Part shown: positions 1 through 64,000 of the stretch, piece by piece
Layout: each line of letters begins with the position of its first letter
Numbering within the stretch: position 1 is the stretch's first letter
Source of the DNA: Chloroflexota bacterium
GTDB lineage: Bacteria; Chloroflexota; Dehalococcoidia; Tepidiformales; Tepidiformaceae
Length of the DNA: 64,000 nucleotides
NCBI GenBank assembly: GCA_016191435.1
Contig: JACPOQ010000001.1
Coordinates: forward strand, 62,001-126,000
Direction: 5' to 3'
The notes under the pieces: model-generated
What the model saw: only the letters and a program-made list of their open reading frames with translations
The model's database searches: none
Told to the model about the DNA's origin: nothing
Position numbers and translations under genes: made by a program

Positions 1-1
1 C

Positions 2-388
2 CCGGATACCGCGCTCAACGCGCGCGTGATTTCCGGCGCGATCGACTACCTGCGCAGCCAGAAGGTCACGACCGGGGCGTATTCGACGGCCTACCAATGG
101 GGCGAAATCGCCGGAGACTACCGGCCGGGGATCGCGAGCTGGGCAGCCGGCGCGCGCGACCTGGCGGAGGCGCAGCAGCGTTGCACCGGGGCGTTCGCCT
201 TCGCGGGCGACACCGTGGCGATGGTGCAGTGGGTCGAGAAGTTCGACCGCAACTGGGTCTGCCCCCTGGCGGAGACGCCCACGGCGGAGCCGGGCCCCAG
301 GCCGCCGGTGCAGACGCAGCCGCAGCCAGTGAGGGCGCAGCGAAACTCGTGGTTCTCGCTCCCGGCGTTCCGGGCGCCGTTGCGGTAG
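2..388 (+). CDS. C-terminal part of a glycoside-hydrolase-like (GH25/DUF1906-type) protein
   Basis: The reading frame is open from the left edge, so the N-terminus is outside the window; the GTG at 26 is internal. The visible 128 residues contain an AIDYLRSQ...GAYSTAYQWGEIAG stretch followed by a WAAGA segment and an AFAGD...VQWVEK segment. That order resembles the last third of the TIM-barrel domain in GH25/DUF1906-like secreted proteins, where YST.YQW sits near the end of the barrel. A Pro/Thr/Gln-rich tail of about 35 residues follows. Catalytic residues would lie in the missing part, so hydrolytic activity cannot be judged. The family call is from motif memory only. Confidence 0.5.
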   Translation, partial: PDTALNARVISGAIDYLRSQKVTTGAYSTAYQWGEIAGDYRPGIASWAAGARDLAEAQQRCTGAFAFAGDTVAMVQWVEKFDRNWVCPLAETPTAEPGPRPPVQTQPQPVRAQRNSWFSLPAFRAPLR

Positions 389-550
389 GGACGCCGGTGG
401 CAGGACGCGGCAGGGGTGCAGAGGTCTCCTGGGTGGGCAATGGGGCCGTCAGGTTCGGACCGCGACGGCTCATAGCCGGCATGCTCTGTACCATCGCGGC
501 GAGATCGGTCGCGGGCGCGCCGGGCGCTGCGGACGAGCATCGAGGGACGT

Positions 551-1291
551 ATGGCCGGTGGGAAATTCGCGCGCATCTGGTTCGTTGGTGCGGTCTTTTC
601 GGTGGCGCTGCTGGGCGCGTGCGGGGGCGGCGACGATTCGGACGATGGCACCATTGTCGACCCGGGGAAGGCGGACGAGCTCGCACGCAAAGTGCTACTG
701 ACGGATAAGGATCTGCCCGGCATCGGCTGGACGGTCACGCAGACGGACCAGTTCAGCGACGCCGAGTCGACCGTGGACACCGCCGCGTGCAAGGAGATCA
801 ACGCGAAGCGCAGCGAGGCGCGGGCGAAGAGCGATGCGGCGCGCGCGGGCCGGGCGGAGCAGGCGCTCACGCTCGACAGCAAGGACGCCGCGATCCCGGC
901 CACCGTCGATACGGAAATCAATATCTTCAAGGACGCGACCGCGCCCGCGGAATCGCTCAAGCTGTACCAGTCCGCCGTGCAGAGCGCGAACTTCGAGCAA
1001 TGCCTGAAAGACGGCGTGGCCGCGGCCGCCGGCCAGGGCTCGACAATCTACGTGCAATCGGTCAAGCCGCTGGCAACAGCGCCGGAGGGCGGGACGGGGC
1101 TGGCCTACGACTTCAACTTCGACGTGGAGGGCGAGACGTACAAGCTCCACTATGAGACCTACCTCTGGCGGTTCGCGAACGTCGGCGTGACGGTGACGGT
1201 TTCGGGCGGGATCACCGCGGTCACGAAGGCGATGGCGGAGGCGGCGGTGGAGGAGACGCAGTCGAAGGTGAAAGGGCTGCCGAGGAAGTAG
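551..1291 (+). CDS. Hypothetical lipoprotein
   Basis: 246 residues. The N-terminus has a basic start, a hydrophobic stretch and the lipobox LLGAC at about residues 20-24, followed by GGGDDSDD, so the mature protein should be anchored to the outer face of the membrane. The body is soluble, with alternating Lys/Glu-rich helices and a C-terminal half rich in beta-type residues. No enzymatic motif is visible. The same CGGG-type lipidation signal recurs in several lipoproteins of this window. It may be the last gene of a unit with the upstream partial gene, but 162 bases separate them. Function unknown. Confidence 0.8.
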   Translation: MAGGKFARIWFVGAVFSVALLGACGGGDDSDDGTIVDPGKADELARKVLLTDKDLPGIGWTVTQTDQFSDAESTVDTAACKEINAKRSEARAKSDAARAGRAEQALTLDSKDAAIPATVDTEINIFKDATAPAESLKLYQSAVQSANFEQCLKDGVAAAAGQGSTIYVQSVKPLATAPEGGTGLAYDFNFDVEGETYKLHYETYLWRFANVGVTVTVSGGITAVTKAMAEAAVEETQSKVKGLPRK

Positions 1292-1306
1292 GGGCTGAGG
1301 GGCTGA
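1291..1306 (+). repeat. Short reiterated word GGGGCTGAGGGGCTGA
   Basis: Two copies of GGGGCTGA lie immediately after the stop codon of the lipoprotein gene. A longer version of the same word is at 12843-12866. It belongs to the set of simple reiterated words found at gene ends in this window. Confidence 0.5.
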
Positions 1307-1449
1307 CTGTCGATGTCGCGCGTTGCGCTCGCGCTCCGAGCCCGGGCGCCCATACCCCGGCCGGCCGCGGAGCAGCACGACTACCGTTTTCGCGGCTGGG
1401 ACGGTAGAAGTAGGGGGCGCGCCTTCGCTGACGGCGCCGGGGAGGTGCC

Positions 1450-2694
1450 ATGGCGAACGACATCGAGGCGACGGCGCCGAAGTTCCTGCGCGATAAGTAC
1501 GCGATCATCGGGGTCGGGGAGACGCCATACATGCGCGGTTCGGGGCGCACAACGCGGGCGATGGCGACGTGGGCGGTGCGCAACGCGATGGCGGACGCCG
1601 GTATCAAGCCCTCGGAAGTCGATGGCATGCTTTCGTACCAGGCGAACGATTCGACGCCGTCGCCAGTCGTCAGCTCGGATGTGGGCATCCGCCTGAACTT
1701 CTACATGGACGTGATGGGCGGAGGGTCCAGCACCGAGGCGCTGGTTGGCATCGCGATCGGCGTGATCGAAGCGGGGATGTGCAAGACCGTGGTGGTGTTC
1801 CGTTCGATGAACGGCTTCACGGGCGTACGCATGGGCGCGACCGGCCGCGCGGCGCCAAGCATGGGCGGCGGCGCGCTGTTCTCGGCGATTTACGGGCAGG
1901 TGAGCCCCGCGCAGAGCTTCAGCCAGACCTTTATGCGGCACATGCACGACTACGGCACCACGCCCGAGCAGATCGCGATGGTGAAGGTGTTTCACAGCCG
2001 CCACGCCGCGAACAACCCGAAGGCGTACTACAAGACGCCCGTCACGGCCGAAGAGGTGGTGAACAGCCGCATGATCGTGAAGCCGCTGCACCTGCTCGAC
2101 TGCTGCGTGGAGACGGACAACGCGACCGCGATCATCATCACGCGCGCGGATCGCGCCTACGACTACCGCCACACGCCCGCGCGCATCCTCTCGGTGGTAG
2201 GGCGCTGCGGGAAGCCGCGCGGCGACATGCACTACCAGGCCGGGCCGATCTCGACGGTCGCGGGCCACTACGCGAAGGACATCCTCTGGCCGAATGCGGG
2301 GCTCGGGCCGGAGGAGGTGGACGTGACCGGCTCGTACGACGCATTCACGTTCACGACGATGCTCCAGCTCGAGGATTACGGCTTCTGCAAGAAGGGTGAC
2401 GGCGGACAGTACGTGAGCGACGGCACGATCGCACTCGGCGGGCGGCGGCCGAACAACACGAGCGGGGGCCACCTCTGCGAGGGCTACACGCACGGCATGA
2501 ACATGGTCATCGAAAACGTGCGCCAGTTGCGCGGCGAAATCGATGACTATTGCCCGGCGGGCGCGGACGGGAAGCTCGCGCACACCTACGACTACGGCGC
2601 GGGCTGCCGCCAGGTGCGCGACGTGAACGTGACGGCGAACCTCGGCTGGGCGATGCCCGGCACCGGTTCGGCGATGGTCATGAGGAAGGGATAA
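1450..2694 (+). CDS. Thiolase-superfamily protein lacking the nucleophilic Cys (Ltp2-like aldolase candidate)
   Basis: 414 residues, ATG preceded by GGGGAGGTG. The fold is recognisable from AIIGVGETPY near residue 19, a central dimer/loop region and a C-terminal NNTSGGHLCEGYTHGMN segment followed by QLRGE. In degradative thiolases the N-terminal active site is a Cys in a CASG-type motif. Here the equivalent position reads MGGGSSTEAL (residues 89-98), with no Cys. That pattern is known from SCP-x/Ltp2-type proteins, which act as retro-aldolases on acyl-CoA steroid side chains together with a DUF35 partner. A DUF35 gene follows after 2 bases, supporting this reading. The substrate is unknown; acyl-CoA side-chain cleavage is an inference. 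Confidence 0.8.
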   Translation: MANDIEATAPKFLRDKYAIIGVGETPYMRGSGRTTRAMATWAVRNAMADAGIKPSEVDGMLSYQANDSTPSPVVSSDVGIRLNFYMDVMGGGSSTEALVGIAIGVIEAGMCKTVVVFRSMNGFTGVRMGATGRAAPSMGGGALFSAIYGQVSPAQSFSQTFMRHMHDYGTTPEQIAMVKVFHSRHAANNPKAYYKTPVTAEEVVNSRMIVKPLHLLDCCVETDNATAIIITRADRAYDYRHTPARILSVVGRCGKPRGDMHYQAGPISTVAGHYAKDILWPNAGLGPEEVDVTGSYDAFTFTTMLQLEDYGFCKKGDGGQYVSDGTIALGGRRPNNTSGGHLCEGYTHGMNMVIENVRQLRGEIDDYCPAGADGKLAHTYDYGAGCRQVRDVNVTANLGWAMPGTGSAMVMRKG

Positions 2695-2696
2695 CG

Positions 2697-3218
2697 ATGG
2701 CCGCACTGAACGGGGAATATCTCGGCATCCAGCTCTCCGTGAGCGACATCGACATCGAGAATCTGGAGTTCTTCCGGCGCTGCGGGGCGCACGAGTTCAG
2801 CCTCCAGCGGTGCAAGGGCTGCGGGCTCCTGCGCTACCCACCGACGACGGGCTGCCCGTGGTGCGCCGAAGCGGAGTCCGAGTGGACGCCGGTCGAGGGG
2901 CGCGGGGCGGTGCATTCGTACGGCGAAGTGCACCATGCGATCCAGCCGCAGTTCCGGGGCCACCTGCCGTACCAGGTGCTGCTGGTCGACCTGGACGTGC
3001 AGCGCGGCATCCCGAGCGAGCACGAGGCGCTGCGGATCGTGGGGAACCTTGTCACGCCCGGCGGCGAGCTCGCGCCGCCAGAGGTGGTGAAGACGTGCGG
3101 CATCGGCACGCGCGTGCGCATGGTGTACCGGGATGTGGGCGAAGGTTTCGCGCTGCCACAGTGGACCATCGATGAGGGCGCCAGCCAGCCGACGCCGTGG
3201 CGGTACGCGCAGGAGTAG
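2697..3218 (+). CDS. DUF35 / Zn-ribbon OB-fold acyl-CoA-associated protein
   Basis: 173 residues. I start at ATG 2697, with GAGGAAGGG just upstream inside the end of the thiolase-like gene, which suggests translational coupling. A rubredoxin-like zinc ribbon is formed by C39, C42, C53 and C56 (CKGC...CPWC). It is followed by an OB-fold with the typical WTPVEGRGAVHSYGEVHH segment. DUF35 proteins such as ChsH2 complex with thiolase-fold aldolases or thiolases and help bind acyl-CoA. Immediate adjacency to a Cys-less thiolase homologue is the classic arrangement. Longer frames reading in from 2550 overlap the thiolase gene and are not supported. Confidence 0.85.
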   Translation: MAALNGEYLGIQLSVSDIDIENLEFFRRCGAHEFSLQRCKGCGLLRYPPTTGCPWCAEAESEWTPVEGRGAVHSYGEVHHAIQPQFRGHLPYQVLLVDLDVQRGIPSEHEALRIVGNLVTPGGELAPPEVVKTCGIGTRVRMVYRDVGEGFALPQWTIDEGASQPTPWRYAQE

Positions 3219-3313
3219 GGGCGATCGGGGGGCGGCGAGGATACCGCACACGGTCCCGCACCGCCTGTCCGAAGGTTTCGGGGGCGAGCGGCGGGGCGGT
3301 GCGCGTGAGGTCG

Positions 3314-4495
3314 TTACACCTCGAGGTGGTAGATCCTGGCCGAGTTAGTCTGCAGGAGCTTCTTCAGGGAGTCCTCCGGCAGGTGGCCGAGGTGCTCCTC
3401 TATGAAGTCCTTCGGGTAGACCGCGACCGAATTCGGGCCCGGCGACATGCTCGTCGGGTGGGGGAAGTCGGTCTCGTAGAGCAGGTTATCGGGACCAATC
3501 TGCTCGATCGCGCTGAGGGCGCTCTTCTCTTCGAACCAGAAGCAGGCGTAGCACTGGCGCTTGAAGTACTCGCTCGGGAGCAGGTCCATCTCCGGGTGCT
3601 CTTCGCGGCAGCCGCTGTTGAGCCACTGCCAGTCCATCGCCTCCAGCAGGAACGGCACCCAGCCCACGCCGCTTTCGACGGACACGAAGTTCAGCTTCGG
3701 GAAGCGGTGGCAGAGGCCGGAGAGGGTGATATCCATCAGCGCCTGCGAGTTGTCGAGGAAGATGGAGACCGTCGCCTTGGCGTAGGCGGCCTGGCGGCCG
3801 TTGTCGACGGTGACCCCGCGCAGCTTCGTGAGGTCGCCCGAGCCGATGTGGAAGTTGATGGACATGCCGAGGTCGGTGGCCTGGTGCCAGAGCGGGTCCC
3901 AGTGGCGCTCGGTGATGCGCGGCATATCGAAGACGTGCGGCTGGTTCGTCATGAGCACGCCCTTGTGTCCGCCCTTCGCGCAGCGCTCCATCTCCTTCAC
4001 GCAGAGGTCCACATCCCAGAAGGGCATGGCCATGATCGGGATGAAGCGCTTCATATCGATGGAGCACCAATCGAGCAGGAAGTCGTTGTACGCCTTGACG
4101 CACTCGTACATCAGCTCCGGGTCCTTCAGCGCGAGGAAGTTGCCGCTGCCGAAGCCACCAACGTTGGGGTAGATGACCTGCGCCCAGATGCCGTATTCGT
4201 CCATGCGCTGGAGCCGGTCGCGGGCGCTCCAGGAGCCGTGGTCGGCTTCTTCGAGCGAAGGCGGATGGTCCGGGGGCGGCTCTTTCCAGCCGGCCATGGC
4301 GGCGCCGGCGGTCGGCATGAACGGCTTGCCGCCCATGAACCAGCGGTCCTCCTTGATCGCCTCGTCGTACTGCACGTGGGGCACGAGCTCGCCCCACTTC
4401 TGGGTCGAGACGCGGTTGGTCCAGAGGTTCTCCGGTTCGGAGATGTGGCTATCCGCATCGATGACCTTGATGCGCTCGACGACCGTCGCTGCCAT
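3314..4495 (-). CDS. Amidohydrolase-family (ACMSD-like, amidohydrolase 2) protein
   Basis: 393 residues, convergent with the thiolase/DUF35 pair. The amidohydrolase_2 fold is indicated by VIDADSHISEP at residues 11-21 (metal ligand motif DxDxH), a central SINFHIGSGD with the expected His ligand, and YETDFPHPTS near residue 345 with the final Asp and downstream His. An insertion at about 40-95 containing PPPDHPPSLEE is typical of a subgroup common in environmental high-GC genomes. Members decarboxylate or hydrolyse ring-cleavage-type acids; the substrate here is unknown. Context suggests a step in the same degradative block. Confidence 0.85.
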   Translation of the reverse strand: MAATVVERIKVIDADSHISEPENLWTNRVSTQKWGELVPHVQYDEAIKEDRWFMGGKPFMPTAGAAMAGWKEPPPDHPPSLEEADHGSWSARDRLQRMDEYGIWAQVIYPNVGGFGSGNFLALKDPELMYECVKAYNDFLLDWCSIDMKRFIPIMAMPFWDVDLCVKEMERCAKGGHKGVLMTNQPHVFDMPRITERHWDPLWHQATDLGMSINFHIGSGDLTKLRGVTVDNGRQAAYAKATVSIFLDNSQALMDITLSGLCHRFPKLNFVSVESGVGWVPFLLEAMDWQWLNSGCREEHPEMDLLPSEYFKRQCYACFWFEEKSALSAIEQIGPDNLLYETDFPHPTSMSPGPNSVAVYPKDFIEEHLGHLPEDSLKKLLQTNSARIYHLEV

Positions 4496-4637
4496 GCGGC
4501 CTCCTGGCGCCCCCGTGAATGGGAGCTATCGAGGGGAGCATAACGCGCGCGGCGAAGCCCCGCAAAACGGCCCGGAGCTTCGTGTGACGCGATCCCGTCG
4601 GTGGGTCGAACGGCGAACCATCCATCCTACTTAAGCG

Positions 4638-5513
4638 TCATTGGTCGCTCGGATCCGCCTGTTCATCGGGCCCGTCCATACGGGCATTGGCCCGAAATCG
4701 CTTGAAGTCTTCGGCAAATGCGGACCCGGCGAGGCTGATCGGAATGTCCTCGATTCGCACCGCCGAAGTGATGAGATTGTGAGCAAGCACCCAGGAATTC
4801 GCCACGCGTTCAAACTCGTCAGGCGCCACGGAATTTCGTACAGCCGCAAGAAACCCGCCAACAGCGCTGTAGATGGCGTTCAACCCCGTCTGGAGTACCA
4901 GCGCCCTAAGTCCGGCATACTCAGGGCTACCATCCGGTCGAGCCGTGATTGTGAGTTGATGGGCACTAGTTGTCTTCGTTGCTGCTTCGTGAAGGAGCGA
5001 GTCGGCGGTGGGATGTTTCAGCTGGCACAGCCAACAATAGGCAGCATAATTGTTCGCCCAAATCCGTTCGAAGTACTCTGGCGACAGTTCCACGAGTTCG
5101 GGCACTAACTCTACGCGCCTGTCCCTAGCCTTTTTTGCAAGTGCCTTCGGTCCCCACCCGGAGTCCTGGGGCTTGCGGCCCACGAACGCCTCGGCAACGT
5201 CTGGGGATCCTGAGACAACCTCGGAGGCAGTCGCGTGTTCCCAACAAGATGTCATGAGGGTGGCCGCCTGTGCTATGTAGCCGTGCCGCGCCAAGAGCCA
5301 GGCCGATCGAAGGTCATTAAGCGCTCGATTGAGGCATACCGCGGCTACACGTACGTTTACTGCATCGCCAGCCGCATCAAGCGAAAGGACATCGTCGATA
5401 ACCCCGTACAGCTTTGAAACCGCGACCTCATACACCGAAAACTCGCCTTCGAGCGCCAACGCGACCTCAGCCTCAACGGCCGGAAGTTCCTCCCATGGGT
5501 ACCAATCTCTCAT
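4638..5513 (-). CDS. Hypothetical protein, DUF5677-like, lower GC than neighbours
   Basis: 291 residues starting at ATG 5513 with GAGGGA ten bases upstream; a longer frame to 5822 overlaps the opposite-strand hydrolase gene and is unlikely. The protein is largely helical, with NRALNDLRSAWLLARHGY followed by a TSCWEHA segment. This resembles the N-terminal helical pair of DUF5677-type proteins, where an Arg helix precedes a Leu/Ala-rich helix containing Glu-His. No catalytic motif is recognised. Base composition over 4620-5520 is visibly more A/T-rich and codon use less GC-biased than the flanking genes, which suggests recent acquisition. Function unknown; possibly a defence or mobile accessory gene. 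Confidence 0.7.
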   Translation of the reverse strand: MRDWYPWEELPAVEAEVALALEGEFSVYEVAVSKLYGVIDDVLSLDAAGDAVNVRVAAVCLNRALNDLRSAWLLARHGYIAQAATLMTSCWEHATASEVVSGSPDVAEAFVGRKPQDSGWGPKALAKKARDRRVELVPELVELSPEYFERIWANNYAAYCWLCQLKHPTADSLLHEAATKTTSAHQLTITARPDGSPEYAGLRALVLQTGLNAIYSAVGGFLAAVRNSVAPDEFERVANSWVLAHNLITSAVRIEDIPISLAGSAFAEDFKRFRANARMDGPDEQADPSDQ

Positions 5514-5676
5514 ATGTCGTCGTCCCTCACGGCCTGCCCTCGACCATTCGGATTCTAACGGCAGTCCCCACCCTTGCCACGCGCCCGTTTGACCGGCCGT
5601 TCGATGCTCGTGTAGCGTCGGCTGGCTGGCGGCGGCGGATGGCCGCCGAATCCCGGTGGCGGGTTTGGATGGCGCG

Positions 5677-6486
5677 ATGACAACTGCGGCAACTTCAATC
5701 AAACAGGCGAACTGGACCGAGGTGACGGTCGAGGTCTGCGGCGGGCCCGTGGCGGTGGCGCAGGCGGGCAGCGGGCCCGCGGTGTTCGTGCTCCCGCGCG
5801 ATAACGGCCACGCGCCCGGCAACGAGTTCCTCGACCGGCTCGCGGCGGAGTTCTCGATCTCCTACCCCTGGTACCCGGGCTTCGACCACGGCGAGCCAGC
5901 GGCCTGGGAGTGGCTGACGAACCCGCGGGACCTGGCCGTCGTGATGCGGCAACTGGCGCCGGCGCTCGGGCTCGACGCTGTCAGCGTCGTCGGCCTTGGG
6001 TTCGGAGGCTGGATCGCGGCGGAAATGGCGACGACGTGGGGGCCGGGCCTCGAACGTCTCGTGCTGGTTTCGCCAATGGGCGTGAAGCCGGAGAACGGCT
6101 ACATCTATGACCAGTTCATCGTCAGCACCGAGCATTACGCCCGCGCGATGTTCCACGACGAGGCCAAGTTCGAGGCCATTTACGGCGCGGAGCCGGACTT
6201 CGACCAGCTCGCCGGCTGGGAAACGGACCGCGAGATGGCCTCGCGGATCGGCTGGAAGCCGTACATGTACAACGTCGCGCTGCCGCGGCTGCTTTCAGGC
6301 GTGACGGCGCCGGCGCTCATCGTGGCGGGGGCGGACGACCAGGTGGTCCCGGCGGAGTGTGCGGAGATCTACCGCGCATCGCTGCCGAACGCGACGCTGG
6401 AGACGGTGCCGGCGTGCGGCCACGCGGTCGACCTCGAGTTCCCCGACGTGCTCGCGGCGAAGGTCGCCGCGTTCCTGAAGCGCTGA
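5677..6486 (+). CDS. Alpha/beta-hydrolase-fold protein without the catalytic Ser
   Basis: 269 residues from ATG 5677 (a GTG at 5656 is possible). The fold is clear: strand-rich N-terminus, nucleophile elbow VVGLGFGGW at 104-112, acid loop VAGADDQVVP near 217-225 and CGHAVDLE with H249. Canonical members have G-x-S-x-G at the elbow; here the third position is Gly108, so the Ser/Asp/Cys nucleophile is absent although the Asp and His remain. It could be a binding or cofactorless-type protein. It sits 30 bases upstream of an LLM flavin oxidoreductase on the same strand, so the two probably act in one pathway. Confidence 0.85.
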   Translation: MTTAATSIKQANWTEVTVEVCGGPVAVAQAGSGPAVFVLPRDNGHAPGNEFLDRLAAEFSISYPWYPGFDHGEPAAWEWLTNPRDLAVVMRQLAPALGLDAVSVVGLGFGGWIAAEMATTWGPGLERLVLVSPMGVKPENGYIYDQFIVSTEHYARAMFHDEAKFEAIYGAEPDFDQLAGWETDREMASRIGWKPYMYNVALPRLLSGVTAPALIVAGADDQVVPAECAEIYRASLPNATLETVPACGHAVDLEFPDVLAAKVAAFLKR

Positions 6487-6516
6487 GCAAATCCAGACAA
6501 AACGGAAGGCAGTGCC

Positions 6517-7764
6517 ATGCATCTCATGTATTTCACCGAACAGCCGATGTCGGCGTGGAACCCGGAGCACGCGGCGCTCGACGAGATCACGGTCGCGGGC
6601 CGTAAGCAGCGCGTCACAGCGCTCCTGCATTCGAACCGCTATTTCGATTCGCAGGATGGCAGCCGGCTCTACAACGAACGGCTGGAGGAGTACCAGCTGG
6701 TCGACGAGCTGGGGTTCGACGGCATCATGCTGAACGAGCACCACACGGCGCCGTTCTGCATGTCGCCGCGCGTGAACCTGTTCGCGTCCATCCTCGCGGC
6801 GACGACGAAGAACGTGAAGATCGTGCTCCTGGGCAACCCGCTGCCGATCTGGGACAACCCGGTGCACCTCGCGGAGGAGCTCTCGATCATCGACATGGTG
6901 TCGAAGGGGCGGCTCGTCTCCGGGTTCGTGCGCGGCGGTGGGGTCGAAAACATCCAGGCGAACGTGAACCCTGTGTTTAACCGCGAGCGTTTCGAAGAGG
7001 CGCACGACCTCGTGATCAAGGCGTGGACGCAGCCGGGGCCGTTCCGCTGGGAGGGCAAGCATTACCAGTTCCGGGTGGTGAACCCGTGGGCGACGCCCCT
7101 GCAGCAGCCGCACCCACGCATCTGGATCCCGGGCGTGGCGAGCAAGGAGACGGTCATCTGGGCGGCGAAGCATCGCTACCCCTACCTCGGGCTGAACACC
7201 AACTTCGATGTCAGCCAGAAGATCAAGGACATCTACGTCGAGAGCGCACGGTCGGTGGGATACGAGCCGGGGCCGGAGAACTTCGGGCAGCTGCTCCAGT
7301 GCCACGTGGCGGAGACGGAAGAGAAGGCCGAGCGCAACGCGCAGCAGTTCATGTGGATGGCGGGCGAATTCACGGGGCTGGCGCACCCGGTTTGGGGCAA
7401 CCCGAGCGGTTACGGCTCGCCTTCGAACCGCAAGGCGTTCATCGAAATCGCGGCCGGGCGGCGCCCGCTGGTGAAGCCGCCGCCCATGCACCAGCGGCGC
7501 ATGGAGCGAACGTTCATCTGGGGCACGCCGGACCACGTCATCGAACAGTTGAAGACGGTGCTGGACAACAACCGCGTGGGCATCCTCGCGCTCTGGGGCA
7601 ACGATGGGAAGATCGACCACAAGGATTCGGTCAGCTGCATCAACCTGATGGGCAAGGAAGTGATGCCGGCGATCAAGGACTACGCGAAGCAGCTGGGCTT
7701 GCTCGATCCCTTCGAGGCGAACGCGCCGATCAGCCTGGACGTGCCGGCGATCGCAGCGGTATAG
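6517..7764 (+). CDS. LLM-class flavin-dependent oxidoreductase (luciferase-like monooxygenase)
   Basis: 415 residues, ATG 6517 with GGAAGG upstream. The bacterial-luciferase TIM barrel is seen in LMYFTEQPMS at the N-terminus, the LGFDGIMLNEHHTAPFCMSP segment near 66-85 (NEHH is typical), LLGNPLPIWDNPVHLAEEL near 105-123 and SKGRLVSGFVRGGG near 130-143. A C-terminal HLA-type hinge, WGTPDHVIEQL, follows. LLM enzymes use reduced FMN or F420 with O2 or as dehydrogenases on aldehydes, terpenes, sulfonates and similar compounds. No adjacent flavin reductase is visible, so the reductant is unknown. It is co-directional with the hydrolase-like gene 30 bases upstream. Confidence 0.9.
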   Translation: MHLMYFTEQPMSAWNPEHAALDEITVAGRKQRVTALLHSNRYFDSQDGSRLYNERLEEYQLVDELGFDGIMLNEHHTAPFCMSPRVNLFASILAATTKNVKIVLLGNPLPIWDNPVHLAEELSIIDMVSKGRLVSGFVRGGGVENIQANVNPVFNRERFEEAHDLVIKAWTQPGPFRWEGKHYQFRVVNPWATPLQQPHPRIWIPGVASKETVIWAAKHRYPYLGLNTNFDVSQKIKDIYVESARSVGYEPGPENFGQLLQCHVAETEEKAERNAQQFMWMAGEFTGLAHPVWGNPSGYGSPSNRKAFIEIAAGRRPLVKPPPMHQRRMERTFIWGTPDHVIEQLKTVLDNNRVGILALWGNDGKIDHKDSVSCINLMGKEVMPAIKDYAKQLGLLDPFEANAPISLDVPAIAAV

Positions 7765-7781
7765 CGGGAGGTGAGGCGCGA

Positions 7782-7798
7782 CGCCCGGTGCCCGGGCG
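7782..7798. terminator. Possible bidirectional hairpin between convergent genes
   Basis: CGCCCGG, loop TGC, CCGGGCG lies between the convergent LLM and ABC permease genes. The stem is 7 bp and GC-only, but no T-tract follows in either direction, so termination is uncertain. Confidence 0.35.
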
Positions 7799-7813
7799 GC
7801 GGAAGGCGCCACG

Positions 7814-8662
7814 TCAGCGGTCGGGTTGGATGTCCCAGCGGAAGAAGCGCATGGCAAGGGCGAAAGCGAGGGCAAGCCAGGCCGCGAGAATGACGAGCGG
7901 AAGCTGCCAGCCCCAGCTGTCGCCGTATTCGAACTTCCCGAACCAGTCCGGGAGGAAGGCGTAGCGGAAGCCTTCGGCGATCCAGCGCAGCGGGAAGAGG
8001 GTGGCGATGGCCTGGAGCCACGGTGGGAGGTCGTTCCAGCGGAAGAAGACGCCGCTGATGAACTGCAGGACCAGGAACGGTGGCTGGACGATGGCAGAGG
8101 CGGAGCGCGCATCGCGGATGAGGCGGGTATAGGCGATGCCCAGCACCGCGCCGACGGCGGCGGACAGCGCGAGCAGCGCCACGAAGAACGCCCAGCGCTC
8201 CGGTGTGGGCGGCGTGCCGACGTCGTACACGAAGACGCCGATGACGAGCATGATCGCCGTCTGGGCGACCGTGACGACCACCGCCATCATCAGCCGGCCG
8301 ATGAAGAAGGCTTCGCGTGGCAGCGGCGTGCCGGCGAGGCGCTTGAGCAGCCCTTCGCGCTGCTCGACGGCGATGGAGGTCGCGAGGTTCACAAAGGTCG
8401 TGCTCATGGCGCCGGATGCGACGATGCCGGGGAGGAAGTACGTCGGGAAGTCGATGCGCCGTCCGGGGCCGGCATCGATGTCGCCGCTGAAGATAGCGGA
8501 GAAGAGCACAAGGAAGAGCACCGGGAGCAGGAACGTGAAGAACACCTGGTCGGTGTTCCGGAAGAAGAGCTTGATTTCGATGGCGGTGCGGCTGCGGCTG
8601 AGCGCGAAGAGCGTCGGGAAGCTGGTGGCGGCGGGGCGAGCATGCGGCGCGGCGGTGGTCAT
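7814..8662 (-). CDS. ABC-2-type transporter permease
   Basis: 282 residues starting at ATG 8662, which overlaps the stop of the ATPase gene by 4 bases (ATGA). Six hydrophobic segments are visible. The first is FFTFLLPVLFLVLFSAIFSG near residue 45, then an amphipathic stretch and a PTYFLPGIVASG segment. Next is IAVEQREGLLKRLAGTPL, the hallmark ABC-2 loop (ExREGTLxxLxxTP). The last helices end in MRFFRWD. Members export drugs, lipids or polysaccharides. Paired with the DrrA-like ATPase next to it, it should form a dimeric exporter; the substrate cannot be told. Confidence 0.9.
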   Translation of the reverse strand: MTTAAPHARPAATSFPTLFALSRSRTAIEIKLFFRNTDQVFFTFLLPVLFLVLFSAIFSGDIDAGPGRRIDFPTYFLPGIVASGAMSTTFVNLATSIAVEQREGLLKRLAGTPLPREAFFIGRLMMAVVVTVAQTAIMLVIGVFVYDVGTPPTPERWAFFVALLALSAAVGAVLGIAYTRLIRDARSASAIVQPPFLVLQFISGVFFRWNDLPPWLQAIATLFPLRWIAEGFRYAFLPDWFGKFEYGDSWGWQLPLVILAAWLALAFALAMRFFRWDIQPDR

Positions 8663-9600
8663 TGGTCCGCCCGCCCTTCGGTCACGGCCCCGGCGCTCTC
8701 CACCATCTCGAGGTAGATATCCTCGAGCGACGGGCGCGTAATCGTGATCGCGGGCAGCTCGTCGAAGCCGCGCGTGCGGGCCCATTCCGTGAGCAGCCGC
8801 ACGGTCTCGGTGGGGGCGGCGGTGGCGATGCTGACGGTGCCATCGCGGCGCGCCCACTCGCCGGGGACGGCCGGCGGTGGGGCCGCGGCGAGCGCTCCGG
8901 GAGCTTCGAAGCGCACGGTCGCTAGCGCGGTCTTGCGGCCGCCGAGCTCTCGCGGCGTGCCCACGGCCGCCAGCTCGCCGGCGATGATGACGCCGACGCG
9001 GTCGGCGAGGACTTCGGCCTCTTCGATGTAGTGCGTCGTCAGGACGACCGTCTTGCCGAGCGCCGTGAACGCCCGCACGACATCCCAGAGCTGGTGGCGG
9101 CCTTCGGGGTCGAGGCCGGTGGTTGGCTCATCGAGGAAGATGAGGTCTGGGTCGCCGATGAGGCCGAGGGCGAGGTCGACACGGCGTTTCTGGCCGCCGG
9201 AGAGCTTGTCGCAGCGCACGGTGCGCTTCTCATCGAGCCCGACGAGCCCGATCACATCGCCGACATCCAGCGGCGCCGGGTAGAAGCCGGCGAAGTGAGC
9301 CACAACTTCGTTGACGGTGAGGAGGTCGAAGACGGTCGAGGCCTGGAGCACGATGCCGATGCGCGCGCGCCAGTCGCGTCTGCTTTCGCCGGGGTCGTTG
9401 CCGAGCACGGTGGCCGCGCCGCCAGTTCGGCGGCGATAGCCTTCGAGGATTTCGACGAAGGTCGTCTTGCCTGCGCCGTTGGGGCCGAGGAGCGCGAACA
9501 CTTCGCCGTGCGCGATCTCGAGGTCGATGCCCTTGAGGGCGGCGAAGCTGCCGTACTCCTTGCGCAGACCCTGGACGCGGACGGCGCGATCGGCGATCAA
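8659..9600 (-). CDS. ABC transporter ATP-binding protein (DrrA-like)
   Basis: 313 residues. I use TTG 9600 because GACGAGG lies 7 bases upstream and homologous sequence begins just after it (RVQGLRKEYGSFAALKGID); longer frames run into the divergent nitroreductase gene. Walker A is LLGPNGAGKTT, the Q-loop IVLQ, the signature LSGGQKRR, Walker B LIFLDEPTTGLDP and the switch His in LTTHYIEEAE. The C-terminal 70 residues resemble the regulatory tail of daunorubicin-resistance-type ATPases. It is the first gene of a two-gene operon with the permease. Confidence 0.93.
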   Translation of the reverse strand: MIADRAVRVQGLRKEYGSFAALKGIDLEIAHGEVFALLGPNGAGKTTFVEILEGYRRRTGGAATVLGNDPGESRRDWRARIGIVLQASTVFDLLTVNEVVAHFAGFYPAPLDVGDVIGLVGLDEKRTVRCDKLSGGQKRRVDLALGLIGDPDLIFLDEPTTGLDPEGRHQLWDVVRAFTALGKTVVLTTHYIEEAEVLADRVGVIIAGELAAVGTPRELGGRKTALATVRFEAPGALAAAPPPAVPGEWARRDGTVSIATAAPTETVRLLTEWARTRGFDELPAITITRPSLEDIYLEMVESAGAVTEGRADQ

Positions 9601-9741
9601 CTGCGAGCCTCGTCGAGCGAAGTGGTGCCAATGATACGGCCGGCCGTGTAACGGGGCGTGACGGGACGCGGCTGTGCGCGACGCGGCCAGCGCGCGACTG
9701 TGGTGTAATGCCGACACCAATCGATGACTGCAGGAGCATCC

Positions 9742-10389
9742 ATGGACCTCGCCAGCGTTGACCACGTCCTCACGACCACGCGCTCGGTGCGCAAGCGCCT
9801 CGATTTCAGCCGCGCTATCGACCGCAAGGTCATCGAGGAGTGCATCGAGATCGCGACCCAGGCGCCGACGGGTTCGAACCGGCAGGGCTGGAGCTTCATC
9901 GTGATCACCGATGCGGCGAAGCGGAAGGCGATCGCGGACATCTACAGGCGGCTGTTCGAGCTGTACGCGAACACCGCGCCGGTGCAGTACCCGGCGGACG
10001 ACCCGCGTTCGGCGCAGCAGCCAAAGGTGCGCGATTCGGCGACGTACCTCGCCGAGCACATGCACGAATGCCCGGTGTTCATCATCCCTTGCCTCGAAGG
10101 GCGCACCGACGGCGCCTCAGCGGGCATGCAGGCGGGGTTCTGGGGTTCGATCCTGCCGGCTGCGTGGTCGCTGATGCTGGCGCTGCGGGCGCGCGGCATT
10201 GGCACGGCGTGGACATCGATCCACCTGGGCAAGGAGCGCGAGGTGGCGAAGCTGCTCGGCATTCCGGATAACGTCTCGCAGGCGGTCTTGTTCCCGCTCG
10301 CCTACTTCACGGGGGACGACTTCAAGGTCGCGAACCGCCTGCCGGCGAGCGCGGTGACGCACTGGGACAGCTGGGGAAACCAGGGATAG
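9742..10389 (+). CDS. Nitroreductase-family FMN oxidoreductase
   Basis: 215 residues from ATG 9742, chosen for AGGAG five bases upstream; an ATG at 9724 adds six residues. The nitroreductase fold is shown by TTRSVRKRLDF near the N-terminus (RSxRxF phosphate-binding motif), ATQAPTGSNRQGWSFIVI (APTGSN..GW) and the C-terminal RARGIGTAWTS segment followed by LGIPDNV. Members reduce nitro groups, enones or quinones with NAD(P)H and bound FMN. It is divergent from the ABC exporter operon. The physiological substrate is unknown. Confidence 0.9.
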   Translation: MDLASVDHVLTTTRSVRKRLDFSRAIDRKVIEECIEIATQAPTGSNRQGWSFIVITDAAKRKAIADIYRRLFELYANTAPVQYPADDPRSAQQPKVRDSATYLAEHMHECPVFIIPCLEGRTDGASAGMQAGFWGSILPAAWSLMLALRARGIGTAWTSIHLGKEREVAKLLGIPDNVSQAVLFPLAYFTGDDFKVANRLPASAVTHWDSWGNQG

Positions 10390-10393
10390 GGCC

Positions 10394-10418
10394 AGCTAAT
10401 AGCTGCTAGCTATTAGCT
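10394..10418. repeat. Perfect AT-rich palindrome, 11-bp arms
   Basis: AGCTAATAGCT, loop GCT, AGCTATTAGCT. It lies between the convergent nitroreductase and nucleotidyltransferase genes and contains the stop codon of the latter. Related sequence occurs at 25648-25672. It could act as a bidirectional hairpin. Confidence 0.7.
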
Positions 10419-10746
10419 GTTAGAGGGCGGCGCGGCCCCGGGCCGACCCACCCTCGCGCGACAAGGACGGCCTCGCGCAGGATGCGCGGCGCCAGTTCCT
10501 CGCGCAGCGCCTCGCGTTCCGCAGGATCGACTTTGCGGCCGAGCAGGTCTTCAAGCAGGAGCTTCAGGTCCATAAAATCGGCGAAGCTGTGCCGGCCGCC
10601 AAAGTCCACGAGGACATCGATATCGCTGTCATCGGTAGCTTCGTCGCGCGCGACCGAGCCGAAGATGGCAAGCGATTCCACACCAAACGCATCGATGGCG
10701 GGGCCGGTTGTCGCGGAGGATCTTGAGCACCTCGGTGCGGCGCATG
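10406..10746 (-). pseudogene. MNT-type nucleotidyltransferase, frameshifted
   Basis: The product would start MRRTEVLKILRDNRP and continue AIDAFGVESLAIFGSVARDE, then DDSDIDVLVDFGG. This is the MNT/MenA-type minimal nucleotidyltransferase fold with GS...D-x-D catalytic residues. The two parts lie in different frames: a run of four Gs at 10700-10703 (CCCC on the coding strand) has one base too many. Downstream frame alone could start at GTG 10750, but that N-terminus (PCAAPRC...) is unlike the family. No HEPN partner gene is adjacent. The last residues are encoded by the palindrome at 10394-10418. Either a pseudogene or a homopolymer sequencing error. Confidence 0.7.
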
Positions 10747-10842
10747 GCACACTCCCGGCGGCTGCCCGCCTGGCCGGAGTATACGTCCCGTGGATTCGGG
10801 GCTGCTACGCTGGGAGGGCGCCGGCTGGCGTGGAGGAGAGGC

Positions 10843-11337
10843 ATGACCGGGACCGGGACGATTGTGCAGGTGAGCATCTCGCGCGGCGGGGTGCCGAAGG
10901 TGGCCGTGCCGGAAGGCGAGGTGGGGCCGCTGGGCATCGCCGGGGACGGCCACGCCGACCGCATCAATCACGGCGGTCCGGAGCGTGCGCTGTGCCTGTT
11001 CGCGATGGAGGTAATCGAGGCGCTGCAGGCGGAGGGCCATCCCATCGCGGCCGGGAGTGCGGGTGAGAACATCACCACGCGCGGCATCGATTGGGAGCGG
11101 GTGCTGCCCGGGACACGCCTGCGCCTCGGCCAGGACGTCGAGATTGAGGTCACGCGCTACACGACGCCGTGCAAGACGAACCAGCGCTGGTTCGCGGGCG
11201 GCGATTTTATGCGGATGAGCCAGACGCTGCACCCCGGCTGCAGCCGCGTCTACGCGCGCGTGCTCTCGGGTGGGACGGTGCGCCCCGGCGACGCTGTCGG
11301 GCTGGTGGCGCGAGAGCGTCCGGTGGCGGCGAACTAA
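10843..11337 (+). CDS. MOSC-domain protein
   Basis: 164 residues from ATG 10843, with GAGGAGAGG five bases upstream. MOSC signatures are visible: GPLGIAGDGHADRINHGG (the G.xGDxH...HGG pattern), LFAMEVIEAL, GSAGENITTRG and the conserved Cys in TTPCKTNQRWF. MOSC proteins bind sulfur or ligands through this Cys and act in molybdenum-cofactor-related chemistry or reduction of N-hydroxylated compounds. Here it is a stand-alone domain. Its stop overlaps the start of the next small gene by one base. Confidence 0.9.
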   Translation: MTGTGTIVQVSISRGGVPKVAVPEGEVGPLGIAGDGHADRINHGGPERALCLFAMEVIEALQAEGHPIAAGSAGENITTRGIDWERVLPGTRLRLGQDVEIEVTRYTTPCKTNQRWFAGGDFMRMSQTLHPGCSRVYARVLSGGTVRPGDAVGLVARERPVAAN

Positions 11338-11636
11338 TGGGGCCGCGATGCGAACGCCGGGCCAGTGGCGAAGAAGCGCGCGAAGGGTACCTGTTCGTGC
11401 TCAAGGAGGCGTTGCGGTTCTTCCCGCCGGCGGGCGAGCCGTTCGCGCTGCTGGATGACGGCCAGAGGCACAGCGCGACGGTCGAGAGCTATCCATGTAC
11501 GTGCCGCGGGCCGGAAAGGCCACACGAGCACTGGTTCATCCGGCGGCCGGGACTGCGCGCGGGCGACCGCGTGGCCATCACGGCGCCGGGTTCGAGCGTG
11601 GAGCCCTACGTGCTGGACATCGTGAGTATGCGGTAG
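11337..11636 (+). CDS. Small hypothetical protein coupled to the MOSC gene
   Basis: 99 residues; the ATG overlaps the MOSC stop (TAATG), implying re-initiation. The sequence reads YLFVLKEALRFFPPAGEPF near the start, then an acidic DDG turn, an ESYPCTCRGPERPHEHWFIR segment with C-x-C and several His, and GLRAGDRVAI with a beta-barrel look. No family is recognised. The Cys/His cluster could bind a metal. Given the coupling it may assist or modify the MOSC protein, but this is only inference. Confidence 0.7.
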   Translation: MGPRCERRASGEEAREGYLFVLKEALRFFPPAGEPFALLDDGQRHSATVESYPCTCRGPERPHEHWFIRRPGLRAGDRVAITAPGSSVEPYVLDIVSMR

Positions 11637-11717
11637 CCGGATTCTGCGCGTCACGGGGCAGAAAGAGGGCTTTTTCGGGGGAGTGAGCGTATCGGCGCCC
11701 GCGGATACCGTGTAGCG

Positions 11718-12281
11718 ATGAAAGTTCGCCTTTTTCTATTCGGCGCGGGTGGGGTGCTGGCCGCCGCGGTGGTAGGCGCGGCCTGTGGCGGCGGCGCCGA
11801 CAGCGCCACCACCACACCGGCGCCGACCGTCCGCGGCAGCACCACCGCGGCGCCCGCCAGCCCGACCGAAGCCGCGCCCACGGCCGGCGCGACCACTGCC
11901 GCGACGACAGGCCCGACGGCCCCGCCCGTGGGGACGCCGATCGTGCTCCCCAACCCGAAGGTGACGGCGTCCGGGTTGAAATACGTGGACATCGCCGTGG
12001 GCAAGGGCGCGAGTCCGCGACCGGACCAGACTGTCATCGTGCGCTACACGGGGAGGCTCGCGGCGAACGCCCAGGTGTTCGACACGTCGGGCACACGCCA
12101 GGTGACCTTCCCCATGAACGGCGTTATCCCCGGGTTCGCCGAGGCGCTTTCCACGATGAACGCCGGGGGCAGGCGCACGGCGTATATCCCGGCCGCGCTG
12201 GCGTATGGCGCGGCTGGTTACGGCCCGGTGCCCGCGAACGCGGACCTCGTCTTCGATATCGAGCTCATCGGCATCAAGTAG
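11718..12281 (+). CDS. FKBP-type peptidyl-prolyl isomerase lipoprotein
   Basis: 187 residues. Signal peptide with lipobox VGAAC at about residues 19-23, then a 50-residue Thr/Ala/Pro linker, then an FKBP domain: TASGLKYVDIAVGKGASP, VIVRYTGRLAANAQVFDTS, FPMNGVIPGFAEAL, YIPAALAYGAAGYG and LVFDIELIGIK. These match the catalytic FKBP pattern (Y, FD, VIPG, AYG). It should accelerate prolyl isomerisation in extracytoplasmic protein folding, tethered to the membrane. Start ATG 11718. Confidence 0.93.
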   Translation: MKVRLFLFGAGGVLAAAVVGAACGGGADSATTTPAPTVRGSTTAAPASPTEAAPTAGATTAATTGPTAPPVGTPIVLPNPKVTASGLKYVDIAVGKGASPRPDQTVIVRYTGRLAANAQVFDTSGTRQVTFPMNGVIPGFAEALSTMNAGGRRTAYIPAALAYGAAGYGPVPANADLVFDIELIGIK

Positions 12282-12292
12282 CCGGCGCGGCG

Positions 12293-12769
12293 TCACGACG
12301 CGAGCGTGATGCCGCACTTCGTGGCTTCGAACGTCTTTATCTGCTGCAGGCGTTCCGAGGTGAGCGCGCCGAGGGGTGCGTAGGCGTTTTTCTGGGAGCG
12401 CGCGTAGTAGTCGAGCTGGGCGGCGAGTGCGCCCTTCACATCGGCGGTGGCGGCGGTGAGGAGCTCGGCGCTGCGCGAAACCATCTCATCGCGCACGAGA
12501 TTGTCGGCGCCGGGCTTGATCTGGGCCTCGGAGAGGAACTGCTTGTCCTTCATCGCGCCGTTCCTGGTGTTGATGTCGATTATGATGGCGCAGAGGGCAT
12601 CGGGGCTCTGGGCGGAGGCGGTTGGCTCGACGAATGTGACCGCCGTGGGCGCGGAAGCGGCGGTCCCGCTGTTTTGCGCGCTCGCGTCGTTGGAGGAGCC
12701 GCCTCCGCAGGACGCGGCAAACACCGCGACCGTAGCCAGGATCCCGACCGCGACAAGAGCTGCCTTCAC
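12293..12769 (-). CDS. Hypothetical lipoprotein
   Basis: 158 residues from GTG 12769, with GGAGGA upstream. The signal peptide ends in the lipobox FAASC, followed by GGGSSNDASAQNSG. After a Ser/Ala/Thr spacer the body is helical, containing DALCAIIIDINTRNGAMKD and a C-terminal KTFEATKCGI. Two Cys in the mature domain could form a disulfide. No family is recognised. It is convergent with the FKBP gene, with 11 bases between stops. Confidence 0.75.
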   Translation of the reverse strand: MKAALVAVGILATVAVFAASCGGGSSNDASAQNSGTAASAPTAVTFVEPTASAQSPDALCAIIIDINTRNGAMKDKQFLSEAQIKPGADNLVRDEMVSRSAELLTAATADVKGALAAQLDYYARSQKNAYAPLGALTSERLQQIKTFEATKCGITLAS

Positions 12770-12842
12770 CGACTCCTCCGGCGGCGCGCGAGGGCGCCAT
12801 TTTGTGGTGCGGCGCATAGTACAACGGCGGCGGGAGGTTGGG

Positions 12843-12866
12843 GGAAGGGCTGAGGGGCTGAGGGGG
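12843..12866 (+). repeat. Short reiterated word (GGGCTGAGGGGCTGAG...)
   Basis: Second occurrence of the GGGGCTGA word seen at 1291-1306, here between the lipoprotein promoter region and the tatA terminator. Confidence 0.45.
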
Positions 12867-12878
12867 ACGGGAATGCAA

Positions 12879-12902
12879 ACGGCCCGCCTTGAAGCGGGCC
12901 GT
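12879..12902 (-). terminator. Likely terminator of tatA
   Basis: Nine-bp stem ACGGCCCGC/GCGGGCCGT with a six-base loop. On the minus strand it is followed by GTTTGC, a weak T-tract. It lies 25 bases beyond the tatA stop. Confidence 0.6.
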
Positions 12903-12927
12903 GCGATTGGGCGCGAGCGAGGGAGGG

Positions 12928-13239
12928 TTAGAAGATGCCGGGGCTGTTATCGCCCTTGGCCGGCGGCTGAGCCGGCGCCGGGGGCGGGGTGTATTGCTGC
13001 ACCGGCGGCTGCGCCGGGGCAGCGTAGGTGGGCTGAGCAGGCTGGATTTGCTGCTGCGGCTGCGCCTGCTGCACGGTCGGAGCGTCCTTTTCCTTGTCCT
13101 CGTCCTTGATGGCCCTGCGGAATTCCTTGACCGAGGAGCCGAGATCCTTGCCCAGGCCGGCGAGCTTGCCGACGCCGAAGAGCAGAATAATGACGACGCC
13201 AATAATCGCGATTTCGGGGGCGCCGAGAGAGCCGAACAT
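12928..13239 (-). CDS. tatA: Sec-independent translocase protein TatA
   Basis: 103 residues from ATG 13239. The N-terminus has MFGSLGAPEI, a single hydrophobic segment IAIIGVVIILLFGVGKL, the invariant FG before an amphipathic helix (KLAGLGKDLGSSVKEFRRA), then an acidic DEDKEKD stretch. This is the standard TatA/E layout. A C-terminal tail of about 55 residues is rich in Gln and Pro (VQQAQPQQQIQPAQ), longer and more low-complexity than usual. No tatB or tatC is in the window. A 9-bp hairpin follows. Confidence 0.9.
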   Translation of the reverse strand: MFGSLGAPEIAIIGVVIILLFGVGKLAGLGKDLGSSVKEFRRAIKDEDKEKDAPTVQQAQPQQQIQPAQPTYAAPAQPPVQQYTPPPAPAQPPAKGDNSPGIF

Positions 13240-13493
13240 AGCTACCACCTTTGCCCGCAAAGCGGGCGTCTCACGCTTGTACTCTACAGCATAGCGCTGT
13301 GGCGGGCATACGCCATTTACCGGCTGTTGCCGGCGCCCCGACACTGGCCCGAATCAGCGCGCCCGGTATGGAGCCGCGCGAATGCGAGCGCGCGGACGCT
13401 GGCGAACGCTCGCGGTGCCGAGGACCCGGGCACCGATGGCGTGCGTGACGGGGGCACGCCGCGGCCAGCGCGGTCAACTCCAGGGCAGGAGCC

Positions 13494-13523
13494 GAGAATC
13501 GAAAGGCGTGAATCTCGAATCTA
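13494..13523. repeat. Imperfect inverted GAGAATCG/AATCTCGAATC word
   Basis: A short A/T-containing word (GAGAATCGAAAGGCGTG followed by AATCTCGAATCTAG) spans the XdhC stop codon. A related word (ATTCACGATTCGCGATTTGC) is at 28681-28700. Confidence 0.35.
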
Positions 13524-13835
13524 GGCGCCGAGGCGCTCGACGAAGACATCCATAATGCCGCCGCAAATCTTGTCTTCGCCATCGGTGGGCTCGGTCAGGT
13601 CCACGGTGACGATGCGGGCGCGGCCGTCGCCGAAGGCGTCCATGGCTTCCTGCCAGACTTCGGCCTCGCCGCAGCCGCCGCCGATGGTGCCGAAGAACGT
13701 GCCGTCGCGGCGGACGACCATCTTGGCGCCGGTTTTGCGGGGGGTGGAGCCGCGGGTGCGCGCCACGGTGGCGAGCACGACCGACTCGCCGCGTTCCATG
13801 GCGCCGGCGATTTCGCGATAGATCTCATCCTGCAT
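13521..13835 (-). CDS. Single-domain XdhC/CoxI-family protein
   Basis: 104 residues from ATG 13835 (MQDEIYREIAGAMERGE). The XdhC_CoxI N-terminal domain is indicated by VVLATVARTRGSTPRKTGAK, FFGTIGGGCGEAEVW and the C-terminal DKICGGIMDVFVE with a conserved Cys. Full XdhC proteins have a second Rossmann domain; it is absent. XdhC/CoxI proteins insert or sulfurate molybdenum cofactor for xanthine or CO dehydrogenases. No molybdenum hydroxylase gene is in the window, so its client is elsewhere. Some genomes split the two domains into separate genes. Confidence 0.85.
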   Translation of the reverse strand: MQDEIYREIAGAMERGESVVLATVARTRGSTPRKTGAKMVVRRDGTFFGTIGGGCGEAEVWQEAMDAFGDGRARIVTVDLTEPTDGEDKICGGIMDVFVERLGA

Positions 13836-13883
13836 GAGGGGATCGTCGCGCGTTCGGGCGCGCGGTGCAAGTGGTGTGGCAAA

Positions 13884-13914
13884 AGTGCTGAGTCCTGAGT
13901 GCTGAGTGCTGAGC
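13884..13914 (+). repeat. 31-bp dispersed repeat, copy 1 (AGTGCTGAGTCCTGAGTGCT...)
   Basis: Built of the reiterated 7-8-base words GTCCTGA and GTGCTGA. The identical 31 bases recur at 40330-40360. A closely related inverted copy is at 14010-14040. It lies just upstream of the XdhC start codon. Confidence 0.8.
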
Positions 13915-14009
13915 TGGCTCCGCCGCTTGCGCCCGGGCTCGGCTATGCAGCCGAGAGCATCGGCGCATCGCGGACCTTCCAGCCTCGGCGATTGTGCGAC
14001 GGTAGCCCC

Positions 14010-14040
14010 CTCAGGACTCAGCACTCAGGACTCAGGACTT
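14010..14040 (-). repeat. Inverted copy of the GTCCTGA/GTGCTGA repeat
   Basis: On the minus strand this reads AAGTCCTGAGTCCTGAGTGC and continues in the same words. It abuts the stop codon of the prephenate dehydratase gene. With 13884-13914 it forms a loose inverted pair flanking about 95 bases that hold a small hairpin (13937-13955). Confidence 0.75.
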
Positions 14041-14858
14041 CAAACCCCGGAGGGGTAGCTACCGAACACCTTGACGGAGGAGCACAGCGGGCGGATGGCG
14101 GCGAGGACGGCGGCGCCGAGGGGGTCGTCTTCGTGGGCTTCGAAATCTACGAGGAAGACGTACTCGCCGAACGTCTCGCGGGTGGGGCGGCTTTCGATCT
14201 TGCGGCAGTTGATGCCGCGGATGGCGAATTCGTCCAGCACGCCCGCAAGCGAGCCCGGGCTGTCGTTGGCGAACCAGAAGGCGATCGCGGTGACGTCGTG
14301 GCCGGACGGCGGACGGCGGCCCGCGGAAAGCACGACGAAGCGTGTGACGTTGTTGGCCGAATCGCCGATACCGGGGACCAGGACCTCACCGCCAAAGAGC
14401 GCGGCGGCGCGGGCGGTGGCGATGGCGGCCGCGTCGCCGCCGTGCTTCATGGCGACGTCAACGGCGCCTGCGGTGGAGAGCGACGCCTCGACGGCAGCGT
14501 GCGGGAGGCGCGTTTCGAGGAACTTTCGGCACTGGCCCAGCGCCTGCGTGTGCGAATAGACGACGCAAATGTCCTCGAGCTTCGTGCCGGGCCGGACGAC
14601 GAGGTTGTGGACGATGGGGACGAGCAGTTCGGCCTGGATCCGGAGCGAGGTCTCGTGGATGAGGATGTCGAGGGTCTCGGCGACGGAGCCCGTCAGGAGG
14701 TTCTCGATGGCGACCACACCGATATCGGCGCGCCCGGAATCGACCGCCTTCGCGACCTCGGCGTGGGAGGTGCAGGGGAGACGCTCGGCGTCCGGGGCGG
14801 CGCGGATGGCGGCCTCTTCGCCGTTCGTGCCGGGCGGGCCGAGGTACGCCACCTTCAT
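14040..14858 (-). CDS. pheA: Prephenate dehydratase
   Basis: 272 residues from ATG 14858. The PDT domain occupies about residues 1-180: VAYLGPPGTNGEEAA at the start, GVVAIENLLTGSV (the .PiENs. loop), VYSHTQALGQC and NVTRFVVL (catalytic TRF). The ACT domain follows, with SPGSLAGVLDEFAIRGINC and the ESRPT motif (Phe-binding). It converts prephenate to phenylpyruvate in phenylalanine synthesis, with probable feedback control by Phe. No chorismate mutase domain is fused, so this is the monofunctional form. Last gene of a possible minus-strand unit with two TrkA-type genes and a universal stress protein. Confidence 0.95.
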   Translation of the reverse strand: MKVAYLGPPGTNGEEAAIRAAPDAERLPCTSHAEVAKAVDSGRADIGVVAIENLLTGSVAETLDILIHETSLRIQAELLVPIVHNLVVRPGTKLEDICVVYSHTQALGQCRKFLETRLPHAAVEASLSTAGAVDVAMKHGGDAAAIATARAAALFGGEVLVPGIGDSANNVTRFVVLSAGRRPPSGHDVTAIAFWFANDSPGSLAGVLDEFAIRGINCRKIESRPTRETFGEYVFLVDFEAHEDDPLGAAVLAAIRPLCSSVKVFGSYPSGV

Positions 14859-14880
14859 GGCGCGTGTTCACCCGTGCCGT

Positions 14881-14908
14881 ATGGGGGTATGGGGGTGTGG
14901 GGGTGTGG
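14881..14908 (+). repeat. Reiterated G-rich word (ATGGGGGTATGGGGGTGTGG)
   Basis: Repeats of the unit GGGGGTGTG/TATG lie between pheA and the trkA-type gene. Similar words occur at 40961-40998 and inverted at 41023-41051. Confidence 0.55.
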
Positions 14909-14913
14909 TCGTT

Positions 14914-15588
14914 TCACGTGTCGAGGCCGTGGGTGGAGCCGATAAGGGCCTCGCGGAGCACGGCGGCACTTTCGCGGCGGGTGACGACGACGAGTGCGTC
15001 GCCGGCCTGCAGGCGCGTATCGCCACTGGGGATGCGCGGGACGCCACCGGGATCGACGACGAGCGAGATCAGCGACTCAGGCGGCAGCAGGACCTCGCGG
15101 ATGGAGCGGCCGGCCACGGGCGAGGTCTCGGGGAGCTTGATTTCGACGAGCTCGAGGCCGCTGTGCATCTGCAGCAGCGGGATCATCTCGCCGGTCGGGA
15201 GTTCCTGCTCGATCTGCGCGAGCACGGCCGTGGTCGCGGAGATGGTGGTCTCGATGCCGCGCTTCTTGAACAGCAGCTCGTTTTTCGGGTTGTTGATGCG
15301 GGCGATGGTGCGGGTAACGCCGCGGCGGCGGGCGATCTCGCAGATGACCAGGTTGTCCTCGTCGTCGCCGGTGACGGCGGCGACGAGGTCGGCGCGGGCC
15401 ACGCCGGCGGCATCGAGCGTGGTCGCCTCACAGCCGTCGCCGTGGAGCACGTTATCGCCGAGCTCTTCGATGATGCTTGCCACGCGGCCGCCTTCGCGCT
15501 CGACGATGAGGACTTCGTGGTTGCTGTTGAGCAGTTCCTGGGCGAGGTAGAAACCAACTTTGCCGCCGCCGGCGATCAGCACATACAT
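14914..15588 (-). CDS. TrkA-family NAD-binding protein (RCK_N + RCK_C)
   Basis: 224 residues. An RCK_N Rossmann domain covers about 1-130: MYVLIAGGGKVGFYLAQEL (GxGxxG), VLIVEREGGR with the acidic end of strand 2, and GDGCEATTLDAAG. RCK_C covers about 140-220 (LVEIKLPETSPVAGRSIREV). Such proteins are cytosolic NAD(H)/ATP-gated regulatory subunits of Trk/Ktr potassium uptake. It starts 4 bases after the stop of a second RCK_N protein, so the two are co-translated and may form a heteromeric gating ring. No TrkH/KtrB channel gene is adjacent. Confidence 0.9.
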   Translation of the reverse strand: MYVLIAGGGKVGFYLAQELLNSNHEVLIVEREGGRVASIIEELGDNVLHGDGCEATTLDAAGVARADLVAAVTGDDEDNLVICEIARRRGVTRTIARINNPKNELLFKKRGIETTISATTAVLAQIEQELPTGEMIPLLQMHSGLELVEIKLPETSPVAGRSIREVLLPPESLISLVVDPGGVPRIPSGDTRLQAGDALVVVTRRESAAVLREALIGSTHGLDT

Positions 15589-15592
15589 AGCT

Positions 15593-16003
15593 CTACCCCT
15601 TTGCCGGCTTCAGCAGCATATCGACCATGATGCCCGCGCCGAGGCTGGTGGGGCTGAAGGTTTCGAGCCCGAGCTCGCGGAAGATCTCTTCGCGCACGGG
15701 ATCGTAGATGCGGCAGAGGACGCGCTTGACGCCATAGACCTCGCGCGCCATCTGGCTGGCAAAGTAGTTGCGGTTATCGCCCTGGGTGACGGCGAGGAAG
15801 GCATCGACTTCGCGGATTCCCGCGCGCTCGAGGGCGGGGCCATCCATGCCGTTGCCGATGAAGCGCGTGCCGCCGAAGGATTCGGGGAGGCGGCGAAAGG
15901 AGGCCGGATTCGTATCCATCACGGTCAGCTGGTGGCCCTGCTGGTCGAGGAGGGTGGCAACGCGCGCGCCGAGGCGGCCGCAACCCATGATGAGCACGTT
16001 CAT
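15593..16003 (-). CDS. TrkA-N (RCK_N) domain protein
   Basis: 136 residues, one RCK_N domain only: MNVLIMGCGRLGARVATLLD (GxGxxG), VMDTNPASFRRL with the ribose-binding Asp, FIGNGMDGPALERAGI, and DAFLAVTQGDNRNYFASQMA. A short C-terminal helix ends LLKPAKG. It lacks RCK_C, unlike its downstream partner. The pair resembles a TrkA split into separate half-units, as in many actinobacterial and Chloroflexota genomes (CeoB/CeoC). Start ATG 16003, 12 bases after the universal stress protein stop. Confidence 0.9.
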   Translation of the reverse strand: MNVLIMGCGRLGARVATLLDQQGHQLTVMDTNPASFRRLPESFGGTRFIGNGMDGPALERAGIREVDAFLAVTQGDNRNYFASQMAREVYGVKRVLCRIYDPVREEIFRELGLETFSPTSLGAGIMVDMLLKPAKG

Positions 16004-16015
16004 GGTGTTCCCATC

Positions 16016-16498
16016 CTAATCGTGGCCGGCGCCGTGGCCGGCGCTGTGTGTGGCGTGGCCGTGCGTGGTCTGGAGCAGGGCCTGGCGGACTACCCAGACC
16101 TGGCAGGACGCGTTCTTCAGCACGAAATCGACGGTACGGCCCACCTGGAAGGCGCCGATCAGGCGCTTATACCCGATGCCCATGATGATCGCTTCGATGC
16201 CCTGGTCGTTGGCCTCATCGACGATCGCCTGTCCGGCCTCGCGGGCCTGGAGCAGCTGGCCGGTGACGTGGTAGCCAGAGTGCGTAGCAACCTCCTCGGC
16301 CTTGCGCAGGAGCTGCTCGCCGCGGCGCGCTTCCGATTCCATTTCCGCGTTCAGGGGGAGCGAACGGAGGACTTCGATCACGTGGACGGCGGTGACCTTC
16401 GCCTTGCGCTGCCTGGCCAGCGCACAGGCCACCGAGACCGCCTCCAGGCTGGCGGGCGAATGGGTAACGGCGACGAGGTAGGTCTGTTGTGCGGCCAT
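16016..16498 (-). CDS. Universal stress protein (UspA family)
   Basis: 160 residues. N-terminal YLVAVTHSPASLEAVSVACA, middle VTAVHVIEVLRSLPLNAE, and IEAIIMGIGYKR followed by VGRTVDFVLKNASCQVWVVR. This matches the Usp fold, with a weakened ATP loop (G-x2-G-x9-G normally; here the spacing is kept only in part). The tail HGHATHSAGHGAGHD is His-rich and could bind metal. The gene is directly upstream of the two TrkA-type genes. Usp domains often sit with K+ transport modules, so a role in sensing nucleotide state for K+ flux is plausible. Confidence 0.88.
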   Translation of the reverse strand: MAAQQTYLVAVTHSPASLEAVSVACALARQRKAKVTAVHVIEVLRSLPLNAEMESEARRGEQLLRKAEEVATHSGYHVTGQLLQAREAGQAIVDEANDQGIEAIIMGIGYKRLIGAFQVGRTVDFVLKNASCQVWVVRQALLQTTHGHATHSAGHGAGHD

Positions 16499-16554
16499 TC
16501 GCTACGAAATCGCCTCGGGAGCCAGGCGTGGAGCGGGAGGAAGGGAGTCGCGGT

Positions 16555-16764
16555 TCATACGTCGTCCTGCGCGAACCAGAGCCGCACGATGCCGTTGAGC
16601 ACGAGGACCACACCGATGCCGGTGCCGATGTTGAAGTCGGTGCGCTGGCTGAGCATGAAGAGAATGAGCGCGATGCCCAGTACGATCGAGGTCACGGAGA
16701 AGACATAGTTCAGGGTGCGCACGCCAGCCACCATCGGGGCAGTTCCTTCGTACCCGGCTCTCAT
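16555..16764 (-). CDS. Small two-helix membrane protein
   Basis: 69 residues from ATG 16764. After a short polar N-terminus (MRAGYEGTAPMVAGVRTLNY) it has hydrophobic segments at about 20-42 and 48-64 (IGVVLVLNGIVRLWF), ending in an acidic AQDDV. No family is recognised. It lies 56 bases upstream of the universal stress protein gene on the same strand and may head that unit. Confidence 0.7.
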   Translation of the reverse strand: MRAGYEGTAPMVAGVRTLNYVFSVTSIVLGIALILFMLSQRTDFNIGTGIGVVLVLNGIVRLWFAQDDV

Positions 16765-16855
16765 GATGCTACGCCGGGGCAGGTAAACAGGAAACAGCAC
16801 GTGGCCCGATGCACGCTGGCGAGGGCGTTGGGACGCAGGACGGCGTGATGGGGAC

Positions 16856-19800
16856 TCACTTCTTCGGCATCGGCGGCGCAGCGGCGGAGGCGAGTTCCGG
16901 GCCCGACGGTTGGGTTGGGGCCGGCTGCACGTCCGGTTCGATGGTGAGGAAGGCGCGCGTGAAATCTTTGGGGATGCTGCGCAGCTGGATGTACGTGGGG
17001 ATATCGCGCGGGCGGAAGGCGCGGCCGAGCTTCGGGCCTTCCGGCGTATCGTACCAGAGCTTGTAGATCCGGTCCTTGTCGATAGGCACGGTGAGGCCTT
17101 CGAAGACGGCCACGCCGCTCCTGTAATCGGAGCCGATGTAGAGCGTGCCGCGGACCTCATCGCCGAGGAGCGTCATCTGCAGGGCGCGGGTCGAAAGCGC
17201 GGCGGCCTGCGAATCCGCATCGGATCGGGCCTGGCGCCATGCGTAGGCGAACGCGGTCGAGCCGCCGAGCGCCACCACCAGCAGAAAGATCGAGAGCCAC
17301 GCCGTAAAGCGCCAGGCGCCCGGGTCGCCGGGCTTCGCGAGCGGGCGGCCCTCGTCGTCGTAGCGGTCGAGGTCCTCGTCTTCGAGGTCGTCGCTGTCGA
17401 GATCGGCTTCGCCGAGGGCCTTGCGCCGCAGGAGGCCGAGGCGTCGCCGGCGCGGCGCGGGCTGCAACTCCGGCTCGATCGCCGGCAAGGGCGCTGGCGC
17501 CTCCACAAGCGCCTGCGGCGGGGCGGGAGGCGCGTCGCCGGCCTCGGTGGCCGGCGCGGGAGCGGGCGGCACGTCGCCGGCCTCGGTGGCCGGCGCCGGA
17601 GCGGCCAGGAGTGCAGCGAAGTCCAGAGAGTAGTCGTCGTCTTCGTCAGCGCCGGCCGGGAGCGGGGCCGCCGCACGCATGACCGAGGCCGGCTCGGCGA
17701 AGAGCGCGCCGGGGTCCTCGCCCGTGAAGGTACCCCCGTCGCCGTCATCGGGCGGCGCGGTGGCGGGCGCTTCGGCGACCGGGGGCTGCGGCTCGGCCTT
17801 CTCGGCGAACAGGGAACCGAAGTCGCCTTCGAGCGTGTACTCACTTTCGTCAAAGGCGTCCGGGGTCAGCGGTGCGAACTCGGCCGGCTGGTGTGCCGCG
17901 GGGCGATCGTCCTGCGGGGCCGCCGGTCTGCGCCGGAAACGGCCGAACCGGCGCCTGCGGAGGGTGGCGTCGCGGCCGCTGTCCGGGAGCGCTTCGAGGG
18001 GTGGGATCGCGCGCACGCCGGGCGCGGGGGGGCCCATGGCCGCCGTGTCCGCGCCCGCCGGCGCCTGGCGGCGAACGTCCCCTGGGCCAGGCTCTCCGAT
18101 GATAGTCGCGTCATCGAGGACGGCGGCGGGCTCGGGAGATGGTTCGAGCGCATCCGGGGCGGCGGCGGCGTCCGCCGGGAAAGCAGACCCAAGCAGTGCG
18201 TCGAGGGATGGCTGCGAGACGGGGCCGGTGGCCTCGGGGCCACCGAGGGCACGGACGATGGCGTGGTCGGGATCCATGCCCGTCCCGGCGCCGGGGGTGG
18301 AGACGTCCGGGGCGGCCACCTCGGGCTCCTCCGCGAATGCTTCGCCGAGGTCGTAGCTTTCGCCCGGCTCGAAGTCGCCGGTATCGAACGCCGCCGGCCC
18401 CGCGGCGAGGTCCGCCGGTCCCGCGGCATCGGCGTCGAACGCCGGCACGGCGGCTGCCTGATCCCCGGACGCGGCGGCCGCGCGGCGGCGGAATGGGCCG
18501 AAGAAGCCGCGGCCCGGTTGCGCCCTGGACGCCGGCGGATCCGGCACGTAACCGGGTTCGGTGGGGGGCAGTTCGATCGGCACGGGTGGAGCGGATGCGC
18601 CGTGATACGGGGCGGCAAGGCCTTCGAGCTCGGCGAAGATGTCGCCGGGCTCGTCCGCGGCGGGGGCAGGAACAGCCGCGGTCCGTGCCTCGGCCTCCGC
18701 GGCGCCAGCTGGACGGTCCCGGTCGACGGCGGGGGAGGGGTTCCAGACGACCTCGGGTTCCCAGGCGGCGGGCGCCAGGTCGAAGGCCTCGGCCAGGTCG
18801 TCGATGGCGCCGGGCGGAGCTTCCCCGGCGAGCGCCTCCGCGTCACGGTCTCCTCGCAGCGCCTCCGGGACGGCGCCGGCTGGCGGTTCGAGGACCGTCG
18901 AGTCCTCCGGGCCTGGCCCGGGTGGCACGCGGTTATCGGCCTCGATCAGGTCCGCGACGGGTGTGGAGCCTGGCTCCGCACCGGCCGCAAGCGCCCGGGT
19001 CGCCTGCTCTGCCTGCAGCAGTGCCAGCGCCTCGGAGACGGACCTGGCCGGCGGCTCGACGACGACCTGACGGCGGACGGGCGCGGGATGCTGCTCGCGG
19101 TGGGAGCCGAAGATGCCGAAGCGTCGCAGCTTTCGCGTGCCGTGCGCGGAACGGTCTTCGTCATCCGGTCCCGGCGCAGGCACGGTGCCGGCCCCGTCGA
19201 GAGGTCCCGCCTCGCTGCCTGGCGTCTCCAGGGGCGGCCCGGCGGGCTCCCCGAGCGAGGCTGCGGGCGGCTCGATGACCACGTAGCGGCGCATCGGTGA
19301 CGGGCGCTCGGTGCGAGCTCGGGGAAAGATGCCGAACCGGCGACGGGGTGCAGCGGTTGGCGCTTCGCCGCCAGGGCCGGGGCCTTCGAGATCGGGGCCG
19401 GGCAGGGCGGCGGCCTCGGCGGGTGAGAGGCCGGATTCGACGATACTGAAATCTCCGGCGGCGCCGGCGGGCGCGTCCTCCACGACGGGCGCCGACTGGC
19501 TGGAGGTCAGGGCAATGGCCTCGGCGACGGTTTTCGCGGCGGGTTCGACGACCACCTGGCGGCGGACGGCGGCAACATGCTTTTCGCGGGAGCGGCGGAA
19601 GAAGCCGAGACGGCGGCGGCTCGTGCGCGGTGGCGCTTCGACGGCGAGGTCCGCGCCATCGTGTTCGATGGCACGAAGGGCGGCCGCCTCGGCAGCGGAG
19701 CGGCCCGACTCTACCAGCTCGAACTCGCCGACGGCTTCCGAAAGGGCTTCGCTGGCCGCTGGAGGCGCTTCCCCGGTTGCGAGCGCGATCGCCTGGGCGA

Positions 19801-21970
19801 CGGTCGCGGCGGGCGGTTCGATGACGACCTGGCGGCGGACCGGCGCGGGGCTCGGCTCCCGAACCTGGCGGAAGAGGCCGAACCGGCGGCGGCGCGGGGC
19901 TGGACGCGCCGGCGCTTCATCGGCGACGGGGGCGTCTTCGTGGCCGATGGCGGGCGCGACAACCGCATCCGCCATACCAGGGAGCGCTTCGCCGGCAGCT
20001 GTGAACGATTCGCCAGGTGCAAGGGCGAGCGCTTCCGCGACCGATGCGGCAGGCGGTTCGATGACGACCTTTCGCAGGACCGGGGCGGGCATTTCGGGCC
20101 GGGGGCGGGGAAGCATGCGGAAGCGCCGGCGACGGCCGGGCGGTTCGGTGGGCACGGGCGGGGGGCTCATCAGGCCTGCCGCGGGCTCATCGCCGGCGAG
20201 GGCGCCGCCTGGATCGACGCCAAGGAGATCGCCTGGATCCTCCGAGAAGTCCACGGGCGATGCTTCGCCGCCATCCTCGGCCACCGACGACGGCTCAGGC
20301 TCGGGGGCTCCCGGCTCAGTCAGAGTGGCTGGAGCGTCCGGGGGCTCGGCCATGGGCTCGGCGATTGGCCGGGCCTCGGCGGGCGCGGGTGCATGGGCAA
20401 CGGCACCGGCGAGATCGTCACGCTCCGGTTGGGACGAATCCTCCAGGAACGCGTCCAAATCCAGCACCGGGGCAAACGGCGGCTCTTCGACGGCGGATTC
20501 GGACGCTCCCGCCGGCGAAACCGGGGCTGGAACAGGTGGGAATTCGACGCTGCCGGCGGCGATGGGCGCCGGGACGGCGCGGCGGAAGATGCCGAAGCGG
20601 CGGCGGGACGGGGCAGGCGCACGGGCGGGGCCAGGGGCGCCGGGAGTTTCCGGCTCGCCGTCGTCGTAGGAGTCGACGCCGGAAAGGAAGTCGCGCCCGT
20701 CGGCGGCGAGGGTGCCGGGTTCAGGCGCGGACGATTCGTCCGTAAAGGCTGCGGCGGGGCGTGGCGGCGGGCCATCGAACGTGGCCCGGGCGGCGAGCGT
20801 CGCCGCAGCGGCCGCGGGCGGCGACTCATCCGCGAGGGTGGGGGCGAGCTCCAGGTCCTCACCTTCGATGGCCGCTACCTCGTTCGCGGCCAACGTGACG
20901 GGTGCGGCCGGTACATCGAGCGCCGCGGCCGGCTCCTCCAGCGAGGCCGGGGCCGGTTCGTCGAGGGCCGTGGCGACGGGCACCTCGGCGGCCGGGCCGG
21001 GCATCGGGTCAGCGGATGGATGAGCAAGGTGAGCCGCGGGCGCCGCCAGTCCATCGGCCGCGAGGCGGGATTCGAGCTCAGGCCCGGTCGCGGCTGCGTC
21101 CGGCGCGGCGCGGCGGAACATGCCGAAGCGCCGGTGGGTGCGGGCCGCCGCCGGCTCGGCGCCGGGAGCGATTTCCGCCGTATCGCCGGGGCCTGGCGTT
21201 GTTGGCACTTCGAAGGGAGGCGGCGGTGCGCCCGAGATGGCAGCCGCGATCGTGGCATCGGAGCCAGGGACGGGCGGCGCCGGATCGGATTTTCGTGGCC
21301 GATCGGGGTGCGGCTCCCGCCCCCCGGGGTCGCGCTGACGGAGCAGTTTGCGGCGCTTCCAGGCGGGACCGTGCCACTCGGTCGCCGCGCTATCGGCCGT
21401 TGGCCGTTGGCCACTGGCAGAGTGGCCGGCGGCGGGACCGTGATGGCCATCCCCGGGCGGCTCTTCGGTGTCGTCAGTGGCCGCTATGGGCGGCGACTCG
21501 CCGGGGCTTTCGGCGGAACCGGGTCCGCCGGCGGCGGCGGGGTTGGCGTCTGCGACGGGTTCGGGAGCGGCGTCCCAAGGCGCGGGGAGTTCGCCCTCGG
21601 CCGCGAGCAGATCGGCGAAAAAGCCAGGGGACCGCTCCTCGCGACCGGGAGCGGCGAGGTCGGCGGTGACGGCAGGAGCATGGCCGTCCTCGCTCTGGTG
21701 GCCGTTTTCGGCGGGCCCGCGGGGCGCCGCAACGGGGAGGTCGGGGAGGCGGCGGGCGACTCCGGCGGCGATGCGCTCGAGCGCGCCGGCGGGCAGCGGG
21801 ATGGGCGGCGCGCCGAGCACGAGGGCTTCCGCGGCCTGCACGTAGAGGCACGCTTCCGCGCGGATAGCTTCGCTCTTCGCTGCGACGCCGGCAACGGTCT
21901 CGGCATCCTGGGGGTCGAGGAGCCCGAGGGCGTAGTCCGCGAGGCGCTCGCGGACCTGATCGTTGTTCAC
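16856..21970 (-). CDS. Giant RskA-like anti-sigma protein with repetitive cytoplasmic region
   Basis: 1704 residues from GTG 21970, overlapping the sigma-factor stop by 4 bases. Residues 1-80 (NNDQVRERLADYALGLLD...) are a helical anti-sigma domain without the HxxxCxxC zinc motif. A transmembrane helix is near 1556-1577 (WLSIFLLVVALGGSTAFAYA). The outer domain ends YKLWYDTPEGPKLGRAF...FLTIEPDVQPAPTQPSGP, as in RskA. The roughly 1450 residues between are Ala/Pro/Glu-rich and disordered. They are punctuated by about ten basic modules of the type RRRFGIFRR, encoded near 21124, 20590, 20115, 19875, 19603, 19328, 19111, 18495, 17940 and 17434. Five modules carry an added VRRQVVIEPPA..VAEAIAL tail. 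Typical RskA is about 230 residues. Confidence 0.88.
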   Translation of the reverse strand: MNNDQVRERLADYALGLLDPQDAETVAGVAAKSEAIRAEACLYVQAAEALVLGAPPIPLPAGALERIAAGVARRLPDLPVAAPRGPAENGHQSEDGHAPAVTADLAAPGREERSPGFFADLLAAEGELPAPWDAAPEPVADANPAAAGGPGSAESPGESPPIAATDDTEEPPGDGHHGPAAGHSASGQRPTADSAATEWHGPAWKRRKLLRQRDPGGREPHPDRPRKSDPAPPVPGSDATIAAAISGAPPPPFEVPTTPGPGDTAEIAPGAEPAAARTHRRFGMFRRAAPDAAATGPELESRLAADGLAAPAAHLAHPSADPMPGPAAEVPVATALDEPAPASLEEPAAALDVPAAPVTLAANEVAAIEGEDLELAPTLADESPPAAAAATLAARATFDGPPPRPAAAFTDESSAPEPGTLAADGRDFLSGVDSYDDGEPETPGAPGPARAPAPSRRRFGIFRRAVPAPIAAGSVEFPPVPAPVSPAGASESAVEEPPFAPVLDLDAFLEDSSQPERDDLAGAVAHAPAPAEARPIAEPMAEPPDAPATLTEPGAPEPEPSSVAEDGGEASPVDFSEDPGDLLGVDPGGALAGDEPAAGLMSPPPVPTEPPGRRRRFRMLPRPRPEMPAPVLRKVVIEPPAASVAEALALAPGESFTAAGEALPGMADAVVAPAIGHEDAPVADEAPARPAPRRRRFGLFRQVREPSPAPVRRQVVIEPPAATVAQAIALATGEAPPAASEALSEAVGEFELVESGRSAAEAAALRAIEHDGADLAVEAPPRTSRRRLGFFRRSREKHVAAVRRQVVVEPAAKTVAEAIALTSSQSAPVVEDAPAGAAGDFSIVESGLSPAEAAALPGPDLEGPGPGGEAPTAAPRRRFGIFPRARTERPSPMRRYVVIEPPAASLGEPAGPPLETPGSEAGPLDGAGTVPAPGPDDEDRSAHGTRKLRRFGIFGSHREQHPAPVRRQVVVEPPARSVSEALALLQAEQATRALAAGAEPGSTPVADLIEADNRVPPGPGPEDSTVLEPPAGAVPEALRGDRDAEALAGEAPPGAIDDLAEAFDLAPAAWEPEVVWNPSPAVDRDRPAGAAEAEARTAAVPAPAADEPGDIFAELEGLAAPYHGASAPPVPIELPPTEPGYVPDPPASRAQPGRGFFGPFRRRAAAASGDQAAAVPAFDADAAGPADLAAGPAAFDTGDFEPGESYDLGEAFAEEPEVAAPDVSTPGAGTGMDPDHAIVRALGGPEATGPVSQPSLDALLGSAFPADAAAAPDALEPSPEPAAVLDDATIIGEPGPGDVRRQAPAGADTAAMGPPAPGVRAIPPLEALPDSGRDATLRRRRFGRFRRRPAAPQDDRPAAHQPAEFAPLTPDAFDESEYTLEGDFGSLFAEKAEPQPPVAEAPATAPPDDGDGGTFTGEDPGALFAEPASVMRAAAPLPAGADEDDDYSLDFAALLAAPAPATEAGDVPPAPAPATEAGDAPPAPPQALVEAPAPLPAIEPELQPAPRRRRLGLLRRKALGEADLDSDDLEDEDLDRYDDEGRPLAKPGDPGAWRFTAWLSIFLLVVALGGSTAFAYAWRQARSDADSQAAALSTRALQMTLLGDEVRGTLYIGSDYRSGVAVFEGLTVPIDKDRIYKLWYDTPEGPKLGRAFRPRDIPTYIQLRSIPKDFTRAFLTIEPDVQPAPTQPSGPELASAAAPPMPKK
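21390..21420 (+). repeat. Reiterated GGCCGTTGGCC-type word inside the anti-sigma gene
   Basis: CTATCGGCCGTTGGCCGTTG followed by GCCACTGGCAG. It encodes the ASGQRPTADS segment on the minus strand. A close relative lies at 36754-36790 after htpX, so an intergenic-type word seems to have entered this coding sequence. Confidence 0.45.
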
Positions 21971-22629
21971 GGCGTGGAGACCTCACGGGCGCGGCGGGCG
22001 AGCGCATCGCGCACGCGTTCGAGGCCGAGGCGCAGGTTCGCGCGGACGCCGGCCTCGGGGACGCCGCGGATGCGCGCGATCTCGGCGGGGCTGAGGCCCT
22101 TCCAAAAGGCGAGGGCGAGCGTCTCGCGTTGAGCTTCGGTGAGCGATTCGAGGACGCCGCGGACCATGCGCGGGGTCGCGGCCGCCATCACGGAGCGCCA
22201 GACCTCGTCCTGCCTGGCGGCGGCCCAGGCGGCCTCGGGCGGCGGTTCGCGGCGGCTCCGGTAGCGTCCGTTCTCCCGGAGCAAGCGAAGCGCCCGCTCG
22301 CGCACGCGCGCCAGGATCCAGGCTTCTTCGTCATCGCCACCGGCATCGAAGGCGAAGGCATCTTCGGAAAGGAGCACGAACGCATCCTCGACCGTCTGCT
22401 CGGCGAGTCCGCGGTCGCCGAGGACCGTGGTAGCGACCGAGTAGGCCGCGGCGGCATAGGCCGAGACTACCTCGTGGAAGGCCGCTGGCTCACCTTCGCG
22501 GTAGCGTTCGAACGCGGTCTTCATCGACGCATCGCGCCCCTGCCACTGGATATCGGCCAGCTGCGGGCGCGCCACGTACGCGTCCGCATCCAGGGCGCGA
22601 CCCGCCTGGGCGACCCGGGACGGACTCAT
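21967..22629 (-). CDS. ECF-type sigma-70 family RNA polymerase sigma factor
   Basis: 220 residues if it starts at ATG 22629 (GGAAAG eight bases upstream); ATG 22665 is an alternative adding 12 residues. Region 2 is FERYREGEPAAFHEVVSAYA through QTVEDAFVLLSED, and region 4 is the helix-turn-helix SLTEAQRETLALAF...GLSPAEIARIRGVPEAGVRA, with LRLGLERVRDAL. About 35 residues precede region 2. It should direct RNA polymerase to a stress or envelope regulon. The stop overlaps the anti-sigma start (GTGA), so both are made from one transcript. The -35/-10 pair of an autoregulated promoter was not identified. Confidence 0.9.
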   Translation of the reverse strand: MSPSRVAQAGRALDADAYVARPQLADIQWQGRDASMKTAFERYREGEPAAFHEVVSAYAAAAYSVATTVLGDRGLAEQTVEDAFVLLSEDAFAFDAGGDDEEAWILARVRERALRLLRENGRYRSRREPPPEAAWAAARQDEVWRSVMAAATPRMVRGVLESLTEAQRETLALAFWKGLSPAEIARIRGVPEAGVRANLRLGLERVRDALARRAREVSTP

Positions 22630-22882
22630 GGTACGGGCTTTCCGCGGTAGGGTGCGAACCTTCATCGGGTCAGTATCACCAGTCGCGAGGGTTGCCTGAA
22701 ATGGCCCGCGCCACATTCGCCGGGGATGACGAGAGGGTTCGGGCCGAAGCCGACCTCACACCGGCCGGGATATGTGACGCGAGCATGGTACGCGCACGAC
22801 CCATGTTTATGTAAGTCTGCGAGATTGCCAAGGTGGCAGACCGGTGAAGTCACTCGCCGGCTACCATGACGCAACCGGGGGC

Positions 22883-22935
22883 GAATTCCGAGGGCCGAGT
22901 TCCTAGTTCCGAGGGCCGAGTTCCGAGGGCCGAGT
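22883..22935 (+). repeat. Reiterated TTCCGAGGGCCGAG word cluster
   Basis: Three to four near-copies of TTCCGAGGGCCGAG in a row. Related clusters are at 50422-50487, 51621-51650 and 57841-57865. Confidence 0.7.
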
Positions 22936-23003
22936 CGGTGACGGCTGCGGGCTACGCCGAGGGGACGAAGACGGGAATGGCGCTCGTGGCGGTGGGTGGC
23001 TGC

Positions 23004-23183
23004 GGTCGCCGCGGTCTCGCGCTTTGCGCTCGGCCGCTGATCCACGTGTGCCCGCATTCGAACCTCGGTCATTGGTCCCGGAACGTGGGAGGTGGTCGCC
23101 GCGGTCTCGCGCTTTGCGCTCGGCCGCTGATCCACGTGTGCCCGCATTCGAACCTCGGTCATTGGTCCCGGAACGTGGGAGGT
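23004..23183 (+). repeat. Perfect 90-bp tandem repeat, two copies
   Basis: Units 23004-23093 and 23094-23183 are identical. Each begins GGTCGCCGCGGTCTCGCGCT and ends GAACGTGGGAGGT. The unit contains a CATTCGAACCTCGG stretch and a GGTCCCGGAACGTGGGA stretch. The identity suggests a recent duplication. Confidence 0.92.
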
Positions 23184-23245
23184 CTGACCCGTGGCGCCAG
23201 AGGGCCACGACTACCGGGGGTGGTGGGCCGCGATCGGCGCGGCCG

Positions 23246-24289
23246 TTAGGATGGCGAAGCGGTGCGGTTTCGGGTGCGGCTGACGAAGCGGCGGCCGAGG
23301 AGGTAGAGCGCCAGCACGGGGAGCGCAAGCCAGGCCGCGGCCACCGCAACGACGGCGCCGCCGCGGGCGATGCTGCGCACCACGTCGAGTGAGCCTGCCC
23401 AGGCTTCCGAGAATGCGGCGCGCACACTCGTGGAGCCGTCGTTGGTGCCGGGTTTGCCGATGGCGATGGGCGCCAGTGTGACATCGATCGTCGCGAGGTC
23501 GGCCAGCCGGTCGAGGACGTTGAGGCGGCCCTGGATCTGCTCGATCTGGGCGCGGACGTTATCGAGCCGGTCGTTGACGGTGAGGATGTCGTTGATGCTC
23601 TTGGCCTGTTCGAGCAGCTTGAGGTACTGGCTCTCGGTGCGCTCGAGGTTGCGCTGGCGGCTCTGGAGGTCGGTGTATTGCTCAGTCACCTCGCTCGACT
23701 TCGAACCTTCCTGCTGGACCTTCGCGCCATCGATCGTGCGGATCGCCTGGAGCGCGTCCTGGTACTTGTCGGCCGGCACGCGGATGGTCAGCGTCGCGGA
23801 CTCGTCGCGGCCGTCGGAGCCGGCGGAACCGCCCCGGAACGTGGATTTTTCGACGAAGCCGCCGTTGTCGCGCGCAATGGCGCTGGCGGCGTTGAACGCC
23901 TGCGGGACGTCTTTGACGCCGAGGTTGATGGCGGCGTTGAAGATGATTTTGCGGTCGAGCGTGCTGGCGAGGTTGGCGGCGTTGCCGTCGTTCCCGGCGC
24001 CGGGTGCTGCGCCGCTGGTAGCGGGCGCGCTCGAACCACTCGGGGGCTGAGCACTAACGCCGCCGGTGGACTTCTCGGCCGGCGAGGCGGCAAAGCTTTC
24101 GGTGGAGGTGGTGGCGTCACCACCGGTGCCGCTCGCTGTCCGGGGCGAGACGGTGGCGGCCGAGGGCCCTGGCGGCACCGAACTCCCGGTGCTGTTGTCC
24201 GAGGCGCCGCAGGCCGAGCCGAGCAGCGTGAGCGAGGCCACGGCGCCGGCAGCGACGAAGGCGATGACCGTCCGATGATGACTCTTCAT
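23246..24289 (-). CDS. DUF4349-domain lipoprotein
   Basis: 347 residues from ATG 24289, GGGGA upstream. Signal peptide with lipobox LGSAC near residue 24, then about 80 residues of Ser/Ala/Pro/Gly linker. The DUF4349 domain covers the rest: LDRKIIFNAAINLGVKDVPQ, GGFVEKSTFRGG, ATLTIRVPADKYQDALQAI, then a long coiled coil (VTEQYTDLQSRQRNLERTES through DNVRAQIEQIQGRLNVLDR). A C-terminal transmembrane helix (AVVAVAAAWLALPVLALYLL) and a basic tail follow. It is thus anchored at both ends. Function of DUF4349 is unknown; it is presumed envelope-associated. Confidence 0.9.
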   Translation of the reverse strand: MKSHHRTVIAFVAAGAVASLTLLGSACGASDNSTGSSVPPGPSAATVSPRTASGTGGDATTSTESFAASPAEKSTGGVSAQPPSGSSAPATSGAAPGAGNDGNAANLASTLDRKIIFNAAINLGVKDVPQAFNAASAIARDNGGFVEKSTFRGGSAGSDGRDESATLTIRVPADKYQDALQAIRTIDGAKVQQEGSKSSEVTEQYTDLQSRQRNLERTESQYLKLLEQAKSINDILTVNDRLDNVRAQIEQIQGRLNVLDRLADLATIDVTLAPIAIGKPGTNDGSTSVRAAFSEAWAGSLDVVRSIARGGAVVAVAAAWLALPVLALYLLGRRFVSRTRNRTASPS

Positions 24290-24443
24290 GGTGTTTCCCC
24301 TGACAGGCACATATCGCGCCCAATGGACTGAGAACGCCGGGCACGCGGGATTTGTTCCCGGACTGCTGAGGTTCGCGTGCTTTGCCAGCGGCGGGCGCCA
24401 CCGGTACCGTTCGTGGCACATCAGTCCGGCCCGGAGCAGATCC

Positions 24444-25646
24444 ATGGATTTTCGAGACTCACCCCAGGAAGGGATCTTTCGCGCGCAAGTGCGCTCGTTT
24501 CTCGATGCCGAGTTCCCCGCGGAGATTGCCGCCGAGCCGGTCGAGTGGGGGCTGTTCAACGGCGCCGGGCGGGCATCGCCGCGTTACCGCGACTTCATGC
24601 GCGGCTGGACGGCGAAGCTGAACCAGCACGGCTGGGCGGCGCCCGCGTGGCCGAAGGAGCACGGCGGCGGCGGGCTCACCGTGAAGGAGCAATTCATCCT
24701 CAGCGAGGAGTTCGCGTGGCGCCGGGCGCCGCGGCCCGGCGGTATCGGCCACGGCTGGGCGGGGCCGACGATGATGGTCTACGGGACGGAGGAGCAGAAG
24801 GCCCGCTACCTGCCGCGCATCATCAGCGGCGAGGACCACTGGTGCCAGCTCTTCAGTGAGCCCGGCGCGGGCTCCGACCTCGCGAGCCTGCAGACGCGGG
24901 CGATCCGCGACGGCGACGACTACGTGGTGAACGGCCAGAAGATCTGGACGAGCGGCGCGCACGTCGCGGACATGGGCATCCTCATCGCGCGCACGAACCC
25001 GGATGCGCCCAAGCACCGGGGTATCAGCTACTTCCTTGTCGATATGAAGACGCCGGGGATCACGGTGCGGCCGCTGGTGAATATGCTCAGCAGCCACGAG
25101 TTCAACGAGGTCTACTTCGAGGACGCACGCATCCCGGCGAGCGCGTTGCTGGGCGAGGAGAACCGCGGCTGGTACCTGGCGACGACGACGCTGGACTTCG
25201 AACGCAGCGGGATCGCCACGAGTGTCGGTCACCAGCTCATCGCGCGGGACCTCGTGGCCTATGCGAAGGACACGGCGCACGGCCGGGCGGCGGTAGCCGA
25301 GCGGCCGGCGTTGCGAAACGAGCTCGCCGACCGGGCGATCGAGGCGCGGGTGGAGTCGCTCATCTGCTACCGCATCATCTCGATGCAGGATCGCGGCGAA
25401 ATCCCGAACAAGGAGTCGTCGATTGCGAAGCTGTATTCGAGCGAGCTCGATGTGCGGCTGGCGGTGACCGGGATGCACCTGGCGGGGATGCACGCGCAGG
25501 TGACGGACCGCGGCTACGCGCGCTCCATCGGCGGGCGCTTGCCACGCTTTTACATGCACAGCACCACGAGCCCAATCGGCGGCGGCACGAGTGAGGTCCA
25601 GCGCAACATCATCGCGATGCGGGGGCTGGGCCTGCCGCGCGGGTAA
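24444..25646 (+). CDS. Acyl-CoA dehydrogenase
   Basis: 400 residues from ATG 24444 with GGAG upstream. Characteristic segments: PAWPKEHGGGGLTVKEQFI, WCQLFSEPGAGSDLASLQT (FAD/substrate motif), WTSGAHVADMGILIARTN, and the C-terminal TTSPIGGGTSEVQRNIIAMR. The N-terminal FRAQVRSFLDAEFP fits the FadE subgroup used for branched, cyclic or steroid-type acyl-CoAs. The reaction is FAD-dependent alpha,beta-dehydrogenation, electrons passing to ETF. A convergent enoyl-CoA hydratase lies 170 bases downstream, the next beta-oxidation step. Confidence 0.93.
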   Translation: MDFRDSPQEGIFRAQVRSFLDAEFPAEIAAEPVEWGLFNGAGRASPRYRDFMRGWTAKLNQHGWAAPAWPKEHGGGGLTVKEQFILSEEFAWRRAPRPGGIGHGWAGPTMMVYGTEEQKARYLPRIISGEDHWCQLFSEPGAGSDLASLQTRAIRDGDDYVVNGQKIWTSGAHVADMGILIARTNPDAPKHRGISYFLVDMKTPGITVRPLVNMLSSHEFNEVYFEDARIPASALLGEENRGWYLATTTLDFERSGIATSVGHQLIARDLVAYAKDTAHGRAAVAERPALRNELADRAIEARVESLICYRIISMQDRGEIPNKESSIAKLYSSELDVRLAVTGMHLAGMHAQVTDRGYARSIGGRLPRFYMHSTTSPIGGGTSEVQRNIIAMRGLGLPRG

Positions 25647-25647
25647 G

Positions 25648-25672
25648 GAGCTACTAGCTCCTGGCTGCTAGC
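25648..25672. repeat. Palindromic word GGAGCTACTAGCTCC and flank
   Basis: GGAGCTA, C, TAGCTCC then TGGCTGCTAGC, directly after the acyl-CoA dehydrogenase stop. Related to the palindrome at 10394-10418 (AGCT/TAGC words). Could form a short hairpin. Confidence 0.5.
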
Positions 25673-25818
25673 GGGCGACGCGATGTTCGCCGCGCCGGCA
25701 TAGCGGCGAACGGAGCAGACCCGATTGGCACGGTGATCCCGGTGCCCGGGTGCGGGATCGGCTCGAGTTGATCTTTGGCCGCTTGCTTACGCGCGCGGTT
25801 CCGTTGCGCGCGGTTCCG

Positions 25819-26592
25819 TTACGCGCCCTTCCAGGTAGGGGTGCGCTTTTCGCGGGAGGCGGTCATGCCTTCGCGGGCGTCTTCGGTGGCGCCGGCGACG
25901 CGGCGCATGGTTTCACCGAAGCGGACGGCCTCGACGAACGGCAGGCCCTGGCCGCGGTGCGCGACCTCTTTCGTGGCGCGCACGGCGAGGGGCGCGGCGG
26001 CGCAGAGGCGGGCGGCGAGCTTGCGCGCCTCGGGCATCAGGTCGTCGTGGGGGACGACTTTCCAGCAGAGACCCATCTCCTTCGCACGCTGCGCATCGAC
26101 GCGGTCGCCGAGGAGGAGGAGCTCCATGGCGTTCTGCCAGCCGACTTTTTTCGGCATACGGATGCTGCCCTGGATGGTGGGCACGCCGAGCTTCACTTCA
26201 GGGAAGCCGAATTCGGCGCGGTCGCTGGCGATGACGAAATCGCAGGCGGCGACGAGGGTGCAGGCGAAGCCGAGGCAGTAGCCGTTGACGGCGGCGATGA
26301 TGGGCTTCCAGATTTCGATGCCGTTTTCGAGCGAGGTCAGGCTGGGGGTCTCCCAGAAGGTCGCTTTCGAGGCATCGCCGGCGCCGCCACCACGGAGGTC
26401 GGCGCCCGCGCTGAAGGCACGGCCGGCGCCGGTGACGATCGCGACCCACGCCTGGTCGTCGTCGCGGAACTGGACCCAGGCGGCGTTGAGGTCGGCGCGG
26501 AGCTCGCCGTTGATCGCGTTGAGGGCTTCGGGGCGGTTGTAGGTGATGGTGGCGACGTGGCCATCGCGTTCGTAGAGCACGGTGCCGGGCAT
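25819..26592 (-). CDS. Enoyl-CoA hydratase/isomerase family protein
   Basis: 257 residues from ATG 26592, GAGGAGA six bases upstream. Crotonase signatures: TITYNRPEALNAINGEL, VTGAGRAFSAGADLRGGG (first oxyanion-hole segment), KPIIAAVNGYCLGFACTLVA, RAEFGFPEVKLGVPTIQGS. The second catalytic position sits in the GVPT segment, where the usual Glu of bona fide hydratases is not obvious, so isomerase or another crotonase reaction is possible. It probably acts with acyl-CoA dehydrogenases of this region in CoA-thioester degradation. Confidence 0.9.
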   Translation of the reverse strand: MPGTVLYERDGHVATITYNRPEALNAINGELRADLNAAWVQFRDDDQAWVAIVTGAGRAFSAGADLRGGGAGDASKATFWETPSLTSLENGIEIWKPIIAAVNGYCLGFACTLVAACDFVIASDRAEFGFPEVKLGVPTIQGSIRMPKKVGWQNAMELLLLGDRVDAQRAKEMGLCWKVVPHDDLMPEARKLAARLCAAAPLAVRATKEVAHRGQGLPFVEAVRFGETMRRVAGATEDAREGMTASREKRTPTWKGA

Positions 26593-26695
26593 GTGTGTCT
26601 CCTCTTCGGGCCGCAGTCTACCGCGGCGATGTGTGGGGCGGGGAGACGCGGCGGCGGGCGCGGAGAACGGCCCGTGGGCCGTTGGTGTGGTGTGC

Positions 26696-26770
26696 TGGAG
26701 CCTCCGGTCAGATTCGAACTGACGACCTGCCATTTACGAAACGGCTGCTCTACCCCTGAGCCACGGAGGC
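26696..26770 (-). tRNA. tRNA-Thr (anticodon CGT)
   Basis: 75 nt including an encoded CCA. Acceptor stem GCCTCCG/CGGAGGC with discriminator T; D-arm TGGCTCAGGGGTAGAGCA; anticodon stem GCCGT/ATGGC (one G-T pair) with loop TTCGTAA, anticodon CGT at its centre; T-arm GTCAG-TTCGAAT-CTGAC. All four arms pair. Reads ACG codons. Confidence 0.95.
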
Positions 26771-27344
26771 GTCCCGAAGCCGATTGTAGGCCGTTCGGGG
26801 GCTCCGGTCACGGCCTGACGTCCCGCGATCCAACCTACCGTCCAGCCTGCCGGACCCGTTCGAGGCCGTCCTACAGTTTAGCCGGTGCGCGGCCGGATGC
26901 CGGCCCCGCGCGATGTAGCACGAGATCCGCATCGGGCGACCGTCGATATGAAATCGCAATTCCCTCAACTTCCCGTGGAGCTGGCTCGTGTATGGGAAGT
27001 CGAGTGTGGCCCCCTCGCGTTCGAGCAGGTCGATGGCATGCGCGGCCTGGGCTTTCGCCACGCCCTATCCATATCATCTGCGTTATACCGCGCCTAACGT
27101 AGTAAATTTCGGCGCTGGCCGTGAATTCACCGTTAAACGGCGACAAGTCTCATGCTGCGTGTCGGGCCAGGATAGTGAGTCGCCGGGCGGGTGCGAGCGG
27201 GCACGCGCGGGGTACGGGATGGCCCGCATTGTCGCCAGCCGCGGCCGGACGGTAGCATTCGGTGGCGCGGGCCAGGGGCTTGAAGCCTGAGCGGCGTTGA
27301 TCGCGGGCAGGGAGCGGCCCCGCGAAGGGAGGAAGGTCCCACGG
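26771..27344. other. 574-base stretch between tRNA-Thr and the next gene
   Basis: It contains the toxin remnant at 26905-27061 and an A/T-richer patch at 27060-27160 (CGTTATACC, GTAGTAAATTTC) that may hold promoter elements. Nothing else is recognised. Confidence 0.6.
26905..27061 (-). pseudogene. Remnant of a HigB/Gp49-type (RelE superfamily) toxin gene
   Basis: From GTG 27061 the minus strand reads HAIDLLEREGATLDFPY then TSQLHGKLRELRFHIDGRPM and RISCYIARGR. This matches the middle of phage-derived Gp49-like HigB toxins (IDLLE..G..L..P....L..GL.ELR). The expected N-terminal strand-helix is missing, because a stop lies just upstream in frame. The C-terminal GF.KKT...TP segment is also missing. 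No antitoxin gene is adjacent. It lies 135 bases from a tRNA gene, a common landing site, and appears to be a decayed mobile toxin-antitoxin locus. Confidence 0.5.
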
Positions 27345-28058
27345 ATGACCGTCATCTCCATGTGCACCCGCCGTGCCCGGGGCGCCGCCGCGCTGGCGGT
27401 GCTGGTGGCCATGGGCGCGATCTTGAGCGGCTGCGGGAACAAGGACGATAGCACGGGGGGCACTTCGACTGCCTCGACATCGAACTCCACGAGCGTGGCC
27501 AGTGGGACGAAGACCCCCGGCCCGACGATCGTCGTAGCGAAGTCGACGGCGACGACGCGGCCCTCGGCGTACAAGGCCGTCACCATCGCCCAGTTCAAGG
27601 GCGACGACGTGACGAAGCCGACCCTGCCCGTGAAGGACGGGTCGCGTATCGAAAGCCTGAAGGCGCTCAACTTCGCGGACGACGAAAAGTACCCCGGCGT
27701 GGCGTTGACGCTCCAGGCCGATTCGGACATCGTGGCGCCGTTCGATGGCAAGATTGCGCTCCGCGTGACGTTCAGTGACACGGGCAAGGTGGCGGCGGGG
27801 TCGTTTTCGTACGTGATCACGAATGTGAAGGGCGAGGCAGTGGAGTTGTGGCTGCCAGCGACCTCGATCCTGCTGCTGGACCCGGGCGCGAACGTGAAGC
27901 GCGGGCAGACGATCGCGAAATACAGCAGCGGCACGCTCGGGAAACAGGCGGACCAGTACTCGATGCTGATGTTCTTTTCGCGCAGCACGACCGATACGCC
28001 GATCCCGATCACCGCGGACGTCTGGGCTACGGGGTCGCCGGTGGTGTACATCGGCTAG
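27345..28058 (+). CDS. Hypothetical lipoprotein with biotinyl/M23-like barrel
   Basis: 237 residues from ATG 27345. Signal peptide with lipobox ILSGC at about 32-36, then a Ser/Thr linker. The mature part includes ALNFADDEKYPGVALTLQAD, SDIVAPFDGKIAL, LLLDPGANVKRGQTIAKYSS. The VxAPxDGxI...G..VxxGQxIA pattern resembles the beta-barrel of biotinyl/lipoyl domains and the M23 peptidase core, but the zinc ligands of M23 (HxxxD, HxH) are absent. It is therefore probably a non-catalytic envelope protein. Function unknown. Confidence 0.75.
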   Translation: MTVISMCTRRARGAAALAVLVAMGAILSGCGNKDDSTGGTSTASTSNSTSVASGTKTPGPTIVVAKSTATTRPSAYKAVTIAQFKGDDVTKPTLPVKDGSRIESLKALNFADDEKYPGVALTLQADSDIVAPFDGKIALRVTFSDTGKVAAGSFSYVITNVKGEAVELWLPATSILLLDPGANVKRGQTIAKYSSGTLGKQADQYSMLMFFSRSTTDTPIPITADVWATGSPVVYIG

Positions 28059-28169
28059 CGGTCCGCGATGTCACGATGAGATTCCGGGTCTTCCGGCCCG
28101 CGCCGAAGTGCGGCGGCTGCAACCTGAACGACCCTCAGACGGGCCGGGGCGGCGGACGATAGTCATGGC

Positions 28170-28676
28170 GTGAATCGGTCTGCCATGATCCTCGCGGCGT
28201 GCATCCTTGGGGCCGGCGGCTTCGCCTACCTCGGCATCGGCAAGTCCCAGGCAGCGCCCGCGCCACCCACCCCGACCGAAACGCCACGTAGCGCGACGGC
28301 AACGCGCAGCCCATCCCCGGCGACCAGCCGAACGGCGTCGCCGGCGGTACCGGGCGGCGGGACCGGGGCGACGCCGACGCCGACGCGCATCACGCTCGCG
28401 CAGCTGCGAGGGATGACAGGTGGCGGGTCGTCCGGAGCATCGCGGCCGGTTGCGCCTGTGACGACCGCGGGAGCCGGTGGGACAACGCCACCGGCGCCGC
28501 CAGCGAGCGCCACGCCAACTCCGGCGGCGGCGACGCCGGCGCCCGAGCCAGCCCCCGGAACCCCGACCCCGCCGGCGGCTTTACCGCCGCCGACGGAGAT
28601 ACCGGTGCCACCGGCGCCCCCCACCGTGCCACCGACGCGGCCACCCATGCCCGGCACGCCGCCGACGGAGGGCTAG
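28170..28676 (+). CDS. Secreted Pro/Thr-rich low-complexity protein
   Basis: 168 residues from GTG 28170. A short signal-anchor, MILAACILGAGGFAYLGIG, is followed by almost pure Pro/Ala/Thr/Gly sequence (PPTPTETPRSATATRSPSP and similar), with one ordered-looking island, RITLAQLRGMTGGG, at about 73-86. Such Thr/Pro stalks are often O-glycosylated spacers. The frame is also open on the opposite strand because of composition, but the signal sequence favours this one. Function unknown. Confidence 0.6.
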   Translation: MNRSAMILAACILGAGGFAYLGIGKSQAAPAPPTPTETPRSATATRSPSPATSRTASPAVPGGGTGATPTPTRITLAQLRGMTGGGSSGASRPVAPVTTAGAGGTTPPAPPASATPTPAAATPAPEPAPGTPTPPAALPPPTEIPVPPAPPTVPPTRPPMPGTPPTEG

Positions 28677-28680
28677 GCGG

Positions 28681-28712
28681 ATTCACGATTCGCGATTTGC
28701 GACTCACAATTG
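28681..28712 (+). repeat. Reiterated ATTCACGATTCGCGATTTGC word
   Basis: Tandem variants of GATTCGCGATTTGCGACTC right after the stop of the Pro/Thr-rich gene; loosely related to 13494-13523. A/T-richer than its surroundings. Confidence 0.35.
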
Positions 28713-28874
28713 TGTGGCGTGATTGGCGCGGCCTACGCCGGGTGGCGGCGATGCACGGGGGCCCGGGAATGGAGCGATGGTCCGCGCACGCGGCGCGTGG
28801 TGCGGTGCCCGGACGTTTTCGGTACGACTTGCCGTTTGGCCGCTTGCGGATACGCGGTCCCGCCAGGTGCGCGT

Positions 28875-29645
28875 CTACTCGAGCGGACCGCCCTGTGCGG
28901 CGCGCCGGTTGCGCGCCATCACCAGCCCGGCGCCGCCGCCAACGGCCGTCACGCCAACGAGGACGATCGCAACGACGCCCCAGACAGGGAAGCCGCCATC
29001 GTCCGAGGCGCTGGCCGCGACGCCCGGCTGCGTCGTCGAAAGGCCGCCCGCGAGCGTGGGCACGGGCGAGCCGGCGCCGGGGGAGCCGGCGGGTATGGTC
29101 CCGGCTGAGGCGGCGACGGGCGTGCCCTGGGCGTTCACCGGGGTGCCCTGCGCGTTGAGGGTCGGGGTCCCTTCGGCTTTCGGGGTCGATGGCGCGCGGG
29201 TGGGGGCTTTGGTGGCCGTGGGGAGCGCGACGGGGCTGGCCGTGCCGAGCGAGGCGTCGACCTCGACGGGGCCGGCCTTCCAGCGGCCCGTCTGGTTGAC
29301 GAACTGGCCGCCGATCTTGATGCGGACCTCGACGCCTTCGGCGCCGCAACCCTCGGTCTGCTCCTTCGAAACGACATCGACGGAGTAGGCGGCGACGCGG
29401 CCCTCGCCCTCGCCGACGTACTCGGTCTTGCCCCTGGAGCCGCAGAGCTTGTCGCCGACGTATGCCTCGACCGGGAGACCTTCGGCCACGGGGCCGGCGG
29501 AATCGGTGACGGAGCCGAAGAACGTCGAGGGCGGCCCGAAGACCTGCGCGTGGGCGCTGGGGGCGAGAAGCACCAGCATGAGGACGGCCGCTGCGAATGC
29601 GACGGGCAGGGTAACGCGGATGCCGGGACGAGCAGTCTCAGTCAT
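28875..29645 (-). CDS. Secreted beta-domain protein with stalk and C-terminal membrane anchor
   Basis: 256 residues. Signal peptide 1-34 ending SAHAQ; a compact domain at about 36-135 with STFFGSVTDSAGPVAEG, VEAYVGDKLCGSRGKTEY, YSVDVVSKEQTEGCGAEGVE and TGRWKAGPVEVDASL. A Thr/Pro stalk repeats NAQGTPVNAQGTP, and a transmembrane helix near 226-247 is followed by ARNRRAAQGG. The FxGxV...CG...YxVxV...GCG...V domain is, in my recollection, common in Chloroflexota surface proteins, and supports the taxonomic guess. Two Cys pairs may form disulfides. Probably a surface-displayed module; ligand unknown. Confidence 0.8.
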   Translation of the reverse strand: MTETARPGIRVTLPVAFAAAVLMLVLLAPSAHAQVFGPPSTFFGSVTDSAGPVAEGLPVEAYVGDKLCGSRGKTEYVGEGEGRVAAYSVDVVSKEQTEGCGAEGVEVRIKIGGQFVNQTGRWKAGPVEVDASLGTASPVALPTATKAPTRAPSTPKAEGTPTLNAQGTPVNAQGTPVAASAGTIPAGSPGAGSPVPTLAGGLSTTQPGVAASASDDGGFPVWGVVAIVLVGVTAVGGGAGLVMARNRRAAQGGPLE

Positions 29646-29709
29646 GGATTCACTTCGAGGTTGAATTAACGGCCTCGCTCCAAGGTATCGGAGGGATCCC
29701 TAACTGGCA

Positions 29710-32700
29710 CTACCGGGGGAGCTGCAGCGTAAATGGCCGTTTAACGTCCACCCAGTACACAGCGCCAGGCTCGAAGGCCTCCATCGTGTTCAGCGGGCTC
29801 CCGCTGCCCCCGTACCGCTTCCACACGCCCGCGTTCGCATCCCACGTGTAAATCCCCGCGACGTTGACGGCGTCATCCGCGAGCACACTGCCGATATCCG
29901 CGCGCGTTGTTCCCGCAGTCACGAGGTTCCAGCCCGCGGCCAGGCGGACCGGCAGGGTGGGTCCGAACGGCACGATCACGTCGAGCTGGATCTCGCCCTC
30001 GCCATCGGGCGGGAAGAGGTAGCGGTAGGGCATGGGGATTTCGTTGTTGATGATGCGGCCATCGCAGGTGGCGGTGCTGATCGAATACTCCTCCCAGATG
30101 AGGCGCGCGTAATCGCCGCCGACGTTCCCGAAGATGGGGTCGGGCCCGGCGTTGTACCAGCCGGCGCCGGCGGCGCCGGGGAAGGTCGCGCTCTGGCCCG
30201 GCTGGAGCAGGCCGATGAGCCCGAGGTGCTCTTCGTTGCCATGCTCGCCGGCGCCGGGACGCAGGCTGCGGATGCCGAAGCCGGCGAGCGAGACCGGGAT
30301 CGCGCCGGTGTTGGTCACGGTCACCGAGCCGGCGGGCCCGCAGGTGAGAGCGGTGATGCGCAGGGCGCTCGGAATAGGCGAAGGGGGCGCGGGGAACACC
30401 ACGGTGACATTCACCGTCGTGGGGAAGGTGTTCGCGATCTTCACCCAGGCCTGGCATTCGTCAGGGCTGACGGCCGGCTTCGCGATATCGGTGTTTATCG
30501 GGTTCCCGAGGTCGTCCTGCGTATCGAACGTGGTAGCCGTGGCGAAGCGCTTGTTCGGCGAAATCGAGGAGGGCTGGCCCTGGGCTTCGACGATCACGCC
30601 ATCGCCCGCGTCGATCAGGAACTGGACGGGGACGCCGAGCGTGTTGTTGTAGTTGATGGCGTTGCAGAAGCCATCGCGGTCCTTGAGGTGGGCGACCACG
30701 TACTTGTAGTTGGGGTCGGGGTCATCGACGATCGTGACCTGCTTGTAGCCGGCCCAGGTGAAGGTGGTGCTGACGTAGGCCGACTGGATCGGCGATTGCT
30801 TGCCCAGGTTTTCCGGGTACTCGGCGCGGGCGTAGTAGCTCGTGCGGCCAACCACATCGCCGATGCGGCATTCCGGGTTACGGGTGATGGCGTTAGGCGG
30901 GCACTCTTCGAATGAGAGGTTGAGGTCGCCGAAGGTATCGACCGTGGCGATGCCATCGGTGGCGGTGTACTCACTCAGGATCCGCGGCTTCTGGACGCTG
31001 CCGAGCACGCTTGGCGTGCCGCTCTGCGGGTCCACGTTGAAGGAGAACTCGAGGCCGTCATCGGGTGCGAGGAAGCCGAGGGCGCCGTTCTTTTCGCCGC
31101 CGTAGGCGTTGCGCAGGGGTTCATCCTTGAGGAAGAAGGTGATGCGTGCGGGCGGCATGATGATCGTCCCCCACGTCGCGCGGAAGCCTTCGGGGCCCTT
31201 GAGAGTCTCCCAGTCGTCCGGGAGGATCCAGCGGTTCGCCGGGAGGATGCGGCCATCGGGCATGACGGTCTTCGCGCGCCCCGAGGGGTTCGGGCTGAGG
31301 AACCAGCCGCGAATTGTCGCGTCCAGGTTGCCGAACTCCGAGACGGTGAGGTCGGGCTCGACGACGAGGTCCAGGTCTTCGAAGGCCATGTAGAAGATGG
31401 TGAACACCGACTTGGAGAAGCGCGCCGAGGGCACATCCGGGCTTTCCAGCGTGGCGGTGATATCGACCGTCCCAGGGGACTCGCTCTCATAGAGGATGCT
31501 GAAGGAGCAGCCGGTCGTGCCGGCGCCCATCGTCGCGGAATCGGCATCGGAGAAGAGCACGCCCGGCCCGGGGAGGAACTGGCCCGGCTGGCCCTTCGAG
31601 CGGGTGAAGCGGGCGACGGCGTTCTGGCAATCGCCGGTGAACGAGTACACGATCGTGGCGGTCTGGCCCGCCCAGAGGACCTGAGGCTGCGCGCTCTCAG
31701 TGCCGGCGCCGTTAGTCCCGAACTGAAGCGTGATGTCGACCGTCTCGGTGGCGGCCGCACCGTTCGGTATGGTCGCCGGGTAGTTGGCCGTCGCGGTGAC
31801 GCGGATGACGCTCGCCTGGTTGCAGCCGGTGTCGTCATCGACTTTGACCGTGAACTGCAGGCGGCCGTCCTTGGTCACGCCGCTGAGGACGCGGAGGAGG
31901 TTTTCCTCGAAGTAGCCGCACGTGCCATCGATGGTGAGGGTCACGGGGACGCCATCGATCGGGCCTTCGAAGCCGGGGCGGACGCCGATGACGAACTCGT
32001 TCAGGGTGATCGACCCCAGAAATGAGCCGTCCGCGACGTTGAGCTCGACCGGAAGGGGGATGGCGCCATAGGTCACCGCGCCCGCGGTGGGGTCGCCTCC
32101 GGTGGTGATGACGGTGCGCTGGATCCGGTTCCAGGTCTTGATGAGCTGGCCGCCGATGGCGACGGTGCCACCATTGCCGTCGCCGTTGGTGTCCCAGGAG
32201 ACGTTGAAGACCTTAGGGAAGCCGGAGGTGTTGGCGGGGTTCGCGGTTGAGGCGGTGAAGCGGGCGCTGACGGCCTGGGTGCCGGGGCTGGTGGAGGTCC
32301 AGCTGAAGCACTTGGTGCCGTCGGGCGCGCCCTGGAGGCCGATCGAGCTGAACACCTGGAGCGCCGAAACAGTCGCGCCGTCCGGGCTCTGGAAGGAGAT
32401 GTCACTGGCGAGCATGGTATCGCCGGGCACGGAAGGGATGACGCAGGCGGAATGCAGGGCGCCGATGACGTTCGGGTTCGCCGCCTGCTCGGTGGCGACG
32501 AGGCCATCGACGGTGATGTGGCGCAGCTCGGGCGCGGTGGCGTTGGTGATGCTCACAACGTCGGTGCCGGTGGCCGAGAGCAGCCGGTCATCGGCTACGA
32601 TCGAGACATCGGCGACGGAGTAGAAGTCGAGCTTCACATCGATGTCTGGCTTCGGCGTTGTCGCGCTGAGGAGCAGGCACTGTTCGGCGCCCTGTTTGAG

Positions 32701-33354
32701 CACGCCGACTTTGGTCACGCCCGTGGGTGAGAGCACCGTCCAATCGGCGAGAGAGACCACGTCGAGGGCGTTGGGGACGGTGGGGGGCGTGTTCGATGCG
32801 GCGCCTGTGAGGAAGGTGGGGTCCCAGCCGACCGTGCAGACCTGGGCGGTACCGCCCACGACGCCGTCGGTGCCCTTCAGCGTGACGTAGACCAGCGGGA
32901 CGGTCAGCTCGACGAATGCGTTCTGGGGCGTATCGGTCCAGGTCCAGCGCAGGACGAGCGGCGGGCGCGCGGTAGTGGTCGGAACCGTGCCCTGGACGAC
33001 GGCGCAATAGCGGTCATCGGTATTGGTGGCGGTGGCGTTCGTGAAGACGGAAGTAGAGAGGATCGTCCCGTTGACGATGGTGAAGCCGTTGTTGCCGCCG
33101 GCGGCCGCGTGGCCTTCGTTGACGACGGAGACGCAGTAGCCGGTGGTGCCGCCGGCAGCCGGGTCGGCGTCGGCGTCGGCGAGGTGCGAGGGGATGCCGG
33201 CGTAGAGCTTGGCAGGCGTGGCGGAGGTGAACGTCTCGGTGCCGGCGGCGCGCGCGACGCGAGGCACGCGAGCAAGCTGCGTGCCGCCGGATGCGAGCGC
33301 CACGAGTACCAGAAGCAGGACCGCCACGAAAAAACGCCGGCCAAGGTAGGTCAT
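29710..33354 (-). CDS. Large secreted beta-rich protein with lamin-tail-like and GWN/YWV modules
   Basis: 1214 residues from ATG 33354. Signal peptide at 1-36 (FFVAVLLLVLVALASGG). Most of the chain is beta-type repeats without a named domain, with many Cys (for example VCTVGWDPTF, TCGYFEENLL, TGCNQASVIRV). Near 993-1095 ALRITALTCGPAGSVTVTNT, AGFGIRSL and LLQPGQSATF resemble a lamin-tail (LTD) domain. The last 85 residues carry LAAGWNLVTAG, GIYTWDANAGVWKRY and PGAVYWVDVKRPFTL, a C-terminal module seen in surface proteins of Chloroflexota and archaea. No catalytic site is seen. Likely a cell-surface or adhesive protein. The stalked protein gene follows 64 bases downstream. Confidence 0.85.
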   Translation of the reverse strand: MTYLGRRFFVAVLLLVLVALASGGTQLARVPRVARAAGTETFTSATPAKLYAGIPSHLADADADPAAGGTTGYCVSVVNEGHAAAGGNNGFTIVNGTILSTSVFTNATATNTDDRYCAVVQGTVPTTTARPPLVLRWTWTDTPQNAFVELTVPLVYVTLKGTDGVVGGTAQVCTVGWDPTFLTGAASNTPPTVPNALDVVSLADWTVLSPTGVTKVGVLKQGAEQCLLLSATTPKPDIDVKLDFYSVADVSIVADDRLLSATGTDVVSITNATAPELRHITVDGLVATEQAANPNVIGALHSACVIPSVPGDTMLASDISFQSPDGATVSALQVFSSIGLQGAPDGTKCFSWTSTSPGTQAVSARFTASTANPANTSGFPKVFNVSWDTNGDGNGGTVAIGGQLIKTWNRIQRTVITTGGDPTAGAVTYGAIPLPVELNVADGSFLGSITLNEFVIGVRPGFEGPIDGVPVTLTIDGTCGYFEENLLRVLSGVTKDGRLQFTVKVDDDTGCNQASVIRVTATANYPATIPNGAAATETVDITLQFGTNGAGTESAQPQVLWAGQTATIVYSFTGDCQNAVARFTRSKGQPGQFLPGPGVLFSDADSATMGAGTTGCSFSILYESESPGTVDITATLESPDVPSARFSKSVFTIFYMAFEDLDLVVEPDLTVSEFGNLDATIRGWFLSPNPSGRAKTVMPDGRILPANRWILPDDWETLKGPEGFRATWGTIIMPPARITFFLKDEPLRNAYGGEKNGALGFLAPDDGLEFSFNVDPQSGTPSVLGSVQKPRILSEYTATDGIATVDTFGDLNLSFEECPPNAITRNPECRIGDVVGRTSYYARAEYPENLGKQSPIQSAYVSTTFTWAGYKQVTIVDDPDPNYKYVVAHLKDRDGFCNAINYNNTLGVPVQFLIDAGDGVIVEAQGQPSSISPNKRFATATTFDTQDDLGNPINTDIAKPAVSPDECQAWVKIANTFPTTVNVTVVFPAPPSPIPSALRITALTCGPAGSVTVTNTGAIPVSLAGFGIRSLRPGAGEHGNEEHLGLIGLLQPGQSATFPGAAGAGWYNAGPDPIFGNVGGDYARLIWEEYSISTATCDGRIINNEIPMPYRYLFPPDGEGEIQLDVIVPFGPTLPVRLAAGWNLVTAGTTRADIGSVLADDAVNVAGIYTWDANAGVWKRYGGSGSPLNTMEAFEPGAVYWVDVKRPFTLQLPR

Positions 33355-33694
33355 AAGTCCCCCAGGAGGACTCTAAGACGCACCCCGCCGGACGTCATGT
33401 CCGAATGCGCCGCGCATAATGCGCGCGGCTGCGTTGCGCCTCGACTCGCCCCGCAACCGACTACAAGCCTCTTTATGGCCGCTGTGCTGCTCAGCGTCAA
33501 GCGCAAGACCGCGGTTTTTACGTGGTTGTGGCCCGTTTGGGACGGGCTTCAGCGAGGAAGCCGGGCGCGAGGTTCCCATCCGGGCCGAAGAAGCGCCGCG
33601 GGGGCGGGCGCCGCGTTGCCATGCGTGGCGGGCTGCGACACACTGCCCCCGCGCCGTGCGCACGCCCGGCGACACGACTCTTCGAGGACGGGCC
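33355..33694. other. 340-base divergent intergenic region
   Basis: It separates the large secreted protein (minus) from an enoyl-CoA hydratase (plus) and must hold both promoters. A GC palindromic patch ATGCGCCGCGCATAATGCGC lies at 33411-33430. No gene is supported. Confidence 0.55.
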
Positions 33695-34483
33695 ATGGAC
33701 GGCTACAGGACGATTCGCTACGAGCTTGCCGGCGGCGTGGCCACACTCACGATCAACCGCCCGGACCGCTTCAACGGGATGACGACCCGCATGCTGCGCG
33801 AAACGCACCACGCGCTCACCGGCGCCGCCGCGGACCCGGCCGTGAAGGTGCTCGTGATGACGGGCGCGGGCAAGGCGTTCTGCCCGGGCGCGGACCTGCG
33901 CGCTGCCACTTCTACGGACGAACCACCGGACAACGTCGCGACCGACCTGGCGGCCTTCCATGTGCCCGTGCTGCTGCATGATATGCCGGCGCTGACCATC
34001 GCCGCCGTGAACGGGGCCTGCGCGGGGGCGGGGATGGGCTGGGCCTGCGGCGCCGATATCCGCGTGGCGGCGCGCTCGGCGATGTTCAACACGGCGTTCC
34101 TGAACGTGGCGGTAGCCGGCGACATGGGCCTCCCGTGGAGCTTGCCGCGGCTCGTGGGCGCGGCGAAGGCGCGCGAGCTCTCGTTCTTCACCGAGAAGTT
34201 CACGGCCGATGAGGCCGCCCGCATCGGGCTGGTGGCGCGGGTCTGGGACGACGCCGTGTTCAGCGATGAAGTGGCGGCGATGGTCGCACGGTTCGCGGGG
34301 GCATCGCCGGTGGCGCTGCGGACGTTGAAGGCGCACTACGTGGCGGCAGAGCGCATGGACTTCGGCACATACGTGGACCTGGAGAGCGAACGCCACCAGT
34401 ACATCGTCGCCAGCGAGGACACGCGGGAAGCATTCCGGGCGTTCATGGAGAAGCGACCGCCGGTGTTCAAGAGGGTTTCGTAG
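33695..34483 (+). CDS. Enoyl-CoA hydratase/isomerase family protein
   Basis: 262 residues from ATG 33695 with GAGGA upstream. Crotonase signatures: GVATLTINRPDRFNGMTTRM, VLVMTGAGKAFCPGADLR, PALTIAAVNGACAGAGMGWA, FNTAFLNVAVAGDMGLPWSL, and FTADEAARIGLV. The oxyanion-hole Gly residues are present. In place of the hydratase Glu the second site reads AGDMG, as in isomerase or 1,2-epoxyphenylacetyl-CoA isomerase-like members. It probably functions in CoA-thioester catabolism together with the dehydrogenases in this window. Confidence 0.9.
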   Translation: MDGYRTIRYELAGGVATLTINRPDRFNGMTTRMLRETHHALTGAAADPAVKVLVMTGAGKAFCPGADLRAATSTDEPPDNVATDLAAFHVPVLLHDMPALTIAAVNGACAGAGMGWACGADIRVAARSAMFNTAFLNVAVAGDMGLPWSLPRLVGAAKARELSFFTEKFTADEAARIGLVARVWDDAVFSDEVAAMVARFAGASPVALRTLKAHYVAAERMDFGTYVDLESERHQYIVASEDTREAFRAFMEKRPPVFKRVS

Positions 34484-34503
34484 CGGGCGCCCGGCCGTTG
34501 CGG

Positions 34504-35007
34504 TCAGCGGCTCGCGGCGAACGTGCCAACGTCCTTCCAGACGAGCTGGGCGCCAGAATGGCCCGCCTGCAGCATCGTGAGAAGCGCGAGGGCGGCGGGG
34601 ACGAGCGCGATCGCGTAGCTGGCGGCGGGCGCCCATTTGGGCAGGCTGTAGCGGGATCGGTAGCGTTCGATGGCCCAGACGGCAGCCGCCGCGAGCGCGA
34701 AGAACACGGCGAAGACGAGGGCGGTATTGCCCTGTTCGGGGTGCTCGCCGAAGCTCGCGCGGGCGCCGGCCGCTTTGGCGGCCTGCCGGATCGATTGCTG
34801 GAGCGGTCCGCCCGTCTGCTTCGCTAGCAACGCGAAGCCGGCGCCGCCGAGCGCGAGCAGGGCGATGGGGAGAGAGTACCGAGCGCGCCAGGCCTGTCGC
34901 CAGCAGGCGGCGGCGAACAGGACGACGGCGAGCGGCACGAGGACCACGGCGGCGTGGACCAGGAGCGCATGGGCGGGCAGGCCGAAGATGGTGTCGATTC
35001 CGAACAA
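34504..35007 (-). CDS. DUF2231 membrane protein
   Basis: 167 residues from TTG 35007, with GAGGAG upstream. The N-terminus FGLPAHALLVHAAVVLVPLA is the DUF2231 hallmark (LPxHPLLVHFP). Four hydrophobic segments follow, and the C-terminus HSGAQLVWKD matches the HSGGxLVY... end of the family. Members are presumed heme- or redox-associated inner-membrane proteins of unknown role. Convergent with the enoyl-CoA hydratase, 20 bases apart. Confidence 0.85.
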   Translation of the reverse strand: MFGIDTIFGLPAHALLVHAAVVLVPLAVVLFAAACWRQAWRARYSLPIALLALGGAGFALLAKQTGGPLQQSIRQAAKAAGARASFGEHPEQGNTALVFAVFFALAAAAVWAIERYRSRYSLPKWAPAASYAIALVPAALALLTMLQAGHSGAQLVWKDVGTFAASR

Positions 35008-35115
35008 GAGTCTCCTCTTTCTGATGCGCGTGCAGCCTGAAGGCGTGCCGCCAGCAAGGGTGGCAGGCGCGGATTAGAGGACGATTGAAAGGAGTTCGAG
35101 CGCGCGGGCCTGTTG

Positions 35116-35121
35116 TACAAT
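35116..35121 (+). promoter_or_regulatory. Candidate -10 element (TACAAT) of the DUF433 gene
   Basis: TACAAT lies 7 bases before the ATG at 35128, so transcription would start close to the start codon (leaderless or nearly so). No ribosome binding site is evident and the -35 is weak. Confidence 0.4.
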
Positions 35122-35127
35122 CTGCAC

Positions 35128-35430
35128 ATGGCGGTTCTCGAAGGGTTCATCGATCTGGCGCGCCTTATCGAACGACGCGCTGGCTACCGCGAAGGGCGTC
35201 CGTTCGTCGCGGGCACCGGTGTCTCCGTGGGACGCATTGGGCTGCTTCACAACGAGGGGCTGGCTGCAGCGGAGATTGCCGACGAAATGCATTTGACGCT
35301 GGCGCAGGCCCATGCCGCCCTCGCGTGTTACCTGTTGAACAAGGACCTCATTGACGCGGACCTCATCGCGCAGGACGAGGAGACACTACGGATCGCCGAT
35401 GCACACTATGCCCGCACGACGGGCAAGTGA
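35128..35430 (+). CDS. DUF433-domain antitoxin
   Basis: 100 residues from ATG 35128. LARLIERRAGYREGRPFVAG then TGVSVGRIGLLHNEGLAAAE is the DUF433 winged-helix pattern (.gkP.I.GtRI.V..I). The extended C-terminus ALACYLLNKDLIDADL ends in an acidic helix, TLRIADAHYARTTGK, probably the toxin-binding part. DUF433 proteins are antitoxins for PIN-like DUF5615 toxins. The stop overlaps the toxin start by 4 bases (GTGA). The antitoxin is intact, but its toxin partner is broken. Confidence 0.85.
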   Translation: MAVLEGFIDLARLIERRAGYREGRPFVAGTGVSVGRIGLLHNEGLAAAEIADEMHLTLAQAHAALACYLLNKDLIDADLIAQDEETLRIADAHYARTTGK

Positions 35431-35785
35431 CATGGCGGATGTACTTCGACGATGACGTCGGTCGCAAGGCGCTCATCAAGGCCTTGCGAGCATCTGAATT
35501 CGACGCGATTGATGCGTTCACGGCTGGGATGTACGGCCGCTCCGACGAGGAACATCTTTGAGTTCGCCACCCGCGAAGGACGAGTGCTGGTCACGGGGAA
35601 CGCGCGCGATTTCGCCCCCTTTGCACTATCGGTGGCTGGGCGAGGGGCGAAGTCACGCGGGCATCGCCATCACGCTCCACGCCTACTCCGTTGGCGAGGC
35701 GCGGCGGCGTGTGCTGAATCTCGCGGCGCGGTTCGACCAGGCTGCGATGACCGCGCAGCTGCAATTTCCCAGCCGCTGGGGGTAG
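35427..35785 (+). pseudogene. DUF5615 PIN-like toxin, two frameshifts
   Basis: Three frames join into one family-like protein: MYFDDDVGRKALIKALRASE through MYGRSDEEHL, then EFATREGRVLVTGNARDFA, then LHYRWLGEGRSHAGIAI to FPSRWG. D-D-D at the start and TGNARDF are the Mut7-C/PIN-like acidic core of DUF5615. The first shift is one extra T in 35557-35559, giving TGA at 35559. The second is one extra C in 35615-35619. Both are +1 in homopolymers. Start GTG 35427 overlaps the antitoxin stop. Inactivated toxin or repeated sequencing error; the adjacent large genes show no such errors. Confidence 0.8.
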
Positions 35786-35871
35786 ATCCCACCGCGAATT
35801 GACCGGCCGCGGCTCTGAGCGGCGGCGCCCCACTGTGAGCGCGCGTTTACCCGGGCCCTTACCCCACGCCG

Positions 35872-35877
35872 TATAAT
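35872..35877 (+). promoter_or_regulatory. Candidate -10 element (TATAAT) of htpX
   Basis: A perfect TATAAT in an otherwise GC-rich stretch, with TTTACC at 35846-35851 as a possible -35 (spacing 20, long). A GGAGGT follows at 35891. Confidence 0.55.
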
Positions 35878-35911
35878 GGTAAACACCACAGGAGGTACTC
35901 ACCCCGAACCG

Positions 35912-36748
35912 ATGAACTTCATCAAAACCACCCTTCTGCTTTCGCTCCTCACGGGCATCCTGGTAGTCGTTGGTGGTCTCATTGGCGGGCTCTCCGGAGC
36001 CATCCTCTTCCTGATCATCGCCGGCGTCATGAACTTCTTCGCCTACTGGTTCAGCGACAAGATGGCGCTGAAGATGGCGGGCGCGCACGAAGTCTCAGAA
36101 GCACAGGAACCGCAGCTGCACGCCATCGTCCGCGAAGTCGCCCAGCTTTCGGGCATGCCCATGCCACGCGTCTTCGTCATCGAAACCGAATCGCCGAACG
36201 CGTTCGCTACGGGCCGCAACCCGCAGCACGCGGTGGTCGCGGTGACCACCGGCATCCGGCGCATCCTCACCGACCGCGAGTTGCGGGGCGTGCTTGGCCA
36301 CGAAATGGGCCATGTGAAGAACCGGGACATCCTCACGAGCTCGATCGTGGCGACGATTGCCGGCGCGGTGTCGCTCATCGCCCAGGTGCTGATGTGGAGC
36401 TCGCTCTTCGGACGCCGCGACGAGAACCAGAACCCGCTGCTCGTGCTGGTCGCGATCATCGTCGCGCCGATCGCGGCCTCGATGATCCAGCTCGGCATCA
36501 GCCGGCAGCGCGAGTACGCAGCCGACAAGACGGGCGCCGAAGTGACGCACGACCCGCTGGCCCTCGCCAGCGCGCTGGAGAAGCTCGAGAAGGGCGTGGC
36601 CATGCGGCCAATGCAGGATACGCCGGTACAAGAAGCGGTCTCGGCGCTCTACATCGTGAAGCCGTTCAAGGGGCAGGGGGTCTCGAACCTGTTCAGCACG
36701 CACCCGCCACTGGAGGACCGGATTCGCCGGCTGAAGAACATGGGATAG
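35912..36748 (+). CDS. htpX: Protease HtpX homologue
   Basis: 278 residues. I start at ATG 35912 (MNFIKTTLLLSLLTG) because homologues begin this way; GGAGGT is 15 bases upstream, unusually far, and the ATG at 35876 overlaps the -10 box. Two N-terminal transmembrane helices, then MPRVFVIETESPNAFATGRN, the zinc site GVLGHEMGHVKNRDI (HExxH), two more hydrophobic segments, and REYAADKTGAEVTHDP with the third ligand Glu. It degrades misfolded membrane proteins at the inner membrane. A strong terminator follows. Confidence 0.95.
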   Translation: MNFIKTTLLLSLLTGILVVVGGLIGGLSGAILFLIIAGVMNFFAYWFSDKMALKMAGAHEVSEAQEPQLHAIVREVAQLSGMPMPRVFVIETESPNAFATGRNPQHAVVAVTTGIRRILTDRELRGVLGHEMGHVKNRDILTSSIVATIAGAVSLIAQVLMWSSLFGRRDENQNPLLVLVAIIVAPIAASMIQLGISRQREYAADKTGAEVTHDPLALASALEKLEKGVAMRPMQDTPVQEAVSALYIVKPFKGQGVSNLFSTHPPLEDRIRRLKNMG

Positions 36749-36753
36749 GAGCT

Positions 36754-36790
36754 CATGGCCATTGGGCATTGGCCATTGGCTATTGGCCGG
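36754..36790 (+). repeat. Reiterated ATTGGCCATTGGC word
   Basis: Five near-copies of ATTGGCC/ATTGGGC between the htpX stop and its terminator. A related word is inside the anti-sigma gene at 21390-21420. Confidence 0.65.
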
Positions 36791-36801
36791 AACCCATTTC
36801 G

Positions 36802-36829
36802 GCGCCCCACTGTTGGTGGGGCGCTTTTT
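36802..36829 (+). terminator. Rho-independent terminator of htpX
   Basis: Nine-bp stem GCGCCCCAC/GTGGGGCGC, loop TGTTG, followed by TTTTTC on the plus strand. Confidence 0.9.
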
Positions 36830-36864
36830 CGGTGCCGAACGTCGAGCGCGAATCAGAGCCGCGG

Positions 36865-37617
36865 TCAGCGCTCGTTGCGGGATTCGTCGAGGGTGTCGGT
36901 GTCTTCTTCGAGCCGGATGCGGCGATAGGCTTCGGCGAAGGGCATGTTTTGTGCTGCCCCGCTCATGCGGCCCATCTCTTCGGCGAACTCGACGATGGAC
37001 TCATCGAGCTGGCTCGGGTGGCACATGAGGGCCTTCTTCTTGAGCTCCAGCGTGGTCGAGATATCGACCCATGCGTTCGGTTCGGCGCAGAAGCCGAGCC
37101 ACACCTGGCGGACCTTGTGCGGCTCCAGGCCATCGACCAGCAGCTCGGGGAAGGTGAGGCGGTCGCGGGCGCTGGGGAAGATGGCGTCGAGGGCGGCGTC
37201 GCCGGTGGTGCGATGGTCCGGGTGGTTCACGTAGGTATCCCCGAAGAAGCGCATCGTGGGGTCGAAGGTGATGACGGCTTCGGGGCGGAAGGTGCGGATG
37301 AGACGGGTAAGGTCGCGCCGGAGGTCCAGGGTGTGCTGCAGGTAGCCGTCGGGGTAGCCCATGAAAACGTAGCGGCGGACGCCGAGGACCTCACCGGCGG
37401 CGCGCTGTTCCGCCTCGCGCACCTCGGTCAGGCGCGAGGAGGTCATGGTGGGATCGTCGCTGCCCTTGTCGCCCCGCGTGACGATGACGTAGGTAACGTC
37501 GCAGCCGCCGGCGGCCCACTTCGCTACGGTGCCGGCGGCCATGAACTCGGCGTCATCGGGGTGGGCGACGATCAGCATCGCAGTGCGGGGGAGGTACTCG
37601 CCGGTGATGGCGGGCAT
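36865..37617 (-). CDS. PIG-L/LmbE-family deacetylase
   Basis: 250 residues from ATG 37617. The zinc site is AMLIVAHPDDAEFMAAGT (AHPDD) with the third ligand in YVNHPDHRTTGDAAL (HPDH). RGDKGSDDPTM and REAEQRAAGEVLGV are family-typical, and PEAVITFDP marks the core strand. Members deacetylate N-acetylglucosaminyl compounds, such as mycothiol or bacillithiol precursors and antibiotics. The long insertion and C-terminus (HPSQLDESIVEF) fit the environmental LmbE subgroup. No thiol-biosynthesis partner is adjacent, so the substrate is open. Confidence 0.9.
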   Translation of the reverse strand: MPAITGEYLPRTAMLIVAHPDDAEFMAAGTVAKWAAGGCDVTYVIVTRGDKGSDDPTMTSSRLTEVREAEQRAAGEVLGVRRYVFMGYPDGYLQHTLDLRRDLTRLIRTFRPEAVITFDPTMRFFGDTYVNHPDHRTTGDAALDAIFPSARDRLTFPELLVDGLEPHKVRQVWLGFCAEPNAWVDISTTLELKKKALMCHPSQLDESIVEFAEEMGRMSGAAQNMPFAEAYRRIRLEEDTDTLDESRNER

Positions 37618-38036
37618 GAGCGGCTCCGAAATGGGGGTGGATCCATCTTAGGCGAAGCGGTCGGGCGAACGGCGAGGCGAACCGCGTTTGATATCCAACC
37701 AACACCTGCATACCATGTAAGAGGGTTAGCGGAGTCAGGGTGGGTGGACCTTCATCGACCTGGCAGGCGCCCGAGAACCGGTGTGCGTGATGTGGCTCAC
37801 AAATCGGGAGGCCCGGAGGTGATCAGGGTGAGCATGGCGGGCCGTACTGAAGGCGAGACTACCCGAACGATGCCCGCTGCAATCTCGGAGGCGGGATCTT
37901 CATATCCCTTACGTTACGTAGCTCACTTTCCGGACGTAGCCGTTTCGGCTAATCTGGAAGTCGCCGATTTGTGAACGCGATCGCAGTGTATCGCGACGGC
38001 GTTCGGCAGAGTCTGAAGACCGAAAGGAGCACCGCG
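37618..38036. other. 419-base leader/intergenic region upstream of the PAP2-type gene
   Basis: No gene. GCCCGC at 37872-37877 can pair with GCGGGC at 37837-37842, or its CCCGC with GCGGG at 37891-37895, giving mutually exclusive stems. A small AGCCG-TTT-CGGCT hairpin is at 37938-37950. Low-GC patches near 37685-37735 could be promoter. Confidence 0.5.
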
Positions 38037-38852
38037 ATGACCATCTACCCACTCCCCATGCAGCGCGGCCTTTCGGTCCTGCGCGTACCGGCGGCACTGC
38101 GGCGCATCCCGGCGTTCGGTCGCGATTTCGCGGTGGTGCTGCTGGTCATTGGCGTCTACTTCCTTCTGCGTGGGGCGGCGCCCACGCGCATCGCGTTCTC
38201 CATGGAAGTGACGCGCCGCCTGGTTTCGTGGGAGGAGGCGACGGGCACCTTCCGCGAACAGTGGGTGCAGCGCGTTTCGATCCACTACTACTGGGTGCAG
38301 GAGGTCGCGAACTTCACGTATGCGTACCTGCACTTCCCCGTGCTTGCGGCCGTCGGGGGGTGGCTCTGGTGGGCAAAGGGCCGCGAGCGCTTCGTGTTCA
38401 TGCGGAACGTGATGTTCATTTCGATGGTCATCGGCCTGGCTTTCTACTACCTCGTGCCGGCGGCGCCACCGCGGCTGCTGGCGGCGAACGGTTACAACCT
38501 CGGCTTCACGGATACGGTGTTCGGCGGAAACACGTCGGTGAACTACGCACAGCCGTCGCTCATCCTGAATGAATACGCGGCCATCCCGAGCTTCCACTTC
38601 GGCTGGATCGCGATGGCCTCGGCGGCCGTGTGGGTCAACACTGCGAGCCGGGTGCTGCGCGCCATCGCGGTGGCGCTGAGCGTGGCGATGTCCTGGGCGA
38701 TCGTCGCGAGCGCCAACCACCTGTTCTTCGATATGGCCCTGGGCGGGCTTGTGGTCGGCGCTTCGTGGCTGATTGCCGCGCGTATCGAGCGGCGGCAGAA
38801 GCGCGGCGTGGTGATGGAATTCCCGGTTGCCGACGCGGCGGTTGCCGCGTAG
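38037..38852 (+). CDS. PAP2-superfamily (PAP2_3 type) membrane phosphatase/transferase
   Basis: 271 residues from ATG 38037 with GAAAGGAG upstream. Six hydrophobic segments are visible. Catalytic signatures are those of the inositol-phosphorylceramide-synthase-like PAP2_3 group: YYLVPAAPPRLLAANG, AIPSFHFGWIAMAS (PSxHxxW site), and ANHLFFDMALGGLVVG (His and Asp). The active site faces outside. Members transfer or remove phospho-headgroups of lipids. The tail is basic (ARIERRQKRG). Lipid substrate unknown. Confidence 0.88.
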   Translation: MTIYPLPMQRGLSVLRVPAALRRIPAFGRDFAVVLLVIGVYFLLRGAAPTRIAFSMEVTRRLVSWEEATGTFREQWVQRVSIHYYWVQEVANFTYAYLHFPVLAAVGGWLWWAKGRERFVFMRNVMFISMVIGLAFYYLVPAAPPRLLAANGYNLGFTDTVFGGNTSVNYAQPSLILNEYAAIPSFHFGWIAMASAAVWVNTASRVLRAIAVALSVAMSWAIVASANHLFFDMALGGLVVGASWLIAARIERRQKRGVVMEFPVADAAVAA

Positions 38853-38999
38853 ATTGCTCGCACGCGACCCTCTCTCCCATGCGTAGGGGCTGGCCTCCCG
38901 GCCGGCCCTTTCCCATGCGCGCGGGCGGCCGCGTCCGCAAGACCGGGTCGCGCGGTGGCCCCATACTGGCGTCATGCGCGCCTGGCGGGTTGCTCTCTG

Positions 39000-39467
39000 A
39001 TGGATTGGTGGCGCATCGTCCATGTGCTCTCAATGGTCTGGCTGGGCGCCGGGCTTGGGGCAACCTACCCGCTCATCCTGAAGGCGTGGCGCGCGAAGGA
39101 CATGCAGTACCAGATGTACTGCCTGGTGGAAGCGGCGAACAACGAGACGCGCATCCTGCTGCCGGGCGCGATGGCGACCGGGATCACAGGCTTCTTCTGG
39201 GCGGTCTCGCAGAACCTCAACTTCGCGAAGACGGGCTGGCTGGCGGCGCTGACGGTGCTCTACATCTTCTTCTACTTCGTCTGCCTGCCGCTGCTGGGCT
39301 TCGGCTTGCGGCGCGCGCGCCTGGCGGCGCTGATCGCGGCGAAGAAGGGTGGCCCGACCGACGAACTGCGCCAGGTGCTCGATGACCGCGTACCGATCGT
39401 CTTCGGGACGCTGCTGGTGCTGAGCGTGCCTCTGCTGGCGTGGCTCGCGGTGTTCAAGCCGTTCTAA
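39000..39467 (+). CDS. DUF2269-like integral membrane protein
   Basis: 155 residues from ATG 39000. Four transmembrane segments: [20 protein letters not shown] at the N-terminus (matching the H...WlGg pattern of DUF2269), [34 protein letters not shown], and [17 protein letters not shown] at the C-terminus. Conserved His at residue 8 could bind heme. Function unknown. Confidence 0.75.
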
Positions 39468-39543
39468 GCCGGGAACAACGAGGCGCGGAGGACACAGAGG
39501 CCCATTTCTCGCCACCTTCCCTCTTCCCGGTTGGGTCTCTACG

Positions 39544-40344
39544 ATGCCGGGCATGGGTATGCTCGATGGCAAGACGGCGCTGATTTTCGGCCTCTCCAAC
39601 GACCGCTCACTGGCGTGGGGCATCTCGCAGGCGCTGCACCGGGAGGGCGCGAAGGTCGCGTTTTCGTACGCGGCGGTGATGGAGAAGCGGATGCGGCCGC
39701 TCGCCGAAAGCCTCGGCGCGACCTTCATCGAGCCCTGCGACGTGGCCTCGGACGAAGAGATCGGCGCCGTGTTCGCGAAGGCGAGGCGCGAACTCGGCAC
39801 GATCGACATCCTTATCCATTCGATTGCGTTCGCGCGCGGGGAGGACCTCAAGGGGCGCTTCATCGATACCAGCCGCGACGGCTTCCTGCTGGCGCACAAC
39901 ATCTCGGCCTATTCGCTCCTGGGGCTCGCTCGCGCCGCCAGGCCATTGATGCCCCAGGGCGGCGCCATCCTCACGCTCACGTACTACGGTGCCGAGAAGG
40001 TGGTGCCCAAGTACAACGTCATGGGCGTAGCGAAGGCCTCGCTGGAGGCGACCGTACGCTACCTGGCAGCCGACCTCGGCCACGAGGGCATCCGCGTAAA
40101 CGCGATCAGCGCGGGACCGATCCGCACGCTCGCTGCCAGCGGGATCAGCGGCTTCCGGGGCTACCTCAAGAGCTTCGCGGACCAGGCGCCGTTGCATCGC
40201 AACGTCACCATCGACGATGTGGGCGCGACGGCGGCGTTCCTCTGCAGCCCAGGCGCGGGCGCGATCACGGGCGAGGTGCTGTACGTGGATAGCGGGTACA
40301 ACATCATGGGCATGGAAGTGCCCGAGGAAAGTGCTGAGTCCTGA
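39544..40344 (+). CDS. fabI: Enoyl-[acyl-carrier-protein] reductase (NADH)
   Basis: 266 residues from ATG 39544 (ATG 39553 or 39559 are alternatives). FabI features: [20 protein letters not shown] (nucleotide loop with the family SxxxSIAxG-like pattern), HSIAFA, and the active site [20 protein letters not shown] with Tyr-x6-Lys in the FabI form. [20 protein letters not shown] and [14 protein letters not shown] complete it. It reduces trans-2-enoyl-ACP in fatty acid synthesis. The last residues (SAES) and the stop codon are encoded by the dispersed 31-bp repeat. Confidence 0.94.
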
Positions 40345-40360
40345 GTGCTGAGTGCTGAGC
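40330..40360 (+). repeat. 31-bp dispersed repeat, copy 2
   Basis: Identical over 31 bases to 13884-13914. It contains the last codons and TGA stop of fabI. Downstream, 40444-40471 is built of CACCCAG/GGCCCGG words that encode the N-terminus of the GNAT protein. Confidence 0.85.
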
Positions 40361-40430
40361 CGCTGCGGCGGGGATATGAAGCGCCGCGCGACGCCCCGTC
40401 CGGCCGACGATCCAGCAACTGAGGGACAAA

Positions 40431-40940
40431 GTGGCGGACTCGCTCAGCACCCAGGGCCCGGCACCCAGCGCGTCCATCCTCCCGTACGATGACGCATTGC
40501 ACGCGGGGCAACCGTGGCGGGTGGTCAAGGCCGTGTTCGATGAGTATGGCTTCCCGTTCGACGAGAACGACTACGATGCGGACCTGCGGGAGCCGGCCGT
40601 GCACTATGACGGCGCCACCGGCTGGTTCGCGGTGGCCGTAGACCCGGCCGGGCGGGTGGTGGGGACGGTGGGAGTGAGCGACGAGGGCGGCGGGCTGTTC
40701 GAGCTCCATCGTCTGTACGTGCTGGCGGAGGCGCGGCGCGGCGGGACCGGGCGGGCGCTCGTCGCGTGGGCGATCGCGCAGGCACGCGAGCGTGGCGCCG
40801 AACGGATGGTGCTGTTCAGCGATATCGCATTCGACAAGGCGCACCGGCTTTACGAACGCATGGGCTTCCGCTGCAACCGCTTCCGCTACGCGCCGGATCC
40901 CTGGCAGAGCCGCGAGTGGGGGTTCGTGCGGGAGTTGTAG
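40431..40940 (+). CDS. GNAT-family N-acetyltransferase
   Basis: 169 residues from GTG 40431 with GAGGGA upstream. The GNAT core is seen in FAVAVDPAGRVVGTVGVSDE, ELHRLYVLAEARRGGTGRAL (motif A, R/Q-x-x-G-x-G/A form RRGGTG), AQARERGAERMVLFSDI and AHRLYERMGFRCNRFR. It transfers an acetyl group from acetyl-CoA to an unknown amine or protein N-terminus. The first 15 residues are low-complexity and derive from repeat-like DNA. Confidence 0.88.
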   Translation: MADSLSTQGPAPSASILPYDDALHAGQPWRVVKAVFDEYGFPFDENDYDADLREPAVHYDGATGWFAVAVDPAGRVVGTVGVSDEGGGLFELHRLYVLAEARRGGTGRALVAWAIAQARERGAERMVLFSDIAFDKAHRLYERMGFRCNRFRYAPDPWQSREWGFVREL

Positions 40941-40960
40941 GGCCGGGTTGCGGCCGGGCT

Positions 40961-40998
40961 GTGTGGGAGTGTGGGAGTGTGGGAGTATGGGAGTGTGT
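40961..40998 (+). repeat. Reiterated GTGTGGGAGTGTGGGAG word
   Basis: Four to five copies of the 8-base unit GTGGGAGT downstream of the GNAT gene, related to the word at 14881-14908. Confidence 0.6.
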
Positions 40999-41022
40999 TG
41001 CGGTTGGCTTTACGCCGGTACG

Positions 41023-41051
41023 CCCACACCCCATACCCCCACACCCCCATA
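41023..41051 (-). repeat. Inverted G-rich word (CCCACACCCCATACCCCCAC)
   Basis: Inverted relative of 14881-14908 and 40961-40998. It ends 13 bases before the start of the small Cys protein gene; with 40961-40998 it could fold into an imperfect long hairpin. Confidence 0.55.
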
Positions 41052-41064
41052 CAGGATTTCGAGC

Positions 41065-41253
41065 ATGCCGCGACCTCGTTGCCTCTGGTGCATGGACCCG
41101 CCGTTCGAAGACGTAGCGGTGCTCAAGTGGCGCGGCGAAGAGCGCGAACGGCTGACGGTGCCGCTCTGCCGCAAGCATTACGCGCGGTTGAAGGAAGCCG
41201 GCGCGAAGGGGAAGGAGACGAAGGGGTGGTGGTACAAGGTGGGGTGGTGGTAG
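41065..41253 (+). CDS. Small Cys/His protein
   Basis: 62 residues from ATG 41065 with AGGA upstream. CLWCMDPPFEDVAVLKW, then LCRKHYARLKEAG, suggests a C-x2-C ... C-x2-H zinc site. The C-terminus is basic and aromatic (KGWWYKVGWW). No family is recognised, but tiny zinc-ribbon proteins of this design are common. It is plausible as a nucleic-acid or protein-binding accessory. Function unknown. Confidence 0.65.
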   Translation: MPRPRCLWCMDPPFEDVAVLKWRGEERERLTVPLCRKHYARLKEAGAKGKETKGWWYKVGWW

Positions 41254-41370
41254 CTGGGAATCCGCCCGGCAAGAGGTCCGCGCAGTCTCGAGAGGTTGTG
41301 AGACCCGGGCGCTCGGGTAGGGATGCTCTCCCTACCGGTCGCGGCTCTGACGGCAGCTCGGGCCAACGGC

Positions 41371-41646
41371 CTACAGGGCGGCGGCGGGTTCCGGCTGGGG
41401 TTCGATTGGCTCGATTTCCTTCTTCTTGCGCTCCATGTGCTCGAGACCGGCCATGCTGAACCCGAGGTCGCCGAGCTCGCACAGGAAGCTGCAGTAGGTA
41501 AGGCGGAGCGCGCTCGTCGATTTCGTGGGCATGTAGCGCAGGGCGCAGCGGGCGCATTTCGGCAGGGCCACCAGTTCGCCATCACGTGCCGACAGGACAA
41601 CGTCGCGGGCGGTACTCTCGTCGCGGTCTTCAGTCATCGTGCTCAT
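41371..41646 (-). CDS. Small Cys-rich hypothetical protein
   Basis: 91 residues from ATG 41646 (GGAGG 9 bases upstream; ATG 41655 is less well placed). Central LPKCARCALRYMPTKSTSAL and LTYCSFLCELGD give C-x2-C ... C-x3-C, a likely zinc or iron-sulfur site. The C-terminus is charged (HMERKKKEIEPIEPQPEP). No family is recognised. It is divergent from the sterol-desaturase-type gene. Confidence 0.65.
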   Translation of the reverse strand: MSTMTEDRDESTARDVVLSARDGELVALPKCARCALRYMPTKSTSALRLTYCSFLCELGDLGFSMAGLEHMERKKKEIEPIEPQPEPAAAL

Positions 41647-41882
41647 GCTACCCATCCTCCCACCTTGCGTCAGTATCGCGCACGGCGCCCTTACATGCTT
41701 GTACGTCATCGGTGGCAAAAGCGATGGGATCTCCTTCACTATCATCCCCGGTTTTCTATGAGCGACGGCAGACTGGCGTGCCACGAAGAGCGGCAGATTG
41801 GTAGCAGCCCGCGCCTCGGGGCTGGCGCCGGGGCACGCCGGGATGTAGTATTTGGAAGCTATCTTCCGTTAAGGCCAACGCT

Positions 41883-42713
41883 ATGGTGCTCAAGCTGGTC
41901 ATCCTCGCCGCGGGCTTCACCGTCCTCTCGGTGGTGTTTGGCATCCTGGAGAAGGCATGGCCCTCGGTGAAGGGCCAGCGCCGGCTGCGCCGCGGTGTGA
42001 AGACGGACATCGCGTGGTACTTCTGGGACACGTTGCTGAACAAGTCGATCGTGTTCGTGGCGGTGGCCGCCGTGGCGATCCCGATTGCGCTTGTGCCGGC
42101 GGCGGCGAGCGACACGACGGTCAAAGAGTTCCTCCAGCACCGGCACTCGTTCGTCTCGGACCAGCCGGAGTGGCTGCAGGCGATCGAACTCTTCTTCCTG
42201 TTCGACCTCATCGGCTACTGGACGCACCGGGGGTTCCACCACCTGGGGTTGCTGTGGAAGTACCACGCCGTGCACCACAGCTCGACGGAGCTGGACTGGC
42301 TCTCGGCGGTGCGGGTGCACCCGGTGAACGAAATCGGGACGCGGGTGATCCAGGCGCTGACGCTGCTGCTGTTCGGGTTCAACGCCACGCTGCTCGGGGC
42401 GTACGTGCCGCTGCTGACGTTCTACGCCATCGGGCTACACGCGAACGTGCCGTGGGACTTCGGGCCGCTGCGCTATGTAATCGCCAGCCCGGTGTTCCAT
42501 CGCTGGCACCACACCTCCGAGCGCGAAGGGCTCGACCGGAACTTCGCGGGCGCCTTCCCGTGGCTCGATGCGCTGTTCGGGACGCTCTACATGCCGCGCG
42601 GGCGTCAGCCGGTCGAGTTCGGGGTGCTGGGGGAGCAGGTGCCGGAGGGGCTGTGGCGGCAGCTGCTATATCCTTGGCGAGGCCGGAAGCCCGAGTTCGT
42701 AGCTCCGGAATGA
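41883..42713 (+). CDS. Sterol desaturase/fatty acid hydroxylase superfamily protein
   Basis: 276 residues from ATG 41883. The eight-His di-iron motif is complete: YWTHRGFHHLGLLWKYHAVH (HxxxH and HxxHH parts) and SPVFHRWHHTSER (HxxHH). Transmembrane segments lie at about 3-20, 45-65, 100-120 and 150-185. Superfamily members hydroxylate or desaturate sterols, carotenoids or fatty acids with O2 and an electron donor. Substrate not assignable; lipid modification is likely. No adjacent partner. Confidence 0.92.
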   Translation: MVLKLVILAAGFTVLSVVFGILEKAWPSVKGQRRLRRGVKTDIAWYFWDTLLNKSIVFVAVAAVAIPIALVPAAASDTTVKEFLQHRHSFVSDQPEWLQAIELFFLFDLIGYWTHRGFHHLGLLWKYHAVHHSSTELDWLSAVRVHPVNEIGTRVIQALTLLLFGFNATLLGAYVPLLTFYAIGLHANVPWDFGPLRYVIASPVFHRWHHTSEREGLDRNFAGAFPWLDALFGTLYMPRGRQPVEFGVLGEQVPEGLWRQLLYPWRGRKPEFVAPE

Positions 42714-42760
42714 CTGCAATGCGCGTCGCCACGCCATCACCGGCTCGGAACTCGGGCCCT

Positions 42761-43285
42761 TTACGCCAGTTGCTGGGGGAGGGCCTGGAGCTGGCGAAGG
42801 TGGTCGAGGTCGTGGACGCGCATGAAGAGCAGCCATTCGCGCCAATTGAGCGCGCCGAACATCGGGTGCGTAATGAGCACGTCCAGGTGCTCATTGCCAG
42901 AAGCGGGGAGGACGCGTTGGTAGAATTGCTCGCGGCGGGGAGTGAAGCGGTCCCAGAAGTCGCCAGCATCGACGGGCGCGCCGGCGGGACCCGCCTCCAT
43001 GAGGTCGCGAATCGAGGTCGGCGCCGGCGCGCCGGCGATGATGGCCTCGATCGATGAGGCGCCCTGCTCGCTCATCTGGAGGATGTGAGCGGTCACCTCG
43101 GCGGCGGACCACTCGCCGCCAGCGGGGCGCTCCGCGAAGCGCCCGGCGGGGATAGCCGCGGCGGCGGCGCGCAGCGGCATCGCATCGGTCCGCGCTTTCG
43201 CCACCAGCTCCGCCACGGAAAGTTTGGCGGCCTGCGCCTGGAGGTAGGAGCGCACGCGCAACTGGTCTTCGTTCATTTCGGCCAT
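42761..43285 (-). CDS. DinB-like protein (DinB/YfiT superfamily)
   Basis: 174 residues from ATG 43285. Four-helix-bundle features: a first metal His in EWSAAEVTAHILQMSEQG, a helix LASSG-like region near 140, and the C-terminal pair NWREWLLFMRVHDLDHLRQL (HxxDH) that completes the three-His site. DinB/YfiT proteins are metal-dependent thiol transferases or unknown stress proteins. It overlaps no other gene and has no clear partner. Confidence 0.85.
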   Translation of the reverse strand: MAEMNEDQLRVRSYLQAQAAKLSVAELVAKARTDAMPLRAAAAAIPAGRFAERPAGGEWSAAEVTAHILQMSEQGASSIEAIIAGAPAPTSIRDLMEAGPAGAPVDAGDFWDRFTPRREQFYQRVLPASGNEHLDVLITHPMFGALNWREWLLFMRVHDLDHLRQLQALPQQLA

Positions 43286-43389
43286 GGGGAGGCCTCCCGC
43301 GGTAGTTGAGTGGCGGCAGTGTCGCGCGGGGCGGACTCAGTTGCAACTGGAGACTTACGGGCCGCGACCTCGTGGACCAGGGCCGCCGT

Positions 43390-44652
43390 TCAGGCGGCGT
43401 GGGCCGCCGGGGCGGCGGGGTCGGCGTTCAGCAGGTGGCGCATGAGATCGAGCACTTCGATGCAGCCGGCCAGCGCGCCACCATGGATGACCACGAGCGG
43501 GTCGTGGCGCGCGGATGGCGCACGCTGGAGCGCAAGCTCGGCGGCGCGACGGGCGGGCGTGTGCGAATCGATGATGGTGGCAGGTTGGGCGAGCTGGATG
43601 GCGCTCTTGCGTGCGTAGACGGCGAAGCCGTACTGCCGGGCGAAGCGAAGGAGGATGCGTTCGCGGGTGATGATGGCGGTCACTTCGCCCGCATCCTCGA
43701 CGGCTACCACTTCGAGCAACATGTCCTCCTCGAAGAGCCGAAGGACTTCCTCGCCGGCCATGGCGGCCGGGATCACGGGCGGGATGAAGGTGAGTCCCAT
43801 GATGCTGGCGGCGCGAGCGCGGACGGGGACGCCGCGGCGGCCGGCGGCACTGGTGATGAGCTCGGTCGTGGCCGGAGAGGCCGGTGCCACCCCGGGCGCA
43901 GGCCGTCCGAGCAGGAAGCCCTGCCCGTAATCGACATCGAGCGCGATGAACGCCTCGAGCTCGGCTTCGGTCTCGATGCCTTCGGCGATGACACGTGCAC
44001 GGGTGCGGTGGGCGAATTCGACGAGCGCCTTCACCATCGCGCGGCGGGCGGAGTCGCCTTCGATGCCCTGCGTCAGCCAACGGTCGAGCTTGATGTAGTT
44101 GGGGCGCAACTCGACGACGGACTGGAGGCTTGAAGGGCCGGCGCCGGCGTCATCGATGGCGAGGCCGAAGCCTTCGCTGCGGAAGCCGGCGAGCACCCGG
44201 CGGACGGCCGCGAAATCGGTGATGGACTCCTCTTCGGTGAGTTCGAAAACAACGCGTTCCGGGGCGAGCCCGTAGCGCCGGACGAGGTCGGCGGTGGGCG
44301 GGCCGCGGAATTCGGCGTTGAGCAGGGAACTCGGGCTGACGTTCAGAAACAGGAGCGCCTCCGGAGGGAGCTGCGGCGCGAGCCGTTCGATGGCGAGGCG
44401 CCGCCAGGTGCGATCTGCGTGCAGTTCCAGCCCCGCGTCTCGCGCGACCGAAAGGAAGACGGCGGGGGCATCCAGCGGCGCCGGGCACTGCGGGCGCGAG
44501 AGGGCCTCGAAGCCAGCGATCTCACCCGTCGAAAGCGAGATGATCGGCTGGCTCACGGTGCGCACGGCCCCATCACGCAGCGCTTCGGCCACCACGTTGC
44601 GCCGGTGCGCATCACCGGCCAGGAGGCTGAGGCTCGAACTCTGGAACGCCAT
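43390..44652 (-). CDS. EAL-domain cyclic-di-GMP phosphodiesterase with CBS pair
   Basis: 420 residues from ATG 44652. EAL domain at about 20-250 with the catalytic set: GFEALSR (EAL), LNVSPSSL (Asn), VFELTEEESI (Glu), GLAIDDAGAG (two Asp), YIKLDRWL (Lys) and VIAEGIETEAEL (Glu). All metal ligands seem present, so it should hydrolyse c-di-GMP to pGpG. Two CBS repeats occupy about 275-405 (PPVIPAAMAGEEVLRLFEED; DPLVVIHGGALAGCIE), likely adenylate- or nucleotide-binding. No GGDEF domain follows, unlike many EAL-CBS proteins. Confidence 0.9.
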   Translation of the reverse strand: MAFQSSSLSLLAGDAHRRNVVAEALRDGAVRTVSQPIISLSTGEIAGFEALSRPQCPAPLDAPAVFLSVARDAGLELHADRTWRRLAIERLAPQLPPEALLFLNVSPSSLLNAEFRGPPTADLVRRYGLAPERVVFELTEEESITDFAAVRRVLAGFRSEGFGLAIDDAGAGPSSLQSVVELRPNYIKLDRWLTQGIEGDSARRAMVKALVEFAHRTRARVIAEGIETEAELEAFIALDVDYGQGFLLGRPAPGVAPASPATTELITSAAGRRGVPVRARAASIMGLTFIPPVIPAAMAGEEVLRLFEEDMLLEVVAVEDAGEVTAIITRERILLRFARQYGFAVYARKSAIQLAQPATIIDSHTPARRAAELALQRAPSARHDPLVVIHGGALAGCIEVLDLMRHLLNADPAAPAAHAA

Positions 44653-44745
44653 GTGGGTTGTGCTTCGTCACATACACGCGAACCTTTAGCTCCCGGCGAA
44701 GATTGTTCATCAGGCCGCAACCGTTTCGGACGTCCCGGCGACGGC

Positions 44746-45945
44746 TTAGCCGCGCAGGCCGAAGTCCCAGCCGCGGCCGCGGTCGTACTCGCGGAGGATG
44801 AGGCGCGAGACGGTCACGCGATGGACTTCGTCCGGGCCGTCGTAGATGCGGGCGAACCGCGCGGCGCGGTACATGCGTTCGAGCGGGAAATCGCCCGTGA
44901 CGCCGGCGGCGCCATAGACCTGGATGGCGCGGTCGATGGCATTGTGGAGCATCTTCGCGCCGACCACCTTGATCAGCCCGATCTCGACGCGGGCGGGGTC
45001 GCCGCTGTCCATCTTCTCGGCGGCGGCGAGCGTGAGCAGGCGGCAGGCCTGGATCTCGGCGGCGGTTTCGAAAATCATCTGCTGGATCTGGCCCTTGTCG
45101 GCGAGCGGGCCGCCGAAGGCGATGCGATTGTTCGCGCGGTCGCACATGAGGTCGAACGCGCGCTGGGCCTGGCCGAGCCAGCGCATGCAGTGGAAGATGC
45201 GGCCGGGGCCGAGGCGCTTCTGGGAGATGAGGAAGCCTTCCCCGCGCCCGCCGATCATGTTCGTGCGGGGGACGCGCACGTTGTCGTAGATGACTTCGCA
45301 GTGGCCGCCAAGCATGCCCATGACGGGGACGTCGCGGACGATGTTGTAGCCAGGTGTATCGGTGGGGACGACGATCATGCTGTAGGCCTTGTGGATCGGC
45401 ACGTCGTCGTCTTCGGTGCGGACCATGACGGTTGTGTAGGCGGCGGTGTTCGCGCCCGAGGTGAACCACTTGTGCCCGTTGATGCACCATTCGTCGCCAT
45501 CGAGCACGGCGCGGGTGCGCAGCTGTGTGGGGTCGGAGCTCGCGACCTCGGGTTCGGTCATGGCGAAGCTCGGAAAGACCTCGCCGGCGACGAGCGGCTT
45601 GAGGTAGCGCTCCTTCCACTCGGGGGGCGCGTACAGGTGGAGCATGATCGAGTCCTGGAGCGAATGCGTGCCGAGCGCGGCGATGGCGGCTTCGGAACGC
45701 CCGACGACTTCGTTGACGTAGACATAGTCCATGAAGGGCATGCCCTGGCCACCAATCTCGACGGGGTGGCCGAGCGCCCAGAGGCCGGCGTCCTTGGCCT
45801 CCTGCATGAGGCCGCGGAGCACGCGCCGGCCCTCCTCCCCGGAATGGTCGAAGAGGATGGGCTCGACCGGGTAGACACGCTCTTCAATGAAGGTGCGGAC
45901 GCGCTCGCGGATGGGCCGGACGTGTTCGGGGACGCTGAAACTCAT
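44746..45945 (-). CDS. Acyl-CoA dehydrogenase
   Basis: 399 residues from ATG 45945 with AGGAG upstream. Segments: GHPVEIGGQGMPFMDYVYVN, FPSFAMTEPEVASSDPTQLR, WFTSGANTAAYTTVMVRT, MLGGHCEVIYDNVRVP, and RAIQVYGAAGVTGDFPLERM. The C-terminal RIYDGPDEVHRVTVSRLILR is the FAD/adenine-binding end. It introduces a trans-double bond into an acyl-CoA. It is divergent from a SufR-like regulator across 190 bases that contain a candidate operator and a ten-G tract 15 bases upstream of its own start. Confidence 0.93.
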   Translation of the reverse strand: MSFSVPEHVRPIRERVRTFIEERVYPVEPILFDHSGEEGRRVLRGLMQEAKDAGLWALGHPVEIGGQGMPFMDYVYVNEVVGRSEAAIAALGTHSLQDSIMLHLYAPPEWKERYLKPLVAGEVFPSFAMTEPEVASSDPTQLRTRAVLDGDEWCINGHKWFTSGANTAAYTTVMVRTEDDDVPIHKAYSMIVVPTDTPGYNIVRDVPVMGMLGGHCEVIYDNVRVPRTNMIGGRGEGFLISQKRLGPGRIFHCMRWLGQAQRAFDLMCDRANNRIAFGGPLADKGQIQQMIFETAAEIQACRLLTLAAAEKMDSGDPARVEIGLIKVVGAKMLHNAIDRAIQVYGAAGVTGDFPLERMYRAARFARIYDGPDEVHRVTVSRLILREYDRGRGWDFGLRG

Positions 45946-45960
45946 GGCTGGCTCCTGCGT

Positions 45961-45970
45961 GGGGGGGGGG
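45961..45970. repeat. Ten-G homopolymer in the divergent promoter region
   Basis: G10 (C10 on the acyl-CoA dehydrogenase strand) immediately upstream of that gene's ribosome binding site. Confidence 0.9.
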
Positions 45971-46049
45971 TGGATCGGCGCATCGTACGGCGGGGGGCGG
46001 AGGTTGGCAAAAGCGGAGAAGTGTCTGTCGAAGCCGGGGCTGCAGGCGG

Positions 46050-46065
46050 GAAACGCTTCCGTTTC
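46050..46065. promoter_or_regulatory. Candidate operator GAAACG-N4-CGTTTC
   Basis: Perfect 6-bp inverted repeat between the divergent acyl-CoA dehydrogenase and SufR-like regulator genes. A TAATAT possible -10 for the regulator follows at 46110-46115. Regulator binding here is inference from position and symmetry. Confidence 0.4.
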
Positions 46066-46135
46066 TCGTGGAAATCCTGCCGAATGTCAATGTCGCAAAG
46101 TGCCTCTCGTAATATAGGAGTATGGTCAGGGCACG

Positions 46136-46834
46136 GTGGCTGCAATTGCGCTTCGAGAAGTTCCGCGCGATGAACTGCTGAATACGCGGCGAAAGATCAT
46201 CGTCACGCTAAAGCAGAACGGCGAAGCGACGGCGGCTGCCCTCGCTGAAAGCCTGTTTGTCACGGTGAGCGCTATCCGCCAGCACCTTGGCCGGCTCGCC
46301 AGCGAAGGGCTCATCGGGTATCGCGAAATTGGCCGCGGTCCAGGGCGCCGCCGCCGGCTCTACTCGCTCACGGCCACAGCGGACGTGCTCTTCCCCAACG
46401 GCTATGAGTCGATGGCGCGCCGGCTGGCGGACTTCGTCGCCGGGCGCGCGCCCGAGCTGCTGGACCAGTTCTTCCAGCAGGAGGCCGCTGGCCAGGTAGC
46501 CGAGATCGCGGCCGGGACGGACGGGCGAATGGATGCGGTACTCGGCCTGATGGTCTCGCTGTTCGAGCGCAACGACTTCGCCCCCCAGCTTTCGAGTCCG
46601 CATGGGGATGGAGATGGCGCCGGCGGCGACCCGCTGCTGACGCTGTTCCACTGCCCCATCCTCGCGCTGAGCCGTGACCATCCGCAGATCTGCGCGTACG
46701 AAGCGCGGGCCATCCACGACATGGCGATGGCCGGCCAGCCCGGGGGCGGGATTGATGTGGAGCGCCGGGCGTGGCGGCTCGAAGGGCAGCTGCTCTGCTC
46801 CTATGCCATCCGGCCGACGAAGGACGACGACTGA
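46136..46834 (+). CDS. SufR-like winged-helix regulator with Cys triad
   Basis: 232 residues from GTG 46136 (AGGG five bases upstream). An ArsR/DeoR-type winged helix covers 17-80: TRRKIIVTLKQNGEATAAAL, then VTVSAIRQHLGRLASEGLI, then RRRLYSLTATA. The C-terminal part has C173, C186 and C221 (FHCPILAL, PQICAYEA, LLCSYAI). The first two are 13 residues apart, as in cyanobacterial SufR, which binds an Fe-S cluster through such Cys and represses suf genes. It probably senses Fe-S or redox state and controls the divergent acyl-CoA dehydrogenase and itself. No suf genes are in the window. Confidence 0.82.
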   Translation: MAAIALREVPRDELLNTRRKIIVTLKQNGEATAAALAESLFVTVSAIRQHLGRLASEGLIGYREIGRGPGRRRRLYSLTATADVLFPNGYESMARRLADFVAGRAPELLDQFFQQEAAGQVAEIAAGTDGRMDAVLGLMVSLFERNDFAPQLSSPHGDGDGAGGDPLLTLFHCPILALSRDHPQICAYEARAIHDMAMAGQPGGGIDVERRAWRLEGQLLCSYAIRPTKDDD

Positions 46835-46848
46835 CGCGCCGCCGGTGC

Positions 46849-48987
46849 TCAGCGCGGGCCGGGGATGCCTTCGTGGAGCGCGATCGCCGTGATCGCGGCG
46901 GTACTGCCGCCGGCAGTCCAACTGCGGAACACCAGGTGCCCCGCTTCGCGAAGGTCCGGCACGAAGAAGAGCAGGTCGCTGACGTCGCCAGAGGTCTTGC
47001 TCTGTTCGAGCACGAGGAACTCCGTCGTGCTGCCTTTGCGCAGGATGCCAACGCCGAGCGCGCCGGTCTCGACTTCGAGCGCGACGCGGACGGTCCGCGG
47101 CGCCAGCGCGGCGCCGGCAGCGCCGGGCGTGAGCGGCAGGCTGCAGCTGTAGGCCCACTGGGCCGGGTCGGTTATGAGTTGCAGTGACCCGTCGCTCAAC
47201 GAAAGTTGCCCGCCGTTGAGCGACTGTACGGCGGCGAGGTCGAACTCAACGAGGGTAGGGCCGAGGTGTTGCTGGCGCAGCCGCTCGAGCAGCGGGGCCG
47301 CCTCGACAGGCGCGGTAGCGTGGGCGGCGTCCAACGGCTCCGGGGCTGCCACCGGGGCGCCGGCTGCGGGCCGGCGGGCGATGCGGCGGACGGGCTCGCG
47401 GGTTTCGGGGTCGAAAGTGATGAAGCCGGGCCAGCCGAGGCCGGCGCCCGGGAGCGGCGCGAGCGACTTCAGCTCTTCGTGCAGCGCCGTGAGGATATCG
47501 ACCATCGCCTCAATGCCGAGCGCGGCGCCGGCGCGGCGGTAGATGGTGTCCCAGCGCTCGTTCTGGGCCGAATTGCGCGCCATTGCGTCGGCGGGGTCGG
47601 CGAAGCGGAGGAGTCCGCCATCGATGTGCTCGTCGATCGAGTTCGCCACGCGCATCATGACGGCGTAGGCGAGGCGGACGGGGAGCTGGTCGGGGTCCGC
47701 TGCGAGCACTGCCGCCTCGAGCTCCTGGAAATCGAGCGAGAAGTATTCGAAGACTTGCGCCTCGGCGCGCCAGCCGATGCGCGCCGTGAGCCAGCGGCGC
47801 TGCGCGGCGAGGTCGTGCTCGGCGTGCGCCGGGTAGCGGCCGAGCGAGTAGGCGGCGTGGTTCATCGCCGCGACGATCACCGTCACCGGTGCGCCATAGG
47901 CGGCAAGCGCGCTGGCCGTGCCCACGCCGTGGCCGGCGAGCGTCTTCCCGGATTCGCGATAGACGCCGTCGTAGACACGCGCGGCGGCCTGGTAGCCTTG
48001 CTCCATGGTCTCGATCTGCCGGGGGCGGTAGCCGAGCGCTGCCATCTGGGACGAAAGCTGCAGGACCGTCTGCGCGAACGGGTGCGCGCCGATGCGTACC
48101 GGGGCCTGCGGGGCCACGCCGGCGCGCGGCAGCCGGCAAATCTCCTGTTGCCGCCAGATGAAGGACTCGTGGTCGCGGAAGAAGCTGGACTCACGCTCCA
48201 GCCGCCATTTGCGCGCGAAATGGGCGAACGTATGATCGTTCCATTCGTCGCACCAGCGGCGGGCGAAAAACGCGGCATCCGACATGACGTAATCGGCATC
48301 GGTGAGGTAGCTGACGACGGCGGCGGGCTCGGTGTAGATGGCGCCGCCGTGCTCACGTACCCGCAGGAGCAGGTCCATGTGCTCGCAGGAACTGAGGATG
48401 TCGGGGTCCAGCGGCCCGGTGCGGTCGAACAGGTCGCGGCGCGTGAGCATGCAGTGGAACTCGACGTAGTCGCATCTCGCACGGCGCAGCTCGACCGGGT
48501 TCGTCTTCAGGCAAACGTTTGGGTAGCGGTGCGTCTCGACCATCCAGTGGCGGTCGCCTTCGTCGAAGAATTCGAGGTCGCCGCCGACAGAGTGGATGTA
48601 ACCCTGCTCGGGCTCGCCGAAGAGGACGAGCGGCCCCACAACGTCGGCGCCGGTCTCCTCGGCGCAGCGCACGAGCGCATCGAGCCAGCCCGGCTCGACA
48701 ACGACATCGTTATCGAGGAACACGGCGTACTTCGTCGTCACGCGTTGGAGGCCGAGGTTGCGCGCCTCGTTCGGGGAGAGGAACCCTGGTTCGAGCAGGA
48801 GATCGTAGCCGCGTGCGGCGCACTGCGCGGTGAGGAAGTCGCGGATGTAGGGAGGCGCGCCGCCGGCGACGTACACGAGGCGATGCGGCCCGGGCGTCGT
48901 GCTGATGAGGCGGGGCAGGCAGCGAAGGGCGGTGCTATACCGCTCGCGGGCGGTGACGACGATCGTCGCGAGTGGATCCTCGGTCAC
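46849..48987 (-). CDS. Family 2 glycosyltransferase with additional C-terminal domains
   Basis: 712 residues from GTG 48987 (GGGGGA upstream). GT2/GT-A domain at 1-250: ATIVVTARERYSTALRCL, PNEARNLGLQRVTTKYAVFL then DNDVVVEPGWL (the DxD-type site), and a late SSCEHMDLLLRVREHGG segment. Residues about 335-510 form a helical domain with GAPVTVIVAAMNHAAYSLGR, TARIGWRAEAQVFEYF and SIDEHIDGGLLRF; the His-rich pattern resembles DUF6817-type proteins. The last 120 residues are a beta-sandwich (GALGVGILRKGSTTEFLVLE). Glycosylates an unknown acceptor, possibly a surface polymer or secondary metabolite. Confidence 0.82.
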   Translation of the reverse strand: MTEDPLATIVVTARERYSTALRCLPRLISTTPGPHRLVYVAGGAPPYIRDFLTAQCAARGYDLLLEPGFLSPNEARNLGLQRVTTKYAVFLDNDVVVEPGWLDALVRCAEETGADVVGPLVLFGEPEQGYIHSVGGDLEFFDEGDRHWMVETHRYPNVCLKTNPVELRRARCDYVEFHCMLTRRDLFDRTGPLDPDILSSCEHMDLLLRVREHGGAIYTEPAAVVSYLTDADYVMSDAAFFARRWCDEWNDHTFAHFARKWRLERESSFFRDHESFIWRQQEICRLPRAGVAPQAPVRIGAHPFAQTVLQLSSQMAALGYRPRQIETMEQGYQAAARVYDGVYRESGKTLAGHGVGTASALAAYGAPVTVIVAAMNHAAYSLGRYPAHAEHDLAAQRRWLTARIGWRAEAQVFEYFSLDFQELEAAVLAADPDQLPVRLAYAVMMRVANSIDEHIDGGLLRFADPADAMARNSAQNERWDTIYRRAGAALGIEAMVDILTALHEELKSLAPLPGAGLGWPGFITFDPETREPVRRIARRPAAGAPVAAPEPLDAAHATAPVEAAPLLERLRQQHLGPTLVEFDLAAVQSLNGGQLSLSDGSLQLITDPAQWAYSCSLPLTPGAAGAALAPRTVRVALEVETGALGVGILRKGSTTEFLVLEQSKTSGDVSDLLFFVPDLREAGHLVFRSWTAGGSTAAITAIALHEGIPGPR

Positions 48988-49096
48988 GTGTGTCCCCCGG
49001 CCCGGGCGGGCCGCTCAGAAGGTACAGCGGCGGCGCACGGATGGTCTATCGGGGCGGGCCGGCCGCCGCCAGCCGCAGGTGTCCTACACTCTCGGA

Positions 49097-50458
49097 ATGA
49101 GAGTGTCGCGCGAGCAGCTGGTGGCGGCGTTTGGGCGCGCGGGGTTCGAGCTGTGGGTCGTGGGTGGCGACCTGCGCGACCAGATCCTCGGTATTGGCGG
49201 CGGCGACGAGGACTTCGCGACCAACGCCGGCCCGGACCAGGTGGAGGCGCTTGCGCGGGCGCTCGGGGCGAACGTCACGACCGTGGGAAAACGGTTCGGG
49301 ACCATCGGCGTGCTGCTCGATGGGCGCTGGACCGAGATAACGACCTTCCGGGGCGATTCTTACGCCGGCGGCACGCGCTGGCCGGAGGTGACGTTCGGGG
49401 CGAGCATCGAAGAGGACCTCGCCCGCCGCGACTTCACGATCAACGCGCTCGCGCGAGAGGCAGGCACGGGCCGCGAGCTCGACCTCTATGGCGGCCGTGC
49501 GGATATCGCGGCGCGGGTCATCCGGGCGGTCGGCGAGCCCGAGCGGCGATTCCGCGAGGACCCCTTGCGCATCCTCCGCGGCCTGCGGTTCGCGGCGAAG
49601 CTGGGATTCGAAATCGAGCCGGCGACGCTGGCAGGGATGGCGGCGACCGTCGAGCTGCTGGCGACGCTTTCGCAGGAGCGCATCACAGCCGAGCTGGACA
49701 AGCTGATTCAAGCGCCGCAAGCGGGCCGCGGGCTGGAGCTCATGCGCGACGTTGGCGCCCTACCGGTGATCCTGCCGGAGCTCGTGCCGATGGTCGGGTG
49801 CGAGCAGAACCACTGGCACCAGTTCGACGTCTGGGGCCACACGGCCGCAACGGTGCAGGCGATGATGAAGGAGGGGCCGCACGTGCGCGCGCGCTGCTGG
49901 GGGGCGCTGCTCCACGACCTGGGGAAGCCGGCCGTGCGGCACGTGAAGAAGGATGGGGAGTGGGGCTTCTACCGGCACGATGCGGTCGGGTACGAGCTGG
50001 CGGGGCCGCTGCTCGACCGGCTGAAGCTCGCGCACAAGGACGCAGCCATCATCCGGCTGCTCGTCCAGCGGCATATGGACCGGCCGAACATCGCCGAGCG
50101 GCGCTCGGTGCGGCGCTTCATCGCGAAGAGCGGCGGCTACTGGGAGGATCTGATCGCACTGAAGCGCGCGGACAACGCGAGCCACACCTACGACGACAAC
50201 GCGTACCACGACGCACTGGAGTCATACTGCCGCCAGATCGTGGCGGAGGACGAGGCGGCGCTGCGGGCCGAGAGTCCGCTCACGGGGGATGACCTCGTAG
50301 CAATGTTCCAACGGGAGCCGGGGCCGTGGATCAAGGCGATCAAGGCGCGACTGAGCGCGCTCGTGCTCGATGGCGAGCTCGCGCCCGGGGACCGCGCCAA
50401 CGCGGAGCGCATCGTGCGCCAGAGTTCCGAGTTCCGGGTTCCGGGTTCCGAGTGCTGA
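49097..50458 (+). CDS. cca: CCA-adding tRNA nucleotidyltransferase with HD domain
   Basis: 453 residues from ATG 49097. Head: ELWVVGGDLRDQILGI then GGDEDFATNA (catalytic D-x-D), DLARRDFTINALA, and RFREDPLRILRGLRFAAKLG of the RNA-binding/neck region. HD phosphohydrolase domain: WHQFDVWGHTAATVQAM and ALLHDLGKPAVRH. It repairs or builds the 3' CCA end of tRNAs, with 2',3'-cyclic phosphodiesterase activity likely from the HD domain. The final residues FRVPGSEC come from the TTCCGGG/TTCCGAG repeat word, so the repeat has entered the gene end. Confidence 0.92.
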   Translation: MRVSREQLVAAFGRAGFELWVVGGDLRDQILGIGGGDEDFATNAGPDQVEALARALGANVTTVGKRFGTIGVLLDGRWTEITTFRGDSYAGGTRWPEVTFGASIEEDLARRDFTINALAREAGTGRELDLYGGRADIAARVIRAVGEPERRFREDPLRILRGLRFAAKLGFEIEPATLAGMAATVELLATLSQERITAELDKLIQAPQAGRGLELMRDVGALPVILPELVPMVGCEQNHWHQFDVWGHTAATVQAMMKEGPHVRARCWGALLHDLGKPAVRHVKKDGEWGFYRHDAVGYELAGPLLDRLKLAHKDAAIIRLLVQRHMDRPNIAERRSVRRFIAKSGGYWEDLIALKRADNASHTYDDNAYHDALESYCRQIVAEDEAALRAESPLTGDDLVAMFQREPGPWIKAIKARLSALVLDGELAPGDRANAERIVRQSSEFRVPGSEC

Positions 50459-50487
50459 GTGAGGCCCGAGGCCCGAGTTCCGAGCCG
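50422..50487 (+). repeat. TTCCGAG/TTCCGGG/GGCCCGAG word cluster at the cca 3' end
   Basis: Seven or more 7-8 base words in tandem. The first half is translated as the last 11 codons of the CCA-adding enzyme and includes its stop. Related to 22883-22935, 51621-51650 and 57841-57865. Confidence 0.75.
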
Positions 50488-50633
50488 GTGTCACACGGCG
50501 GCGGTGTTCATTGCCGCCAGGTACGGTTCCGGGCAGGTCCAGGGGACGTTTCGCAGGGCCCGGGACATCCAAGCGTGCGACGTGTCGCTGGTCGCGCCCT
50601 GCGACGCCACGACAACCGAGAGTCTCCGCCAGC

Positions 50634-51614
50634 CTACTCGGTCCTTTCCGTGCGGCGGACGGCGAGGGCGGAAATGGCCTCGAGGCAGACGCGGTGCGCG
50701 ACTTCGGCGGTGATGCCGGCGCTGTCGTAGGGCGGCGAGACTTCGACCACGTCCATGCCGGCGAGCTCCACTTTGAGGACGATTTCGCGGACGGCGCGGA
50801 GGAGCTCGCGGGCGGAGAGGCCGCCAGGTTCGGGAGTGCCGGTGCCCGGCGCGAACGCGGGGTCGAGGACATCAACATCGACGGAGAGGTAGATGAGGTC
50901 GGGGCCGTCGAGCGCTTCGGCGATGGCGTCGGTAAGCACGGCGTCGAAGCCACGGCGTTCGATCTCGGCCATGAAGTGCGTGCGCAGGCCATGTTCGCGC
51001 ATCCATTCGATCACGGCGGGCGGCGGCCAGTAGCCACGGAGCCCCACCTGCACGAAGTTGCGGCCGGCGACGTGGCCGGCCTCGATCAGGCGGCGCATCG
51101 GCGTGCCATGGCTGAGCGAGACGCCCCAGGACTCGTCGGCGGCATCGGCGTGCGCATCGAAGTGGACGATGCCGACGCGGCGGCCGTGGTGATCGGCGAC
51201 GGTGCCGGCGGCAGGGTAGGTGATGGAGTGGTCTCCGCCGAGGACGATGGGGATGCAGTTGGGGGCGGCTTCGAATAGGGCCGCGAGCTTCGCCCGGATG
51301 GCGTCGTGGCTGCGGGGGATATCACCGGGGATGCAGGCGGCGTCGCCGGCGTCGATGGCGGTGAGGTGCTTGAACGGCTCGACTCCGAGGCCGAGGTGGT
51401 TGAGCGACCACTGTGTCAGGTTGCCGGCGGCGCGAATGGCGCGCGGGCCGAAACGGGCGCCGGGGCGGTGCGTGACGGCGACATCGAAGGGCGCGCCGAC
51501 AATGGCGATATCGGGGGCAGCGGCGCGGATTGCCTCTGGTTCGTGGACCCACGGGAGGTGAAGGAACGTGGAGATATCGGCGTACGCGGGGTGGAGGCGG
51601 GGGTCGGTGGACAT
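50634..51614 (-). CDS. speB: Agmatinase/ureohydrolase family protein
   Basis: 326 residues from ATG 51614. Manganese ligands are all present: PIVLGGDHSITYP (His), VGIVHFDAHADAADES (DAHAD) and LIYLSVDVDVLDPAFAPGTG (SxDxDxxDP). N-terminal DIAIVGAPFDVAVTHRPGAR is the family opening. It hydrolyses agmatine or a related guanidino compound to an amine plus urea. Exact substrate among arginase, agmatinase, guanidinobutyrase and proclavaminate types cannot be fixed; agmatinase is the commonest for this length. Confidence 0.9.
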   Translation of the reverse strand: MSTDPRLHPAYADISTFLHLPWVHEPEAIRAAAPDIAIVGAPFDVAVTHRPGARFGPRAIRAAGNLTQWSLNHLGLGVEPFKHLTAIDAGDAACIPGDIPRSHDAIRAKLAALFEAAPNCIPIVLGGDHSITYPAAGTVADHHGRRVGIVHFDAHADAADESWGVSLSHGTPMRRLIEAGHVAGRNFVQVGLRGYWPPPAVIEWMREHGLRTHFMAEIERRGFDAVLTDAIAEALDGPDLIYLSVDVDVLDPAFAPGTGTPEPGGLSARELLRAVREIVLKVELAGMDVVEVSPPYDSAGITAEVAHRVCLEAISALAVRRTERTE

Positions 51615-51620
51615 GGGTGA

Positions 51621-51650
51621 AGTTCCAGGTTCCGGGTTCCGAGTTCAGAG
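51621..51650 (+). repeat. AGTTCCAGGTTCCGGGTTCC word cluster
   Basis: Repeats of GTTCC(G/A)(G/A)G directly upstream of the agmatinase start codon (divergent side); same family as 50422-50487. Confidence 0.65.
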
Positions 51651-51881
51651 TGTAAGCCGCTGCCGGCGCTCGTGGGCGCCTGGCGGCGGGCAAGTCCTGA
51701 AGACCCGGCGGCCCAGCTCGAATTTGGTGTTCCCCAGGGCCCGCCGAAGCGGGGGTTGGCCCCGGGTGTGATCGTCGAGGGACTGCCGCGGCGGGGGTTC
51801 ACGGTCCAGAATTCGAAACCACCTGAGTCCAGCGCGTGCGGGCGGGTGTAGGATTCGCGCGATCGAGAGCGCCGGAGGGGC

Positions 51882-52433
51882 ATGGTGGGCGAGAAAGAGA
51901 CAGCGGCGGGGTTCCCGGGCGCCCGCACGGTGGGCCAGGCGGCCGCCGGCGGTACAGGGCCGGAAACCTTCGCGAAGGCCGCGAGCGGGTCGCAGAGCGA
52001 CCCAAAGAGCCAGGGCGACGCCGCCGCCGGCGGTGGGGCCGCCCCGGAGGCCGCCGCGGCTGCGATCGTCAAGAGCAAGAGCAACATCACGAACAATCGC
52101 GAGGCGAGCGACGAAGACGGCGGCGGGTCGCCGGACGCCGCTGAGGGCGGCATCGTCAAGAGTAAGAGCAACATCACGAACAATCGCGAGGCAGGCGACG
52201 ACGATAGCGATACGTTGTCGGACCCGGCGGCTGACGCGTCGCGGGCAGCGAACCTGAACCTCAGCAAGAGCAACATCAACTGCGAGGCCGGGGGTATGCC
52301 TGCGGGCGGCCCGGAGCCGGAAGAGGCGGTGAACCTGAATTCGAGCAAGAGCAACCGGGTCGCGACCGATGCGCCCGGCGGCGGGCCTGAGCCGGACGAA
52401 TCGACGAACCTGAACTCCAGCCGGAGCAATTAA
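51882..52433 (+). CDS. Small disordered protein with five KSxSN-type repeats
   Basis: 183 residues from ATG 51882 with GGAGGGG just upstream. No signal peptide or transmembrane helix. An Ala/Gly-rich leader of about 60 residues precedes five spaced motifs: IVKSKSNITNNREA (62-75), IVKSKSNITNNREA (91-104), NLNLSKSNINCEA (124-136), NLNSSKSN (151-158) and NLNSSRSN at the very C-terminus (176-183). Linkers of 12-20 residues are acidic and Gly/Pro-rich. The first two repeats are nearly identical in DNA, the others diverged. The design looks like a multi-core precursor peptide or a repeat-tag protein. Function unknown. Confidence 0.75.
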   Translation: MVGEKETAAGFPGARTVGQAAAGGTGPETFAKAASGSQSDPKSQGDAAAGGGAAPEAAAAAIVKSKSNITNNREASDEDGGGSPDAAEGGIVKSKSNITNNREAGDDDSDTLSDPAADASRAANLNLSKSNINCEAGGMPAGGPEPEEAVNLNSSKSNRVATDAPGGGPEPDESTNLNSSRSN

Positions 52434-52468
52434 CTTCTGGGCCCGTCTCGCGTTTCGCCCACAAAAGA

Positions 52469-52493
52469 CCGGGGCCGCCTGCGGCGGCCCCGG
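52469..52493 (-). terminator. Strong GC hairpin, terminator of the membrane-anchored protein gene
   Basis: Eleven-bp stem CCGGGGCCGCC/GGCGGCCCCGG with a three-base loop. The minus strand continues TCTTTTGTG, so it serves the gene at 52520-52834; it may also stop plus-strand readthrough from the KSxSN gene. Confidence 0.85.
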
Positions 52494-52519
52494 CCCGTAC
52501 GAGCGCCGGTGTGCGTGAG

Positions 52520-52834
52520 CTAGTTGGGCCGGCGGCTCATGGCCGCGAGGACGATCCCACCGCCGAGCACGGCCACGCCGAGCACGACGAGCGAAACCGG
52601 GACGGCAGAGCTGCTATCGGTGGTGCCGGTGCCAGTCGATGGTGCGGCCGGCGTGATGGAGGGCGCCTGGACGCCCGCAACGGCGGACCCCGTGGCGGTC
52701 GCGGTGGGGGTGGATTGCGCGAAGCTGGTATTCGCCGCGCCGAAGCCGGCGAGGCCCAGCAGGAGCGCAAAAGCGGCAACAAGGCCGAGCCATTTCTTCT
52801 GCACCGAGGTGCGTCGATCCGATGGTGCGTTCAT
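52520..52834 (-). CDS. Small secreted protein with C-terminal membrane anchor
   Basis: 104 residues from ATG 52834, GGAGAATTC upstream. Signal peptide 1-40 (WLGLVAAFALLLGLAGFGAA ... FAQS), a short Thr/Pro/Ser-rich region, and a C-terminal helix VPVSLVVLGVAVLGGGIVLA followed by SRRPN. This is a sortase-like layout without an LPxTG motif, so it is probably simply membrane-anchored. The same anchor style occurs in the stalked protein at 28875-29645. Convergent with the KSxSN gene, 86 bases between stops. Confidence 0.72.
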   Translation of the reverse strand: MNAPSDRRTSVQKKWLGLVAAFALLLGLAGFGAANTSFAQSTPTATATGSAVAGVQAPSITPAAPSTGTGTTDSSSAVPVSLVVLGVAVLGGGIVLAAMSRRPN

Positions 52835-53091
52835 GAATTCTCCGTTCTCCAGTGTGGGCTGGTGAAAGATCGGCGCTCGCCTGGGGAACGGACGAGAAGC
52901 CGTCCCCGTGGTGCTCACCCGCGCCGCGGCCGCCAAAATCGGCCTGTTGGCATCCGTGGTGGCGCGGGCGGCGAACTCAGACACCGTATGCAGGGCGCCC
53001 GAACGCGTGGCTCAATCTCGCTTGTGGTGCAGTAACAACCGGCTATCAGGCACGCGCTTTTCCCTGCACGGGAGAGCCGGTATCCCGAACC

Positions 53092-54795
53092 TTAACCGTC
53101 CGGCGCCACCGGCCCCATAGCGGCCGGCGCGCTCCGTTTGAACACCGCCCCGCCCGCGCTGTCGTACACGAGCTCGTAGCGGTCATCGCTCCAGAGCGAG
53201 TTGTAGAGCTCAGTGCAACAGAGCTTTCCCGCCGCCGTCGACGGCAGGAACACGTACTCGATCGGTTTCCCGACATCCGCGGACCAGCGGTCGAGGCACG
53301 CCGCGTTGCTGCCGGCGCAGCCCCAGGCGCGGTCGTGGGCGTAGATGGCGCGCGCGAAGGCGCCATCGGGCAGCCATTCGGAACCCTGGACGGTCGCGAT
53401 GCTCTGGCGGCCGGTGAGCGCGGGGAACCATTCCGACTCTTTGTCCACTTCCCAGGCCGCCTGCGGGATGACGAGGAAGGTCGCGTTGGTGGGCGTCGAG
53501 CTGGCAATCCACGCCATGGCGCTGCGCTGGTCGCTGGAGAGCGCGCGGAGGGTGGTCTCCTCGCCACGGTTGTTCGCGAGCGTGGGCACCGTGACGTAGT
53601 AGAGGAGCCAGCCGATCACGAGGGCGGCTTTCCAGTAGCGCTGGACGAGCTCGGCGCCGTCGTTGCGGGCAGGCGCGGGCGCGGGCGTACCTTCGCCGGC
53701 GTGCGAGCCGTGAGACGGGCGGTTGACGACGGGCAGGACGACCTCGGCAATGGCGATGCCGGCCATCAGCGCCACGGGGATGGAGGCGAACGTGGCGTAG
53801 GAGCGCTCATCGAGCAGCACGATGGCGATCCACCAGGCGGGGAGGAGGAAGCGGTTGCTGGTGAAGCAGACGAGCGCGCCGAGCAGCCCGAGTGCGCCGA
53901 TGACGGGGAAGTACGGCTCGCTGGTGGAGACGCCGCGGGCAAGCGCATCGACGACCACGCTGCGGGTGGCGGCATCGGAGAAGATGTTGCCGCCGGTGCT
54001 GTTGGCGTCGAGGAACAGGCCGATGCCGTGGTAGGCGACGACGGTGCCCCACCACGGCGCCGTGAGGGCGGCGGTGCCGGCGAGCAGCCACGCGGAGCTG
54101 ATGAGGCCCTGGCGGTGCAGCCCGGTCGCGACCCAAAAGACGGCAATGCTGAAGGCGAGGAACCAGGCCGTCTCGAGGTGGCTGAGCACGGTGCCGCCGG
54201 CAAAGAGGATGGCCAGCGGGAGGTAGCGGTTGTCGCGCTTTGTATACAGCAGGTAGACCTGGTGGAGCGCGAGCACCGCGAAAAGAAAGCCGAGTGACCG
54301 CGCAATGCCGCCCCCCATCAGCAGCCAGATGAAGGCCCGCGGGATCAGCCCGAACGCTGCCACGGAAGCGACGACGGCCACCTTCGAGGGCAGCATGTCG
54401 CGCGCCAGCTGGTAGACCGCGACAACGGTGAGGCCGGTGAACAGCAGCGGCAGGAGGCGGAACAACGCCGGCAGGCTCAGCGGCGTTACCTCATCGAGCA
54501 CTGCCGCGATGTAGAAGGCGAGCGGAGGATAGCCGAATGGGATCTGGCCGCCGTTGTAGGACGTGAATTCGGGCAGGCGGAAATGCGCCGCCTGGATATC
54601 GCGGGCCATGGCGAAGAAGAGGCCACCATCGTTCAGGGGAAAGTGCGCGGGGAGCACCTGCGCCGCGCGGACGACGATCGCGAGGAAGATGGCGCCGCCG
54701 AGGGCGATGTGGAAGGGCTCGAGCCGGGCGCTGAGGGAGCGCAGCCAATCGGCGGCCGGCCAACCTGCGGCCGCGTTTCGGGACACCTTCAGCAT
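53092..54795 (-). CDS. Multi-spanning glycosyltransferase-like membrane protein (GT39/ArnT-like fold)
   Basis: 567 residues from ATG 54795. About ten transmembrane helices. The first outer loop reads LPAHFPLNDGGLFFAMARDI then a long amphipathic region with FTSYNGGQIPFGYPPLAFYI; ND and the following acidic/aromatic residues match the catalytic loop of GT-C enzymes that use polyprenyl-phosphate sugars. The C-terminal 190 residues are a soluble outer domain (IASSTPTNATFLVIPQAAWE, LDRWSADVGKPIEYVFLP) with two CC/C pairs. It probably transfers a sugar to lipid or protein outside the membrane; donor and acceptor unknown. A promoter-like pair lies upstream. Confidence 0.82.
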   Translation of the reverse strand: MLKVSRNAAAGWPAADWLRSLSARLEPFHIALGGAIFLAIVVRAAQVLPAHFPLNDGGLFFAMARDIQAAHFRLPEFTSYNGGQIPFGYPPLAFYIAAVLDEVTPLSLPALFRLLPLLFTGLTVVAVYQLARDMLPSKVAVVASVAAFGLIPRAFIWLLMGGGIARSLGFLFAVLALHQVYLLYTKRDNRYLPLAILFAGGTVLSHLETAWFLAFSIAVFWVATGLHRQGLISSAWLLAGTAALTAPWWGTVVAYHGIGLFLDANSTGGNIFSDAATRSVVVDALARGVSTSEPYFPVIGALGLLGALVCFTSNRFLLPAWWIAIVLLDERSYATFASIPVALMAGIAIAEVVLPVVNRPSHGSHAGEGTPAPAPARNDGAELVQRYWKAALVIGWLLYYVTVPTLANNRGEETTLRALSSDQRSAMAWIASSTPTNATFLVIPQAAWEVDKESEWFPALTGRQSIATVQGSEWLPDGAFARAIYAHDRAWGCAGSNAACLDRWSADVGKPIEYVFLPSTAAGKLCCTELYNSLWSDDRYELVYDSAGGAVFKRSAPAAMGPVAPDG

Positions 54796-54912
54796 GCGAG
54801 CGCCTCGTCCGGGATACGGTGGGGATTAGTGTCGCGAGTCGCCCGCGCGAGTGCATAACGAGCGGCACAAACCGGCCGGACGCTTGCATTACAACGCGCC
54901 GCCCGGACGCGG

Positions 54913-54932
54913 CTTGCTCGCGCGTGAGCAAG
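54913..54932. promoter_or_regulatory. Inverted repeat overlapping the start of transcription of the membrane GT gene
   Basis: CTTGCTC-N6-GAGCAAG, 7-bp arms, immediately downstream of the predicted -10 (54934-54939, minus strand). Position fits an operator or 5' hairpin. Confidence 0.45.
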
Positions 54933-54933
54933 G

Positions 54934-54962
54934 ATAGCAGCGCCGCCGAAAGCTTCCGTCAA
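54934..54962 (-). promoter_or_regulatory. Sigma-70-like promoter of the membrane GT gene
   Basis: On the minus strand TTGACG (54962-54957), a 17-base spacer and TGCTAT (54939-54934). The TTGACG is a near-consensus -35 in a GC-rich setting. Confidence 0.55.
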
Positions 54963-55065
54963 TCACGGGGCGCGGCTCTCGGGGGACCTGGAGCGTCGCC
55001 GCAGCATCGCTGCAAAGGACGACCGGTGCCCCGCCGCCGAATCGGCGTGCCTGGGGGACGCTGCC

Positions 55066-57789
55066 CTACTCCTCGGTGACGGCGGGGAGGGCGAAGCCAA
55101 ACTCGGTACCGCCGCCGGGCCGGAGTGCGGCCCAGATGCTGCCGCCCTGCGCTTCGACAAGCCGGCGGCAGACGGCAAGCCCGAGGCCTGCGCCGGGCGC
55201 GGCCCGCGCGGTCCGCTCGGAGCGGAAGAAGGGCTCGAAGATGTGGCTGGTTTCTTGTTCCGGGATGCCCGCACCGCGATCCAGCACCCTGACGATGACA
55301 TAGCCGCCCTCTTCCGTGACGGTGATTTCGATGGGTTCCCCGGCGGGGCTGTACTTCTCGCTGTTGCTGAGCAGGTTTTCGAGCACCTGGTCGAAGTACG
55401 TCGGCTGCGCGTCCACCGGCGAGAGGCCGCTGGCGATTGAGACGCGGAGCTCGCGGCCGGGGTAGCGCACGTTGTGGTTGGTCACCACGCGCGCCACGAG
55501 CCGCTGAGCCAGGAGCGGTTCGGTGACGACTTCGCCCCGGCCTTCGACGCCGGCGAGCACGAGCATGTTCTCGACGAGCCGCTGCAGCCGTTCGGCTTCG
55601 CGCGTTATGTCCCTCAACGAGGAGAGACGCGACCCTTCATCGAGGATGGCGCCGTGGCGCGTGAGCAGCGAAGCGTGGCCCAAAATGCTGGTCAGGGGCG
55701 TGCGCAGCTCGTGCGAGACGAGCCCCAGGAACTCGTCCTTCAAGACGTTCGCCCGCTGGAGGGCTTCCTGTGCGTGCTTGATGGCTTCGATCTCAGTGGC
55801 GGCACCGAGCCAGCGCGGGGTCAGGGTGCCGTCGGGGAGTGGGCTGGCGCGGCCGAGGTACCAACGGTACTCCCCGCCGCGCATGCGCAACCGGTACTCG
55901 CATTCCCAGGTCTGTTGGCCGGCGAAAGCCGTGCCCCAGGTCTCGTTCACGCGGTCGATGTCGTCCGGGTGGATGACGCCGGCCCACGCCTCGAGGTCGG
56001 TGGGGTCGAGCCCGGTGACTTCTTCCCAGCGGCGGTTGTAGAAATCAGCCACGCCATCAATCCCGGTCACCCAGACAATCTGCGGTACCGCATCGATGAG
56101 CGCACGGTAGCGGGCATCGCTGGTGCGGAGGGCCTCCGCAGTCCGTACCCTCTCGGCGAAGAGGCGCGCGTTCGCGACGGCAAGCGCGGCGCGGCTCGCG
56201 ATCTCCTCGGCGAGCGCGCGGGCGTCGAGGCTGAATCCTTTCGCGGCGGGCGCGAGCGAAAAGGTGATGGCGCCGAGGGTGGCGTCTCCCTGGCGCATGG
56301 GCACGGTGACGAACGAGTGCGCCCCCACGCCGCGTCCGGGCGCTCCTCCCATCCGCGTCTCGCCGGTGCGGACGACGGCCGCGATCGCCTCGGCTTCCTT
56401 GGCCCCGGTCACGGTGGCCGCGGGCTCGCCGAAGGCGACGGCGCGGGAGAGATGCCCATCGGGGCCTACGATATCAATGCAGCAGCGGTCGGCGATGGCG
56501 GGGACGGCGACGCGCGCGATCGATTCGAGCGTTTCCTGCGGGTCCAGCGAGGCGGTGAGTGCACGGCCGAGCTCGGCTCGCAGCTGTTCGCGGTCGGCGG
56601 CCAGGCGCTGTTCGTGGATATCGGTGGCAGTGACGAACCAGTTGATGACGGCGCCTTCGAACGACTGCATGGGCACGGCCTGGGCGAGATGCCAGCGGAA
56701 GGCGCCATCCGCCCGCCGGAAACGGAGCGTGTCGGTGAAGGTAGCGCCGCTGGCGATGGCGGCCCGGAGCGCCTCGCTGCCATTGCGGGCATCGGCAACA
56801 TGGATGGCTGAGAGCCAGGCACGTCCATACGATTGTTCGGGGCCAAGGCCCGTGTAGTCGCACCAGCGGCGGTTGACGAAGACCGCTTCGCCGCGCTCGT
56901 TGGCGACGAACACGAGCTGGGGGAGGGCTTCGATGAGCGTGCGGTAGCGGCCTTCGCTCAGGCGCACGGCTTCCTCGGCGAGCTTGCGAGCGTGGATGTC
57001 GGTGGCAGTGGCCACATAGGAAGCCGCGGCGCCGCCGGCGTCCCTGCGGACGATGGCCCGGGCGATGTGCCAGCGGTACTCGCCGTCGTGCCGGCGGAGG
57101 CGGATCTCGCTCTGCGTGGGCGCCTCGCTGAGCGAGGCAATAGCCGATGCGAGCATTGCGCGGTCCTCGGGGTGCACGAATTCGATCCACAGCTGGCCGG
57201 GGAGCTCGTCCGGCTTGAGCCCGAAGTATTCCCGATAGGCATCGTTGCAGGTAGCGATGTGGCCGCCGGGCAGGACCTCCACGACGATCGAGGGAAGGGC
57301 CGTGGTGATAGCCTGCAGCCGGGCGAGTGCCGCTTCGCGCTCCCGCTCGGCCACCGTGCGGTCGTGGATATCGAGACCGCTGGAGACCCAGCCGAGCAGT
57401 TGACCCTCGCCACCAATGGCGGGCACGAAGCGCGCCCGGTGCCAGCGGTACTCGCCGTCGTGGCGGCGCAGGCGGATCTCGCCCTCCCAGGGTTCGCGGC
57501 GGTCGCGGACCGCGGCCGGGTCCGGGAGGAGCGCGAGGTCGTCGGGATGGACAACCTGGCGCCAGCCGCGCGCTTCGGACTCTTCGGCGGTGAGGCCGGT
57601 GTACTCGAGCCAGCGGCGGTTATAGCGCGCGGCCGACTCGTCGAGCCGCCGCTCGATAATCAGCGCGGCAACCGAATCGGCGAATGCGCGCTCGCGCAGC
57701 GCCTCGTTGCGGGCGCGGGCGAGGTCAGCGGCGCGGCCGGCGTCGCCCGCCGGGCCTGGCGCCGGGTTGCCCGGATCGCTCTCCTGCAT
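55066..57789 (-). CDS. Multi-PAS sensor histidine kinase
   Basis: 907 residues from ATG 57789 (GGAGG eight bases upstream; GTG 57804 also possible). Four PAS domains at about 45-150, 160-275, 285-400 and 565-685, each with a PAC-type GEYRWH or AFRWHL segment. A GAF domain at about 410-555 (VTVPMRQGDATLGAITFSLA). HisKA at about 690-755 with VSHELRTPLTSILGH (phospho-His), then HATPase: VLENLLSNSEKYSPAGE (N box), VRVLDRGAGIPEQ (G1) and GAGLGLAVCRRLVEAQGG (G2). No transmembrane helix or receiver domain: a cytosolic sensor, probably of redox, light or small molecules. No response regulator gene is adjacent. Confidence 0.92.
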   Translation of the reverse strand: MQESDPGNPAPGPAGDAGRAADLARARNEALRERAFADSVAALIIERRLDESAARYNRRWLEYTGLTAEESEARGWRQVVHPDDLALLPDPAAVRDRREPWEGEIRLRRHDGEYRWHRARFVPAIGGEGQLLGWVSSGLDIHDRTVAEREREAALARLQAITTALPSIVVEVLPGGHIATCNDAYREYFGLKPDELPGQLWIEFVHPEDRAMLASAIASLSEAPTQSEIRLRRHDGEYRWHIARAIVRRDAGGAAASYVATATDIHARKLAEEAVRLSEGRYRTLIEALPQLVFVANERGEAVFVNRRWCDYTGLGPEQSYGRAWLSAIHVADARNGSEALRAAIASGATFTDTLRFRRADGAFRWHLAQAVPMQSFEGAVINWFVTATDIHEQRLAADREQLRAELGRALTASLDPQETLESIARVAVPAIADRCCIDIVGPDGHLSRAVAFGEPAATVTGAKEAEAIAAVVRTGETRMGGAPGRGVGAHSFVTVPMRQGDATLGAITFSLAPAAKGFSLDARALAEEIASRAALAVANARLFAERVRTAEALRTSDARYRALIDAVPQIVWVTGIDGVADFYNRRWEEVTGLDPTDLEAWAGVIHPDDIDRVNETWGTAFAGQQTWECEYRLRMRGGEYRWYLGRASPLPDGTLTPRWLGAATEIEAIKHAQEALQRANVLKDEFLGLVSHELRTPLTSILGHASLLTRHGAILDEGSRLSSLRDITREAERLQRLVENMLVLAGVEGRGEVVTEPLLAQRLVARVVTNHNVRYPGRELRVSIASGLSPVDAQPTYFDQVLENLLSNSEKYSPAGEPIEITVTEEGGYVIVRVLDRGAGIPEQETSHIFEPFFRSERTARAAPGAGLGLAVCRRLVEAQGGSIWAALRPGGGTEFGFALPAVTEE

Positions 57790-57840
57790 GGATCTCGCCT
57801 CCACCCGGAACTACCCCGCGCGCGAGTGTAGCGCATTCAT

Positions 57841-57865
57841 AGTTCCGAGGGCCGAGTCCCGAGCC
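57841..57865 (+). repeat. AGTTCCGAGGGCCGAGTCCC word
   Basis: Fourth copy of the TTCCGAGGGCCGAG family, in the region upstream of the histidine kinase start. Confidence 0.65.
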
Positions 57866-57994
57866 GTTGATCGGCGCGGCATAACGTGAACGTCTTAACA
57901 AACTGCGTTGCGGGGCTTCGCGGCGTGGTATTGTGCGGCCGATGCGCAAGTTTTTCCGCGAAGCGGGACGTGGCGCACGGAAGAAGGCCGTTGC

Positions 57995-58183
57995 ATGGGA
58001 CTGCTCTCGAAGCTGCTGGGCAAGGAAAAGAAGGATCTGTCACAGACCGACCGCTATCGCATGGTCTCCGGCGAAACGCTGCCGTCCACCGAGCAGGAGC
58101 GGATGAACCGGGACCTGATGGAATCGCAGATGGCGGAGTCACGCGCGAAGCGAGACGCCGAGCAGGCGGACCACAAGAGCTGA
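57995..58183 (+). CDS. Small charged hypothetical protein
   Basis: 62 residues from ATG 57995, preceded by GAAGAAGG. MGLLSKLLGKEKKDLSQTDR then a helical, highly charged remainder (ERMNRDLMESQMAESRAKRD). The N-terminus MGLLSKLLG resembles amphipathic membrane-binding helices; it is not a lipoprotein. No family is recognised. Confidence 0.6.
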   Translation: MGLLSKLLGKEKKDLSQTDRYRMVSGETLPSTEQERMNRDLMESQMAESRAKRDAEQADHKS

Positions 58184-58199
58184 GCCGCCGGGCGGGGGC

Positions 58200-58409
58200 C
58201 TAATGCCTGGCGGGGGCGGCGCGGCGCGGCGCGCGCGGCGCCGTGGCGAGCCAGCCAGGTTGTTCCTGCCAGCCGTTGTGGAAAATCCGTGAAGCGCCAC
58301 AGGCGCAGGCGCCGGCGGATTCGGGGCCATGCTGCTCGCCGATTTGCCAGCGGTGCGCGTGGGCGGCCAGCGCCGCTGGAGACGGGTCGATGGTTGGTTC
58401 CTCAAGCAT
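58200..58409 (-). CDS. Small conserved zinc-ribbon-like protein
   Basis: 69 residues from ATG 58409, with GGAGGGACC seven bases upstream. AHAHRWQIGEQHGPESAGAC followed by ACGASRIFHNGW gives a C-x-C-type cluster with the H-W...GP...G.C..CG..R.F.N pattern. Proteins of this design are, from memory, frequent in Chloroflexota and Actinobacteria. Overlapping plus-strand frames here are compositional. Function unknown; convergent with the 62-residue gene. Confidence 0.65.
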   Translation of the reverse strand: MLEEPTIDPSPAALAAHAHRWQIGEQHGPESAGACACGASRIFHNGWQEQPGWLATAPRAPRRAAPARH

Positions 58410-58524
58410 GCGAAGGTCCCTCCGGCTTCCACCGTACACCATGGGTCGCGGTGGCCGACGCTCGCCGCCGGCCGGCGCCTGCGCGGGATACGCCTCTACG
58501 CCCACACGCCGTTACGCTGGCTCC

Positions 58525-58905
58525 ATGCGCCGCCCGTTCTTCCTCGCGTTAGCGCTGGGCCTGATCGCGCTGGTGGGCCTGAACTTCGTGCCGCCCGCGG
58601 GGCTGCTGGCGTTGTTCCTGCTGGGGCCGGCGCTCACGGCGTGGCTCGCGACGCGGCCGGGGGCGGACCGCAACCGCTACAGCGGCGCCGGCGTGCAGGC
58701 CGCTATCGCGCTGGGCCTGGCGGGCGTCTTCTGGGTCGGCATCCACCCCGAGGGGATGAATGTCTTTGGCGTCATCGTGAGCCTGTTCGCGACGTTCATG
58801 GTGGTCTCGATCATGTCGTCGCTGGTGGTGGTGCTGGCGAGCAACCTCTTCCCCAGGCCCGCGGGCGGCACGGGCCCTGAGGGGACGGGAGAACCGAACG
58901 GCTGA
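58525..58905 (+). CDS. Small membrane protein
   Basis: 126 residues from ATG 58525. Three or four hydrophobic segments: FFLALALGLIALVGLNFV, GLLALFLLGPALTAWLA, AAIALGLAGVFWVGI, and VIVSLFATFMVVSIMSSLVV. The ends are basic and Gly/Pro-rich (PRPAGGTGPEGTGEPNG). No family is recognised; the layout resembles small multi-TM accessory proteins. Confidence 0.7.
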   Translation: MRRPFFLALALGLIALVGLNFVPPAGLLALFLLGPALTAWLATRPGADRNRYSGAGVQAAIALGLAGVFWVGIHPEGMNVFGVIVSLFATFMVVSIMSSLVVVLASNLFPRPAGGTGPEGTGEPNG

Positions 58906-58953
58906 GCGCCGGGGCAGCGGCTGCTCGCGCCCGCCAGCGGAGCGCCGCCACGT

Positions 58954-59808
58954 TCACTCGGCGAGGAACTCGTTCGCGAGTGCGATGAATTCCTCGAACT
59001 GGTCGTGGTGGACCCAGTGGGCGGCGCGTTCGACCATCACGGAGCGGTAATCATGGAACGCGCTGAGGTCCAGGTGCTTGAACCGCGCGCCCCAGCTTTC
59101 GGCGCCCCAGATGATGAGGATCGGGCAGCGGATCTGGTTCCAGAGGTCACGCGCGTCCTCCATGTTGAACTCGTAGGGCGAGCCGGCGTGGGTGAAGTTA
59201 TCGAACTTCCAGGTGTAGCCGCCGCTGCTTTCGCGTAACCCGTGGACCGTCAGGTGGCGCGCCAGCTCGGGCGTGAGATGCTGGTTCGCTTCGACCATGC
59301 GCTCCGTCGCCTCATCGATCGAGGAGTAGACGCGGAGCTTGCGCCCTTCGAGGCCGCGCATGCTTTCGACCCATTCGCGCATGCGGACGTGGGCCGGCTT
59401 CCGCGCACCCGTGGCCCAGCCGAGCCCGCCCAGCCCTTCGATAGTGACGATGCGGGCGACTTTTTCGGGGAATGCGCCGGCGTATTGGAGCGCGACGCCG
59501 CCGCCGAGTGAATGCGCGACGATGGCGTAGGGCGCGCGGCCGATGGCCTCGCCCAGGGCGTGCATGTCGAGGCCGTAGTCGATGATCGAGTAGTCGCCGC
59601 CGAGGGACCATTCGGAATCGCCATGGCCGCGCAGGTCCGGGGCATAGACGCAGTAGCGGTCGCTGAGGGCGATGGCGGTGCGGTCCCAGGAGCGGGCGTG
59701 GTCGCGGGTGCCGTGGACAAGCAGCAGAGGCGGCTTCGCTTCATCGCCCCAGACGAGGTAATGAAGCTTGAGCCGTTGCGAGTAGTAATAGCGCGATTCG
59801 GGTTCCAT
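58954..59808 (-). CDS. Alpha/beta-fold hydrolase
   Basis: 284 residues from ATG 59808. A complete triad: oxyanion region LLLVHGTRDHARSWD, YCVYAPDLRGHGDSEWS, nucleophile elbow IVAHSLGGGVALQYA (Ser), acid in a loop after ILIIWGAESWG, and a His in RAAHWVHHDQFEEF. This fits epoxide hydrolase, esterase or C-C hydrolase-like members; substrate unknown. In contrast to the protein at 5677-6486, the nucleophile is intact. Divergent from the FAD enzyme gene. Confidence 0.9.
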   Translation of the reverse strand: MEPESRYYYSQRLKLHYLVWGDEAKPPLLLVHGTRDHARSWDRTAIALSDRYCVYAPDLRGHGDSEWSLGGDYSIIDYGLDMHALGEAIGRAPYAIVAHSLGGGVALQYAGAFPEKVARIVTIEGLGGLGWATGARKPAHVRMREWVESMRGLEGRKLRVYSSIDEATERMVEANQHLTPELARHLTVHGLRESSGGYTWKFDNFTHAGSPYEFNMEDARDLWNQIRCPILIIWGAESWGARFKHLDLSAFHDYRSVMVERAAHWVHHDQFEEFIALANEFLAE

Positions 59809-59959
59809 GCGGGGAGAGTGTAGGCGAGCGGCGGTACAGGCGGAATGCGCGGGATGAAATGCCGCATCGGCCGGCGCGAACGCCATGCGATGACGGCAGA
59901 GCATAGGCCCACGAGCGGCGCCCGCAGCCCCCAGCGCGCGCGGCCGCTATGATCGACGC

Positions 59960-61105
59960 ATGGCGCGATTCGATGCCGTCGTGGTGGGAGCAGGCCCGGC
60001 GGGGAGCACCGCCGCGCGCGAGCTCGCGGCGGCCGGGGCGCGCGTGCTGATCATCGACCGGGCGGAGTTCCCACGGTACAAGGCGTGCGGCGGCGGCATC
60101 CCGCTGCGAACGGAGCGGCTGCTGCCGTTCCCCATCGATAGCGTGATCGAGGACTCAGTACACCTGCTGGACGTGGCGTACCGCGGCCGCATGGGGTTCG
60201 AGCGCGATTCGGGCGCGCCGTTCGCGCACATGGTCATGCGTGACCGCTTCGACGCGTTGCTGCTGGAGCAGGCGCGGACCGCGGGGGCCGAGTTCCGGCC
60301 CTCCACCGCCGTGCGGTCGCTGTCGCGGGACGGCGTGGTCAGGCTCCAAGCGCCGGGATTCGCGGTGGAAGCGGACTACTTCGTCTGCGCCGATGGCGCG
60401 CATTCGCCCGTCGGGAAGATGGCGGGGCTCGGGGAGGACATCGCCGAGTGCGCCGCCTGGGAGGTAGAAGTGCGTGCCGATGCGGGCGCGCTGCGCCGCT
60501 ACCGGTCGCGTGCGCTGATCGAGCTGGGGTACCGGCCGTGGGGTTACGCATGGCTCTTCCCGAAGGCCTCGGTGCTGTCGTTCGGGGTGGTGCTGCCGCG
60601 CGAACAGGCCGGCGCGATGAAGGCGTACGTGCGCCGCTTCGTCGCGCGATTGGGCCTGGGCGCGGCGGATGTGGAGGTCGCGCGCGGCCACAAGATCCGC
60701 TTCCGGCGCGGGCGCGAACGGATCGCCGATGAGCGCGTGCTGCTCGCCGGCGATGCCGCGGGCCTTGCGGACGAGTTCACCGAAGAGGGAATCTTTTACG
60801 CGATCGAATCCGGGCGCATTGCCGCGCGCAACGTGCTGCGGGCGATGGGCGGCGGCTCGCTTACGCGCTACCAGCAGGACATCGACCACGAGCTCATGCC
60901 CGAACTGCGGGCGGCGCGGCTGATCGCGTTCATGTTCTACGGGATGCTGCGGCGGGCGCCACGTCCGTGGATGTTCGCGAGCGGCAAGGCGCCGTTGCTC
61001 TGGGATGCGTTCTTCGCGGTGCAGAAGGGCGAATCGACGTACGCGCGCGAGGTGGCGCGTATCCCGCTGCTGCCGGCCATCGCCGCCCGCATGCTGCGCT
61101 CCTGA
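59960..61105 (+). CDS. Geranylgeranyl-reductase-family FAD oxidoreductase
   Basis: 381 residues from ATG 59960. The dinucleotide motif is AVVVGAGPAGSTAARELAAA, then ARVLIIDRAEFPRYKACGGG (the ...KPCGGG-type loop), a central beta-sheet, and VLLAGDAAGLADEFTEEGIF (second FAD motif GDAAG). C-terminal helices follow. Members reduce isoprenoid double bonds, for example geranylgeranyl chains of archaeal-type lipids, chlorophyll or menaquinone. Its last base overlaps the start of the endonuclease III gene (TGATG), so the two are co-translated though functionally unrelated. Confidence 0.9.
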   Translation: MARFDAVVVGAGPAGSTAARELAAAGARVLIIDRAEFPRYKACGGGIPLRTERLLPFPIDSVIEDSVHLLDVAYRGRMGFERDSGAPFAHMVMRDRFDALLLEQARTAGAEFRPSTAVRSLSRDGVVRLQAPGFAVEADYFVCADGAHSPVGKMAGLGEDIAECAAWEVEVRADAGALRRYRSRALIELGYRPWGYAWLFPKASVLSFGVVLPREQAGAMKAYVRRFVARLGLGAADVEVARGHKIRFRRGRERIADERVLLAGDAAGLADEFTEEGIFYAIESGRIAARNVLRAMGGGSLTRYQQDIDHELMPELRAARLIAFMFYGMLRRAPRPWMFASGKAPLLWDAFFAVQKGESTYAREVARIPLLPAIAARMLRS

Positions 61106-61767
61106 TGCCGCTGGCGCCCGCGGCGATCATGGCGCGGCTGGCGGCGCTCTACGGCACACCCGTGCACACGCCCAGCGGCGCGCCTATTGCCGAGCTGGTG
61201 CTCACGGTGCTTTCGCAAAACACGGCCGATACGAACAGCGGGCGGGCGTTCGTGCAGCTACTGCGGAAATACCCATCGTGGGCGGCGATTGCGGCGGCGC
61301 CGCCGGAGGAGTTGATCGCGACCATCCAGGGTGGCGGGCTGGCGCAGCAAAAGGGGCCGCGCATCCAGGCAATCCTGCGGGCGGTGGCGGAGCGCTCACC
61401 CGGGTGGGACCTGGAGTTCCTGCGGGAGATGCCGCTCGAAGAAGCGCGCGCCTGGCTACGGGCGCTGCCGGGCGTGGGCCCGAAGACGGCGGCGTGCGTA
61501 CTGCTGTTCGCGCTCGGGCGGCCCGCGATGCCGGTCGACACGCACGTCGAGCGCGTGGCGAAGCGGCTGGGGCTGATCACGCCAAAGCTGACCGCGGAAC
61601 AGGCGCACCACGCGCTCGAGGCGCTGGTGGAGCCGGCCGACTACTACCGCTTCCACATGCTGCTAATCAAGCACGGCCGCCGGCTCTGCATCGCGCGGCG
61701 ACCACTCTGTGAACGCTGCCCGCTGGAGCGGGACTGCCCATCGAGCGTGCTGGCGAGGAGCCGTTAG
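61105..61767 (+). CDS. nth: Endonuclease III-like HhH-GPD DNA glycosylase
   Basis: 220 residues from ATG 61105, overlapping the previous stop. ELVLTVLSQNTADTNSGRAF, the helix-hairpin-helix LRALPGVGPKTAACVLLFAL with catalytic Lys, and PAMPVDTHVERVAKRLGL with catalytic Asp. The iron-sulfur cluster ligands are C-x6-C-x2-C-x5-C in CIARRPLCERCPLERDC. It removes oxidised pyrimidines and nicks the abasic site in base excision repair. Length is normal for the family. Confidence 0.93.
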   Translation: MPLAPAAIMARLAALYGTPVHTPSGAPIAELVLTVLSQNTADTNSGRAFVQLLRKYPSWAAIAAAPPEELIATIQGGGLAQQKGPRIQAILRAVAERSPGWDLEFLREMPLEEARAWLRALPGVGPKTAACVLLFALGRPAMPVDTHVERVAKRLGLITPKLTAEQAHHALEALVEPADYYRFHMLLIKHGRRLCIARRPLCERCPLERDCPSSVLARSR

Positions 61768-61828
61768 CCACCGGGGTAGGGGCAGCAGTCAATGCCGCTG
61801 ACAAGAGAGCGCCGGGATCTCGACCGCC

Positions 61829-62956
61829 TCACGCGAACGTGACGACCTGGCGGATGGCGTGCCCGCCGGCGAGGCGTTCGAAGCCTTCGTTGATGTCATC
61901 CAGCGGGAGGCGGTGGGTGAGCAGCCGGTCCACGGGCAGGCGGCCCTGCCGGTAGAGCGAGACGTAGCGGGGCACATCACGCACGGGCACGCAGGCGCCC
62001 ACGTAGCTGCCTTTCAGCGTGCGCTCCTCGGCCACGAGCTGGACGGGCGGGAAGGAGAACGTGGCATCGGGCGGCGGCAGGCCAGCAGTGACCGTGGTGC
62101 CTCCGCGGCGGGTGACCGCGTAGGCAGTTTCGAGCGCCCGCACGGAGCCGGCGAGCTCGAAGGCGAACTCGACGCCGCCGCCAGTCTCGGCGCGGACGCG
62201 CGCGACGCAATCGGGTGCGGTGGCGTTGAAGGCGTCGGTGGCGCCCAGCTCGCGTGCGAACGCCAGCCGTTCGTCGGAGATATCGATGGCGACGACGCGG
62301 CCGGCGCCGGCCGCGATTGCCCCGAGGAGGCTCGCAAGCCCCACGCCGCCAAGACCGACAACCGCCACGGTGGCGCCGACGGAGACGCGCGCGGTGTTGA
62401 CCACCGCGCCGACGCCGGTGAGCACCGCGCAACCGAAGAGCGCCGCCTCATCGAGCGGGACGCGCTCATCAACTTTCACGAGCGACCGCCGCGAGACCGT
62501 GGCGTACTCCGCGAAGGCGGAAACGCCGAGGTGGTGGTTGAGCTGCCCGCGGTCCCAGTGGATGCGCCGCGCGCCAGAGAGCAGCGTCCCCGCGCCGTTC
62601 GCGGCCGCGGCCGGCTCGCAGAGCGCGGGGCGGCCCTCGGCGCAGGGGAGGCAATGGCCGCAGCTGGGCACGAACACGAACACAACGTGGTCGCCGCGCG
62701 CGAGGTCGCTCACGTCCGGGCCACATTCCTCGACGACGCCCGAGGCTTCGTGGCCGAGCGCCATGGGCATCGGGCGGGGCCGGTCGCCGTTGATGACGCT
62801 GAGGTCCGAATGGCAGAGCCCCGCGGCGGCGACCTTGACCAGCACCTCGCCGGGCCCGGGCGGGTCGAGCTGGACCTCGGCCACATCGAGCGGGCGGGAC
62901 TGGCCATAGGGCCGCGGGCGGCCCATGGCGCCAAGGACGGCGGCGCGCGCCTTCAT
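61829..62956 (-). CDS. Zinc-dependent alcohol dehydrogenase (MDR family)
   Basis: 375 residues from ATG 62956, overlapping the upstream gene stop by 4 bases. Catalytic zinc ligands: Cys in AAGLCHSDLSVING, His/Glu in LGHEASGVVEECG. Structural zinc: CGHCLPCAEGRPALC. Cofactor motif VAVVGLGGVGLASLLGAIAA. C-terminal DDINEGFERLAGGHAIRQVV is the class-III-like ending. It oxidises an alcohol or reduces an aldehyde with NAD(P). Co-translation with a TPP enzyme suggests that it processes the aldehyde or acyloin made by that enzyme. Confidence 0.92.
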   Translation of the reverse strand: MKARAAVLGAMGRPRPYGQSRPLDVAEVQLDPPGPGEVLVKVAAAGLCHSDLSVINGDRPRPMPMALGHEASGVVEECGPDVSDLARGDHVVFVFVPSCGHCLPCAEGRPALCEPAAAANGAGTLLSGARRIHWDRGQLNHHLGVSAFAEYATVSRRSLVKVDERVPLDEAALFGCAVLTGVGAVVNTARVSVGATVAVVGLGGVGLASLLGAIAAGAGRVVAIDISDERLAFARELGATDAFNATAPDCVARVRAETGGGVEFAFELAGSVRALETAYAVTRRGGTTVTAGLPPPDATFSFPPVQLVAEERTLKGSYVGACVPVRDVPRYVSLYRQGRLPVDRLLTHRLPLDDINEGFERLAGGHAIRQVVTFA

Positions 62957-64000
62957 CGAGCCGCTCCTTGCGGCTCGGCCAGCGGCGAACGGAGGGTCGC
63001 GAGGCGCGCGGTGAGTTTCATGTTCTCGGAGTAGTCGACCGGGCAATCGACGATCGCGACTGTGTTCGAGGCGAGCGCCTCCTGCAGGGTGGGCACGAGG
63101 TCGGCAGTCTTCTCCACGCGGTATCCCTTCGCGCCGAAGCTTTCGGCGTAGCGCACGAAATCCGGGTTCGTGAACGCGATGTTGCTCGGGCGGCCGAAAT
63201 GGCGGAGCTGGTGCCAGGTGATGAGCCCGTATTCGGAATCGTTCCAGATGAGGACGACGAAGGGCGTGCCCACGCGCAGGGCGGTCTCGATTTCCTGGGA
63301 GTTCATCATGAAGCCCGCGTCGCCCGTGACCACGAGGACCTTGCGGTCCGGGAAGGCGAGCCGGGCTGCGATGGCGCCCGGCACGGCGATGCCCATCGAG
63401 GCAAAGCCGTTCGAGACGATGCAGGTGTTCGGCTGCTCGGCCTGGAACATGCGGGCGGTCCACATCTTGTGGGCGCCCACATCGGAGATGAGGATGTCGT
63501 CCGGACTCAGCACGGCGCGAAGGTCCCAGAGGATCTTCTGTGGCTTCACCGGGAAGCCCTCATCGGCGGCATAGGCCTCGCGGTCGGCGACGATGGCGGC
63601 GCGAAGTGGGGCGAAGGGGTTCGCGATACGGGGCTGGGCGCGGCGGGCGATACCGTAGAGGCTGGCGGTGATATCGCCGAGCACGCCACAGGTGACCGCG
63701 TAGCACTCGTCGACTTCGGCCGGGAGCGTATCGACGTTGATGATGATCTTGTCGGCAGCGGGGTTCCAGAGCTCGGGATGGTACTCGACGATGTCGTAGC
63801 CGACGCAGACCACGACGTCCGCCTGTTCGAGCGCGAACCACGGGAGGTCGTTGGCTTTCAGGCCAATGGTGCCGAGCGACAGCGGGCTGGAAGAAGGGAT
63901 CGCGCCCGCCGCCATAAACGTGTTCACGGCATGGATTTGGAGGGCGTCGACGAAGTGGCGGAGAGCAGGCACGGCCTGCTGGCGGATGGCGCCGTTGCCA
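62953..64000 (-). CDS. TPP-dependent acetolactate-synthase-like enzyme, 5' end outside window
   Basis: The frame is open to the right edge; about 348 C-terminal residues are visible. Upstream of an internal GTG the sequence reads GNGAIRQQAVPALRHFVDAL, the start of the central domain. TPP/Mg motif: VVTGDAGFMMNSQEIETALR (GDAGF in place of the usual GDGGF) and the following WNDSEYGLITWHQLRHFG. Earlier, ILISDVGAHKMWTARMF and VSNGFASMGIAVPGAIAARL are AHAS-type. It decarboxylates a 2-oxoacid and condenses or releases an aldehyde; whether it is an anabolic acetolactate synthase, catabolic AlsS or a decarboxylase is not decidable from this part. Heads an operon with the alcohol dehydrogenase. Confidence 0.9.
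   Translation of the reverse strand, partial: GNGAIRQQAVPALRHFVDALQIHAVNTFMAAGAIPSSSPLSLGTIGLKANDLPWFALEQADVVVCVGYDIVEYHPELWNPAADKIIINVDTLPAEVDECYAVTCGVLGDITASLYGIARRAQPRIANPFAPLRAAIVADREAYAADEGFPVKPQKILWDLRAVLSPDDILISDVGAHKMWTARMFQAEQPNTCIVSNGFASMGIAVPGAIAARLAFPDRKVLVVTGDAGFMMNSQEIETALRVGTPFVVLIWNDSEYGLITWHQLRHFGRPSNIAFTNPDFVRYAESFGAKGYRVEKTADLVPTLQEALASNTVAIVDCPVDYSENMKLTARLATLRSPLAEPQGAAR

Follow-up and report, generated by a model that had tools for sequence, protein, structure and literature searches.

What brings the same short string of bases to several gene edges of one bacterial genome? In the window, by which we mean the whole analysed stretch of 64,000 nucleotides, the 31 bases at 13884-13914 recur exactly at 40330-40360, as the earlier note had reported (with two flanking A's the identity reaches 33 nt), and the inverted near copy at 14010-14040 proved to be 94% complementary. 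The same note saw these sequences as built from GTCCTGA and GTGCTGA words. This holds, the words being the heptamers AGTGCTG and AGTCCTG, but the repeat is not one of 31 bp: its unit has 7 bp, and Tandem Repeats Finder gave 4.3 heptamer copies with a period of 7 at each of the three window sites. A chance origin of the window repeats is ruled out by nine two-unit matches, where 0.04 are expected, and by dinucleotide shuffles, 0 of 100 of which reached nine. The features concerned are the following.

13884..13913, + strand: heptamer array, order G-C-G-G (AGTGCTG AGTCCTG AGTGCTG AGTGCTG AG), 48 nt upstream of the XdhC-family start and antisense to that gene
14010..14039, - strand: inverted heptamer array, order C-C-G-C, sense, beginning 0 nt after the pheA stop
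13884..14039, no strand assigned: the whole inward-facing array pair, taken for folding and for comparison with relatives
13521..13835, - strand: XdhC/CoxI family gene, downstream of pheA
14040..14858, - strand: pheA, prephenate dehydratase with an ACT domain (domain matches)
39544..40344, + strand: fabI-like gene for an enoyl-ACP reductase-like short-chain dehydrogenase (Pfam adh_short_C2, 1e-86)
40330..40359, + strand: heptamer array identical to 13884-13913, providing the fabI-like stop codon, with no inverted partner
40342..40344, + strand: TGA stop of the fabI-like gene, within the array
40431..40940, + strand: GNAT acetyltransferase gene, downstream of the 40330 array

One copy does carry the fabI stop, the TGA at 40342-40344 falling inside the 40330 array, and another does abut the pheA stop, the inverted array directly following the pheA TGA (14040-14042). 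That all copies lie at gene ends was not borne out: the copy at 13884 is instead 48 nt upstream of the start of the XdhC-family gene.

The genome from which the window comes (G000; 3.8 Mb in 98 contigs) was then considered as a whole, and every place matching three units was retrieved. The three-unit pattern, a 23-mer, gives overlapping matches, 42 forward and 38 reverse, which fall into 33 arrays of at least 23 nt, far beyond a few chance copies. Thirty of the arrays are perfect runs of the two units; the number of units varies, with exactly four in 19 of the 30. The order GCGG, i.e., an identical 30-mer, appears in 7 of the 19 four-unit arrays, between unrelated flanks. The binomial tail for this recurrence is 7e-4 if one unit frequency is assumed and 0.31, not significant, with position-specific frequencies.

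How are these arrays placed relative to genes? Genes were called with our own simple periodic Markov gene caller. The AGT side of 20 of the 32 intergenic G000 arrays faces the stop of a gene running in the same direction, and 17 of these 20 sit -15 to +6 nt from that sense stop; opposite-direction genes ended within 6 nt of the non-AGT side in 0 of 14 cases. In the congener G001, for which the statistics cover 27 arrays in 16 retrieved stretches rather than all 78 matches, 10 of 19 arrays lie -15 to +5 nt from a sense stop, and the other side is within 6 nt of an antisense stop in 0 of 13. The same asymmetry was found in three G+C classes (136 arrays in 119 named stretches, among the matches listed). 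With five sets summed, and with the count restricted to stops located before the array, since those within it could bias the result, the AGT end follows a sense stop at 0-6 nt in 31 of 64 cases, against 3.3 expected from uniform placement in the same gaps; the other end lies 0-6 nt from an antisense stop in 0 of 87, against 5.4 expected. Since the sense strand of an array has TGA in every frame, arrays in sense are confined to the gene end or beyond it, and those inside called genes are antisense without exception (14 of 14 in the named stretches, among the matches listed).

The arrays also have a polarity relative to one another. Inverted neighbours within 400 nt face inward in 40 cases and outward in four (four groups summed), the members of all four outward pairs being separated by over 200 nt. 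Of the 136 named arrays, 46 have a partner of the AGTNNNG class within 250 nt on their inner side and 0 on their outer side, about two thirds of them having no inverted partner (all among the matches listed); on viral contigs the counts are 12 of 36 and 2 of 36. Paired arrays often span the whole gap from stop to start. The sequence 13880-14049 of the - strand folds as a single hairpin (-105.6 kcal/mol, z -8.6), and six further pairs gave z values from -6.5 to -11.8. The lone 40330 array (40325-40440) did not fold above chance (z +0.6), and one arm of a pair taken alone was unremarkable (z -0.4). The arms of a pair are mostly unequal in unit order and length, and the interiors of the G000 pairs are unlike one another by eye. 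An intrinsic terminator is rejected for the pheA-XdhC region, 13300-14400 having 0 terminator-like sites of a G+C-rich stem with a T run, and so is a known RNA family: Rfam has no match at the window arrays, its one hit in the window being a tRNA elsewhere, or at 13 further loci. A fixed GC hairpin core was likewise rejected, TACCCCG-N-CGGGGTA being present in only 2 of 13 genomes, although this exact pattern is too strict for G001, whose gaps have variable stem-loops.

Are the arrays old residents of their sites? We compared G000 with G001 and with G002, a member of the same family, and had a usable orthologue in one or the other for 9 of the 33 G000 array sites, the remaining sites being not queried, matched by one flank only or matched by a paralogue. 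In seven of the eight alignable G001 orthologues the interval from -60 to +400 nt is free of arrays; the eighth, L178/L206, has one, and is not an unbiased draw, its G001 locus having been retrieved for its array. In G002 the array is absent from 8 of 8 orthologues, one of them matched by its left flank only. Among the seven sites empty in G001 are the fabI-like stop and the gaps between flgB and flgC and between pheA and xdhC; the flg and panB genes are those we take them to be from their sequence. Thus the pheA-xdhC gap measures 204 nt in G000 and, counted by eye, about 45 nt in G001 and 48 nt in G002, both array-free. The G001 fabI-like gene terminates in GAGGAG TGA with no array, and the last pheA codons beside the array are unlike those of both relatives. 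The empty sites show no consistent seed by eye, a similar run of bases following the stop at panB, and inspection by eye of six sites, aligned at 71-90% identity, revealed no target-site duplication. By parsimony the gains at the empty sites belong to the G000 lineage, and the arrays are for the most part recent gains.

The genome count, the identical 30-mers at seven sites and the empty orthologous sites support the view, already taken in the earlier note, of a repeat family that would have been dispersed by copying.

The family is patchily distributed. Among 61 sampled genomes six, G000 included, carry the three-unit pattern. For a comparison of 400 genomes of the phylum AGTGCTG was used alone, because AGTCCTG read backwards is its own rotation and a reversed control is then not independent for the two-unit pattern; AGTGCTG arrays were found in 11 of the 400 and those of the same unit reversed in one. 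The highest count among the 400 by a wide margin, 199 three-unit AGTGCTG matches, is that of another member of the phylum, G223, which would be a good genome for study of the family. Arrays were present in at least 119 named stretches covering at least 10 phyla, assigned from record titles. Among the matches listed 43 are cyanobacterial, including Nostoc and Calothrix, and the others come from Acidobacteria, Chloroflexi, Planctomycetota, proteobacteria, Nitrospirae, Chlorobi, Bacteroidetes, Clostridiales, Streptomyces, Synergistaceae and five unclassified sources. Most listed carrier stretches are metagenome bins, but complete isolate genomes (Calothrix) are among them too, which rules out an assembly artefact. 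Dense arrays also occur on a viral contig with head protease, capsid, tape measure and tail genes; therefore phage DNA is affected too. On the phage contig 3300005578_000008 of IMG/VR (L156, L162, L164, L168, L173) many gene gaps contain arrays and hairpins, and the L164 hairpin (about 3604-3664) separates two open frames, which correspond to early and late portions of one tail protein family.

Our search for an agent covered two families, the Y1 transposases and the reverse transcriptases, and found no mobilising element of the kind envisaged in the earlier note, neither family tracking the arrays. Y1_Tnp (PF01797) has three matches in G000 and is present in array-free genomes, but has no match in G001 with its 78 array matches; a Y1/RAYT transposase is thus not supported as the mover. 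In the 17 genomes searched, RVT_1 (PF00078) is absent from the carriers G000, G001, G002, G017 and G333 and present in the carriers G012, G016, G223 and G239 and in array-free G018, and a reverse transcriptase is not supported as the writer.

Heptamers of other sequence surround these arrays. With the query arrays masked, intergenic repeats in 17.8 kb of G001 had period 7 in 31 regions, period 14, a multiple of 7, in 13, and each of periods 4-6, 8-13 and 15 in at most two; in G000 periods 7 and 8 jointly lead, with small numbers. Among repeats not used for ascertainment, other exact period-7 arrays numbered 100, against 6, 9, 12 and 3 for periods 5, 6, 8 and 9. A frequent order in G001 gaps, read by eye, is stop, AGTTCCC array, AGTGCTG array, stem-loop, CCTCGAG array, CCTCATT array, pyrimidine tract and start. 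Some arrays of other heptamers fit beside stops and some do not, and a position next to stops may extend beyond AGTSCTG.

Several further repeats were noted in the window itself. A TGGCCAT heptamer array at 36756-36787 lies about 7 nt after the stop of an M48 peptidase gene, and a TAGCTGT/AGCTAAT heptamer array at 10394-10423 about 4 nt after a nitroreductase stop. At 50422-50484 a GAGTTCC/GAGGCCC heptamer run overlaps the end of the called gene 49103-50458, so that repeat units appear to make up its final codons. Octamer arrays of the GTGTGGGA/GTATGGGG type at 14879-14908, 40957-40997 and 41029-41052, the latter two mutually inverted, represent a second family of dispersed short tandem repeats, and a 90-bp unit forms a perfect tandem duplication at 23004-23183.

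If each site did not raise its own array, then we can ask: How did the arrays arrive? We favour, at a probability of roughly 60%, the reading that they form a short tandemly repeated repetitive (STRR) heptamer family whose blocks of three to four units were copied to new genomic sites rather than born separately at each. The empty orthologous sites and the repeated identical blocks argue for such copying, which would most likely proceed by template switching or strand annealing in replication or repair. The copies show a preference for sites where their AGT end adjoins a gene edge, most of all a sense stop or the bases immediately behind it, and where a second copy points inward from the other edge the gap becomes a long hairpin. 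Slippage would afterwards alter the unit number, and selection would retain the copies harmless to coding. No dedicated function would be needed to explain this pattern, though the hairpins may affect mRNA ends. Some observations count against the copying reading: neither an intermediate of copying nor an enzyme nor a target-site duplication came to light, the shared unit order is not significant with position-specific frequencies, the majority of arrays lack an inverted partner and hence a hairpin, and L178/L206 has its array in both G000 and G001. Also, the stop fit is sharper than we can derive from selection alone.

That every array was born independently, through slippage of DNA polymerase on a local seed and with no copying between sites, seems doubtful to us. 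Slippage has been proposed for the heptamers over-represented in many bacteria (Rehm 2015, PMC4692102), and it would suit the variable unit number and the other heptamers in the same gaps; yet it would have to yield the same two units at 33 sites and the same unit in unrelated phyla, from orthologous sites where no consistent seed was seen by eye apart from the similar panB run, and it does not account for the excess of AGTGCTG over its reversal (11 against 1 of 400 genomes). A miniature transposable element with heptamer terminal inverted repeats, served by a transposase in trans, we consider just as doubtful. The strict inward geometry, the discreteness of the empty sites and the insertion of pairs between genes adjacent in relatives are what such an element would give. 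Against it, only 46 of 136 named arrays have an inner partner within 250 nt (among the matches listed), the arms usually differ in unit order and length, the G000 interiors are dissimilar with no target duplication seen, and Y1_Tnp (PF01797) is absent from array-rich G001 and present in array-free genomes.

Still less probable is a functional RNA or regulatory site, that is, a hairpin or protein-binding array with a role in protecting mRNA ends, in transcription termination or in translational control of the following gene. The sense orientation directly after stops, the strong hairpins of paired arrays and the translational role proposed for TAACTGA repeats (PMC4679880) speak for it, but 13300-14400 has no terminator-like T-run site, Rfam has no match at the arrays, unpaired arrays do not fold above chance, and most orthologous genes have no array. 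A further idea, tentative and unlikely but somewhat better placed than these three, is that an unrecognised host-encoded activity, patchy across phyla, writes blocks of about four heptamers of the AGTNNNG class at gene edges, chiefly behind stops on the coding strand, and also into resident phage DNA. If true, both position and strand would be explained by R-loops that leave the coding strand exposed right after the last ribosome has passed, and carriers and non-carriers within one family (6 of 61 genomes) would offer a clean comparison for locating the activity. With one unit across many phyla, visible gains, fixed polarity and a stop-locked position, the origin of heptamers becomes testable.

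Bacterial heptamer repeats have been noticed for decades, and we know of no accepted origin or function for them. STRR heptanucleotides are bacterial repeats known mainly from cyanobacteria, and REP/BIME palindromes are moved by RAYT (Y1) transposases. REP/BIME and our arrays are both palindromic elements in intergenic gaps, but REP are not tandem heptamer arrays, and array-rich G001 has no Y1_Tnp match. In contrast to MITE, only part of the copies here have inverted arms, and by eye the G000 interiors are not shared.

The TAACTGA direct repeats of Beggiatoaceae (MacGregor 2015, PMC4679880) are, like ours, intergenic heptamers in sense orientation with stops in three sense frames, and both are patchy across phyla with horizontal spread suspected. 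The unit is another, and in the passages seen of that paper the TAACTGA repeats mostly precede start codons at a short distance, and the main genome has one indirect repeat only. In the openly licensed literature the array letters were not found in paper text, nor were stop fit within 6 nt, strict inward polarity and empty sites found in print for the AGTGCTG/AGTCCTG unit. Strict inward polarity, the 0-6 nt stop fit and empty sites were not met for other heptamers in the passages of the cited papers either, and to that extent appear new.

The earlier note did not recognise the kind of repeat; it is recognisable as a heptanucleotide STRR, whose placement resembles that of heptamers in Xanthomonas and Nostoc. 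For the GGGAATC and GGGGA(C/T)T repeats of these genera the passages seen of Rehm 2015 (PMC4692102) describe, as here, a 7-bp unit with four units commonest, on the coding strand 0-50 nt after or overlapping stops, on the non-coding strand upstream of starts, and some inverted pairs. According to the same passages, however, that unit forms G-quadruplexes, whereas AGTSCTG is without any GGG, and most of those repeats lie between the same genes in two species, whereas the arrays here are mostly missing from relatives. The units GCTGAGT and CCTGAGT both fit NNTGAGT, the class II repeat of the P6b stem in the Nostoc tRNA-Leu intron (PMC4476775, in part). On this fit we class the arrays as heptanucleotide STRR with a class II unit, a 7-bp unit being too short to show common descent with the cyanobacterial repeats, although the same arrays occur in the 43 cyanobacterial stretches among the matches listed. 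Whereas the Nostoc repeats sit in a tRNA-Leu intron, ours are genome-wide, in intergenic gaps at stop codons; as far as that source was seen, both share the NNTGAGT unit, a stem-loop whose stem is built of repeats and a copy number that changes in 7-nt steps.

Follow-up and report, generated by a model that had tools for sequence, protein, structure and literature searches.

The window, i.e., the whole 64,000-nt stretch of DNA that was analysed, carries on its minus strand a single uninterrupted frame of 1704 codons, which starts with GTG, is codon-adapted and overlaps an ECF sigma factor gene by 4 nt (Table 1). Frame and overlap are situated where the initial annotation had placed them. Homologues of the sigma factor begin at a place equivalent to an internal ATG at approximately 22524 (MKTAFERYREGEP), which is likely the true start and would yield a protein of about 185 aa. 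Upstream of the sigma gene, RNA families, tRNAs, promoters, and terminators were sought and none was found. Between the DUF4349 and sigma genes, a 90-bp unit without Rfam or tRNA match is perfectly duplicated in tandem (23004-23183; 2.0 copies, 100% identical). Another tandem repeat, with a period of 87, occurs at 52065-52223, and the surrounding minus-strand ORF (51419-52429) reads as repeats like LLLLEFRFTASSGSGPP.

Table 1. Features of the sigma/anti-sigma locus in window coordinates.
Feature	Position	Strand	Remarks
DUF4349 protein gene, upstream syntenic neighbour	23246..24418	-	PF14257 E 3e-49 and synteny
ECF sigma factor gene, longest frame	21967..22716	-	Pfam Sigma70_r2 and r4, TIGR02937
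Anti-sigma factor gene	16856..21970	-	1704 aa; ORF call and codon adaptation
N-terminal class I anti-sigma domain, residues 1-80	21731..21970	-	NF010501 E 3e-7, alignment, zf-HC2 in 9/11 relatives
Middle, Ala/Pro/Glu-rich, Cys-free, probably disordered, residues 81-1550 (1470 residues)	17321..21730	-	composition; module unit unfolded in AF2
Weak basic patch KRRKLLRQR	21332..21358	-	
Module 1 RRFGMFRR	21110..21133	-	
Module 2 RRRFGIFRR	20579..20605	-	
Module 3 RRRRFRMLPR	20105..20134	-	
Extension of module 3 (VLRKVVIEPPAASVAEALAL)	20021..20080	-	
Module 4 RRRRFGLFR	19868..19894	-	
Extension of module 4 (VRRQVVIEPPAATVAQAIAL)	19781..19840	-	
Module 5 RRRLGFFRR	19592..19618	-	
Extension of module 5 (VRRQVVVEPAAKTVAEAIAL)	19508..19567	-	
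Module 6 RRRFGIFPR	19319..19345	-	
Extension of module 6 (MRRYVVIEPPAASLGEPAGP)	19235..19294	-	degenerate
Module 7 RKLRRFGIFGSHR	19097..19135	-	
Extension of module 7 (VRRQVVVEPPARSVSEALAL)	19019..19078	-	
Module 8 RGFFGPFRRR	18482..18511	-	weaker
Module 9 RRRRFGRFRRR	17927..17959	-	
Module 10 RRRRLGLLRRK	17420..17452	-	membrane-proximal; counterpart in same-genus relative
Acidic juxtamembrane stretch EADLDSDDLEDEDLDRYDDEG	17348..17410	-	
Transmembrane helix, residues 1553-1578	17237..17314	-	AF2 helix, hydrophobic stretch, alignment
RskA_C-type beta-rich outer domain, residues 1597-1704	16859..17182	-	RskA_C PF10099 in 10/11 aligned members; AF2 pLDDT 90

On its own, the anti-sigma protein gave no Pfam hit. 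Its first 74 residues match the NCBIfam model NF010501 (putative anti-sigmaE protein) below the 225-bit cut-off of that model, and among the aligned N-termini of the relatives 9 out of 11 are matched by zf-HC2. Profile matches of this domain to solved anti-sigma factors are weak (E 0.03-0.3) and comprise 3hug, which we take to be RslA, 2q1z (ChrR), and 8rlz (DdvA). The HxxxCxxC zinc motif is present in the relatives from genomes G005, G006, G007, G010, and G014 and absent from the window protein, its same-genus relative in G001, and genus g16; judging from the alignment, the zinc ligands of the window protein are lost. At the other end, RskA_C is matched with a best E of 2e-16, and the window C-terminus shares 23-46% identity with the aligned members and retains the common invariant columns. 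AlphaFold2 predicts the transmembrane helix and an eight-stranded outer domain, for which a Foldseek search against the PDB did not return a confident neighbour (best E 0.011).

Residues 1-80 and 1551-1704 together have the size of the complete anti-sigma factors of the relatives (235-243 aa). The layout initially proposed, N-terminal helices plus a transmembrane segment and RskA-type outer domain making up about 230 normal residues, with about 1450 residues inserted between them, is thus borne out by the homologues, with respect to their length, the RskA_C matches at the C-termini, and the zf-HC2 or NF010501 matches at the N-termini. By these criteria the protein belongs to the RskA-type class I anti-sigma factors, its linker being hugely expanded and probably disordered. 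Like RskA/RskA_C proteins (PF10099, about 230 aa), it is composed of an N-terminal anti-sigma domain, one transmembrane helix and a C-terminal outer domain, and its gene directly follows and overlaps an ECF sigma gene, a pairing conserved in the relatives. Unlike these, it has basic-aromatic modules, set in about 1470 additional residues that separate the anti-sigma domain from the membrane, and its 1704 aa compare to a typical, though not defining, RskA-type length of about 230-300 aa. With class I anti-sigma domains (ASDI; ChrR, RseA, RsiW, RslA) it appears to share the short N-terminal helical domain, which aligns with the zinc-motif relatives, but not the zinc ligands; a long linker was not found described for ASDI, the mean length of which is 101 +/- 33 aa (PMC7406223). 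In line with the initial annotation, the open-licence literature searched yielded no description of an anti-sigma factor built in this way.

The middle is characterized by recurring basic-aromatic modules. Eight matches to a strict module pattern were found in it versus 0.014 expected from composition shuffles (at most 2 among 500), and two looser modules (RRFGIFG at residue 949 and RGFFGPFRRR at 1154) bring the total to the ten that had been located at these places beforehand; their number is far above chance. An eleventh, weaker basic patch at residues 205-213 was missing from that list. All five extensions of the VRRQVVIEPPA type are present as described, except that the fourth lacks the VAEAIAL half. 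Arginine and lysine are clustered, 70 of the 116 falling into 13% of the middle. Taken as a whole, the middle has a net negative charge (NCPR -0.08 to -0.19) and is devoid of cysteine. FoldIndex, a simple measure, marks just 41% of the segments of this Ala-rich sequence as disordered. Based on an alignment of five module units, AlphaFold2 returned short helices only, e.g., TVAQAIAL (pLDDT 64, pTM 0.21), and a folded module was therefore rejected; we presume that the middle is disordered. Acidic-aromatic stretches amount to nine (shuffle mean 4, maximum 11 in 200 shuffles), and since they are not clearly above the shuffles, acidic-aromatic counter-modules were dropped as candidates.

In every block of the middle, codon adaptation to the neighbouring genes is highest for this frame, with z values of 3.7-6.7 SD above a GC-matched synonymous null that keeps the amino acids and the GC content. 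Among the repeat copies, in-frame pN/pS is 0.43 for the RR[FL]Gx[FL]R core and 0.41 for the VRRQVVIEPPA extension, compared to 0.76 to 2.9 in shifted frames. Copies of module and extension hence differ mostly at synonymous sites, i.e., the peptide and not the DNA alone is kept, and by this measure the modules are under purifying selection. Both lines of evidence uphold the one uninterrupted frame claimed at the outset and support translation of the middle as part of one protein. The antisense strand of the gene also contains long ORFs of 796 and 851 aa, which score lower in codon use than the sense frame and are most simply explained as by-products of the high GC content.

The search for homologues in related genomes suggested in the initial annotation was carried out with the transmembrane segment plus outer domain as query in 38 genomes of the family, and recovered short as well as long forms. 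Homologues occur in 12 of the 38, comprising seven complete proteins of 235-243 aa, four long ones, and one that is apparently frameshifted. The latter (L022, G022:C1:1648000-1662000) belongs to a short orthologue pair in which the tblastn matches are broken in both genes, by either a sequencing error or decay to a pseudogene. The long forms comprise 1704 aa in the window genome (G000), 773 aa in G001 of the same genus, 946 aa in G007, and 1797 aa in G014. In a scan of public contigs the only named relative was the G001 contig (Dehalococcoidia bacterium isolate SJ148), and a scan of viral sequences yielded none.

The gene order DUF4349, sigma, anti-sigma, small transmembrane protein, Usp, TrkA, TrkA is shared by G000, G001, G005, G010, and G014, and by G007 as far as its short contig extends; the locus is therefore orthologous within the family. 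At this site the anti-sigma factor has 235-241 aa in G005 and G010 and is long in G000, G001, G007, and G014, thus the length of orthologues varies more than sevenfold. In G008, G013, and G018 (L084, L087, L090) the DUF4349 gene adjoins the small transmembrane protein gene and the sigma/anti-sigma pair is absent, an arrangement which suggests that the pair was gained or lost at this one site. In a tree built from the conserved parts, G000 groups with G001 (support 100) and G007 with G014 (69), the long forms occupy long branches, and the short G010 form is left unresolved (UFBoot 32). Due to this poorly supported placement, the tree is compatible with one expansion followed by a loss as well as with two expansions. 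Among the matches from searches at class level (393 genomes) and phylum level (400 genomes), the long middle was not seen and no other frame exceeded 700 aa; open frames reached up to 682 aa, and the longest ones inspected proved to be upstream read-through or fusions. One of the RskA_C-like proteins encountered (L139; G474:C1, about 2440237) apparently consists of two tandem outer domains joined via a segment containing GGFLRGLFGRRAERD. As far as these comparisons reach, the giant linker is a lineage-specific expansion of an otherwise ordinary RskA-type anti-sigma factor, limited to a few related genomes of the Dehalococcoidia (Chloroflexota).

The cytoplasmic middles of the long forms span roughly 540 to 1,560 residues and are distributed over three genera, two of which have the same module and the third a different basic repeat. 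A PSSM built from the modules of the window protein and tested against shuffles detected three sites each in G001 and G014, above 99% of the shuffles, and nothing above shuffles in G007, which has a basic repeat of its own (GSRFRLGRARRD). Basic clusters above chance occur in all four long forms, and an acidic stretch precedes the transmembrane helix in all four and in none of the short forms. The 1797-aa protein of G014 (L023) additionally contains repeated acidic-Trp units in its middle (DDWAELLAGAAEDVDELE type; DDWAxL-type), which are distinct from the basic modules. A profile of the extension unit found essentially no match outside the window genome in the 38 family genomes (one marginal hit, E 0.0097). 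DNA patterns encoding RR[FL]Gx[FL]RR occur at 8 places in the whole window genome, 5 of them within this gene (control 2). Most other genomes of the family have hardly more of them than of the control, which rules out a general family motif.

Considering these observations, we propose, with a probability of about 0.42, that the modules jointly act as a multivalent electrostatic tether which binds the inner leaflet, acidic patches of its own chain, or both. In this arrangement the N-terminal helices would hold and presumably inhibit the co-encoded ECF sigma factor, and signal reception, on the far side of the single transmembrane helix, would fall to the outer RskA_C domain. Inhibition of SigK requires no more than the cytoplasmic part of RskA, and the sequential cleavage of RskA involves a site-2 protease (PMC7509140). 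Several genes of the site-2-protease family (M50) are present in the window genome, and release of the sigma factor probably proceeds via regulated intramembrane proteolysis. The extended, low-complexity, Cys-free arm with its ten modules is inserted between sigma-binding domain and membrane. Each R2-4-[F/L]-G-x-[F/L]-R1-3 cluster may make weak, reversible contacts with anionic inner-leaflet lipid, with acidic stretches of its own chain, among them the patch just before the transmembrane helix, or with both. Such docking would keep the long arm, together with the sigma factor it holds, folded back close to the membrane and render its reach tunable.

Module counts above chance, purifying selection, clustering of R/K, and the PSSM sites in G001 and G014 lend support to such a tether, and a flexible, net acidic chain whose basic clusters contain paired Phe/Leu and which has an acidic stretch before the membrane would fit reversible docking on acidic lipid or on acidic parts of the chain. 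Docking on the membrane and acidic docking in cis seem to fit the evidence alike, and nucleic acid or another protein would be an equally conceivable partner of the modules. Polybasic disordered segments are established binders of acidic membranes in eukaryotes (PMC10771482). The MARCKS-type segments resemble the present protein in that basic clusters punctuate a disordered chain which is Ala/Pro/Glu-rich elsewhere, but are eukaryotic, lysine-rich, and lipidated, and the comparison is one of functional analogy and not of homology. The middle is probably dispensable for the basic switch, because the short orthologues encoded at this locus presumably function in its absence. More tentatively than the tether itself, it may be speculated that the modules fasten the domain holding the sigma factor, reversibly and like a zipper, to the membrane or acidic patches and thereby set the output, their number being tuned by lineage.

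Alternatively, the modules might engage acidic-aromatic stretches, either within one molecule or in its neighbours, so that membrane-attached clusters sequester the sigma factor cooperatively. The charge-segregated sequence, with acidic-hydrophobic stretches between the modules and before the membrane, and the DDWAxL-type units of G014 speak in favour of this, but the acidic-aromatic stretches of the window protein are not clearly more numerous than in the shuffles and those of G001 are few, and we consider such clustering rather unlikely. Arg-rich clusters in disordered chains commonly bind nucleic acid, and a coil of 1460 residues would, as an estimate, reach roughly 40 nm; binding of nucleoid DNA or mRNA, by which the arm would place the sigma factor near promoters or couple membrane and chromosome, is nevertheless improbable given that the middle is net acidic and that the conserved F/L-x-x-F/L within each cluster would be more typical of docking on membranes or proteins. 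A mostly neutral, expanding spacer, with the two conserved domains tolerating whatever long flexible chain lies between them and the modules arising as a side effect of duplication in GC-rich DNA, would account for a middle of about 0 to 1560 residues across orthologues, for lineage-specific repeats with extension-bearing units confined to the window genome, and for the long branches; it is quite improbable in view of module copies that differ in synonymous codons while the peptide is kept, of the same module in another genus, and of the basic clusters of all long forms. An artefact, i.e., a misassembled locus or a middle not translated as one protein, is very improbable despite a draft genome of 98 contigs and the long antisense frames, since codon adaptation and synonymous bias track this frame all along, no internal stop interrupts it, and long frames occupy the same syntenic position in three other metagenome-assembled genomes. 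Of the findings named in advance as speaking against the protein, short relatives lacking the middle do exist, and a misassembly is not indicated.

Bacterial anti-sigma factors with one transmembrane helix are regarded as compact three-part devices. In this family, the same locus encodes a device of 235 residues in one genome and of 1797 residues in another, and thus provides a natural experiment on the role of a disordered cytoplasmic linker in transmembrane signalling. The repeated R-R-F-G-x-F-R-R module, which two genera have in common, is specific enough to be examined by means of peptides. If the modules indeed hold the arm and its sigma factor reversibly, they would constitute a novel level of control in sigma signalling across the membrane.

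Follow-up and report, generated by a model that had tools for sequence, protein, structure and literature searches.

A disordered multicore protein from a Tepidiformaceae genome as a candidate substrate or partner of a membrane-anchored enzyme with a predicted PafA/Dop-like fold

To our knowledge, only one bacterial system, pupylation, is established in which a member of the carboxylate-amine ligase superfamily joins a ribosomally made protein to lysine residues: PafA attaches Pup to lysines of other proteins. The GCS2/YbdK-type members of this superfamily act on small molecules and are not known to modify a protein encoded next to them. Iyer et al. reportedly predicted, in 2009, systems in which an amidoligase resembling glutamine synthetase is paired with a peptide. 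Those systems, which are cited in PMC3511204, share with the one described below the general notion that peptides or proteins made by ribosomes are modified by ligases of the glutamine synthetase (GS) fold; PMC3511204 also discusses a proposed descent of Pup from modified bioactive peptides. Graspetides, including those with multicore microviridin-type precursors (PMC8939145, PMC5934393), offer a further parallel in the combination of a leader and several cores per precursor with an ATP-dependent ligase alongside. Literature searches on the core strings, on RiPPs of carboxylate-amine ligases, and on further PafA-like systems returned no description of the system considered here.

The window analyzed in this work is a stretch of 64,000 nucleotides from a member of the Tepidiformaceae (Chloroflexota). 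One of its open reading frames (ORFs) encodes a small protein with five short SxSN cores (Table 1) that probably belongs to a hitherto undescribed bacterial peptide- or protein-modification system and that we consider likely to be a substrate or an obligate partner of a membrane-anchored PafA/Dop-like enzyme. Translation probably begins at the GTG codon rather than at the preceding ATG, as the spacing of the GGAGG sequence (6 nt) fits better there; the Ala/Gly leader of the original prediction is present, but with this start it is headed by the conserved (M)GEKET. Scans against Pfam, NCBIfam, and PADLOC matched the window protein to no family, family scans of its relatives likewise gave no match that names any of them, and a structure prediction with four aligned relatives returned a disordered chain (pLDDT 47, pTM 0.11).

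Table 1. Features of the core-protein gene (window coordinates)
Feature	Position	Strand	Remarks
ORF, disordered multicore candidate substrate protein	51882..52433	+	183 aa with the ATG start; 182 aa with GTG 51885, the preferred start
GGAGG, ribosome-binding-like sequence	51874..51878	+	3 nt 5' of ATG 51882, 6 nt 5' of GTG 51885
N-terminal leader (M)GEKET	51885..51902	+	common to enzyme-adjacent candidate substrates of relatives and to an enzyme-linked peptide elsewhere in the same genome
Core 1, IVKSKSNITNNREA	52065..52106	+	core alignment, profile, shuffling
Core 2, IVKSKSNITNNREA, the same 14 residues as in core 1	52152..52193	+	core alignment, profile, shuffling, tandem repeat
Core 3, NLNLSKSNIN	52251..52280	+	core alignment, profile
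Core 4, NLNSSKSN	52332..52355	+	core alignment, profile
Core 5, NLNSSRSN, exactly C-terminal	52407..52430	+	core alignment, C-termini of relatives

A spurious ORF, or a neutral low-complexity repeat in GC-rich DNA, might be suspected from the Ala/Gly/Asp-rich composition, from the 87-bp tandem duplication that contains cores 1 and 2, and from the longer antisense ORF (51416-52429) that overlaps the gene. Such an origin is highly improbable, given the conservation of the sense-frame cores in two phyla, the conserved gene context in relatives, and the purifying selection on the sense frame. In a close pair of relatives (G008 and G030), dN/dS is 0.24 in the sense frame and 0.16 in the cores, with 0.34 in the catalytic part of the enzyme described below, as against 0.4 to 2.2 in the antisense frames, and the sense frame is therefore the gene. 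Core genes of this kind are easily misannotated: the G008 core gene lies antisense within a long ORF (L022:12348-15041, plus strand; 897 aa) favored in naive gene calling. Minus-strand terminator-like sites within cores 1 and 2 were taken as chance occurrences and not as genuine terminators.

The original prediction of five regularly spaced cores, the first two nearly identical, holds. The pattern [STK][KRH]SN is matched five times in the window protein; 20,000 shuffled sequences averaged 0.03 matches, with 2 as the highest count. The cores follow each other at 25 to 34 residues. A core profile run against the genome of origin (3.8 Mb, 98 contigs) recovered all five window cores and nothing outside the window ORF. 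Among 43 aligned cores, the Asn is found in all 43, the Ser before it in 41, and a Ser or Thr ahead of the basic position in 42, the basic residue itself being Lys, Arg, or His; these cores are conserved across genera and in two phyla, whereas the linkers vary. Neither a conserved acidic residue nor an invariant Lys emerges from the alignment, so that a ring inside the core is not indicated. In Chloroflexota relatives, the other core proteins of the MGEK type, six in number, end at a core or within four residues after it.

Homologs of the window protein were found in the same genus (G001) and the same family (G008, G030, and G002), as well as elsewhere in Dehalococcoidia and in Acidimicrobiia, and in none of them does the motif fall within a recognized folded domain. 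They include a 208-aa MGEKET protein with seven cores from the Dehalococcoidia metagenome-assembled genome (MAG) SSF39, a 549-aa protein with six cores from the Acidimicrobiia MAG nzgw82, and, as a weak match in the search for relatives, an 81-aa MGEKEA protein of G018 with two cores and the end ...INTSHSNIKNL. A second core protein of G018 stands in tandem with a core-free VGEKEQ paralog; in this genome, two tandem MGEK/VGEK peptides (L163:2507-3082; G018:C2:846506-847081) carry another repeat, (G)(F/H)IKMGSVEGE, which may resemble the N-terminus of Hcp-type tube proteins, and one of the two also has two SxSN cores. Cores also occur without the MGEK start. A 642-aa protein of G002 (L005:19-1944, minus strand) contains 12 SxSN cores of several subtypes and an HEVTHTVQQ segment, and two proteins of G452 (L141 and L149; the genome of locus L046) have TTII(K/R)SKSNITNNR straight after an apparent signal peptide, one of them running on into a collagen-like Gly-x-y region. 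That these MGEK-less proteins occur only in enzyme-carrying genomes hints at a role in the system for the cores as such. The HEVTHTVQQ segment had raised the idea of an eCIS effector, which was rejected: PF13699 was matched among core-bearing proteins only in the G002 homolog, over 16 residues and at 13.7 bits (cutoff, 22); eCIS_core genes are found in core-less genomes too; and the genuine eCIS_core loci of these genomes have no SxSN cores. Homolog searches of viral contigs and plasmids found none, and 11 matches of a KSKSNITNN DNA pattern in viral contigs, all in short frames, were attributed to chance.

In G001, G008, and G030, the gene directly 3' of the core-protein gene encodes a protein of 650 to 730 aa. 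Its catalytic domain of ∼400 residues (motifs GhExEY/F, STHVSVA, and RPRPGRLELC) is followed by a linker that carries RxGK motifs, by a transmembrane helix, and by a stalk rich in Pro and Thr, which in G001 comes with a PKD domain. In Pfam scans of 18 such enzymes, no family accounted for the catalytic part: neither PF03136 (Pup_ligase, at E 0.1) nor GCS2 was matched, and the sole match was to one weak, unrelated DUF in one member. NCBIfam gave no match for the four enzymes tested, and a sequence search of PDB chains with the enzyme profile gave chance matches only. The relationship to PafA and Dop is thus revealed solely by the predicted fold. The catalytic domain of the SSF39 enzyme, as modeled by AlphaFold (pLDDT 82.4, pTM 0.77), matched Dop best (Foldseek E 7e-9; VIA Z 19.4; 314 residues aligned, rmsd 3.4), followed by PafA (Z 18.4), YbdK (17.4), glutamate-cysteine ligases (12 to 16), and glutamine synthetases (about 10). 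The Dop and PafA matches extend into the C-terminal part (as far as model residues 365 to 390), whereas that of YbdK, with which the superfamily core is shared, stops at residue 295. The fold is predicted to be of the GS/PafA-Dop type, including the C-terminal domain, and not ATP-grasp.

G-x-E-x-E, D71, E76, STH, and R-x-R-x-x-R-x-E are invariant in the 18 enzymes. An hhalign comparison with PafA/Dop was weak (E 0.0034, probability 9.6%), with the GhExE motifs aligned and D71 placed at the Asp loop of PafA; the functions ascribed to GhExE and to the conserved Asp follow PMC7947786 and PMC3511204. The enzyme family may share with the pupylation enzymes a GhExE ATP-binding motif and, on a second motif, the invariant Asp and Glu; it is probably an amidoligase of the carboxylate-amine ligase superfamily and may work like PafA or Dop. 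The membrane anchor, the stalk, and the RxGK linker set it apart from them. The linkers ahead of the membrane helix hold 22 RxGK motifs (0.44 expected by shuffling, with a maximum of 4), and the truncated L043 (SSF39) has two more. The catalytic domain and the part beyond the helix contain none, and the enzymes L048, L069, and L070 lack the motif altogether. Positive charge is higher before the membrane helix than after it, which suggests an N-in topology with the catalytic domain in the cytosol.

The core-protein gene lies directly upstream of the enzyme gene in G001, G008, G030, and SSF39 and is divergent from it in nzgw82. At the window locus no enzyme gene adjoins the core gene, just as originally stated for a maturase, but a candidate enzyme does so in these five relatives, and the genome of the window has an ortholog of its own (E 2.5e-83) on contig C95, directly behind a core-free VGEKETAGL... 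peptide. The window protein is therefore a candidate for a second, unlinked substrate, the C95 enzyme standing beside its paralogous core-free peptide. A third VGEK match in this genome (C39) heads an unrelated lysine-rich ORF and was discarded. Every genome found to have cores also has this one enzyme family. Among 38 genomes of the bacterial family, several of the genomes studied being fragmented MAGs, the carriers of the enzyme and of core proteins are the same six (G000, G001, G002, G008, G018, and G030), a coincidence of 1/C(38,6) = 3.6e-7 if the two were independent. Among 400 Chloroflexota genomes, the enzyme was found in nine and cores (E < 0.005) in two of those nine, and among 296 Acidimicrobiia genomes cores were found only in G454, an enzyme carrier.

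Irrespective of cores, a strict start-GGN-GAR-AAR pattern is seen at 17 sites within 1 kb upstream of 21 enzymes (0.17 expected), as against 4 sites in 500 kb elsewhere; the loci are not all independent. Starts of other types precede the enzymes at L041 (MSEK), L049 (MVEK/MVVEK), and L065 (VEK/MEK), and an MGEK protein is divergent from the enzyme at L051 (nzgw82). Altogether, 20 of the 21 loci, in two phyla, adjoin a small protein with an E-K start, the sole locus without one being L052, where the enzyme frame is broken. On this evidence, the enzyme is commonly partnered by a small protein whose start contains E-K, in most cases as M-G-E-K, and whose body is hypervariable. The element common to nearly all candidate substrates is thus the N-terminal M-x-E-K and not the core. 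SxSN cores represent one type of body, and GIAI(D/G)EEGVQ and IKMGSVEGE repeats represent others. Since SxSN cores are missing from many enzyme-linked proteins, the enzyme can do without them.

The idea that the window protein is a multicore precursor or a repeat substrate thus gains from the conserved cores and variable linkers, the predicted disorder, and the ligase-fold enzyme next door in relatives; there is good support for a repeat substrate on which a modifying enzyme acts. The proposed analogy to graspetides is not supported: the leader motif is a different one, the modeled ligase is GS/PafA-Dop-like, and the cores lack the pattern of an acid with a hydroxyl group or Lys from which ester or amide rings are made. 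No ATP-grasp gene was recognized beside the core proteins, some of whose neighbors were scanned with family models. A RiPP-like pathway of another kind, in which the MGEK leader would guide the ligase to make amide, ester, or other changes in the SxSN cores and a protease would free several small peptides, would suit the leader, the repeated cores between acidic Gly/Pro linkers, the C-terminal position of the last core in Chloroflexota MGEK proteins, and the adjoining enzyme. It is doubtful nonetheless, considering the absence of an invariant Lys, Asp, or Glu from the cores, the different repeats or none in other substrates of the family, the cores of G452 behind apparent signal peptides of exported proteins, and the fact that no conserved protease or exporter was recognized beside the loci, some of whose neighbors were scanned with family models.

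Tagging in the manner of Pup, the ligase using Glu3 to link the MGEK proteins to lysines on other proteins of the cell, would agree with Dop and PafA being the best structural matches, C-terminal part included, and with substrates that are ribosomal, small, and predicted to be disordered, as Pup is. This reading is also questionable, as the enzyme is membrane-anchored and the substrates, some with repeated cores, are conserved at the N-terminus (M-x-E-K), whereas the mark of Pup is a C-terminal Gly-Gly-Glu/Gln. The latter is absent: Chloroflexota core proteins end at a core or just after it, and an end in VGG is seen only in the L066 and L067 peptides. Further, none of the searched Chloroflexota carriers has a protein of the PF03136 family, and hence none has a recognizable PafA, Dop, or depupylase. 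The cores might, alternatively, be short binding motifs of a multivalent scaffold that remains unmodified and has the enzyme as a functional partner; their presence in MGEK-less proteins (the 642-aa protein of G002 and the exported ones of G452) fits that arrangement, but it appears unlikely in view of the MGEKET start common to the window protein and enzyme-linked peptides and of the confinement of core carriers to enzyme carriers.

For the window protein as substrate or obligate partner of the enzyme, the mechanism might run as follows. The membrane-anchored ligase, its catalytic domain on the cytosolic side, would act on the window protein; by analogy, the Glu of M-G-E-K would be the natural acyl donor and the lysines of the RxGK linker the natural acceptor. 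Coupling of this Glu to an RxGK lysine is possible but on the doubtful side, and M-x-E-K could instead serve for recognition while the modification falls elsewhere. The outcome would be a disordered chain of SxSN cores displayed at the membrane or loaded for release. Tentatively, this would represent a third kind of protein modification in the PafA/Dop superfamily, one that works without Pup or the proteasome and occurs in both Chloroflexota and Actinomycetota, in which a membrane-anchored ligase couples disordered proteins via an N-terminal Met-Gly-Glu-Lys tag to lysines of its own RxGK linker or of other proteins, the SxSN cores being one of several types of cargo. Against the preferred explanation stand the separation of the window gene from the enzyme gene, the core-free substrates, the MGEK-less core proteins, the RxGK-less enzymes, the weak profile similarity to PafA/Dop, and the fragmented state of several MAGs.

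The enzyme and the MGEK proteins may thus belong together as ligase and substrate within the carboxylate-amine ligase superfamily, and a new kind of tagging is conceivable. If so, an enzyme family with the predicted PafA/Dop fold, unnamed in Pfam and NCBIfam, would have its own MGEK-start substrates in two phyla, including some genomes without Pup ligases. Such a family would bear on the origin of pupylation, provide a second testable ligase-substrate pair besides it, and make the proposed descent of Pup from modified bioactive peptides directly testable. The two systems coexist in the actinobacterial enzyme carriers G452, G453, G454, and G455, which also have canonical Pup_ligase-family genes. 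The L066 and L067 peptides (from G226 and G149), with MGEK or VGEK starts, contain long poly-Ser/poly-Gly runs, end in ...EVGG, and are encoded beside an enzyme that has its stalk encoded in another frame. Elsewhere in the window, a 90-bp sequence stands twice in perfect tandem (23004-23183; 100% identity) and overlaps a small minus-strand ORF.
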